NCBI GenBank assembly: GCA_938009745.1
Contig: CALLII010000029.1
Location: 1 to 40,922 of the forward strand
Source of the DNA: an uncultured Flavobacteriales bacterium
GTDB lineage: Bacteria > Bacteroidota > Bacteroidia > Flavobacteriales_D > CAJJDF01
Length of the DNA: 40,922 nucleotides
Direction: 5' to 3'
Shown here: positions 1 through 40,922 of the stretch, one piece after another
How the letters are laid out: every line of letters starts with the position of its first letter
Position numbering within the stretch: position 1 is the first letter of the stretch
Position numbers and translations under genes: made by a program
The notes under the pieces: generated by a model
The model's input: the letters and a program-made list of their open reading frames with translations, nothing else
Databases searched by the model: none
Told to the model about the DNA's origin: nothing

Positions 1-1
1 T

Positions 2-1072
2 TACCTTTCTTATTCCTATTTATCTGCTCTTGAAGATACCATGAATAAGGAAATGGACTTTTATTATTCTATTTCTTTTGATTCGGAAAACAATCCTGTT
101 TTAGCTTCTGCTTTTCAGGTGGTTCATTTTTCTGATAAGAAGAAAAGAAAAAACCTGTTTTATGATAAATATTGTTTAATTAAAAACAAATTACTTTCCT
201 TTAATATATTGGTTTGTGGAAACGTGTTTTCTGATGGAGAAAATGGTTTCCTACATGGTGATTCTGTTTCAAAAAAACAAGCAGTTAAAGAGTTGACAAG
301 TATAACTGAAGAGATAAAAGCAAGTAGTAAGAAGAAAAAAAAGAAACTTCCTGTAGTTTTATTCAAGGAGTTTTGGGCTAAGGAAGATACTTACACCAAG
401 TCATTTAAAAAACAGAATTTTGGTGTTTTTATGATTGATGTAAACATGGTATTACCAATTCATGAATCTTGGAATAATTTGGATGATTACTTATTTAGCT
501 TAAAAACTAAGTACAGAACAAGAGCAAAAAGCGTTTATAAAAAATCGAAAGATTTAATAATTAAAAAATTATCAGCTGAAGAAATAGAAAAACACAACTC
601 CGAAATTGAAATATTATTTAATAACGTAGTGGACAATTCTTCCTTTAGTTTAGGTGCTTTGAATACTATGACTTTTGCTAAATTTAAAGAAGCTCTAAAC
701 GATCAATTTATTTTTAAAGCTGCATTCTTAGAAGACAAAATGGTAGGGTTTTGCACTTCATTTTTTCATAATAATATACTGGAAGCTAATTATGTAGGGA
801 TAGATTATGAGTTCAATCACGATAAGTCTATTTACCAAAGGTTGTTGTATGAATATGTGGAAACTGCCTTAGAATTAAACGCAATAGAATTACAACTAGG
901 CAGAACTAGCGAATTGATTAAAAGTGCAATTGGAGCAGTTCCTGAGAACATGAAATTGTATGCTAAGCATAGAAGCACCATTCCAAATTTATTATTGAAA
1001 CCAGCTTTTCACTTTATTTCACCTAGTAAGTTTGAGCTACGTCAACCTTTTAAAACTGAATACGCACTATAA
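2..1072 (+). CDS. GNAT/BioF2-like acetyltransferase (peptidoglycan-bridge-type); 5' end probably outside the window
   Basis: ORF 41-1072. The frame stays open upstream of the ATG to the window edge (YLSYSYLSALEDT-M...), so the true start is probably upstream. GNAT-like C-terminal half (FKAAFLEDKMVGFCTSFFHNNILEANYVGIDYEFNHDKSIYQRLLYEYVE). Confidence 0.6.
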   Translation, partial: YLSYSYLSALEDTMNKEMDFYYSISFDSENNPVLASAFQVVHFSDKKKRKNLFYDKYCLIKNKLLSFNILVCGNVFSDGENGFLHGDSVSKKQAVKELTSITEEIKASSKKKKKKLPVVLFKEFWAKEDTYTKSFKKQNFGVFMIDVNMVLPIHESWNNLDDYLFSLKTKYRTRAKSVYKKSKDLIIKKLSAEEIEKHNSEIEILFNNVVDNSSFSLGALNTMTFAKFKEALNDQFIFKAAFLEDKMVGFCTSFFHNNILEANYVGIDYEFNHDKSIYQRLLYEYVETALELNAIELQLGRTSELIKSAIGAVPENMKLYAKHRSTIPNLLLKPAFHFISPSKFELRQPFKTEYAL

Positions 1073-2230
1073 ATGGATTCATTAACACAAATAGTATTAG
1101 GAGCTGCAGTAGGAGAAGCAGTTCTTGGAAAAAAACTAGGAAACAAAGCCATGCTTTGGGGAGCAATTGCAGGTACAATTCCAGATTTGGATGTGTACAT
1201 CAAATTATTTACCGACCCAATTACAGCAACTGAATTACACAGAGGAATTTCGCATTCCTTATTTTTCTCTATACTATTTGCTCCATTACTGGCTTGGTTT
1301 GTAACCAAAAGTCAAAAAATAACTTTGGGTGTAATAACAGCACTTATTTTTGGATTTATGGTGGCTTACTCTGCTTTTGTTCAAAAAACAGAAAACATTT
1401 GGGTCTTAATCACAATGGTTTCAGTTGGTTTAGGACTATTAGCATTGGTAAATTTTGCAAAATATAAATCTACTGCTACCCACAAGCAATGGTCTTGGTT
1501 GTTCTTTTGGACTTTGGTAACTCATCCACTTTTAGACGCTCACACAACTTGGGGAACTCAGTTTTTTTGGCCATTTGATTATCGTTTGGCTTATAAAAAT
1601 ATTTTTGTAGCTGATCCTTTGTACACAGTACCTTTTTTAATCTTTGTGATTATAGCAATGAGTTACAAACGAACTAATCCAAAAAGAAGAAAATATAATA
1701 ATATTGGATTAATTGTAAGTTCTTCTTACATGCTGATCACTTTAGTTTTAAAAGGAATAGGCTACGGAAAATTTGAAGCTGTTTTAACCGAAAAAAAGAT
1801 TGACTACATAGAAATGGATACTCGACCATCACCACTTAATTCTATTTTATGGAATGCTCAGGTAGAAACTGAAAGAGGTTTCAGAATGGGATACTACTCT
1901 TTGTTTGACAATAAAACCATTGTTTTTGGTTCGGAAATTCCTAAAAACCATGAGCTATTAGATCCAATTAAAGACCAAAAAGTAGTGAAGCAACTTATCC
2001 ATATTTCTGCAGGCTGGTATTTGGTAAATAAAGCTGAGCAAGACACTTTAATATTTACTGATATTAGATTTGGACAACTTGGTTTCGAAAACGATTCCCC
2101 TTTTATATGGAACTACAAATTATGGGTAAATGAAAATGGAATTGCAGAGGCTGTTCAAATTGATCCAGCTGATAATTTTAATATAGGAGAAGCCTTTAAT
2201 GCTCTTGGAAAACGTATCTCGGGAAACTAA
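1073..2230 (+). CDS. Membrane-bound metal-dependent hydrolase (DUF457/YdjM-like)
   Basis: MDSLTQIVLGAAVGEAVLGKKLGNKAMLWGAIAGTIPDLDVY...HRGISHSLFF motif, multiple TM segments. Confidence 0.85.
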   Translation: MDSLTQIVLGAAVGEAVLGKKLGNKAMLWGAIAGTIPDLDVYIKLFTDPITATELHRGISHSLFFSILFAPLLAWFVTKSQKITLGVITALIFGFMVAYSAFVQKTENIWVLITMVSVGLGLLALVNFAKYKSTATHKQWSWLFFWTLVTHPLLDAHTTWGTQFFWPFDYRLAYKNIFVADPLYTVPFLIFVIIAMSYKRTNPKRRKYNNIGLIVSSSYMLITLVLKGIGYGKFEAVLTEKKIDYIEMDTRPSPLNSILWNAQVETERGFRMGYYSLFDNKTIVFGSEIPKNHELLDPIKDQKVVKQLIHISAGWYLVNKAEQDTLIFTDIRFGQLGFENDSPFIWNYKLWVNENGIAEAVQIDPADNFNIGEAFNALGKRISGN

Positions 2231-2241
2231 TTTTAATAAAA

Positions 2242-2275
2242 AAACCATCAGCTTTAACTGATGTTTTTTTTATTA
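2242..2275. terminator. Bidirectional intrinsic terminator between convergent genes
   Basis: aaaaaccATCAGctttaaCTGATgttttttt hairpin with flanking A and T tracts between stop codons at 2230 (+) and 2291 (-). Confidence 0.75.
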
Positions 2276-2290
2276 AAAGGTAAACGAATG

Positions 2291-2812
2291 TTATCCTGCC
2301 ATAAAAGGTTTGAATCCCCATTGACATAGTACTCCAGCCATAAGCGTTAAAGTTATCATCCAATAAATTGAATTGATAAGGGTTAATTTAAAAGGTCTTC
2401 TTTCGAATAAATTATTAATTGCCATTACCGGAAATACTAAAAATATACTCATTAGCATACCGTGAGCTGCTCCATGCTTAAAAGTAAGGTATCTGTCACC
2501 TGCTAATTCTAATACTCTATTCACAGCCACAGAAATTTCGGAAGTAGCGTCTTTCAATTCCTCATTCCCATTAAATAAAGAAAATAGATCTGTTTGATGA
2601 GTAGAAAAAATTGCCATTACTGTAGATATCAAAAAACTCAATAATAAACTTACACCAAGAATGATAACCATGTTTCCACTTTTCATCTTTTCCTCAGTCA
2701 ATCCAGTAGTTTTCATCCAAGCAGTTCCAACTAATTTTGGGTGATAATAAATAAATCCAACTAAAACTGGGATAAGAGCAGCAAGAAGAATGAATAAAAA
2801 ATTGAATTCCAT
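2291..2812 (-). CDS. DUF1761-like membrane protein
   Basis: 173 aa, 4 predicted TM helices, 'FIYYHPKLVGTAWMKTTGLTEEKMKSGN' typical of DUF1761. Confidence 0.65.
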   Translation of the reverse strand: MEFNFLFILLAALIPVLVGFIYYHPKLVGTAWMKTTGLTEEKMKSGNMVIILGVSLLLSFLISTVMAIFSTHQTDLFSLFNGNEELKDATSEISVAVNRVLELAGDRYLTFKHGAAHGMLMSIFLVFPVMAINNLFERRPFKLTLINSIYWMITLTLMAGVLCQWGFKPFMAG

Positions 2813-2848
2813 AATTAATAGTTTTGTTGGTTAATACCCTTCAATGTA

Positions 2849-3457
2849 CTAAATATTGAAGAATTCTAGAAATAACCTTAATGAAAACACAATCATTAAA
2901 AATCCGAATATTTTAAATGCTAACCTTAAATTAGTAGGATTCATGAAATAAGATAACTTACTTGCAAAAATAATTTTCAATAAATCAGTAACAAATATAG
3001 CTACAAGCGCAATTACCAAACATGTAATTGCTTCGCTCTCGCTAGAAAATTTTGAACTAACTAACGTATAAAAACCAAACCAAACTGCAAACACAAAAGG
3101 ATTTACAAAGTTGATTAAAAATCCATTAATGAAATATTTAATTAAATTATCAGCTTTTAATTTATCATCTTTTGAAAAAGAAACTCTTGGTTTTAAAATG
3201 TATTTCAATCCATAAAACAAGAGTAATATTCCACCAATCCCTGCGAATGTTTTTTGTACTTCGGGTTGTTCGAAAAAGCTACCGAAACCGTAAACAGCAA
3301 GTAATACACAAATTATATCACCAATAATAATTCCTAAGCTAACAGCTATACCAGGTTTAACTCCATATTCGATTGAAGTTTTGAGCAGGTAAAAAAATAC
3401 TGGGCCAATAAATAGCAAAGTAGAAAGCCCAAGTAATATTCCTGTTAAAATTGTCAT
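2849..3457 (-). CDS. LysE/RhtB family amino-acid exporter
   Basis: 202 aa, six TM pattern, 'GPVFFYLLKTSIEYGVKPGIAVSLGIIIGD' and 'FLINFVNPFVFAVWFGF' LysE-like motifs. Confidence 0.75.
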   Translation of the reverse strand: MTILTGILLGLSTLLFIGPVFFYLLKTSIEYGVKPGIAVSLGIIIGDIICVLLAVYGFGSFFEQPEVQKTFAGIGGILLLFYGLKYILKPRVSFSKDDKLKADNLIKYFINGFLINFVNPFVFAVWFGFYTLVSSKFSSESEAITCLVIALVAIFVTDLLKIIFASKLSYFMNPTNLRLAFKIFGFLMIVFSLRLFLEFFNI

Positions 3458-3458
3458 C

Positions 3459-4247
3459 CTATTTCTTAATCGCTACTAATGAATAAACCATTGGAAGCTT
3501 GTCTCCGTGATGTTTAAATCGGTATTTACCTTTTTCAAACTCATTTAAATTCTGAAAACAATTATAAGGTGAATAATCGTATTCATCAAATTCTATTGTT
3601 TGTAAACTGTTGTTTTTTAAAGAATTAAAAATTTCTCCTAAGCTGTGGTTCCAAGTAACACAAGTCTCTTTTATATCGGCATTTTTGTCAGTGTAGGTTC
3701 CCTCCTCTTCTTCAATAATTGGATCGGAATTGAAATAACAGTAAGCAACTTTTTCTACAGCATCATCAAACATCCACATTGCTGGGTGAAATTCTGCGAA
3801 AACAAACTTCCCTCCTGGTTTTAAAAAATGAGAAATTACTTGAGCCCATTTATTAGAGTCTGGCAACCAGCCCACAGTTCCGTAACTTGTGAAAACTAGA
3901 TCGTATTTCTCGTCATGAATATTTGGTAAATCATAAACATCCGAACAAATAAAACGAGTTTCAACTCCCATTTGTTTGGCTAAATTTTGAGCTTTTTCAA
4001 TAGCTAAATCAGATAAATCTACTCCTGTGACTTCTGCTCCTAGTTTGCTTAACGAAATGCTGTCTTGCCCAAAGTGACATTGTAAATGAAGAATTTTCTT
4101 ACCTTTTAAATCTTTCAGAAACTGCAACTCAATTTCATTCAAAGAGTTTCCTGTTTTCTTAAAATTCTCATTGTCATAAAAATCCGAATCGTAATGTACT
4201 TCGGTTCGTTTATTCCAAGATTCTTTATTGATTTTTAGGTAATCCAC
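3459..4247 (-). CDS. Class I SAM-dependent methyltransferase
   Basis: KKILHLQCHFGQDSISLSKLGAEVTGVDLSDLAIEKAQ motif I; YDLVFTSYGTVGWLPD. Confidence 0.85.
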   Translation of the reverse strand: MDYLKINKESWNKRTEVHYDSDFYDNENFKKTGNSLNEIELQFLKDLKGKKILHLQCHFGQDSISLSKLGAEVTGVDLSDLAIEKAQNLAKQMGVETRFICSDVYDLPNIHDEKYDLVFTSYGTVGWLPDSNKWAQVISHFLKPGGKFVFAEFHPAMWMFDDAVEKVAYCYFNSDPIIEEEEGTYTDKNADIKETCVTWNHSLGEIFNSLKNNSLQTIEFDEYDYSPYNCFQNLNEFEKGKYRFKHHGDKLPMVYSLVAIKK

Positions 4248-4383
4248 TTTTTAAAAAAGTTATAAGTTTTGAGTTATTCGTTTCTTTGTTTTATAAATAT
4301 CAAAACTAAAATTAATATTTAACCTAGAACGAAAGTTATAAATCTTAACAAAATATTAAAATCAATTAAATAAAGTAATAGGC

Positions 4384-5874
4384 TTAGTTTACTCTCCAAA
4401 AGTAAGGCGAGAACAATACAGCTACAGTGAATAATTCCAACCTACCAAAAAGCATCAGAAAAGAAAGTACCCATTTACCAGCATCTGGCAAGTGAGCAAA
4501 ACTTTGAGATGGATCAACAGTACTAATTCCTGGTCCTACGTTCCCTAATGAGGTAGCTACAGAACTAATTGCTGTAAGTAAATCTACTCCTGGCATTGCT
4601 GCCATTACAATGCTTCCTATTACAAACATAAATAGGTACAAAAATAAGAAAGCAAGTAGGTTGTAAACTACTTTTGTTCCTACAGATTTTCCATTTAAAT
4701 GAACTGGAACAACTGCATTTGGATGGATTCTTCGTTTGAATTCTAGAAATCCATTTTTTATAAGGATAACAATTCTTACAATTTTCATACCTCCACTTGT
4801 TGAGCCAGCAGAAGCTCCTGAAAATAATAACAAAAAGAAGATAAAAGTAGCAAATACGCCCCAAGTTGTGAAAATTCCACTGGCATAACCTGTGGTAGTA
4901 ATTATACTAACTACCTGAAAAGAAACGTATCTAAATGATTCTGTAATTGAATAATTATTTATTTCATTGGCAGCATCAAGATAAACTGCAGGAGTTAATA
5001 AAGCTACAAAACCTATTACAGCAAATAAATACCATTTGAATTCATCATTGCGCCACAGCTTTTTTAGTTTTCCTTTAAAACCAAAGTAAATAAGTGTAAA
5101 ATTAGTTCCTGCAAGGAACATAAACACTACAATTACAGCTTCTATCAATGGAGAATCAAAATGTGCTATACTGGCTTGTTTTGTAGAAAACCCACCTGTA
5201 GATGTTGTAGTAAGTGCATGATTTATTGCATCAAAGAAACTCATTCCGCAAAACATCAAAACAATCATTTCACAAATAGTAAGAAACAAATAGATAACCC
5301 ACAGTCTCTTGGCAGTTTCTTTAATTCTTGGGTGAATTTTATCTTTAGTAGGGCCTGGTGCTTCGTTAACAAAAAGCTCCATTCCTCCAATACCAAGTAA
5401 AGGTAATATGGCAATTGTAAGCACTATAATTCCCATTCCACCAATCCATTGCGTCATACTTCGCCAAAACAAAATACTATGAGGCATTTCTTCAATGTTA
5501 TCTAATATAGATGCACCAGTTGTTGAAAAACCGGACATAGTCTCGAAAAAAGCATTAGAAATATCTGGGATAGAATTGGACAAAATATAAGGTAAGGTTC
5601 CAAAAATTGTCATGGCAACCCAGCTAAAGGTTACAATCATAAATCCTTCCCTTCTCTTTATTTCTGCTTCTTTAAATTTTCTTAAAAAATAACGTAGACA
5701 AAAACCAATAACAAGAGTTAATCCACTTGAAAAAAGAAACGCATTTGTAGCTCCATCATTATGGTAAAAGGAAAAACCGAGTGGCAAAGCCATCAATATT
5801 CCATTTATAAGCAGCAGTGAACCAATCACATAGCCAATTACGCCAAAATTTATAAGTTTTTTGGTAGATCCCAT
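4384..5874 (-). CDS. trkH: TrkH-type potassium uptake membrane protein
   Basis: 496 aa, selectivity-filter-like repeats (SGFSTTGASIL, TTTSTGGFSTKQ, TTTGYASG, TSLGNVGPGIST); abuts trkA. Confidence 0.9.
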   Translation of the reverse strand: MGSTKKLINFGVIGYVIGSLLLINGILMALPLGFSFYHNDGATNAFLFSSGLTLVIGFCLRYFLRKFKEAEIKRREGFMIVTFSWVAMTIFGTLPYILSNSIPDISNAFFETMSGFSTTGASILDNIEEMPHSILFWRSMTQWIGGMGIIVLTIAILPLLGIGGMELFVNEAPGPTKDKIHPRIKETAKRLWVIYLFLTICEMIVLMFCGMSFFDAINHALTTTSTGGFSTKQASIAHFDSPLIEAVIVVFMFLAGTNFTLIYFGFKGKLKKLWRNDEFKWYLFAVIGFVALLTPAVYLDAANEINNYSITESFRYVSFQVVSIITTTGYASGIFTTWGVFATFIFFLLLFSGASAGSTSGGMKIVRIVILIKNGFLEFKRRIHPNAVVPVHLNGKSVGTKVVYNLLAFLFLYLFMFVIGSIVMAAMPGVDLLTAISSVATSLGNVGPGISTVDPSQSFAHLPDAGKWVLSFLMLFGRLELFTVAVLFSPYFWRVN

Positions 5875-7215
5875 TTATTGAAAGTAAGTTTCTATTTTGT
5901 GAATAGATTCAGTGAGGCAAAACACAACCGCTTTATCTCCATCATTCAACTGAAAATCTCCAAAAGGAATTAAACTTTCCTCTCCTCTTATCACTCCAGA
6001 AATATTTGCATTCTTAGGAAACTTAAGATCTTTAATTTTTTTCTGAGTTACCTTGGAGTTTGGCTTTACAGTAAACTCAATAATTTCGGCATCAACTCCA
6101 TGTAAATTAGCAATTGCATCTACATGTCCTTTTCTTACGTGTTTAAATATATTACTTGCAGCAATTACTTTTTTATTGATAAGTGTATCAACTCCAATAT
6201 TTTGCGATAAATGAATGTAATCGATATTCTCTACTCGAGCAATCGTTTTTCTTACTCCATGATTTTTAGCGACTAACGAAGAAATAATATTAGTTTCTGA
6301 GTTTTGTGTAACAGAAATTAAAGCATCCATATCACCCAAACCTTCTTCCTTCATAGTTTCCACATCTCTTCCATCAATATTAAGCACTAAGGTATTGCTT
6401 AAATTATTGGCCAACAACTCACATCTTTTTTCATCCCCTTCAACTATTATTACTTTATAGTTATCTTGAAAAATTCGTGCAGCTAACTCTCCCAATCTGT
6501 TTCCACCAAGAATCATAATGTTCTTAATTTCAAAACATTGTTGATCACAAAACTGTGTAATTTTATCTATTGATTCTGGTGTAGATATAAAATAAACTAT
6601 ATCATTTTCTAGTATCTCAGTCTGTTTATTTACAATTATTGTACTTTCATTTCTGTGAATTGCAATAGGCTTAAATGATAAATTTGGATTTAAATAAGCG
6701 CTCTCTCCTACTGTTTTGTCTCTTAACTCAGACTTATCTCCAATGGCAATTCCAAATACAGTTAATTTCCCTCCTTCAAATTCAATGTTATCAGTAAAAG
6801 CTGATTTCTTAACCAATCTTTCAATTTCCTCTGCTGCTAATATATCTGGAGATATTAACGTATCAACACCAAGGTCCATAAACATTTGTTGTCTTTCGGC
6901 TTCAAGATTTTCCAAAGTACTTACACGGGCAATTGTTTTTTTTGCTCCGTACTTTTTTGCCATTATAGAAACTAATAAATTAGTCTCTTCAGAGGAAGTT
7001 ACTGCAATAAGTAAATCACATTGGCTTACTTTGGCTTCGGTAAGAATTTCGAATGATTTAGCATCTCCTAATATTGGAAAAATATCAATGTGAGATTGCA
7101 CGTAATTAAGACGTGCTTCATCCTCATCAATAACATAAATATCCTGCAGTTCACTGGATAACATTTTTGCCAAATGATACCCTACATCACCTGCTCCCGT
7201 TATAATTATTTTCAT
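5875..7215 (-). CDS. trkA: Trk system potassium transporter TrkA (two RCK/TrkA-N and TrkA-C units)
   Basis: MKIIITGAGDVGYHLAKMLSSELQDIYVIDEDEARL; second Rossmann unit IMILGGNRLGELAARIFQDNYKVIIVEGDEKRCELL. Confidence 0.92.
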   Translation of the reverse strand: MKIIITGAGDVGYHLAKMLSSELQDIYVIDEDEARLNYVQSHIDIFPILGDAKSFEILTEAKVSQCDLLIAVTSSEETNLLVSIMAKKYGAKKTIARVSTLENLEAERQQMFMDLGVDTLISPDILAAEEIERLVKKSAFTDNIEFEGGKLTVFGIAIGDKSELRDKTVGESAYLNPNLSFKPIAIHRNESTIIVNKQTEILENDIVYFISTPESIDKITQFCDQQCFEIKNIMILGGNRLGELAARIFQDNYKVIIVEGDEKRCELLANNLSNTLVLNIDGRDVETMKEEGLGDMDALISVTQNSETNIISSLVAKNHGVRKTIARVENIDYIHLSQNIGVDTLINKKVIAASNIFKHVRKGHVDAIANLHGVDAEIIEFTVKPNSKVTQKKIKDLKFPKNANISGVIRGEESLIPFGDFQLNDGDKAVVFCLTESIHKIETYFQ

Positions 7216-7316
7216 TAAATAGTTTGTAGATTATTAGAAAACATAAACAAAGTTAATTTTTTTTGAAATTAAATTAAATAATATCTCATAGCAAAACAAA
7301 AAAACGAAAATCATTG

Positions 7317-7324
7317 TATCTTTG
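7317..7324 (+). promoter_or_regulatory. Possible Bacteroidota -7 element (TATCTTTG) upstream of mrdA
   Basis: TATCTTTG matches the TAnnTTTG consensus ~40 nt before the mrdA ATG; no clear -33 TTTG. Confidence 0.4.
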
Positions 7325-7362
7325 AGTGAAGTCAAAAAGGCACTCAATACCCTAGATATATT

Positions 7363-9171
7363 ATGAATAATACCAATTTAGAAAGCAGGAGAATAGTTCT
7401 ACTTGTAATAGTGCTTTCTATCGGAATTATATTTACCATTAGATTATTTTACGTTCAGATAATTAATGATAAATGGAAAGAGGAATCTATTAAAATTTCT
7501 GAAACTAATTTAGTTATCGAACCAGAAAGAGGGATTATTTTTGACAGAAATGGAAAACTACTAGCAGCTAATAAAGTAAATTTCGAATTAAGATTAACCC
7601 CTAGTAAAATAAGAGATTTTGACACCACTCAATTGTGTGAACTTATTCATATTGATAAAGATTCTTTAACTCGAAAAATAAATAAACTAAAAAGATATTG
7701 GAGAAGTAAGCAGATTTTAATTAAAACTGTACCCGAAAAAAGCCTTTCTAAACTAAACTCATTGATGTACAAATATCCCGGTTTTGAATTATCTGAAAAA
7801 TCTCTAAGAACATATCCAGAATCAGCAGCAGCTCATATTCTGGGATACGTGAGAGAAGTTGATGGTGAAATCATAAAAAAGAAACCCTACTACCGAGGAG
7901 GCGATAGGATTGGAATATCTGGCCTAGAAAAATATTACGAAGATGAGCTTAGAGGAAGAAGAGGGAAAAATCAGTTCTTGCGTGATGCCTATGGTAATCT
8001 CAAAGAAATGACTGCATCTGATACAGCACAAACAGGTAATAATCTTTGGAGCACAATTGATGTAGATCTTCAAAAATATGGGGAGAGGCTAATGCAGAAT
8101 AAAATAGGAAGTGTGATTGCTATTGAACCTTCTACAGGAGAAATACTTGCAATGGTATCATCTCCTTCATTTGATCCTAACTTGCTTACAGGCGATACAA
8201 TGAGTAGAAATTGGAGAAGACTATTCTTAAATGACTCACTAAAACCATTGTTTAATAGAGGCTTATCCTCAAGAAACTCTCCAGGTTCAGTTTTTAAAAT
8301 GGTGCAGGGACTTACTGCTTGGGAATTAGGTGTAATTGATGAGAACACTAAAATTTATTGCGACAAAGGGGTAGTTGGATGTCATAATCACTCGGCTGTG
8401 CAAGGATTAGCAGGAGCAATTAAAGTTTCTTGTAACCCTTATTTTTATGAAACATTTAAGCGAATAAGCACTTCCCAAGATGGAGAAAATTCTTTCGAAA
8501 AATCTAGAAAGGGAATCGAATTATGGAATGAATATGTTACCTCATTTGGACTTGGAACAAACTTAGAGCTAGATTTCCCAAATTACACAATCGGGAATAT
8601 ACCTTCTGTAGCCACCTACGATAAAATTTATCCTAATAAAAAATGGAACTATAGAACATGTAATTCACTTGCGATTGGACAAGGAGAAATGCTAGTAACA
8701 TTATATCAAATTGCAAATTTATCATGTATTATGGCAAATAGAGGTTTTTATTATTATCCTCACTTAATACGTGAAATTGATGGGGGAACAATAGACCCAA
8801 AATATACAGAAAAGCATTACACAAAGGTTGGTCAGGATAAATTTCAGTTAATTGTTGATGCTATGCAACAAGTAGTTGAAGGAGCTGGTGGCACTGCATC
8901 TGGAGCAAGAATAGAAGGGATTGAAGTGTGTGGAAAGACTGGAACTGTGGAGAATTCTAGAGGAAAAGATCACTCGGTATTTATTGCATTTGCTCCCAAA
9001 GATAATCCAAAAATTGCTATTGCTGTTTATATTGAAAATGCTGGTTATGGTGGAACTTGGGCTGCACCAGTTGCAAGTTTAATGGCCGAACAATACCTTA
9101 CAGATACTATTAAAAACTCATGGAAAGAGCAAAGAATATTAGATGCTAATTTAATACCTGTAAGCAAGTGA
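7363..9171 (+). CDS. mrdA: Penicillin-binding protein 2 (peptidoglycan transpeptidase)
   Basis: PBP dimer domain plus transpeptidase motifs SVFK (SxxK), SCN (SxN), KTGT; followed by rodA with 4-nt GTGA overlap. Confidence 0.92.
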   Translation: MNNTNLESRRIVLLVIVLSIGIIFTIRLFYVQIINDKWKEESIKISETNLVIEPERGIIFDRNGKLLAANKVNFELRLTPSKIRDFDTTQLCELIHIDKDSLTRKINKLKRYWRSKQILIKTVPEKSLSKLNSLMYKYPGFELSEKSLRTYPESAAAHILGYVREVDGEIIKKKPYYRGGDRIGISGLEKYYEDELRGRRGKNQFLRDAYGNLKEMTASDTAQTGNNLWSTIDVDLQKYGERLMQNKIGSVIAIEPSTGEILAMVSSPSFDPNLLTGDTMSRNWRRLFLNDSLKPLFNRGLSSRNSPGSVFKMVQGLTAWELGVIDENTKIYCDKGVVGCHNHSAVQGLAGAIKVSCNPYFYETFKRISTSQDGENSFEKSRKGIELWNEYVTSFGLGTNLELDFPNYTIGNIPSVATYDKIYPNKKWNYRTCNSLAIGQGEMLVTLYQIANLSCIMANRGFYYYPHLIREIDGGTIDPKYTEKHYTKVGQDKFQLIVDAMQQVVEGAGGTASGARIEGIEVCGKTGTVENSRGKDHSVFIAFAPKDNPKIAIAVYIENAGYGGTWAAPVASLMAEQYLTDTIKNSWKEQRILDANLIPVSK

Positions 9172-10487
9172 CAAATTGGTTGAAAAATATTGATCGACAG
9201 CTACTTGCTATCTATGTAATACTCGTATTACTCGGTATAAGCACAATATATTCTACCTCTTTTAGCGAAGATTACCCTTCCATTTTTTCATTAAACAAAT
9301 CATACGGAAAACAAATAATGTGGTTTGGAATTAGTTTAACGATAGGTGTTTTAATTCTATTATTAGATATTGAATTCATACGGAAATATATTGAGGTTTT
9401 TTATGCCATAACAATCTTACTATTGATACTAGTTTTACTAGTAGGAACTGTAAGAGGTGGTGCAAGAGCTTGGTTTGGTATAGGAAGCTTTGGAATTCAA
9501 CCTGCTGAGTTTGCCAAAATATCAGTGAGTTTATTTATCGCCAAATACCTCTCAAATGTTAATTTGGGATTGCATAAACTTGAATCAAAAATATGGGCTG
9601 GGCTCATATTACTTGTCCCAATTTTTTTAATTTTACAACAACCAGATTTAGGAACAGTACTTGTGTTTTTAGGTTTTATATTAGTGTTTTACAGAGAAGG
9701 AATAATAGGAAACATCTTGTTATTTGGGATTTTACTTTTAGGCGTATCAGTGGTTTCTTTGGCACTTAAAGACAGTACGAACACCTTCTTTGGTTTTGAA
9801 TTTCATTCCCATTATCTATATGCTTTAGTAATAGTTGTTATTGCTTTTTTGGTTGCCTTGGGAGTTAACGTAACTACTTACAAAAGATACCGAAGAGCAA
9901 AACATTTAAGAATAGTTGCAGTAACAGTTATAGGACTTATTCTAATTCCTTTAATGAAAATTGGGCTAGAAAAAATACCTGAAAACCACTATCAAAGAGT
10001 TCGTGTAGAAATAATTCTGGGATTGAAAGAAGACGCAAGAGGAGTTGGTTATAACTCTCACCAAGCTTTATCTGCAATTGGTTCAGGAGAGTTTTTGGGT
10101 AAAGGATATAAAAATGCAACTCTTGCAAATGACAGATACAATCAAGTCCCTGAACAAAGTACCGATTTTATTTTTTGTACAGTTGCCGAAGAATGGGGGT
10201 TTCTTGGGAGTTTTGTTCTTTTTAGTTTGTACATGATTTTGATAATAAAAATAATAACAATGGCCGAAAGACAAAGGTCGGCTTTTGGTCGAATATTCTC
10301 TTACTCCATTGCTAGCATATTTTTTATTCATTTCACAATTAATATAGGAATGGTGATAGGCTTAGCTCCAATCATTGGAATACCTCTACCCTTCTTTAGT
10401 TATGGGGGGTCATCCTTACTCTCATTTAGTATTATGATTTTTATTTTATTAAAGATAGATTCGGATAGATTAGCCTCTTTCAGATAA
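9168..10487 (+). CDS. rodA: Rod shape-determining SEDS glycosyltransferase RodA (GTG start)
   Basis: GGARAWFGIGSFGIQPAEFAKI, QQPDLGTVLVF, PFFSYGGSSLL; SEDS family signatures. Confidence 0.93.
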   Translation: MTNWLKNIDRQLLAIYVILVLLGISTIYSTSFSEDYPSIFSLNKSYGKQIMWFGISLTIGVLILLLDIEFIRKYIEVFYAITILLLILVLLVGTVRGGARAWFGIGSFGIQPAEFAKISVSLFIAKYLSNVNLGLHKLESKIWAGLILLVPIFLILQQPDLGTVLVFLGFILVFYREGIIGNILLFGILLLGVSVVSLALKDSTNTFFGFEFHSHYLYALVIVVIAFLVALGVNVTTYKRYRRAKHLRIVAVTVIGLILIPLMKIGLEKIPENHYQRVRVEIILGLKEDARGVGYNSHQALSAIGSGEFLGKGYKNATLANDRYNQVPEQSTDFIFCTVAEEWGFLGSFVLFSLYMILIIKIITMAERQRSAFGRIFSYSIASIFFIHFTINIGMVIGLAPIIGIPLPFFSYGGSSLLSFSIMIFILLKIDSDRLASFR

Positions 10488-10611
10488 AAAATAGTTTAAA
10501 TTCAATTTTGGCACAATTTTGTTACTAGATAAAATGTTAATTAATATGCTCATAAATATTAAAGTAAACTGCTGGAGGTTTAATGAGGATTTTTAATTTT
10601 GACATACACTT

Positions 10612-13572
10612 ATGAAATCATTATTTTACATATCAGTTGCAGCAATCTCTAGCTTTTTGTTAAACACAAACTCTGGGTCAGAATCTGCTGAAGCACAACA
10701 AATTATTAACACTCCTACAAGGCCTGAGTTCATTACAGAATCTCACCCTTGGGCGGATTCTGTATTCGATACTCTTACCGAGGATCAAAGAATTGCACAA
10801 CTATTTATGGTTGCAGCCTATTCAAATAAAGATGCTGCTCACGAGAATTCAATATCTAACCTTATTACCAAATATAATTTAGGAGGATTAATATTTATGC
10901 AAGGAAAACCTGAAAAGGAAATTGCACTTACCAATAAATATCAAGCTAAAGCTAAAACGCCTTTGATGATTGCCATTGATGGAGAATGGGGATTACCAAT
11001 GAGATTACAAAATACTTTTAAGTTCCCAAAACAAATGACTTTGGGAGCAATACAACATGATTCTCTTATTTATAATATGGGGAAAGAAATGGCTCTTCAT
11101 TGCAAGCGAATGGGAATTCATGTAAATTTTGCACCAGTTATTGATGTAAACAACAACCGTAAAAATCCTGTAATAAACTACCGATCTTTTGGCGAAGAAC
11201 GTGAAAACGTAACCAAAAAAGGGATAGCCTACATGAAAGGAATGCAGGACTATGGAGTACTTGCTTGTGCAAAGCATTTCCCAGGTCATGGTGATACTGA
11301 TAAAGACTCACACAAGGCTTTACCAATAATAACTCACGATTATGCTAGACTAGATTCCATTGAGTTTTACCCTTTCAAAAAATTAATAAAAGAAGGAATT
11401 GGAAGTATGATGGTTGCCCATTTATTTATTCCATCACTAGATAGTACTCCAAATAGAGCTACAACACTTTCTAAAAGAGTAGTTACTGATTTACTTCAAA
11501 GCGAAATGGGATTTGAGGGATTAATATTTACTGATGCACTGAACATGAAAGGTGTAAGTTCGTTCTACAAACCTGGTGTTGTAGATGTTAAAGCACTAAT
11601 CGCAGGAAATGATGTATTGTTATTTTCTGAAGATGTACCTACTGCAATTGCTGAGATTAAAAAAGCTATTGCTAAAGGAGAAATAACAAAAGAAAGAGTG
11701 TGGAAAAGCGTAAAGAAAATACTTTATGCCAAAGAGTGGATGAACATTAGCCAAGCTAAAATTTCTACTAAAAATTTATCTAAAGATTTAAATCCAACAT
11801 CCTCTGATTTAACGAATAGACTATTGTTCGAAAATGCCTTAACTCTTGTTAAGAATGAAAACAATATCCTTCCTTTAATGAGGCTTGATACTACTAAAAT
11901 TGCTTCAGTAGTAATTGGTGGGAAAAGTAATAATGATTTTCAGAAAGGATTAAGTAGATATACTGATGTGAGTCACTTTGTAATATCTAAAAAAGCTTCT
12001 CCAGAAACACTTAATTCATTATTAAAGAAATTAAAAAAATACAATAAAGTAATTGTAAGTATACATGGAACCAAGATGAATGGGTCATATGGCATTTATA
12101 AAAATGACATTAAAATAGTTCAATCTATTGCTAAAAAACACGAAGTAATATTAAACTATCCTACTAATGCCTATGCACTTGCAAAGCTTGATAGTGCAAC
12201 AAATATTGAAGCAATTATTGTTTCATATGAAGAAAACAAATATACGGATGACCTAGTTGGTCAACTTATTTTTGGAGGAATTGGAGCTAAAGGAAAATTA
12301 CCTGTAACAGGTTCACCTTATTTTAAAGTGGGAACTGGTATACAGACTCAACCATCTAGACTTAAATACTCTATTCCAGAAGAAGTTGGAATTGCTTCGA
12401 GTAAATTAAATGGAATTGGATGGATTGCCAGAGAAGCAATAAAAGATGGAGCCTTCCCGGGTTGTCAAGTTTTAGTAGCAAAAGATGGAAAAATCATATA
12501 CAATCAAAACTTTGGTCATTATACGTATGCCAAAAAGAGAATTGTTAAAACCAATACCATCTATGACTTAGCATCTATTACAAAAGTAGCTGTTACAACT
12601 GCAATTGTTATGCAGATGGTTGATAACAATGAAATCGATTTAAATAAAACGTTAGGCGACTATCTTCCAGAATACGTTAAGGGAACTCCTTACCAAAGTG
12701 TTATGATTAAAGAAATGCTTACTCACCAAGCAAGATTTAAACCTTGGATTCCTTTTTACACGGCAACTTTAGACGAAGAAGGCGAGTTGAATTCAAGATT
12801 TTACTCTAATAAGAAAAGTGATTTTTACACCACTGAAGTGGCTAAGGACATATTTATATTCAAAAACTACAACAAAGCAATTATCAAAAGAATAGTAGCT
12901 ACAGATTTAAGAACCAAAAAAGCATACAAATACAGTGATTTGGGTTATTATTTCTTGAAAGAAATTATTGAAAAGAAGACAAAAAGAAGTTTAGATTTTG
13001 TAGCAGATAGTATGTATTACAAATCAATGGGATTACAATACACGACTTACAATCCTTTAAGGAAATTTGATAAATCACAAATTACTCCTACGGAATGGGA
13101 TACCGTTTTTAGAAATCAAGTAATCCATGGATATGTTCACGACCAAGGAGCAGCTATGTTAGGAGGAATTGGTGGGCATGCTGGATTATTCTCTAATGCA
13201 ACTGAACTAGCAACCATTATGCAATTATTCCTTAATGAAGGAACCTATGGAGGAATTCAATATATTGGTGATAGTACGATACAGTACTTTACTTCTGCTC
13301 CATTTAGAGGAACAGATAACCGAAGAGGAATTGGATTTGATAAACCTACTTTAGACTTAAAAGGAGGGCCAACATGTGATGCAGTTTCCTTAGCTAGTTA
13401 CGGTCACTCAGGATTTACAGGAACCAGAGCTTGGGTAGACCCTGAACACGATTTAGTGTATATTTTCTTGTCTAACAGAGTATATCCAGATGCAAATAAT
13501 TGGAAGTTAGTTAAAAACGACATCAGAACCAGAATAGAAAAAGTGATTTATAATTCTTTTCAACAGAAGTAA
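10612..13572 (+). CDS. Glycoside hydrolase family 3 (NagZ-like) fused to a C-terminal class C beta-lactamase-like serine hydrolase
   Basis: GH3: DQRIAQLFMVAAYSN, CAKHFPGHGDTDKDSHKALP, FEGLIFTDALNMKGVS. C-terminal: YDLASITKVAVTTAIVMQMV (SxxK), YSDLGYYFLKEIIE (YxN-like). Confidence 0.88.
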   Translation: MKSLFYISVAAISSFLLNTNSGSESAEAQQIINTPTRPEFITESHPWADSVFDTLTEDQRIAQLFMVAAYSNKDAAHENSISNLITKYNLGGLIFMQGKPEKEIALTNKYQAKAKTPLMIAIDGEWGLPMRLQNTFKFPKQMTLGAIQHDSLIYNMGKEMALHCKRMGIHVNFAPVIDVNNNRKNPVINYRSFGEERENVTKKGIAYMKGMQDYGVLACAKHFPGHGDTDKDSHKALPIITHDYARLDSIEFYPFKKLIKEGIGSMMVAHLFIPSLDSTPNRATTLSKRVVTDLLQSEMGFEGLIFTDALNMKGVSSFYKPGVVDVKALIAGNDVLLFSEDVPTAIAEIKKAIAKGEITKERVWKSVKKILYAKEWMNISQAKISTKNLSKDLNPTSSDLTNRLLFENALTLVKNENNILPLMRLDTTKIASVVIGGKSNNDFQKGLSRYTDVSHFVISKKASPETLNSLLKKLKKYNKVIVSIHGTKMNGSYGIYKNDIKIVQSIAKKHEVILNYPTNAYALAKLDSATNIEAIIVSYEENKYTDDLVGQLIFGGIGAKGKLPVTGSPYFKVGTGIQTQPSRLKYSIPEEVGIASSKLNGIGWIAREAIKDGAFPGCQVLVAKDGKIIYNQNFGHYTYAKKRIVKTNTIYDLASITKVAVTTAIVMQMVDNNEIDLNKTLGDYLPEYVKGTPYQSVMIKEMLTHQARFKPWIPFYTATLDEEGELNSRFYSNKKSDFYTTEVAKDIFIFKNYNKAIIKRIVATDLRTKKAYKYSDLGYYFLKEIIEKKTKRSLDFVADSMYYKSMGLQYTTYNPLRKFDKSQITPTEWDTVFRNQVIHGYVHDQGAAMLGGIGGHAGLFSNATELATIMQLFLNEGTYGGIQYIGDSTIQYFTSAPFRGTDNRRGIGFDKPTLDLKGGPTCDAVSLASYGHSGFTGTRAWVDPEHDLVYIFLSNRVYPDANNWKLVKNDIRTRIEKVIYNSFQQK

Positions 13573-13647
13573 GATCACTATTTAAACGTAAATAAATTCA
13601 CTATTTTTGTGAGTAAAAAATAACACAAGTAATTTAATTTCATCAAA

Positions 13648-14226
13648 ATGAAGATTAAAAATATTATACAAGAGTCGATTTCGGTAAAGCAAAAAGTGCT
13701 TGAAAACGAAACAATAATTAATACAATTCAACAAGTTACAGATGAAATAGTAGCTTGTTTTGAAAAAGATGGACAACTTCTTTTCTGTGGAAATGGCGGT
13801 TCTGCTGCGGATGCTCAACACTTAGCTGCTGAATTTTCTGGAAGATTTTATTTTGACAGAGATCCTCTTAACTCAGAAGCATTGCACGTAAACACTTCTT
13901 ACCTAACAGCAGTTGGAAACGATTACTCTTACCAAGAAGTATACGCAAGAATAATAAAAGCCAAAGGAAGAACTGGAGATATATTGGTTGGTATTTCAAC
14001 TTCTGGAAACTCAGGAAATGTAGTAAAAGCTCTGGCGCAAGCAAAAAAACAAGGAATGATAACTGTAGGATTAACAGGAGAAACTGGAGGGGAAATGAAA
14101 GCCTTGTGTGATTTTATTATTCCAATACCATCAACTGATACTCCAAGAATTCAAGAATGCCACATTACTGTTGGTCACATTATTTGTGAATTAGTAGAAG
14201 AAGCATTGTTCACCAAAGGAAAATGA
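13648..14226 (+). CDS. gmhA: SIS-domain phosphoheptose isomerase
   Basis: LLFCGNGGSAADAQHLAAEFSGRF, VGISTSGNSGNVVKAL, IPSTDTPRIQECHITVGHIICELVE. Confidence 0.88.
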   Translation: MKIKNIIQESISVKQKVLENETIINTIQQVTDEIVACFEKDGQLLFCGNGGSAADAQHLAAEFSGRFYFDRDPLNSEALHVNTSYLTAVGNDYSYQEVYARIIKAKGRTGDILVGISTSGNSGNVVKALAQAKKQGMITVGLTGETGGEMKALCDFIIPIPSTDTPRIQECHITVGHIICELVEEALFTKGK

Positions 14227-15449
14227 TTCAAGAAGCAATTATATTAGCTGGAGGATTGGGAACCAGACTAAGAAGCAAAGTAGCCGAATTACCTAAATCA
14301 ATGGCTCCTATTAACGGAATTCCATTTTTACAATATCAGCTTAACTATTTATCTCAATACGAGATTAAAACGGTTTATTTAGCCGTAGGATATCTATCTA
14401 ATGTAATTACCGATTTTTTTGGTGATTCATACAATGGTATTGCAATAAAATATGTTTTCGAAAAAGAACCACTTGGAACTGGAGGAGCAATTTCACAAGC
14501 ACTTGCAGAAACTAATACGGAAGAGGTATTAATCCTTAATGGTGATACTATGTTTCAGGTTGAGTTAACTGAATTTTACAAAAGCCATAAAGAAAATAAA
14601 GCTGATTTCTCAATGGCACTAAAGCCTCTTGAGAATTTTGAAAGATATGGAGTAGTGCAGCTAAATTCTAATAATCAAGTGATTGGATTTGAAGAAAAGC
14701 AGTTTCAAGAATCCGGAATTATTAATGGTGGAGTTTATATCTTGAATAAATCGAAGCTTACCTCCTATTCATTTCCAAAAAAATATTCTTTTGAAAGAGA
14801 GTTTTTAGAATCTAAATTTAGCGACTTACATTTTAATGGATTCGTAAGTGAAGGATACTTCCTTGATATTGGGATTCCTGATGATTACGACCAAGCTCAA
14901 GAAGACTTTAAACGATACTCCGATTGGCAAATAGACAAATCTTGGACTCTTTTTCTTGATAGAGATGGTGTTATAAATACTCACATAAAAGGAGGTTACG
15001 TTACAAGTTTAGATAATTTCGAATTTATTGATGGAGTATTATCAAGTATTCCTATGCTAAACAAAGCTTTTGGAAGAATTGTAATTGTAACCAACCAACA
15101 ATGTATTGGCAAGGGAATAATTACTGAACAAGAATTGAATGAGATTCATACCCATATGACTCAAGAAATCAAAAAGAATAACGGAACTATTGATGCAGTT
15201 TATTTTGCTCCTCAGTTAGTTTCTGAAAATAGTGATATGAGGAAACCTAACACTGGCATGGCTGACAAAGCTAAAACACAATTCCTAGAAATAGATTTTT
15301 CAAAATCTATAATGGTTGGCGATTCATTAAGCGATATGGAATTTGGAAGAAGAAAAGGAATGAAATTAGTTTATATAAACCCCGGATTAAATGGAGATAC
15401 GGACAGAAGTTTCCCAACATTAGAAGATTTTACAAAAAGTATTTCTTAA
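14223..15449 (+). CDS. Bifunctional fusion: HddC-like sugar-1-phosphate nucleotidyltransferase + GmhB-like HAD phosphatase
   Basis: N-terminal AIILAGGLGTRLRSKVAELPKSMAPINGIPFL; C-terminal LFLDRDGVINTHIKGGYV...MVGDSLSDMEFGRRKGMKLVYI; ATGA overlap with gmhA. Confidence 0.87.
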   Translation: MIQEAIILAGGLGTRLRSKVAELPKSMAPINGIPFLQYQLNYLSQYEIKTVYLAVGYLSNVITDFFGDSYNGIAIKYVFEKEPLGTGGAISQALAETNTEEVLILNGDTMFQVELTEFYKSHKENKADFSMALKPLENFERYGVVQLNSNNQVIGFEEKQFQESGIINGGVYILNKSKLTSYSFPKKYSFEREFLESKFSDLHFNGFVSEGYFLDIGIPDDYDQAQEDFKRYSDWQIDKSWTLFLDRDGVINTHIKGGYVTSLDNFEFIDGVLSSIPMLNKAFGRIVIVTNQQCIGKGIITEQELNEIHTHMTQEIKKNNGTIDAVYFAPQLVSENSDMRKPNTGMADKAKTQFLEIDFSKSIMVGDSLSDMEFGRRKGMKLVYINPGLNGDTDRSFPTLEDFTKSIS

Positions 15450-15452
15450 AAC

Positions 15453-15483
15453 TTTGGTAAATTAAAACCAACCACTATCTTTG
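15453..15483 (+). promoter_or_regulatory. Bacteroidota-type promoter TTTG-N19-TATCTTTG driving the tRNA locus
   Basis: TTTG at 15453-15456, 19-nt spacer, TATCTTTG at 15476-15483; matches the consensus TTTG/TAnnTTTG. Confidence 0.65.
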
Positions 15484-15557
15484 CACCTCAATAAAAAGCA
15501 ATTCATTGTTTTTTATGAGTGATACAACTAAAATTATAGAGCATTAGTTGTTTAATC

Positions 15558-15620
15558 GGGCCAGTAGCTCAGCTGGATAGAGCACTCCGATTTTTATCGG
15601 AACGGTCAAATGGAGATTGA
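15558..15620 (+). pseudogene. Truncated/degenerate tRNA-like copy (5' two-thirds of a tRNA, no T-arm or 3' acceptor strand)
   Basis: GGGCCAGTAGCTCAGCTGGATAGAGCAC is 26/28 identical to the intact tRNA-Arg downstream. Anticodon arm replaced by palindromic TCCGATTTTTATCGGA; no matching 3' acceptor strand. Confidence 0.7.
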
Positions 15621-15670
15621 CATTGAAATAAACTGATTATCAATTAGCAAAGTGCTAATTTAAATATATC

Positions 15671-15744
15671 GGGCGCGTAGCTCAGCTGGATAGAGCACCT
15701 CCCTTCTAAGGAGGCGGTCAAAGGTTCGAATCCTTTCGCGCTCA
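15671..15744 (+). tRNA. tRNA-Arg (anticodon TCT)
   Basis: GGGCGCG..CGCGCTC acceptor stem, D-arm GCTCAGCTGGATAGAGC, anticodon arm CCTCC-CTTCTAA-GGAGG (TCT), T-arm AAAGG-TTCGAAT-CCTTT. Confidence 0.95.
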
Positions 15745-15753
15745 CTACAAAAA

Positions 15754-15780
15754 AGCTTCAGTTTTACTGAGGCTTTTTTT
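15754..15780 (+). terminator. Intrinsic terminator after tRNA-Arg
   Basis: aGCTTCAGTtttACTGAGGCttttttt hairpin plus U tract. Confidence 0.75.
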
Positions 15781-15794
15781 ATGCCCAAAAGATT

Positions 15795-16046
15795 ATGTTC
15801 TATACTTATATTCTTTATAGCGAATCAATTGACAAATTCTATATCGGTCACACAAGTAATTTAGAAGAAAGAATAGCTCGACACAACAGAGGTGGTGAAA
15901 AATTCACTTCTAAAGGACAGCCATGGAAGCTATCCTATTCCGAAAAATTTGAAACTAAAATACTGGCTAATAGCAGAGAAAGACAAATCAAAAAATGGAA
16001 AAGTAGAGTTATGATTGAGAAATTAATCGACAACTCAGCTGAATAG
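15795..16046 (+). CDS. Small GIY-YIG nuclease family protein
   Basis: MFYTYILYSESIDKFYIGHTSNLEERIARHN: GIY-YIG signature (YTYIL..FYIG). 83 aa; C-terminal ..DNSAE* is encoded by a tRNA D-arm-like sequence. Confidence 0.88.
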   Translation: MFYTYILYSESIDKFYIGHTSNLEERIARHNRGGEKFTSKGQPWKLSYSEKFETKILANSRERQIKKWKSRVMIEKLIDNSAE

Positions 16047-16150
16047 AGTATTCCGATTTAAATCGGAAAGATCAAAGGTTCGTCTCGACCTAGGAAGTGT
16101 AAGATTTTTGAAAAAAAAATCAACATTTGCTTTGTCGGGATCGCGCTCAC
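16033..16150 (+). pseudogene. Degenerate, interrupted tRNA-like copy overlapping the 3' end of the GIY-YIG ORF
   Basis: aCTCAGCTGaATAGAG (D-arm), perfect palindrome TTCCGATTTAAATCGGAA at the anticodon arm, ATCAAAGGTTCG (variable/T-arm), ~50-nt insert, then TCGCGCTCAC (tRNA 3' end). Confidence 0.65.
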
Positions 16151-16219
16151 TAATAAACTCTATATAATTTTCAACCTAATAGGTTAATTTAATGATACCT
16201 TTAGTTAATTAAGAATATT

Positions 16220-18094
16220 ATGAGAAAACTCGCAAATTTATTATTAACCAGCTTATTAATATGTGGTGTTCAACTAACTTTAAGTCAATCTTACCAACAA
16301 AAACTTTGTAGTATTTTTCCAGACACTTCTGGTCCTACCGCTTCTGTAGTTGGGAACTTCCAGTATCAAACTACTTTTAGCAACTCAGGTTCAATGTGGG
16401 AAATTGATTGGAATGAGTCTGAAGTTTTTCATAATTTAATTACTTATTCTAATCCTAATAATCCTTATCAGTCTTTTGAATTAAGGATGGGAAAAGGAGG
16501 ACAAGTATACTCGTTTAAAAGCAATGGATTTGGAGAGGCTCTTCCTCCTCAATGGCGACCTAGCTTCGATTCTTTGGGAGCAAGTATTGCTAATCCAGGA
16601 ACAAGTAGTCCAGTTAAATCGCACCATGGAAACTGGGCTCCTTGGAATGATGAAGTATGGCAATTGGTAGCATCTGACCAAAATGACTCTTTGGGTGGCC
16701 AAATTAAAACACAAAACATACATCAAGGTGGTTCTTACATGAATAACTATACACACAGAGAAAGTGACTTAGTAACTAAGCCTTTTTATTCTCCTGAAGT
16801 ACAATACCATTTCGATAGCGCAACTAATTCCTACTCCTCTATTTATTGGGGACAAAGTGAAAACCCAGCTTATGCCTATGATTCAACTTCTTATTGTGAT
16901 TCCTGTTTTGAAGATCCTTTTAGACCCTCGGTTTTATATTTCCAACGGTATAAAAATTTGAGCGAAGGAGTAATTCAGGTAGATTATATTATTTATAATT
17001 TTCATCCTACGCGAGCTATTGATTATTGGAATGTTCCTTTTACTGGAATTAGAAATTCAAGCCTTCCTTTCGCTTTTATTTCTAATAGTGCAACTAATGA
17101 ACTTACCTATGAAGCTTTAAACACTAAAGCTGGTCACCCATCTGCGAGTGATCCTACAAGTTACCTGCCTCAGTTTAACCAAGGAGCTGCTCGCAGAACA
17201 AGTGGAAACTTACCAACATCAAGCGGTTGGTATGCTTTTTCTACCGATTCTGCTGGAAATGGACCAAGCCTTGCTTTTATTACCGCAAAATCTTCTTCCT
17301 CACCAGTTAACGGTTATGGAGATATTAGGTATGGAACGGCAATGAATAACCCATTAAGGGATGTTTCTATATTTACCCGAAGAGCAATTGGAGGTGCAAG
17401 AGATGCTACAACAGGTTTAAAACCATGGGGAATAGTTGGTGGACAAAGTATTAAGGGAAGATATTTTATTGTGCTAGATTCTAGTATTAATGATATTGTA
17501 CAACAAATCCAGACAAAAAATTTAGTGACTCATGCATCCATTGAAAAAGTAATAATTGGAGAGTCAGCAACTAACAATATTCACTACACTTTTACTCAGA
17601 ATAGTTTTGGGGCTTTTATTCCTTTAGAAATTGATTCCTTGTCAGCAATCATAACTTTAAATAGCAAACCATTTACAGGAAGTTATCCTGCTTTTTTAAT
17701 CACAACTAATACCGAATCAATTATTACCTCTAATCCTTACCATTACTCATTAAAACCTTACGATGGAAATGTTACAAACATTGAACTACTTGGTTTTTCT
17801 TCATTAAAACAAAATGTAATTCTTAATCCTATTTCTATTTCTGAATTGAATAAATCTGAAAGAAGCTTAATCCTTTACCCGAATCCTGCAACTCATTTAG
17901 TAACTTGTATTGGGAGTAATTTTGAACCTAATAACTTCCAGGTTTTCAACCTTATTGGTCAAAATGTTTTACCAAAAATTAAAATTGAAAGTATCTCCTC
18001 AGAAAAAATAACACTTGATATTTCAAATTTAAAAACTGGTATTTACCTCATAAAAACCGAATCTGGAATTGGTAAATTTATTAAAACAGAATAA
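16220..18094 (+). CDS. Secreted protein with T9SS type A C-terminal sorting domain
   Basis: N-terminal signal peptide (MRKLANLLLTSLLICGVQLTLSQ); C-terminal LILYPNPATHLVTC...LKTGIYLIKTESGIGKFIKTE typical of Por sorting domains. Confidence 0.8.
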   Translation: MRKLANLLLTSLLICGVQLTLSQSYQQKLCSIFPDTSGPTASVVGNFQYQTTFSNSGSMWEIDWNESEVFHNLITYSNPNNPYQSFELRMGKGGQVYSFKSNGFGEALPPQWRPSFDSLGASIANPGTSSPVKSHHGNWAPWNDEVWQLVASDQNDSLGGQIKTQNIHQGGSYMNNYTHRESDLVTKPFYSPEVQYHFDSATNSYSSIYWGQSENPAYAYDSTSYCDSCFEDPFRPSVLYFQRYKNLSEGVIQVDYIIYNFHPTRAIDYWNVPFTGIRNSSLPFAFISNSATNELTYEALNTKAGHPSASDPTSYLPQFNQGAARRTSGNLPTSSGWYAFSTDSAGNGPSLAFITAKSSSSPVNGYGDIRYGTAMNNPLRDVSIFTRRAIGGARDATTGLKPWGIVGGQSIKGRYFIVLDSSINDIVQQIQTKNLVTHASIEKVIIGESATNNIHYTFTQNSFGAFIPLEIDSLSAIITLNSKPFTGSYPAFLITTNTESIITSNPYHYSLKPYDGNVTNIELLGFSSLKQNVILNPISISELNKSERSLILYPNPATHLVTCIGSNFEPNNFQVFNLIGQNVLPKIKIESISSEKITLDISNLKTGIYLIKTESGIGKFIKTE

Positions 18095-18104
18095 TTAGAG
18101 CCAA

Positions 18105-20321
18105 TTAATAAACCCTTTCTACAGTCTTAATTCCTTCTATACCTTCCATCTTTTTCATTAAGTCATCCAAGTGTTTGGTGTCGTGAATATAGGCTTTTAG
18201 TTCTCCTTTAAAAAAGCCATCTTCTGAACCTATATTTAAAGATTTAATATTGATATTAAGACTGCCGGTAACCAAATTAGTAAGAGAATTTAATATTCCC
18301 ATCCCATCAATTCCAGTAAACTCAACTCCAACCAAAAACTCTCTATCAGTTTGGCTCTTCCATTTGGCTTTAAGCACGCGATACCCATAATTAGACATTA
18401 ACTGAACAGAGTTAGGGCAATTAGTTCTGTGGATTTTTATACCATCATTAATTGTCAAAAATCCAAAAACATTGTCTCCAGGAATAGGCGAACAACATTT
18501 TGCTAGTGAGTAATCTACTTGCTTTAAACTTTCATCTCCCAGAATAATAGATTCACCCGTTTTACCACCAAAATTTGTAATGATTTCGCGTACTTCTTTT
18601 ATCTTTTTCTCTTTCTCTGGCGCTCTTGGTTTTTCGAAATTAAGGTTTCCTCCTTTCTCAATAATATCTTTAATTTTTGAAAGGTCAATTTTTCCTTGAG
18701 CAATTTGATAATTTAAATCTAAAGGATTTTTAAAATCATACATCTTAAGTAAATGACTCACATTCTTATCTGTATAATTAATTTTTAGAGCATTAAATTT
18801 CCTTTTTAATGTCGCTTTTCCATCCTCTGCAATTTTCTTTACTTCTTCTTTAAGCGATTGTTTAATGTTGGACCTAGCCTTAGATGTTACCACAAAATCT
18901 AACCAAGCTTCTTTAGGAGTTTGTTTGTTAGATGTAATAATTTCTACCTGGTCTCCGCTACCCAATTGATGACTTAACGGAACTAGCTTATGATTAATCT
19001 TAGCTCCAATACATTTTTTACCAATATCTCCGTGAATGTCAAATGCAAAATCAAGAGCGGTTGCATCTTTGGGTAGTGTTCTTAAATCTCCGTTTGGAGT
19101 AAATACATAAATTTCTTCAGCATATAAATTAAGCTTAAAATCATCAATAAAATCAAGAGTATCAGTCTCTTTGTTCTCTACTAAATCTCTTATTTTATTA
19201 ATCCAAGCATCAAATTTATTCTCAATTTTCTTTTTACTGTCCTTATATTTCCAGTGAGCTGCCATTCCTTTTTCGGCAATCTCATCCATTCGTTCACTCC
19301 TAATTTGAATCTCTACCCATTTCCCAGTTGGGCTCATTACGGTAGTGTGTAACGACTCGTAACCATTACTCCTAGGGTTTGTAATCCAATCTCTTAACCT
19401 ATCGGGATTTGGTCTGTAAAAATCAGTGACAACCGAATACACTCTCCAGCTATCTGTTTTTTCATTTTCCTGTTTACTATCTAGTATTATTCTTACCGCA
19501 AACAAGTCATAAATCTCTTCAAAGGTTACTTTCTTCTTTTTAATTTTGTTGTAAATAGAATAGATAGATTTTGGTCTTCCCTTTATGGAATACTTTAATC
19601 CAGTTTTATCTAATTCCTTTTTAAGAGGAGATATAAACTGACTAATAAATCGCGCTCTTATTTCTTGAGATTTTCTAAGTTTAGTAGCAATTTCTTCAAA
19701 AGCTTCTGGCTCCGTATACTTTAATGATAAATCTTCAAGCTCTGTTTTAACAGCATTCAATCCCAGTCTGTGAGCAAGTGGTGCATATAAAAATAAAGTC
19801 TCAGAAGCTATTTTCCTCTGCTTGTCTGCTCGCATAGAGCCTAAAGTTCTCATGTTATGTAACCTATCGGCAAGCTTAATAAATATAACTCTCACATCAT
19901 CAGGAAGAGTTAAAATCATCTTACGGAAATTCTCTGCCTGATCAGAAGTAGACAAATCAAAAGCTCCAGAAATTTTTGTTAATCCATCAATAATTCGCTT
20001 TTCTCTTCGTCCAAATATTCTTTCAATATCCTCTAGAGTAACATCTGTGTCTTCTACAGTATCGTGTAACAAAGCACAGGCAATTGATGTAGCTCCAAGG
20101 CCAATTTCTTCGGTACAAATTCGTGCAACAGCAATTGGATGAGTAATGTATGGCTCACCCGATTTTCTTCGCATACTCATATGCGCCTCAGCCGAATAAT
20201 TAAATGCTTTTCTGATGTAAGCGGTATCTTCAGGGGTTGTTCTGAACTTTTTTGACGCTCTTAACAAACCTCTGTAGGCTTTCAATATTATTTTTTTATC
20301 GCTTTCTGAGTAATCTTTCAT
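18105..20321 (-). CDS. RelA/SpoT bifunctional (p)ppGpp synthetase/hydrolase
   Basis: HD domain (YITHPIAVARI..ACALLHDTVEDT), synthetase (RPKSIYSIYNKI..YDLFAVRIIL), TGS and ACT domains. Confidence 0.94.
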   Translation of the reverse strand: MKDYSESDKKIILKAYRGLLRASKKFRTTPEDTAYIRKAFNYSAEAHMSMRRKSGEPYITHPIAVARICTEEIGLGATSIACALLHDTVEDTDVTLEDIERIFGRREKRIIDGLTKISGAFDLSTSDQAENFRKMILTLPDDVRVIFIKLADRLHNMRTLGSMRADKQRKIASETLFLYAPLAHRLGLNAVKTELEDLSLKYTEPEAFEEIATKLRKSQEIRARFISQFISPLKKELDKTGLKYSIKGRPKSIYSIYNKIKKKKVTFEEIYDLFAVRIILDSKQENEKTDSWRVYSVVTDFYRPNPDRLRDWITNPRSNGYESLHTTVMSPTGKWVEIQIRSERMDEIAEKGMAAHWKYKDSKKKIENKFDAWINKIRDLVENKETDTLDFIDDFKLNLYAEEIYVFTPNGDLRTLPKDATALDFAFDIHGDIGKKCIGAKINHKLVPLSHQLGSGDQVEIITSNKQTPKEAWLDFVVTSKARSNIKQSLKEEVKKIAEDGKATLKRKFNALKINYTDKNVSHLLKMYDFKNPLDLNYQIAQGKIDLSKIKDIIEKGGNLNFEKPRAPEKEKKIKEVREIITNFGGKTGESIILGDESLKQVDYSLAKCCSPIPGDNVFGFLTINDGIKIHRTNCPNSVQLMSNYGYRVLKAKWKSQTDREFLVGVEFTGIDGMGILNSLTNLVTGSLNINIKSLNIGSEDGFFKGELKAYIHDTKHLDDLMKKMEGIEGIKTVERVY

Positions 20322-20420
20322 TCTTACATTTAAATTCTTACTTGAATATAGGAAAGTTATTAAAAAAATTCCTCCAATTCGTGTTATATTTGTAAGAAAT
20401 TTAACTCTTGGATTATTCCT

Positions 20421-21461
20421 ATGTACAAACTAATAATAAGACCTATTCTATTCAGTTTTGATCCTGAAAAAATTCATCATTTCATTTTCAATTCTATCAA
20501 AGTTCTTTTCAAAATTCCTGGTTTTAAATCTATAGCCAAAGCCACTCATAATTTTGAAGATAAAAGCTTAGAAAAAGAGTTATTTGGATTAAAATTCAAG
20601 AACCCAGTTGGCTTAGCCGCAGGTTTTGATAAAGATGCTAAGCTATTTAATGAGTTAGCAGCATTTGGTTTTGGATTTATAGAAATAGGAACCCTCACTC
20701 CTCTTCCACAAGAAGGAAATGCTAAAAAAAGAATGTTTAGATTACCTGCTGACAGTGGATTAATTAACAGAATGGGATTTAATAATGGTGGAGTAAAAGA
20801 AGCGGTAGAGAGATTAAAAAAGAATAACTCTGGAGTAATAATTGGAGGAAATATTGGTAAAAACAAACTAACGCCTAATGAAAGTGCTGTGGATGATTAC
20901 GTAATTTGTTTTAATGAATTACACCCTCATGTAGATTATTTTGTAGTTAACGTAAGTTCGCCTAACACTCCTAATTTAAGAGCTTTACAGGACAAAAAGC
21001 CTTTGACAGAGATATTGATGAGACTTAAAAACTTGAATACCGAAAAAGAAATCCAGAGACCTATTTTATTGAAAATTGCTCCAGATTTAACAGATTCGCA
21101 ATTAGATGATATTATTGATATTGTTGCTGATACCAAAATTGAAGGAATAATAGCTTCGAACACAACCATATCTCGTGAGAACTTAAAAACTTCGGATTCG
21201 CGAATTACAGAAATAGGAAATGGAGGATTAAGCGGAAAACCAGTTGCTGCAAGGAGCACGGAAGTTATTCGTTATTTAAGTACAAAAAGTAACAAGGCTT
21301 TTCCTATAATTGGTGTGGGTGGAATAAATACTGCCGAAGATGCTATTGAAAAACTAGAAGCTGGAGCAGATTTAGTGCAAGTTTACACTGGATTTGTGTA
21401 CGAGGGACCTAGTATGATTAAAAAAATCAATAAAGGAATCTTGAATAAAAACAATAACTAA
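20421..21461 (+). CDS. pyrD: Quinone-dependent dihydroorotate dehydrogenase
   Basis: [47 protein letters not shown]...[25 protein letters not shown]. Confidence 0.94.
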
Positions 21462-21462
21462 A

Positions 21463-22338
21463 ATGAATGATAACAAAGCAATTAAATTAATAGAATGCCC
21501 TCGTGATGCTATGCAGGGAATACACGATTTTGTGCCTACTGAATTAAAAACTAAGTACATCAACTCATTACTAAAAGTTGGTTTTGATACTATTGATTTC
21601 GGGAGCTTTGTATCTCCAAAAGCCATTCCTCAATTAAAAGATACCGCAGAGGTTTTAAGTAAGCTAAAACTGGACGAAACAGACTCTAAACTTCTTGCTA
21701 TTGTTGCAAACAAAAGAGGTGCTGATGACGCTATTAATTTTGAAGAAATTAATTATTTAGGATTCCCATTTTCCGTTTCAGAAACATTTCAGCAGAGAAA
21801 TACTAATTCCAGTATTGAAGAATCACTATCGAGAGTGGAAGAAATTCAGAACTTGTGTGTGAAAAACAAAAAAGAACTAGTGGTTTATTTATCTATGGCA
21901 TTTGGTAATCCTTATGGAGATAAATGGAACCAAGACATTGTAGCTAAATGGGCCGAAAGACTTCACAAAGAATTAGACATTAACATCTTGGCACTTTCTG
22001 ATACGATAGGAAGTTCTGACAAAGAATCTATTTCTTCGTTATTTACAACACTTATTCCTGAGTTTACACATGTAGAATTTGGAGCTCATTTGCACACAAC
22101 TCCAGATACTTGGGAGGAGAAAATAGCTGCAAGTGTGGAGAGCGGATGTAACCGATTTGATGGAGCAATAAAAGGCTATGGAGGATGCCCAATGGCAAAG
22201 GATGAATTGACTGGAAACATGCCAACCGAAAAAATGATTTCTTATTTTGAGGAGTATGAATACAAAACTGGTTTAAATCATGGATTATTCCTAGATTCGT
22301 TAAAAATGTCGGGAGAAATATTTAATTCGTATTCTTAA
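21463..22338 (+). CDS. Hydroxymethylglutaryl-CoA lyase
   Basis: IKLIECPRDAMQGIHDFVPT, HLHTTPDTWEEKIAASVESGCNRFDGAIKGYGGCPMAKDELTGNMPTEKMI. Confidence 0.88.
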   Translation: MNDNKAIKLIECPRDAMQGIHDFVPTELKTKYINSLLKVGFDTIDFGSFVSPKAIPQLKDTAEVLSKLKLDETDSKLLAIVANKRGADDAINFEEINYLGFPFSVSETFQQRNTNSSIEESLSRVEEIQNLCVKNKKELVVYLSMAFGNPYGDKWNQDIVAKWAERLHKELDINILALSDTIGSSDKESISSLFTTLIPEFTHVEFGAHLHTTPDTWEEKIAASVESGCNRFDGAIKGYGGCPMAKDELTGNMPTEKMISYFEEYEYKTGLNHGLFLDSLKMSGEIFNSYS

Positions 22339-22423
22339 TTGAATTATTTAAGAAAAAACACTCTTAAAGTTTTGATTAAATAGAAAAAAGGGTTTTCTTT
22401 GCAGTCTCAAAAAAATACAGAAG

Positions 22424-22666
22424 ATGTCAAAAGTTTGTCAATTAACAGGAAAAAAAGTACAGTCAGGAAATAACGTTTCATTCTCTTTAAGAAGAACAAG
22501 AAGAAAGTTTTATCCAAATTTAGTAACTAAGAAATTTCACTTACCAAGTGAAGACAGAACAGTTACACTTAAAGTATGTACTAGAGCTTTGAGAACTATC
22601 GATAAGAAAGGAATCGAAGCAATGATTAAAGAATCAAAAGCAAAAGGATTGTACACAGGAAACTAG
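22424..22666 (+). CDS. rpmB: 50S ribosomal protein L28
   Basis: MSKVCQLTGKKVQSGNNVSFSLRRTRRKFYPNLVTKKFHLP. Confidence 0.95.
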   Translation: MSKVCQLTGKKVQSGNNVSFSLRRTRRKFYPNLVTKKFHLPSEDRTVTLKVCTRALRTIDKKGIEAMIKESKAKGLYTGN

Positions 22667-22690
22667 TATAACCCACAACATATTTTTATA

Positions 22691-22724
22691 AAAAAGTCTC
22701 GAAGATTTCTTCGGGACTTTTTTT
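22691..22724 (+). terminator. Intrinsic terminator downstream of rpmB
   Basis: AAAAAGTCTCGAAGAtttcTTCGGGACTTTTTTT hairpin with U tract. Confidence 0.85.
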
Positions 22725-22733
22725 GTGGAATTA

Positions 22734-22808
22734 TTTTCGCTTTAATTTAAAAGGTAACGTTTACATCCGTTTGGTGCCCTTATCAGCACCTATCAATGTT
22801 AGCGAAAA
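22734..22808. repeat. Intergenic structured inverted repeat (TTTTCGCT...AGCGAAAA; nested TAACGTT/AATGTTA and GGTGC/GCACC)
   Basis: TTTTCGCT 22734-22741 and AGCGAAAA 22801-22808; GGTGC 22773-22777 and GCACC 22786-22790. Confidence 0.5.
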
Positions 22809-22884
22809 ACTGCATATAGATATTTTTCTATTTTGATTACTAATAAGTTATGTGAATTATTTTGTAACTTGCTTTTATAGACAA

Positions 22885-23924
22885 GTTGTAGCACATTTGA
22901 GAAAAACTGAATGGGAATATTTGACAAAAAAGAAAAATGGGGGAATTTTAGCGGAAATATCAATATTTACGATAATCTAAAACATTCTGATATTCCAAAA
23001 CTAATTGCCGAAGAAAATATACATTCTCTTCAATTCTTACAATTTACTGACCCAAAGAAAAAGACTTGGGAAGTTTTAAACGAATTTTATGAAAAACAGC
23101 CAGAAATTGGTTTAAGATTAGTGTGGTTTGACCAAGTTAATTTTGATTTCTATTCTCAACTTCCTTCATTAAGGAATTTTGACATTTCTTCATTCAATAC
23201 TTCTGATTATACGCCTTTATTGAAAAACAAAGAACTTACTGATTTAGGAATTGGAGAGACAAAATCGACAGCAATTGATTTGAGTTTCATTCGAGAGTTC
23301 ACAAAACTTAAAACACTCTACATTGATGGAATGAAGAAAGGTTTAGATAACGCTTCGGAACTTTCTAAACTTGAACGCTTAACTTTTCGTGGAGTCAAAA
23401 TGAATAATCTTGACTTAATAAATAACCTTGAGAATCTTACTCAATTACGCTTGTTATTTGGGAGTTATAAAAATTTGGATGCAATTGCTAATACAAAAAG
23501 TATAAGAACTTTAGAAATAAGTAGAACAAGACAAATTCCAAACTATGATTTTTTAAAATCGATGGATAATCTTAATTCGCTTTACTTTGAAGGTATGTCA
23601 AAAATGGAAAAATTACCTGATTTAAAAGGTCTGACAAACCTTAAACGTATTCAAATAGATAATAACAGTAGACTAACTGACATAAAAAACATTAATCAAC
23701 TTCCAAAATTGGAGATATTTTTATTGTTTTTTCCAGAAAATTTGAAAGCAGCTTATCGAAAAGAATTATTTAAACAAGCAATTGATTTCTTACTAAATTC
23801 AAAAACAGTTAAATACACAAACTTATTTTTTTGGATAGATGAGGAAACAAAGAAAAAACTTGAAAGTAAAGGAATTAAGAAATGGGATTACGGAATGAAT
23901 ATGTAATAAAAAACGTGCTACAAC
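22885..23924. repeat. Perfect 10-bp inverted repeats GTTGTAGCAC / GTGCTACAAC flanking the LRR gene
   Basis: GTTGTAGCAC at 22885-22894 and GTGCTACAAC at 23915-23924, 16 nt and 8 nt outside the CDS ends. Confidence 0.7.
22911..23906 (+). CDS. Leucine-rich-repeat protein of unknown function
   Basis: Repeated LxxLxx[L/I] units (LTDLGIGE.., LKTLYIDGM.., LERLTFRGV.., LTQLRLLFG.., LNSLYFEGM.., LKRIQIDNN). Confidence 0.75.
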   Translation: MGIFDKKEKWGNFSGNINIYDNLKHSDIPKLIAEENIHSLQFLQFTDPKKKTWEVLNEFYEKQPEIGLRLVWFDQVNFDFYSQLPSLRNFDISSFNTSDYTPLLKNKELTDLGIGETKSTAIDLSFIREFTKLKTLYIDGMKKGLDNASELSKLERLTFRGVKMNNLDLINNLENLTQLRLLFGSYKNLDAIANTKSIRTLEISRTRQIPNYDFLKSMDNLNSLYFEGMSKMEKLPDLKGLTNLKRIQIDNNSRLTDIKNINQLPKLEIFLLFFPENLKAAYRKELFKQAIDFLLNSKTVKYTNLFFWIDEETKKKLESKGIKKWDYGMNM

Positions 23925-23927
23925 AAT

Positions 23928-24100
23928 GGCTATAATTAATACGGGTTTTGATACTTAACCCAAAGTTTATAGCATTTCAACAAAGTCCGCCAAATCTTTT
24001 GATTTGGCTTTATAAATGAAAAAATAAAACAAAATAAAAAGTTTTGGCTAAGTGCTTAATTGGAAATTCAGTAATTTTAATTCCCGTACTAACCATAGCC
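23928..24100. mobile_element. MITE-like structured intergenic element (~173 bp) with 18-bp imperfect terminal inverted repeats
   Basis: GGCTATAATTAATACGGG (23928-23945) vs reverse complement of CCCGTACTAACCATAGCC (24083-24100): 15/18 matches. Internal perfect hairpin GCCAAATC-TTTT-GATTTGGC (23989-24008). Confidence 0.6.
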
Positions 24101-24124
24101 GAGACGTCAAAAACCCAAACTAAA

Positions 24125-24577
24125 ATGAAAAAAATAATCCTAATAACATTAATCTCACTAGTAACTCTAGGAGCAAGCGCTCAACTTGAAGCACGAGTAG
24201 AAATGACCGAAAATATCGAAGGGGTTTGCGATTTACAGAACGTATACGCTTTGTTCCCTATGTTTGGTGATCAAGTTGAGGCTGTTTGTCCAATAACTAA
24301 AGAGGAACTCTTAAAACGAATTAGTGAGTTGCAATTCATAAAAGATAATCCTAAGTTTAAATACAAAGGAAGTATTAACGTTATAATAAACTGCAAAGGC
24401 GAAGTAGTTGATTGTAAGATTGAAAAAGATTCTAAAAACCCAGAGTTTAATAAACAGATATCTGAGCTAATTAGTTCACTTGGAAATTGGGAAGCTGGAA
24501 AATTGAATAAAAAAGAAGTTGACAGTTCTAAATTTTTCTACATAAAAATAAAAAAAGGAAAAGTTACTTTTGATTAA
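24125..24577 (+). CDS. Small secreted/periplasmic protein with a TonB C-terminal-like domain
   Basis: Signal peptide MKKIILITLISLVTLGASAQ starts at 24125. The track's upstream start (24044) lies inside the MITE-like element. C-terminal GSINVIINCKGEVVDCKIEKDS...ELISSLGNWEAGKLNKKEVDSSKFFYIKIKKGKV resembles TonB_C. Confidence 0.6.
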   Translation: MKKIILITLISLVTLGASAQLEARVEMTENIEGVCDLQNVYALFPMFGDQVEAVCPITKEELLKRISELQFIKDNPKFKYKGSINVIINCKGEVVDCKIEKDSKNPEFNKQISELISSLGNWEAGKLNKKEVDSSKFFYIKIKKGKVTFD

Positions 24578-24593
24578 CTAAAAACCTATTTGA

Positions 24594-25142
24594 ATGTTAG
24601 ATAACGGAAAAGCTAAGATTAATAATACAGCCGGAAATTACACGGTATCTATTCCATCAAAAAAAAGTTGGTTCGCCCTTGTTTTTGGAACTGTATGGAT
24701 GTTTGGTTGGTATATGGGTTTTAGCACGGCAACTAACCTATCGGGTACTAACGATACAGGTATTGATACTTTTATTGCTGTTTGGTTAGTAATGTGGTGT
24801 TTTGGAGGTTTGTTTGTGGTTTCTATGTTGCTTTGGGGATTCTTTGGTAAAGAAACTATTGAGTTTAGGAGCCAAAATGTTTTACTAAGTAAAACCGTAT
24901 TTGGTATTGGAATAAAAAAAACATTAGTGAAACATGAAGTAAAAAACTTTAGATTCGAGAAAATAAACGAAAGTATATTTGGAGGAAGTAAATGGGCAGT
25001 TTGGGGAGTTGGACCCGGAAAAGTAAAATTCGATTATGGGTTTAAAACCTACTCATTTGGATTAGCCCTTGATGATGCCGAAGCAAATTACTTATCAGAT
25101 GAATTGAATAAAAAGTGTTCTAACACTAACTATTCTTCTTAA
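24594..25142 (+). CDS. Hypothetical membrane protein (two TM helices, PH-like C-terminal region)
   Basis: 182 aa; TM helices at WFALVFGTVWMFGWYMGF and FIAVWLVMWCFGGLFVVSMLLWGFF. Confidence 0.6.
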   Translation: MLDNGKAKINNTAGNYTVSIPSKKSWFALVFGTVWMFGWYMGFSTATNLSGTNDTGIDTFIAVWLVMWCFGGLFVVSMLLWGFFGKETIEFRSQNVLLSKTVFGIGIKKTLVKHEVKNFRFEKINESIFGGSKWAVWGVGPGKVKFDYGFKTYSFGLALDDAEANYLSDELNKKCSNTNYSS

Positions 25143-25149
25143 CAAATAG

Positions 25150-28100
25150 TTATTTATTTTCTCCTTTTTCTTCAGCTAACTTCTTAAGCAACCTCAACTG
25201 TTCTTCAAGTAAAGTAATTTCTTCTTCTTGCTTTTTAAGTGTATTAATAAGCATGTAAGTAAAATTAGATGGATCTACTTGTAAGTAGTTTTCATCTGCA
25301 ACCTCAGCTTCGGTAACCATTTCAGGATTAGACTTAATTAGCTCCTGAGCTATAACCCCTTGGTAAGTTTTATTTTTTGTTGCTTCACTCTCCCCTACTA
25401 AGCTCGTAAACCTATCATTGTATTGAAAAGAAACTGTGTTAACTTGGTTTAAAGACTCAAATCCTAAAGTATAAGGTGCTATGTTTTTCTTTAATCGCTC
25501 ATCAGAAAAAGTAGCCCAAAGTCCTCCTCCAGTTTTATTAGCGGTTCCGTTTACTGATAAATTATTATTAGGAACTATCGTATTTACTCCAACAAATTTA
25601 GCATTCATATCAGCATAAATTGTGGCAACATTGTAACCTGTCGAAATAAATAAACTATTATCTCCAGTATTTAAAGTAGATAATCCCGAGCTGTTTCCTA
25701 TAAAAATATTGCTATCTCCAAATTGATTGTAATATCCTGCATTAGTTCCTAAATAAACATTTTTGTTACCTCTTGCATTATAACCCGATTGGTAGCCAAT
25801 AGAAATATTACTATCTCCTCTGTTGTTATAGGATACATTTGTTCCCATACTAATTACTTGATTCCCTTTGTTATTAAATCCTGTACTCGTTCCTATCAAA
25901 ATGGAGTAATTCCCCTTATTTCGATAACCTGCATTAACTCCTATTGCATTGATATAGCCAATTTCAGAAGAATCATACCTCATTGCTTGATAACCAATTG
26001 CATTAGTATAATTAGATTCATTTGTTTTATTTCTGAAAGTATAAGGACCAATTAAATTATTGTGATTCCCTTTATTTAAATATCCAGATTGATAACCTAA
26101 ACTGTTTATATAACTTCCTTTGTTTTGATAATTAGATCGATTACCAATTGCATTGTTATAAGCGTCACCCTCGGTAGAATCGAAATATGCTGCATAATAA
26201 CCTATGGCATTAATGTAGTTTCCTGCTCCAACTTGTTCCCTCATTGCATAAGCTCCTATCGCATTATTTCCATCTCCTTTGTTTCTGTATCCTGCAATGT
26301 AACCAAATGCATTCAAGTCATCCCCTCTATTAAAATAAGCTGTATTTGATCCAATTGCATTTATTCTTTTTCCTGCGTTAGAGTAACCTGAATAATACCC
26401 AATAACATTAGATTGCGAGTTTCCATCAACAGAATCATACCTTGAAGCATAAGTTCCTATGGAGATTAGATTACTTCCATTACCTACTTTATTACTTGAA
26501 CTATGATCACCAATAGATATATTATTATCTCCTTTATTTGCATTTCCAGAATAACTTCCAAACCCTACAAATCTGTCTCCTTCATTATACCTTCCCGCCT
26601 GAAATCCAATTGCACTAATGAATTGACCAGAATTTCTATCTGCTGCATTAGTTCCCATTGAGTTAAGATAAGTTCCTTTGTTATATCTTCCTGCACTTGA
26701 TCCAATTCCAATGTTGTAACCATCTCCAGAAGACGAATCGTTTCCTAGGGCAAAATATCCTATGGCTACGGCATAATTGGAGTTTCCGACTAAATAGTAA
26801 GAAAAACTTCCTATAGCTATATTGTGTATTCCTTTATTTGTTCGCCCCGAATTATAACCTACAGCAGTTAAATAACTCCCCTCATTATCAAAAGCTGCAT
26901 TTCCCCCAAATGCAGTAATTGCATAACCTGAAGCATTACGCATTGCACTTGACCCCATAGCTGTTGACTTTGAAGCTTTATTAGTATATCCTGTCACATA
27001 TCCTATTCCTGTAAACAGAGTTCCTTTATTATAGTAACCTCCTTGGTATCCTATAATCGTGTTGTATGCATTCCCCGAAGAAGAATCCAACCTCATTACT
27101 CGAAAACCTATCCCTACATTGTAATTTGACAATTGATTCATACTACGCATCACCTCAACTCCCATTCCCGTATTCTCTATTCCATTTATTGCAAAACCAG
27201 ATTGAATCCCAAGCATAGTAGAGTAAGTTCCTCTGTTCTCTTGTCCCGAATTTGGTCCAAAAAAAGTGTTATTATCTCCTTTTCCTCTGTAAGAAGTATT
27301 ATTACCCATTGCAGTAATTCCTTTACTGTTATTTAAGTAAAAAACATTAGTCCCCATTCCTGTCGAGTAACTTCTTCCGTTAGTAGAATCATATCGTGAA
27401 CCTTGGTGGCCAATAACATGAATAGAGCTTCCATCTCCTCTTTTATCTCTTAGTGAATAATAACCAATTCCTATATTATCATTTCCTTTATTGCTGTAAC
27501 CAGCTTGATAACCAATTGCCAAAAGACTATCACCAGTATTAAAGTAACCTGTAAAAGCTCCTATTGCCATTATGTTTTTACCTGTATTGTTATACAAAGA
27601 TCTGTAGCCAATCCCTGTTGCATTTATTCCTGCATTGTTATAACCTGCCTGGTAACCAATTGCAGTAGCAAAGGAGTTTCCTGTTGTTATGTCAAATCTA
27701 CCTGCTTGGAGACCAATTGCTATTTTATAATTAGAGGCTCCTACTCCATTCAACATGGCTTCATATCCTAAGGCTATATTATTTGTTCCGTCTAACGTTT
27801 GGTCTTGAGCATTTTTTGCAATTATATTATCATTAGCATCAATCCAAACATCATTGGCAGGGTCCATATCAACAGTGTCGGCATTCCCATTACTCAAATA
27901 AACAGCCAGTTGCCTTTGTGGCATCAAAATTCTTATGCTATCGATTCCTTGTTTATCCCCTAATACTTTTAGCTCTCCAGTGGTAATTCCAATGTAATAA
28001 TCTTTGTTAATAGTATCGAGATACAAATCACCTTCATATGCTTGTCTACCCGAATGAATAGTTTGAATTTGTGCAGGCGTGTAATATTGAGCTTTTATAC

Positions 28101-28161
28101 CAGAGGTGAATAAAAGCATTAGAAAAGCAAAAAGGGCGATATGTAAGTAAGATAAGTTCAA
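25150..28161 (-). CDS. Large secreted repeat protein with C-terminal Peptidase_S74 (intramolecular chaperone) domain
   Basis: Signal peptide, QYYTPAQI.. head, dozens of ~14-aa AIGYxAGYNNKG-type repeats, C-terminal SDERLKKNIAPY...YQGVIAQEL.KSNPEMV, terminal coiled coil. Confidence 0.85.
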   Translation of the reverse strand: MNLSYLHIALFAFLMLLFTSGIKAQYYTPAQIQTIHSGRQAYEGDLYLDTINKDYYIGITTGELKVLGDKQGIDSIRILMPQRQLAVYLSNGNADTVDMDPANDVWIDANDNIIAKNAQDQTLDGTNNIALGYEAMLNGVGASNYKIAIGLQAGRFDITTGNSFATAIGYQAGYNNAGINATGIGYRSLYNNTGKNIMAIGAFTGYFNTGDSLLAIGYQAGYSNKGNDNIGIGYYSLRDKRGDGSSIHVIGHQGSRYDSTNGRSYSTGMGTNVFYLNNSKGITAMGNNTSYRGKGDNNTFFGPNSGQENRGTYSTMLGIQSGFAINGIENTGMGVEVMRSMNQLSNYNVGIGFRVMRLDSSSGNAYNTIIGYQGGYYNKGTLFTGIGYVTGYTNKASKSTAMGSSAMRNASGYAITAFGGNAAFDNEGSYLTAVGYNSGRTNKGIHNIAIGSFSYYLVGNSNYAVAIGYFALGNDSSSGDGYNIGIGSSAGRYNKGTYLNSMGTNAADRNSGQFISAIGFQAGRYNEGDRFVGFGSYSGNANKGDNNISIGDHSSSNKVGNGSNLISIGTYASRYDSVDGNSQSNVIGYYSGYSNAGKRINAIGSNTAYFNRGDDLNAFGYIAGYRNKGDGNNAIGAYAMREQVGAGNYINAIGYYAAYFDSTEGDAYNNAIGNRSNYQNKGSYINSLGYQSGYLNKGNHNNLIGPYTFRNKTNESNYTNAIGYQAMRYDSSEIGYINAIGVNAGYRNKGNYSILIGTSTGFNNKGNQVISMGTNVSYNNRGDSNISIGYQSGYNARGNKNVYLGTNAGYYNQFGDSNIFIGNSSGLSTLNTGDNSLFISTGYNVATIYADMNAKFVGVNTIVPNNNLSVNGTANKTGGGLWATFSDERLKKNIAPYTLGFESLNQVNTVSFQYNDRFTSLVGESEATKNKTYQGVIAQELIKSNPEMVTEAEVADENYLQVDPSNFTYMLINTLKKQEEEITLLEEQLRLLKKLAEEKGENK

Positions 28162-28163
28162 CT

Positions 28164-31163
28164 CTATTCTTCTTCTAATTGATTCTTAATTTCTTCAATA
28201 TCTTTCTTTATCTGCTCTATTCGTTTATCATGATCTTTTACAGCATTTATAAGTGCATAGGTGAATTTAGAAGGATCAACTTCTAAATAGGTTACTCCAT
28301 CTATTACTACTTCATTCACCATATCTGGCGAAATTGCATTCAACTCTTGAGCAATAACTCCTACAAATCTTTTTCCTGCAACCACTTCTTCGTTATACCC
28401 AATCAAATTAATGTACGTATCATTGTATTGGTAAGAAACCACATTTACTTTGTTCAATAACTCCATTCCCTCTCCATAAGGTGTAATATTCTTTTTCAAA
28501 TTACTATCAGAAAAAACTGTCCACGAACCTCCACCAGGTTTGTTCGCAGATCCGTTTACCGATAAAGTAGCTGTTGGTGCTTCTGTGTTAATTCCTACCC
28601 TTCTTGCAGATAAATCTCCAAAGATGGTTGGCGTACCACTTGAGTTCGCAATATATAAACTATTGTTCACTCCTGTTGCTGAGGCTGGTCCAGCTTCATT
28701 CCCAATAAAAATATTGTAATCTCCAGAAGTCAGATTACCTCCAGCATTTGTACCCATAAATATATTGCGTTCTCCTGTAGCATTTTCTCCAGCTTGATAT
28801 CCAATTACATTGTTGTAATTACCTTCCAACACACTACCTGCTTCAGTTCCCAACACATTATTATGATTTCCTGTTACGTTTTTACCTGCCTCATTTCCAA
28901 TAAAATTATTGTAAGTTCCTCTATTATAATATCCTGTTTGATATCCAATGGCATTGTTATACCCATTCCCCAAAGAAGAATCATTATGCATTGCTTGATA
29001 ACCAATTGCCGTATTGTAATTAGAAGCTGTTTTTTTATCCCTCAATGCCTGTGTTCCTATAGCTGTATTATAACTTCCAATATTGTTGTATCCAGCTTCA
29101 TATCCTATGGCGTTTAGCATGTATCCTTTATTTCGATATCCTGTATATGCTCCAATACTCGTAACATAAGAACTACTGATTGAAGAATCGTATCTCGCAG
29201 CTTCATATCCTACTGCAGTTACGTAATTAGCATCAGTTTGAGGATCAGAATAGGAATTTTTACCAATAGCAATGTTATAATCTCCTTCGTTATTATTTCC
29301 TGCTTCATAACCCATCGCACTCAGCATGTATCCTTTATTGTTATAACCTGCTTTTGTTCCCACCATGGAAGATATATTCCCTTTGTTATTATATCCGGCA
29401 TGATCACCTATTGCTATAGTTCGGGCAGTTCCGGTTGTAGAGTCAAACCTTGCAGCATTTGTTCCAATTGCTATAATATAACCTCCATTACTTTTTGGAT
29501 CTCTAAGTGCAGAATCACCAATGGCAATGTTTCTTGTACCTAAATTATTATATCCTGCTTCATAACCCATTGCACTCATCAAAGAACCTTGGTTATTGTA
29601 TCCGGCTTTGTAACCTATTGCACTTAGCTGATTTGCCGTATTTTGATACCCTGACTGATAACCAAAAGCATTAACATCACGTCCTTTGTTTTGATATCCC
29701 GATTCATACCCTATAAAATTCGATCGCCCATTTGAGCTGGAGGAATCTTTCATGGCTGCTTGGTAACCAATTGCAACCCTGTAATTAGAATTGGACGGAT
29801 CTTTCATTGCTCTTGTTCCTATAGCAATGTTATACGAACCATTACTATTTGCTGCAGCTTGATGCCCAACAGCAGTTAGCATGTATCCTTTATTATTAAA
29901 AGCTGCACTGTCTCCTAACGCATTTAATTGTCCTCCAGTGTTTTTATAGGCCGCTCTATAACCTACCGCATTTACTACTACCCCACTGTTATCAAATCCA
30001 GCCTCATATCCTACTGCATTTAGTTGTCTTCCAGTATTTTGATATCCTGCTCGATATCCTATTGAGTTTACTCCACTTGTTCCCGAGGAAGAATCATACC
30101 TGGATGCTTCATAACCTATTGCGTTAATATAATTCCCGGCCAATTGTTGGTTGGCAAGTGCATAGGTTCCTATAGCATTGTTGTAATTCCCTTTATTATT
30201 TTCTCCTGCATTTTTCCCCAATGCATTAAACATAAATCCAGAGTTATTAAACCCAGCACTATCTCCTATTACGCTTGCATAGGAATTACTATTCTGATAT
30301 CCAGCATAAGATCCAAATGCATTTAGGTAACGCCCATTATTATTATATCCTGCTCTGTAACCAAAGGTATTTACATAAGACGAGCCTGAGGTTGAATCGT
30401 TATAGGAAGCCTCATACCCAAAAGCATTGATGTATCTTCCTTCATTTACCTTATTTCGCAATGCATAACTACCAACTGCATTGTTGTATGAACCTTTATT
30501 ATTATAACCTGCCTCAGTTCCAATTGCATTAAACATATACCCAGTATTGTTATATCCTGCATTTGTTCCTATTACGTTAGCATATCTTTCTTTGTTATTT
30601 CTCCCAGCTTCATATCCTATTCCATTAAAATATGTTCCAGTGTTATTTTCTCCTGTTCTATAACCAATGGCATTGCTGTAGGAGCTTCCCGTAGAGGAAT
30701 CATTTTGCATGGCTTCGTAACCTATTGCTACTTTGTAATTAGAAATTCCAATAGGGTTACCCATTGCATTTTTACCAATAGCTACATTTCTAATTCCACT
30801 TAGAGTTTGATCTGCACTATTTACAGATAGTATGTTTTCATTTGAGTCTATCCAAATATCTAAGATTAGCCTAAAATCAACAGTATCTGCTTTTCCTCCA
30901 GATATATAAATTGCCAATAAATTAGTATTACTTATGGTTACAATACTATCTATATCTTGATCATCACCAATTCCTGCAAGTTGGCCATTGGTTAATCCTA
31001 TGTAATAATCTTTGTTGACTGTATCGAGATACATATCTCCTTCATAAGCTGACCTGCTGTTATGAATTGTAACAATTTGTGCTGGAGTGTAATATTGACT
31101 ATATCCTGAACTAACAAACAGAAATAGTACCACTAGAAATAGTAAATTTTTAAGCATTAACAA
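28164..31163 (-). CDS. Large secreted repeat protein with C-terminal Peptidase_S74 domain (tandem paralog)
   Basis: Same architecture as 25150-28161; SDSNLKKNITPYGEGMELL...FVGVIAQELNAISPDMV, terminal coiled coil. Confidence 0.85.
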   Translation of the reverse strand: MLMLKNLLFLVVLFLFVSSGYSQYYTPAQIVTIHNSRSAYEGDMYLDTVNKDYYIGLTNGQLAGIGDDQDIDSIVTISNTNLLAIYISGGKADTVDFRLILDIWIDSNENILSVNSADQTLSGIRNVAIGKNAMGNPIGISNYKVAIGYEAMQNDSSTGSSYSNAIGYRTGENNTGTYFNGIGYEAGRNNKERYANVIGTNAGYNNTGYMFNAIGTEAGYNNKGSYNNAVGSYALRNKVNEGRYINAFGYEASYNDSTSGSSYVNTFGYRAGYNNNGRYLNAFGSYAGYQNSNSYASVIGDSAGFNNSGFMFNALGKNAGENNKGNYNNAIGTYALANQQLAGNYINAIGYEASRYDSSSGTSGVNSIGYRAGYQNTGRQLNAVGYEAGFDNSGVVVNAVGYRAAYKNTGGQLNALGDSAAFNNKGYMLTAVGHQAAANSNGSYNIAIGTRAMKDPSNSNYRVAIGYQAAMKDSSSSNGRSNFIGYESGYQNKGRDVNAFGYQSGYQNTANQLSAIGYKAGYNNQGSLMSAMGYEAGYNNLGTRNIAIGDSALRDPKSNGGYIIAIGTNAARFDSTTGTARTIAIGDHAGYNNKGNISSMVGTKAGYNNKGYMLSAMGYEAGNNNEGDYNIAIGKNSYSDPQTDANYVTAVGYEAARYDSSISSSYVTSIGAYTGYRNKGYMLNAIGYEAGYNNIGSYNTAIGTQALRDKKTASNYNTAIGYQAMHNDSSLGNGYNNAIGYQTGYYNRGTYNNFIGNEAGKNVTGNHNNVLGTEAGSVLEGNYNNVIGYQAGENATGERNIFMGTNAGGNLTSGDYNIFIGNEAGPASATGVNNSLYIANSSGTPTIFGDLSARRVGINTEAPTATLSVNGSANKPGGGSWTVFSDSNLKKNITPYGEGMELLNKVNVVSYQYNDTYINLIGYNEEVVAGKRFVGVIAQELNAISPDMVNEVVIDGVTYLEVDPSKFTYALINAVKDHDKRIEQIKKDIEEIKNQLEEE

Positions 31164-31397
31164 AACTAGACCAAATACAGTAATGATTTTGTTACTAGAT
31201 AGTTAAATTATAAACTAATTATTATTTTTTAAAATATTGATATTAAACACATTAACACTGTCTCTGTTGAAAAAGCGATAATAAATTGATAACATCATAT
31301 ATTTATATATAAAATCTAAAAATTAATTGAGGGGAAAGAAGGATTTACAATAAATAAGCGTCAAACAAATAATAAATAAAATTAAAAAAAACACAAA

Positions 31398-31745
31398 ATG
31401 AAAAAGATACTCCTATTGGTACTTGCTATAATGACATTTACACTAAATTCATTTGCCCAAGAAAGTAAATCAACTAAAAACAATACTTCTATTTCTGCTG
31501 AGGAAAAAGCTGAGCTTAAGAGAGATAAAGAAGCTTTTAAAGCTACTTTAACTAAAGAACAAATTGCAAAATTAAAGGCAATTAAAAAAGCAAAAAAAGA
31601 AGCTAACATAAAATCACTTCCTAAAGAAGAGCAAAAAGCTGCTAAGAAAAAATTTAAAGCCCAAAAAAATGCGGTTTACACTGAAGAACAAAAAAGAATG
31701 CTTAAAGCTATGAAAGCAAAGAAAAAGCTGTTTGAAAACAACTAA
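31398..31745 (+). CDS. Small secreted Lys/Ala-rich basic protein
   Basis: Signal peptide MKKILLLVLAIMTFTLNSFAQ; LTKEQIAKLKAI and YTEEQKRMLKAM motifs; very basic. Confidence 0.7.
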   Translation: MKKILLLVLAIMTFTLNSFAQESKSTKNNTSISAEEKAELKRDKEAFKATLTKEQIAKLKAIKKAKKEANIKSLPKEEQKAAKKKFKAQKNAVYTEEQKRMLKAMKAKKKLFENN

Positions 31746-31800
31746 GTATCTAAAATTAAATATTAATAGGTAAATTTGAAACGTAATTTAATTTTATCCT

Positions 31801-32211
31801 ATGAGTCCATTTCATTATGCTTTTAAAGTAAAAGATATTGCTTCAACTCGCAAATTTTATATTGATATTTTAGGTTGTGAAGAAGGTAGATCATCTGAAA
31901 ATTGGATCGATTTCAATTTCTTTGGTCATCAACTTTCTGCTCATATCAGCAATAATATTCCTGAACTAGATTACTCAGGAAAAGTAGACGGTATTGCTGT
32001 TCCAATTCCCCATTTCGGTTGTTTACTTAATGCCTCTGAATTTAATTTAATTAGAGAAAAATTACAAGCATTTGATATTGAGTTTATCATTAAACCTCAA
32101 ATCAGATACAAAGGTAAATCAGGAGAACAACAAACTATGTTTGTACTGGACTATAGTAATAATCCTATTGAATTTAAGTCTTTCAAAAACGAAGAAGAAA
32201 TTTTTGAATAA
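31801..32211 (+). CDS. VOC/glyoxalase family protein
   Basis: FHYAFKVKDIASTRKFYIDILGCEEGRSSENWIDFNFFGHQLSAH...FVLDYSNNPIEFKSF. Confidence 0.85.
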   Translation: MSPFHYAFKVKDIASTRKFYIDILGCEEGRSSENWIDFNFFGHQLSAHISNNIPELDYSGKVDGIAVPIPHFGCLLNASEFNLIREKLQAFDIEFIIKPQIRYKGKSGEQQTMFVLDYSNNPIEFKSFKNEEEIFE

Positions 32212-32263
32212 ATCAATTTAACTCATTTTATTCCTTATTTTTAATGAAGAAAATAAGTGTGAA

Positions 32264-33151
32264 ATGGCAAATAATAAACTCCTTACTAACGAAAAACAAG
32301 CAAATATTGGCAACTTTTTGGTTGGTAGATTACTACCAATTAAAGAAAAACGTCAAGTTGGACCGTTTACCTTTATTGATCATATGGGACCAGCAACAAT
32401 TGGTCCTGAAAATTATATGGATGTAAATCAACATCCACATATTGGTTTATCTACCCTCACTTATCTATTTGAAGGAGCTATTGAACATAAAGATAGCATT
32501 GGAAGTAATGTAATTGTAAACGAAGGAGATGTAGGGTTTATGACTTCGGGAAGTGGAGTAACTCATACTGAACGAACTCCTGAAAATTTAAGAAATGGCT
32601 TAAGTCATTCTGTTCATGGATATCAAATTTGGGTAGCTTTACCCAAAGAATTGGAAGAAATGAAGCCAGAATTTGATCACATAAAAAAAAGCCAACTCCC
32701 TGTAAAAGAAACTGAAAATCTGAAAATAATAGTAGCAGCAGGAAAAGGATTTGGAATGGAATCTCCTCTCACTGTTTTTTCAGATTTATTTATGGTAGAT
32801 GTACTAGCAAAAGAAAACACTGAATTGAACATTAGAAACGAAGTAGAGGGTGAAATTGCTTTTGTAATTGTAAAAGGAAGTCTTACAAATGAAGGGAATG
32901 AAATTAATGCCGGACAAATGCTAATTAGCACAACAGAAAATGAATGTAAAGTGGTCCTTGAAAAAGGTACTCAACTATTATTATTTGGAGGAAAGCCTTT
33001 TCCAGAAGAACGTTTTTTATCTTGGAATTTTGTATCTAGTAGTAAAGAGAGGCTGAAACAGGCAAAAGCAGATTGGGAAGCAAAAAAATTCCCTAAAGTA
33101 AAAGGAGACGATACCTATATACCGTTCCCAAATTTAAACAAGTGGAAATAA
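32264..33151 (+). CDS. Pirin family protein
   Basis: FTFIDHMGPATI...VNQHPHIGLSTLTYLFEGAIEHKDSIGSNVIVNEGDVGFMTSGSGVTHTERTPE. Confidence 0.92.
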   Translation: MANNKLLTNEKQANIGNFLVGRLLPIKEKRQVGPFTFIDHMGPATIGPENYMDVNQHPHIGLSTLTYLFEGAIEHKDSIGSNVIVNEGDVGFMTSGSGVTHTERTPENLRNGLSHSVHGYQIWVALPKELEEMKPEFDHIKKSQLPVKETENLKIIVAAGKGFGMESPLTVFSDLFMVDVLAKENTELNIRNEVEGEIAFVIVKGSLTNEGNEINAGQMLISTTENECKVVLEKGTQLLLFGGKPFPEERFLSWNFVSSSKERLKQAKADWEAKKFPKVKGDDTYIPFPNLNKWK

Positions 33152-33180
33152 TTAACCCATTGCCCTAAATAAATTTCATA

Positions 33181-33214
33181 AAAAAAAAGGAAAGCGTTTG
33201 CTTCCCTTTTTTTT
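33181..33214. terminator. Bidirectional terminator between pirin gene and msrA
   Basis: aaaaaaaaGGAAAGCgtttGCTTCCCttttttttat between convergent genes. Confidence 0.8.
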
Positions 33215-33218
33215 ATAC

Positions 33219-33710
33219 TTATATAAATTTACCAAACCTTTCGAAATGACAAGTATACCCATTTGGATTTCGTACTAAATAATCCTGATGCTCTGGTTCT
33301 GCTGGCCAAAACTTAGCAATTGGCTCAAGAGTAGTAACTACTTTACCATCCCATCTGCCTGATTCATTTACTATTTCAATAACTTCTTCCGAAGTTTTTC
33401 TCTCTTCTTCATTTTGTATGAAAATTGCTGAACGATAACTAGAACCCCTATCATTTCCTTGCTGATCAACAGTTGTTGGATTATGAATTCTATAAAAGTA
33501 ATCTAGTATCTCCCTGAAAGATGTAAGCTCAGAATCATAAGTGAGTTCAATTCCTTCTGCATGACCAGGGTGATATTTGTATGATGGCTTTTCATTTTCG
33601 CCTCCAATATAACCAACTTCGGTATCTAAAATTCCTTTCCTTACTCTAAACAAATCCTCCATTCCCCAGAAACAACCTCCTGCTATATATGCCTTTTTTA
33701 TACTTGCCAT
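33219..33710 (-). CDS. msrA: Peptide-methionine (S)-S-oxide reductase
   Basis: KKAYIAGGCFWGMEDLFRVRKGILDTEVGYIGG catalytic GCFW motif. Confidence 0.94.
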   Translation of the reverse strand: MASIKKAYIAGGCFWGMEDLFRVRKGILDTEVGYIGGENEKPSYKYHPGHAEGIELTYDSELTSFREILDYFYRIHNPTTVDQQGNDRGSSYRSAIFIQNEEERKTSEEVIEIVNESGRWDGKVVTTLEPIAKFWPAEPEHQDYLVRNPNGYTCHFERFGKFI

Positions 33711-33786
33711 TTTTTAAATTTATTCATTAGAAGTTTAATCGCCTATAATCTTACTCAAAATTCCGATTTTTTTATTTCAATTACCC

Positions 33787-33825
33787 TTATTAAAAATAAT
33801 TTTTCAGAAAAATTATTTTTAATAA
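33787..33825. repeat. Perfect 39-bp palindrome (19-bp arms, central A)
   Basis: TTATTAAAAATAATTTTTC-A-GAAAAATTATTTTTAATAA in the intergenic region between msrA and the L,D-transpeptidase gene. Confidence 0.85.
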
Positions 33826-33980
33826 TCAATATTCTAAATGTAAATTTTAATACTCTGATAGTTAAATAATTAATAAAAGACTCTGTTTTTATTTGTTAAA
33901 TTTCACAAACTCTTTGTTTAATATTTATTAATCTAAAACTTTATTCCCTATTTTCACGTTCTACCTTTTAAAGTAAAAAA

Positions 33981-34859
33981 GTGAGTTTTAAATTAATCAA
34001 AATAGCTCATAATAGCCTTACAAGGTTTATTAGTGTAATCTTAAACTATTGTTCCGAACAAGTTAGAACCAAACTGAATGCAAACTATTATATGAATAAC
34101 CTTATTCTTTTAGCTTCCTTTTTAATCTTTACCAATTTCGCTACTATCACTAATAGCGAAGAATCGCCTATTATTTCAGAAAATGAGATAGAAGAGATTA
34201 CTCTTGACAAAAAAATAATGGCATTTGATGCCTTTACTGAATCTTTTTATGATTGTTTAAAAGAGCCTACTTTAAATCTAAAAGTTTTTAAAATGGCGTT
34301 AAAAGGGTATTATTCTTTAAAAGAAGATGGTAAACTAGCTAATCAAAATTACTTAACAGTTATCGATTATACTAAGCCTAGTAATGAAGATCGTTTTTTC
34401 TTAATAGATATTGAAAGAAAAACTGTTATTTTCAGAAGCGTTATTGCACACGGTAAAAACTCAGGTGGTTTAAATGCTACTAAATTTTCTAATGAAAGTG
34501 AATCCCGAATGACCAGCTTAGGTTTTTACGTAACTGGAGCCATTTACAATGGAAAGTACGATTACTCTATGAAAATTCATGGGTTGGAATACTCTAACAA
34601 CAATGCATTTGAGAGAGGAGTTGTTGTTCATTCTGCAGATTACGCTACTTATGAGTTTCTGCAAGAAAACGGAAACATATTAGGAAGAAGTTATGGTTGC
34701 CCTGCCCTACCTCATGATAATTACCAAACTATTGTAGATATAATTCAAGGTGGATCTTGTTTTTTTATCTACGGAAAAGACAGAAGCTACGAGAGAAAAT
34801 CTACTTACTTAAAAACAAATAGTTTTATAGAGTCTTTTTATTCTGATTTTCCTTTATAA
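33981..34859 (+). CDS. Murein L,D-transpeptidase catalytic domain family protein (YkuD_2-like); start may be 34092
   Basis: C-terminal GRSYGCPALP active-site motif; signal-like MNNLILLASFLIFTNFATI begins at 34092. Confidence 0.8.
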   Translation: MSFKLIKIAHNSLTRFISVILNYCSEQVRTKLNANYYMNNLILLASFLIFTNFATITNSEESPIISENEIEEITLDKKIMAFDAFTESFYDCLKEPTLNLKVFKMALKGYYSLKEDGKLANQNYLTVIDYTKPSNEDRFFLIDIERKTVIFRSVIAHGKNSGGLNATKFSNESESRMTSLGFYVTGAIYNGKYDYSMKIHGLEYSNNNAFERGVVVHSADYATYEFLQENGNILGRSYGCPALPHDNYQTIVDIIQGGSCFFIYGKDRSYERKSTYLKTNSFIESFYSDFPL

Positions 34860-36495
34860 TATTTTCAATCTCCTTTTTAACCTTAGATTCTTTTTTATAG
34901 ATATCTCTATAAAACTTAATTTGGCCTTTACTTGTTCCTTCACAAGAGTAATATCTTAAATAAACAGGCATGTCATAAGTCAAATTTATTCTTTTTTGGA
35001 TTCCTCTTTTAGTAAAATTCGTTACCGAATCCATGGTCATTAAAGAATCTTGCCTTCCAATAATATATTGAGCTAAATCCAAAGGATTCTGAACTCTTAC
35101 ACATCCATGGCTGTAGGCTCTAATATCATTTTTAAATAAACGTTTAGAAGGAGTATCGTGAAAATAAATGCTGTATTTATTCGCAAAAATGAACTTTACT
35201 TTACCCAAAGCTGTTCCTCCGCTTCTTACTTGCGAAATTTTATAATTAAATGAGCTTTGAGTCACTTTACCCCAATCTACTTTGGATGCATCTACCACTT
35301 TTCCTGTTGATCTATCTGTAATTTTGTATCCTCTTTTTCCAGCAATACCTGAGTTACTTTGTAACTTAGGCAACACCTCTTTACTAGCAATACTATTAGG
35401 CAAATGCCAAAACGGATTCAAAATAACATAATTCATTTTTGCTGTAAACTCGGGCGTACGGTTTATCGTTTTTCCAACAACCGTCCTATATTCTCTGTGA
35501 ACCACATTATTCTCAATTATTTTTAATGAATAAGCAGGAATATTAGCATAAAACAAAGTATCTTCTGTAATTGGATTCCATTTCATTTTTTCGATTACTG
35601 TCATTACAGATAACCATCTATCATGATTTGTTCTGGATAATGCATAAGCTGTTGCTCTTCCTATTCTTCCGTCTTCTGATAATCCATTCTCTGCCTGAAA
35701 GTTTTTTAGAACCTCTACTTTTTGCTTATTGGTTGTGTCTCTGGTAGTATCTAAATATCCTTGAATCATTAAGGCTTTCCATGCATTGTCATAAGCTAAT
35801 GTAGAATCTACTTTCAATGATTCTACTTCAATTCTTTTTTTATTAATTGGTTTTTTATCAATAAATTGAGACCAAGATTTTCTTAATTCTTTAAAGGCAT
35901 AAAACTGAGGCTCAAGTGTATCTATAGCTTTATCTAGTTTATTTGTTTTAATTGAATTGGATATAATTTTAATTTCTGAATTTTTTAAAGAATCTAGCTT
36001 TAACTGATAGTAAACAGAATCTGATTGTTGATGGTTCAAGAAACCATACTTAATGTGAGTCATAAACTCAATGCAAGTTTTAGTGTATTGCCATTCACTC
36101 TTTACCAATAACTCTATATTTCCTGTGTCTTTGGCGAGCGAATCACTAAGTAGCCTCAACTCATTGAGCTCATAAAAACTACTATCCAAACCAAAAGAAT
36201 GAGCATTTGCTATTAAATCCAGAAGACTCTCAGCACTTTTATTAAGATTTAGTCCATTGCTCCATAAGCATTCTGGAGTTTTATATACTTCTTTCACTAA
36301 AGAAGACAGGGTAACCACTGTATCGGTTGGGAAATTTAAAAGCTTTGCTTGAAACTTAGAAAGGATAGTTTCTTGATTTTGAGCCATCAATTTTTCAATT
36401 GGATTCTCAACAACAATAGTTTTTGTCGTTTTATCTCCACAAGAAGAAAAAACCAACAAAACTAATACTCCAGAACATAATACTATCTTTTTCAT
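34825..36495 (-). CDS. L,D-transpeptidase (YcbB/LdtD-like) with peptidoglycan-binding-like domain
   Basis: FQAENGLSEDGRIGRATAYALSR, NPFWHLPNSIASKEVLPKL, YSHGCVRVQNPLDLAQYI. Confidence 0.9.
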   Translation of the reverse strand: MKKIVLCSGVLVLLVFSSCGDKTTKTIVVENPIEKLMAQNQETILSKFQAKLLNFPTDTVVTLSSLVKEVYKTPECLWSNGLNLNKSAESLLDLIANAHSFGLDSSFYELNELRLLSDSLAKDTGNIELLVKSEWQYTKTCIEFMTHIKYGFLNHQQSDSVYYQLKLDSLKNSEIKIISNSIKTNKLDKAIDTLEPQFYAFKELRKSWSQFIDKKPINKKRIEVESLKVDSTLAYDNAWKALMIQGYLDTTRDTTNKQKVEVLKNFQAENGLSEDGRIGRATAYALSRTNHDRWLSVMTVIEKMKWNPITEDTLFYANIPAYSLKIIENNVVHREYRTVVGKTINRTPEFTAKMNYVILNPFWHLPNSIASKEVLPKLQSNSGIAGKRGYKITDRSTGKVVDASKVDWGKVTQSSFNYKISQVRSGGTALGKVKFIFANKYSIYFHDTPSKRLFKNDIRAYSHGCVRVQNPLDLAQYIIGRQDSLMTMDSVTNFTKRGIQKRINLTYDMPVYLRYYSCEGTSKGQIKFYRDIYKKESKVKKEIENIIKENQNKKTL

Positions 36496-36600
36496 AAGCT
36501 TGTAAAAGAAAGGGTTAGCATGTTCCCTTTCAAATATTCCACGAAATTACATCAAAAAATTGACATTTCAATCGTTTTTATTTGAACCCAAAAATGAAGT

Positions 36601-36882
36601 TCAATCAAAATAATCTTTTACCAAATTTAGTAAAGAAATGTCTTTCTCTGTAAGTCCACCAAAATCATGGGTTGTAATTCTAATCCAAACTGTTTTGTAT
36701 ACATTTTTCCACTCTGGATGATGGTTTAGTTTATCAACCTCAACACTCAACACTTTCATTTTATTAATTGCTTCCAAAAACGAACCAAACTCATATTTTT
36801 TTTCTAAACCCTTGTTCACCAACTCCCAACTTGGGTTTTGGTCCAATAGCTCTTTAATTTCAATTTCGGTTAAGAGTTTCAT
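36601..36882 (-). CDS. 4a-hydroxytetrahydrobiopterin dehydratase (pterin-4a-carbinolamine dehydratase)
   Basis: VDKLNHHPEWKNVYKTVWIRITTHDFGGLTEKDISL. Confidence 0.9.
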   Translation of the reverse strand: MKLLTEIEIKELLDQNPSWELVNKGLEKKYEFGSFLEAINKMKVLSVEVDKLNHHPEWKNVYKTVWIRITTHDFGGLTEKDISLLNLVKDYFD

Positions 36883-38534
36883 TTTAAAGTTACTTTATGA
36901 GTGTAAAATTGATTCTTGTTCGGTTTATTTAAAGACGTTTTCCAAATTTTATTGTTGCGTAAATAAGTAATTTCTATTTTATCATCTTTAAAATACTCTA
37001 TCCATTTATCCGCATTCTCGTGAATAGGAATGTTGTTAATCGTTAGTAATTCATCCTCTCTGGACAATCCCGCTAAATATCCTGAAGAATCTTTTTCTAC
37101 GTGTAATACCTTAGTTTTTTCATCTTCAACAATTAACTTTAACCCATACCAATCCGAAGGGTTTTCAGAAGCTGATTTTGCTAACTTATAACCTCCAAAA
37201 TCAAAAGCTTTCTTGAGCTCACTAGTAAAATCCTTTGTTCCCCAAATATAATTATTAAAAAAAGCAGTGAAAGAATTTCCACTGTGCTTCTCAATACATG
37301 ATTTGTAATCCTCTTCGGTATAACCTATTCCTTTTTTACCAAAATTCACGTACAGGTCTTTCATAACTGTGTGTAAATTTTTCTTATGGTTGGTTGTCTC
37401 TCTCAATTTCATATCTATCATAAAAGAGACTAAACTACCCTCTACATAAATGGATGATTTACGATCTGGAACTCCCTTTTCGTAACCATCTAACCAAGTA
37501 TCGTAAGATGAATCGGCAACAGAAAGATTAAGCCTACCTCCATTTTCATAATGCCTTTTAAGATATTGATTCAATTCTACTAAGTATTGAGTTTTATCAA
37601 AAACTCCAGATTCATGTAATATTAAATCTCCCATGTAAGTGGTAACTCCCTCACATACATAACCAAGCTTAGAATAGTTTTCTTTAGTGTAGTCATAAGG
37701 ATTCATTTCGGCAGGACGAATAGTTTTTATGTTCCATGCATGATACAACTCATGCGAACTAACTCCCAGTAAATCAATGTATCTGGCTTTCATAACTTCA
37801 TAACTTGGACCAAGTACAATAATGGTGCTCGTAACATGTTCCACTCCATGATACGCTTTATGGGGATGTATGATATTGATAAAATGATATTCTTTTGCCG
37901 GAAAACCTCCAAACAATTTCATTTGATAATCGGTAAACTTTTTGAAATCAGTTATTACCTTTTTCCAATCGGGTTTGCACTCGCCATAAAACCATACAGT
38001 AAAATCTACTCCTTTGCTATCGTACGATTTACTTTGTAGAAGAGAGCTTACAACAAAAGGGGTATCAGCCAATTCGTGAAAATCATTGGTTTTTATTTTA
38101 CCTGATTTAAATGGTACACCACAAGCTATTTTTTGTCCTTTTTCTTTATGTATTTCTACTGTACATGTATCATTTATTTTCTCAGGGATATAAATGAAAC
38201 AGTTTACAGGATTTACATACAAAGTATCTTCATCTAAGTAGGTTGAACCAGCATTAAAATCTATTGAATAGTAATTATACTTAACTACAATCTCTTTTGC
38301 TTTAGCTGAATTAACAGTCCAACTGTCTTTAGTTTGTTTGCTGAATTTTAAATCTTTACCATTCTCGTCAGTTACATTAAATTGTTGAATGTTTTTAGCG
38401 AAATTACCTAATTCATACCTGCCAGGCCTCCAAGCAGGTAATTGCAAAGTTGTTTCCTTACTTGTAACTTTTGCTCTGAATTCTATATTCAAATAATGTT
38501 GTGAGCTGTTGCTTGTATCTAATTTGTAATTCAT
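36879..38534 (-). CDS. M61 family metallopeptidase (glycyl aminopeptidase-like) with PDZ domain
   Basis: HELYHAWNIKTIRPAEM (HExxH), YHGVEHVTSTIIVLGP, PDZ-like SSGYLAGLSREDELLTINNIPI. Confidence 0.92.
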   Translation of the reverse strand: MNYKLDTSNSSQHYLNIEFRAKVTSKETTLQLPAWRPGRYELGNFAKNIQQFNVTDENGKDLKFSKQTKDSWTVNSAKAKEIVVKYNYYSIDFNAGSTYLDEDTLYVNPVNCFIYIPEKINDTCTVEIHKEKGQKIACGVPFKSGKIKTNDFHELADTPFVVSSLLQSKSYDSKGVDFTVWFYGECKPDWKKVITDFKKFTDYQMKLFGGFPAKEYHFINIIHPHKAYHGVEHVTSTIIVLGPSYEVMKARYIDLLGVSSHELYHAWNIKTIRPAEMNPYDYTKENYSKLGYVCEGVTTYMGDLILHESGVFDKTQYLVELNQYLKRHYENGGRLNLSVADSSYDTWLDGYEKGVPDRKSSIYVEGSLVSFMIDMKLRETTNHKKNLHTVMKDLYVNFGKKGIGYTEEDYKSCIEKHSGNSFTAFFNNYIWGTKDFTSELKKAFDFGGYKLAKSASENPSDWYGLKLIVEDEKTKVLHVEKDSSGYLAGLSREDELLTINNIPIHENADKWIEYFKDDKIEITYLRNNKIWKTSLNKPNKNQFYTHKVTLK

Positions 38535-38565
38535 AAAATAGTATAACTAAGTTGTGTTTAATTTA

Positions 38566-38616
38566 TGTCAGTTCGAGTGTCTCAATTTTTCATTGAGATG
38601 TATCGAGAACTAGTCA
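38566..38616. repeat. REP-like imperfect palindrome overlapping the 3' end of the BNR-protein CDS
   Basis: tgtcAGTTCgagtgtCTCAATttttcATTGAGatgtatcgaGAACTagtca; nested inverted repeats. The stop codon of ORF 38610-40919(-) lies inside it. Confidence 0.6.
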
Positions 38617-40922
38617 TTAACTGTTCCCCCATTGGTTAGGATTACTTTTCCTTTTTTCCTTTTAAAAAAGAACAAGAATTTTTTCTCTTTAATCTTAATT
38701 CCAGCCCATTCATCTGAGCAAGCTCTAGAAATAGAACCTCCATCAATAATTAATTTAGATTTTGGTTCAAGTGTAATTTCTACTGCAGGTCCCATCACAA
38801 TATCTGAAGTAATTGTAAGTGTAACCCCTCGTTTTACATCAATATCTCTATTCACAAATTGATAGGTAGAAATCTCAGTATCCTTGGTGATTTCAGTATA
38901 GTCACTAATAGAATATAGATCTACTGAATATACACCCCTCCCATAAGTTGAGCAATATAGCTTGTATTGGCAGTAATTCATTTTTAAATCAGTTACCGTT
39001 ACATTTTCAGGAAGTTCCTTTCCATACTTTTTCCATTCTTCGTTATATCTGTCTTTGAGATATACTCCTTCATCTCCTCCACAAAATAACATTCCTTCGT
39101 CTCTTCCATCTCTTAGCAGTGTATGAATTGGAGTTACTGGTAATCCGTATGAATAATCGTACCAAGTCTCTCCTCCATCTTCGGATTTCAATACTCGATA
39201 GTATTCCCAAGATTTTGTCCAAGATTCCGGTTTAAAAAATCCAGATAAAGAGATGTAAATGATGTTATCGTCAAACGGATCTATTTCTATATCGGTTACC
39301 GTTCGGTAGCTCAACATTTCTCTTAGTGTAATTGTGTCTTTACCCCTTTTAGGAATATCAATGTATCTATCTGGATATACTTTAGCATCCGTTAAATCAA
39401 TAAACGATTGCCCACGATTTATTGTTTTCATAAGCTTAGGCGTTCCATTGTTTTTATCAATGTATTCGCCTTCTGCAACCAACATAAAATCTTGATTAGT
39501 TACACTTACAGCAATTTCACCTATCCTTTCCATTCCCTTCACTTCTACTCCATCATCTTTACGGTCTTTTATTTTTTGCAGAAATAGTCTTGGGTTATTG
39601 GCTTCTCCTCTCCTAGCCGATCCAAATAATATAGTTGAATCATCTGCAGCAAACTCTACAGGAAAATCTATGTACCATGATGTAAACGTAGAATTTGGCG
39701 AAAAATATTTTCTGAATTTACCTTGATTGGCAATTATAATATTATTCATAGATTTCATTTTGAATTGAGCATCATCACTCAAAAAATTCCCTCCACCATC
39801 ACCCCCAGAAACAAAGTTCCACTCACCTTTATAATACTCATATGAACCATTATCCTGAGTTCCAATAAGCATGGTGAAATTACTATCGAACTGAGAAATA
39901 GCCATGTTATAAACTTGCAGTGTAGGCAAGTTATATCCATTTAATGATTGGAACTTAGTTTCTTTTGGGTAATACAGAGACAAACCTCCATCATTCCCCA
40001 TCAATACTTTTTCTATTCCATTATGGGAATATACAGCCATTGACCTTACATCATCATGCTCATTTGCAGAAATATTAGCTCGAGGTGATTTCATTCTTAA
40101 TCCGTTTATACTGTCCCATTCAAAAAACTCTATAAATCCTAAGTACAATTTATCAGAATTTGTTTGGCTAAACTCCATTTCCCACTTACTAGGTTTGGCA
40201 TCTCCAGTTTCCCAACTCAATCTTATTTTTCCAGCTGGATAAAATGAATTTCCATTATTTTTTGATTTAAAGAGTTCTATTTCTTTTCCGTCATTAAAAC
40301 CAATCATCATGTTTCCATTACTAAAGCTCGACATCTTAACCATAAGGATGTGTTTGTCTTTAATGCTTTTGAATGTTGGAGTCTCCTCTAGGTTTTTCCA
40401 AGTAGAACCTTGGTTGGTACTTACCCAACAATTACCTCTTGCTCCCCATTGATGAGATGAACTAAGGAAAACCAATCCTTCAGGCGATACTTGCATATCT
40501 ACCAGATATTGAGCTCGAGTTGTTACATAAGGTTCATCTTCTTCTAACCTAAAAATCACTTTCCATGATTTTCCGTTATTTTTAGATAGAAAAACTCTTC
40601 GTTCACTTGCCACATACAAATCTCCATTGGCAGCATACACTACTTTTATTACCGTTTTCCCTTTAAATATCGAATCAAAGGAAGATACCAATTCCCAAGA
40701 ATCTCCCCAATTGGTACTTCGCAATATCCCTCCTGCATAACTATCAAACCCATATACGTAATTACCACCTCCAGCAATTATTTCGTTTTTGTTAGTAGGG
40801 TTTATCGCCATGCTTTTAATTCCCATACCAGGAATTAAGGCTACTTTATCGGTTTTGCAATTCCAAGTTTTTCCAGCATCCATAGTTTTCCAAATTCCAC
40901 TGGAATTGGTTGCCATCAAAAA
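38610..40922 (-). CDS. Large BNR/sortilin-like beta-propeller secreted protein, 5'-partial at window edge, possibly 3'-truncated
   Basis: Asp-box-like motifs (MDAGKTWNC, TNWGDSWEL, NNGKSWKV, TNQGSTWKNL, EDGGETWYDY); start lies beyond the window edge; no sorting domain at the C-terminus. Confidence 0.8.
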   Translation of the reverse strand, partial: FLMATNSSGIWKTMDAGKTWNCKTDKVALIPGMGIKSMAINPTNKNEIIAGGGNYVYGFDSYAGGILRSTNWGDSWELVSSFDSIFKGKTVIKVVYAANGDLYVASERRVFLSKNNGKSWKVIFRLEEDEPYVTTRAQYLVDMQVSPEGLVFLSSSHQWGARGNCWVSTNQGSTWKNLEETPTFKSIKDKHILMVKMSSFSNGNMMIGFNDGKEIELFKSKNNGNSFYPAGKIRLSWETGDAKPSKWEMEFSQTNSDKLYLGFIEFFEWDSINGLRMKSPRANISANEHDDVRSMAVYSHNGIEKVLMGNDGGLSLYYPKETKFQSLNGYNLPTLQVYNMAISQFDSNFTMLIGTQDNGSYEYYKGEWNFVSGGDGGGNFLSDDAQFKMKSMNNIIIANQGKFRKYFSPNSTFTSWYIDFPVEFAADDSTILFGSARRGEANNPRLFLQKIKDRKDDGVEVKGMERIGEIAVSVTNQDFMLVAEGEYIDKNNGTPKLMKTINRGQSFIDLTDAKVYPDRYIDIPKRGKDTITLREMLSYRTVTDIEIDPFDDNIIYISLSGFFKPESWTKSWEYYRVLKSEDGGETWYDYSYGLPVTPIHTLLRDGRDEGMLFCGGDEGVYLKDRYNEEWKKYGKELPENVTVTDLKMNYCQYKLYCSTYGRGVYSVDLYSISDYTEITKDTEISTYQFVNRDIDVKRGVTLTITSDIVMGPAVEITLEPKSKLIIDGGSISRACSDEWAGIKIKEKKFLFFFKRKKGKVILTNGGTVND

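Follow-up and report, generated by a model that had tools for sequence, protein, structure and literature searches.

The locus at positions 15558-16152 of the window (the whole stretch of 40,922 nt of DNA from an uncultured Flavobacteriales bacterium that was analysed) raises the question of whether an intact tRNA gene, two broken copies of it and a small nuclease gene together form a selfish unit bound to tRNA genes. The preliminary description of this DNA had listed a 5' copy, an intact tRNA-Arg(TCT), a terminator, an 83-aa GIY-YIG ORF and a 3' copy, and all of these parts, each on the + strand, were confirmed by ARAGORN, PF01541, alignments and folding. The 5' remnant (15558..15610) corresponds to nucleotides 1-52 of tRNA-Arg, with an alignment score of 55.7 (best of 500 shuffles, 28.2; z 13.2), and appeared as a 31-nt repeat of 94% identity in the repeat comparison of the window. 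Its anticodon arm is replaced by the perfect hairpin TCCGATTTTTATCGGA (15586-15601). The intact tRNA-Arg(TCT) called by ARAGORN (15671..15745) is separated from the nuclease ORF by an intrinsic terminator (15749..15780; fold -15.7 kcal/mol, z -5.8), which was not among the calls of a simple terminator scan of the window, probably because its T-run was taken up into the stem. The nuclease ORF (15795..16046) matched PF01541 with an E-value of 5.5e-18, and it is the only ORF of at least 60 aa between tRNA-Arg and the 3' remnant. This second remnant (16034..16150), which covers nucleotides 11-75 of the tRNA, scored 45.0 (best of 500 shuffles, 31.9; z 9.4, and z 12 in another alignment run) and overlaps the end of the ORF. 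As had been claimed, the final codons AAC TCA GCT GAA TAG belong to its D-arm, and the stop falls at tRNA position 21. The perfect palindrome TTCCGATTTAAATCGGAA (16051..16068) occupies its anticodon-arm site, the same place as in related units, and alignment and folding revealed a hairpin-bounded insert in its T-loop (16082..16141) with the ends TCTCGAC and GTCGGGA. The copies had been described as decayed; they are indeed partial, but mere decay does not describe them, as in both the anticodon arm has been replaced by a perfect hairpin.

The window nuclease contains the fold domain and the conserved Tyr, Gly, Arg and Glu positions by which members of the GIY-YIG superfamily are recognised, and residues Y5, Y16, G18, R26, H30 and E62 were invariant in the alignment columns of 19 tRNA-linked relatives. 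It is a bare catalytic domain of about 80 aa, without a separate DNA-binding domain. The nearest solved structures by profile were those of UPF0213 (1zg2, E 2e-14; 1ywl, E 2e-12), the SLX1 structures 7cq2 and 4xlg were matched with an E-value of 5e-8, and NCBIfam gave no match to the nuclease. In the tree, the UPF0213-like paralogues of the same genomes formed a clade apart from the tRNA-linked nucleases. The window protein had no match at 1e-5 in phage records and matched the homing-endonuclease profiles of PHROG only weakly, while the matches of the family consensus to phages were weak and belonged to ordinary GIY-YIG genes, one of which was inspected and had no annotated tRNA nearby. A scan of viral sequences confirmed no relative, and the plasmids yielded one weak match, from Sphingomonas. 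The protein encoded downstream of the locus in the window had no orthologue in close relatives, its matches being to its C-terminal domain only.

The association of such genes with tRNA genes was followed in three samples, consisting of 60 relatives, 80 named contigs and 396 genomes drawn evenly from the same phylum. In the 60 relatives, the small GIY-YIG genes split into two kinds in the tree. On the window's side, a same-strand tRNA was located upstream of 36 of the 56 genes and just downstream of 5, and 4 started at a contig edge; 2 further tRNA-linked genes branched near the other, UPF0213-like side. None of the 26 genes of this UPF0213-like sister clade was linked to a same-strand tRNA. 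The named contigs came from Saprospiraceae, Flavobacteriaceae, Crocinitomicaceae, Chitinophagaceae, Bacteroidales, Ignavibacteria, Balneolaceae, several Patescibacteria, Verrucomicrobia and others, and showed a same-strand tRNA within 120 bp in 54 cases and within 500 bp upstream in 8 more, with 8 genes at a contig edge and 10 with none near. Among 29 new loci from the 396-genome sample, 25 were linked, 3 lay at a contig edge, 1 was unlinked and none had a tRNA on the opposite strand. By our estimate, from about 40 tRNA genes and about 3000 genes, chance would place roughly 1% of genes in this way, and the strong enrichment bears out the suggestion of the preliminary description that small GIY-YIG ORFs be sought near tRNA genes. 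The broader family had at least one match in 252 of the 396 same-phylum genomes and up to at least 14 per genome, the tRNA neighbour having been checked for part of these matches. The window's own genome (2.5 Mb, 165 contigs) contained a second unit, in which a GIY-YIG gene begins 65 bp after tRNA-Pro(TGG) (L002; G000:C10:28588-28806) and is cut by the contig end, as expected of a repeat that breaks assemblies. An assembly artefact was rejected, since units and arrays were found in the single-contig genomes G007 and G696 and in many independent assemblies.

Comparison of the units showed a main form in which intact tRNA, terminator and ORF are followed by a fragment of that tRNA; the ORF started 25-110 bp past the tRNA in 72 of 86 units. 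A significant cognate fragment was present beyond the ORF in 65 of 82 units and usually reached the 3' nucleotide of the tRNA; in most of the units whose fragment was clear, it matched the neighbouring tRNA better than other tRNAs, and in several units a second copy of the terminator followed the fragment. In the mirror form, seen at 13 named loci, the ORF was preceded by a 5' tRNA fragment and closely followed by the intact tRNA. Both forms occurred at the same tRNA within one nuclease clade, namely for Asp (Aquimarina and Eudoraea), Arg-CCT (L052 and L177) and Leu (L139 and L181). The tRNA-derived stop regions that had been looked for were also found, with the ORF stop located inside the fragment in 44 units, often using the TAG at tRNA position 8 or the one in the D-loop. 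Many remnants kept their D- and T-arm sequence and had the anticodon arm exchanged, many lacked the 5' acceptor strand or had a broken T-loop, and some units contained no recognisable hairpin or remnant. ARAGORN called the remnants L291 and L157 tRNAs with a stop anticodon, and the "tRNA-Gln(CTG)" of L138 resembles a tRNA-Leu whose anticodon arm is damaged. The earlier claim that the unit spreads by partial tRNA duplications was right in that partial copies are a regular part of it; it was incomplete in that the copies carry hairpins and the intact tRNA can stand on either side of the nuclease. As read from the sequences, the unit is one bare GIY-YIG gene plus part of its host tRNA, with an apparently functional tRNA remaining and the broken copy on the nuclease's other side.

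In many fragments, hairpins of the type TCCCGAT(n)ATCGGGA had taken over the site of the anticodon arm and often that of the T-loop, with second T-loop hairpins observed in L019, L175, L208 and L210. Among unit windows of 150 bp, 60 of 95 contained hairpin motifs of this kind, compared with 113 of 1872 background windows. The place of the hairpin was fixed within each clade, as in GAG-[hairpin]-TTAAYC of the Asn units and GCA-[TCCCGA..TCGGGA]-GGGTC of the Val units. Among Asn units of different genomes, seven hairpins varied in sequence and retained 48 of 49 outer pairs, a value reached in 80 of 100,000 whole-arm shuffles for a set that is small and made up of related members; independent insertion at a hotspot may have produced this pattern. 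The two members of a tRNA-Phe pair were identical in fragment and hairpin and 84% identical in their ORFs, and an Aquimarina pair was similar. When the hairpin was cut out and the fragment realigned automatically, which is a weak test, gains of at least 8 were obtained in 18 cases versus 8 in the control.

A palindrome confined to the units was ruled out, as CCGATAGCTATCGG and TCCCGAT..ATCGGGA occurred in 0-47 copies per genome, also away from tRNA loci. In the 60-genome sample, G044 contained 47 copies of TCCCGAT..ATCGGGA, the next genome 22 and most genomes 0-8. Palindromes of the same type were present also in genomes in which no unit was found, and by hand count they were commoner in unit-bearing genomes (about 24 of 34, versus 6 of 26). 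Furthermore, CCGATAGCTATCGG was found in the loops of other hairpins (L123, L127, L128 and L136), which belong to terminators and to apparent RNase P RNA, and insertion into hairpin loops may be a general behaviour. In the window, two more CCGA..TCGG hairpin motifs were observed at 4184 and 10264, with no tRNA gene near. At about 1374-1530 of L237, a 5' fragment of tRNA-His with a palindrome in its D-loop lies beside the intact tRNA-His, and no GIY-YIG gene was noticed there; it is perhaps a relic, or a hairpin step without the nuclease. In the units, the hairpin may be a blocked cut site or a substrate of the nuclease.

Presence and absence of the nuclease gene could be compared at three orthologous loci, and the empty-site alleles that the preliminary description had proposed to seek in relatives were found at all of them. 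In the relatives G002 and G005, the tRNA-Arg locus orthologous to that of the window had the same gene upstream and was empty, the 5' remnant being absent as well, and the tRNA-Arg of the empty G002 allele was identical to that of the window. The tRNA-Asn locus beside an MscS-like gene contained the unit in G003 and a plain tRNA in the window's genome and in G001, while the nuclease at the G002 tRNA-Asn locus was decayed, with an in-frame TAG. At this G002 locus (L247, G002:C94, about 1050-1450), the 3' end of tRNA-Asn is all that is left of the tRNA before the decayed nuclease. In genus g10, 2 of 30 tRNA-Phe loci were filled, and four of the empty ones shared 86 bp of tRNA and flank exactly. 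The nuclease gene is present in some genomes and absent from others at the tRNA-Arg, tRNA-Asn and tRNA-Phe loci alike, which is the variation by which homing-endonuclease genes are recognised. Tandem arrays occurred in many genomes, the longest consisting of five identical units of 315 bp in the single-contig genome G696. Decayed nucleases were found adjoining intact ones, which would resemble the life cycle of homing genes.

The relationship between the nuclease and the tRNA was examined on a tree of 96 linked nucleases, in which the tRNA labels required 42 changes, compared with 69.4 after shuffling (a number as low as 42 arose in 0 of 200 shuffles); the set holds a few near-copies (L008 = L150, one contig), which inflate the clustering somewhat. 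The Asn clade, for example, comprised eight units from several families. The match of clade to tRNA may partly reflect vertical inheritance at orthologous loci. At the level of sequence, tRNA linkage, cognate remnants, empty sites, arrays, clade-tRNA matching and hairpin substitution are established.

A well-described system with similar features is SegB of the T-even phages, a free-standing GIY-YIG homing endonuclease whose gene lies beside tRNA genes and which cuts inside them (PMC13096335, which cites Brok-Volchanskaya et al. 2008). The tRNA-nuclease segment is amplified in tandem by recombination of the tRNA 5' region with the 3' region of the SegB gene, and the SegB motif is RAWTSGAAC (PMC13096335). 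When we compared this motif with the tRNA, it read as the complement of the T-arm. The bacterial units share with SegB a GIY-YIG gene adjoining tRNA genes and tandem tRNA-nuclease arrays; they differ in being chromosomal, in a nuclease of about 80 aa without a further domain, in having one cognate tRNA and in their hairpin-substituted remnant. By this likeness of arrangement, the units would belong with the free-standing homing endonucleases and may work as SegB does.

We consider it reasonably probable that the window locus belongs to a widespread family of minimal selfish units, which are anchored to tRNA genes and resemble homing endonucleases. The tRNA-linked, selfish or mobile nature of the unit named in the preliminary description is well supported; its targeting of tRNA genes, in the sense of cutting them, is suggested by the SegB analogy and the clade-tRNA match. 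The nuclease genes usually lie beside their cognate tRNA, which would be the target site, and we infer cleavage of tRNA genes and movement of the unit as follows. The nuclease would cut or nick a cognate tRNA gene that is still free of the unit; the probable site is the anticodon arm or the T arm, at which the remnants have their hairpins. The break would be mended by homologous recombination with a unit-bearing copy, the 5' and 3' parts of the tRNA and the terminator serving as homology arms, and the unit would thereby be copied in. The hairpin would mark the cleavage region and render the remnant copy uncuttable, and a second cutting beside the unit could give rise to tandem arrays, as for SegB in phage T6. 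The host would survive perhaps owing to low expression of the nuclease behind the terminator, which the ORF follows so closely that almost no room is left for a promoter. Several points speak against this reading. The intact tRNA retains the presumed target, so that the host should be expected to cut itself unless expression is low, and the protein is a bare catalytic domain whose nearest solved kin are UPF0213 and SLX1 rather than homing enzymes.

It is because of this kinship that structure-guided cutting is the main rival, which we regard as a less likely alternative. The nuclease would then spare intact tRNA genes and recognise the hairpin remnant as a cruciform or single-stranded hairpin, as its SLX1 relatives do with their substrates; the remnant would be the end of the element, and tRNA genes would be reached via homology or by their own cruciform shape. 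UPF0213 and SLX1 as structure-specific nucleases, the clade-fixed hairpin positions, the 48 of 49 pairs kept in the Asn units and the tRNA-Phe pair with its unchanged remnant and hairpin all point in this direction, as do the palindromes in other RNA hairpin loops and their greater frequency in unit-bearing genomes. However, same-type palindromes also occur in unit-free genomes, some units lack a recognisable hairpin or remnant, and the covariation set is small and related.

The nuclease could also be idle, with the region behind a tRNA acting as a tolerated or transcribed niche and the pattern arising from rare tandem duplication and horizontal transfer of tRNA loci. Tandem direct repeats recombine unaided, and insertions in bacteria commonly occur at the 3' ends of tRNA genes. 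This explanation is unlikely in view of the other GIY-YIG genes of the same genomes, which stay outside the niche (0 of 26), the cognate remnants and repeated hairpin substitution that accompany dozens of tRNA species across many families, and the catalytic positions kept in the linked nucleases. A toxin-antitoxin-like arrangement, in which the tRNA or its gene is the target of the nuclease and the transcribed, hairpin-armed remnant is a restraining decoy, would fit the match of nuclease clade to tRNA identity and the many remnants with D- and T-arm kept and the anticodon arm swapped. We consider it very unlikely, as the 5' acceptor strand is missing or the T-loop broken in many remnants, the units occur as decayed relics and multi-copy arrays, and we know of no RNA-cleaving GIY-YIG nuclease.

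The units can be compared with further known systems. UPF0213 proteins share the small bare GIY-YIG domain and are the closest solved relatives by profile, whereas the UPF0213-like paralogues form a separate clade with none beside tRNA genes. SLX1 has a related GIY-YIG domain; it carries further domains, works with a partner protein and is found outside mobile units. In genomic islands and integrative elements that integrate at tRNA genes, a tRNA 3' fragment likewise borders the inserted DNA and an intact tRNA is re-formed, but the present units are 300-400 bp long, lack an integrase, have the GIY-YIG ORF as their sole gene and contain a hairpin in the fragment. REP sequences are also short dispersed palindromes of low copy number, some in hairpin loops, whereas the palindromes of the units are at set places in tRNA remnants beside a GIY-YIG gene, and the REP-associated transposase is absent. 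In the open-licence literature, our searches turned up no account of GIY-YIG units linked to tRNA genes on bacterial chromosomes, which does not by itself prove novelty. A further-reaching reading, conceivable though doubtful, places the units in an entirely new class of mobile elements: with a single gene and a length of about 300-400 bp, each would use a structure-specific GIY-YIG nuclease as its transposase and the hairpin-substituted, tRNA-derived sequence as its element end. Such a unit would spread between tRNA genes across phyla, Patescibacteria included, leaving a working tRNA each time, and the TCCCGAT..ATCGGGA palindromes would belong to the same machinery.

In annotation, the units yield false tRNA calls and tRNA-derived protein C-termini. 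If the homing-like reading is true, the match of clade to tRNA would provide natural DNA-cutting domains, about 80 aa in size, that differ in their presumed targets, and many genes whose annotation says no more than "GIY-YIG nuclease family protein" would be selfish units on essential tRNA genes. The units would moreover give rise to tRNA fragments and tandem repeats and cause assemblies to break at tRNA loci. They would then be among the smallest mobile units known and a cellular counterpart of phage SegB.
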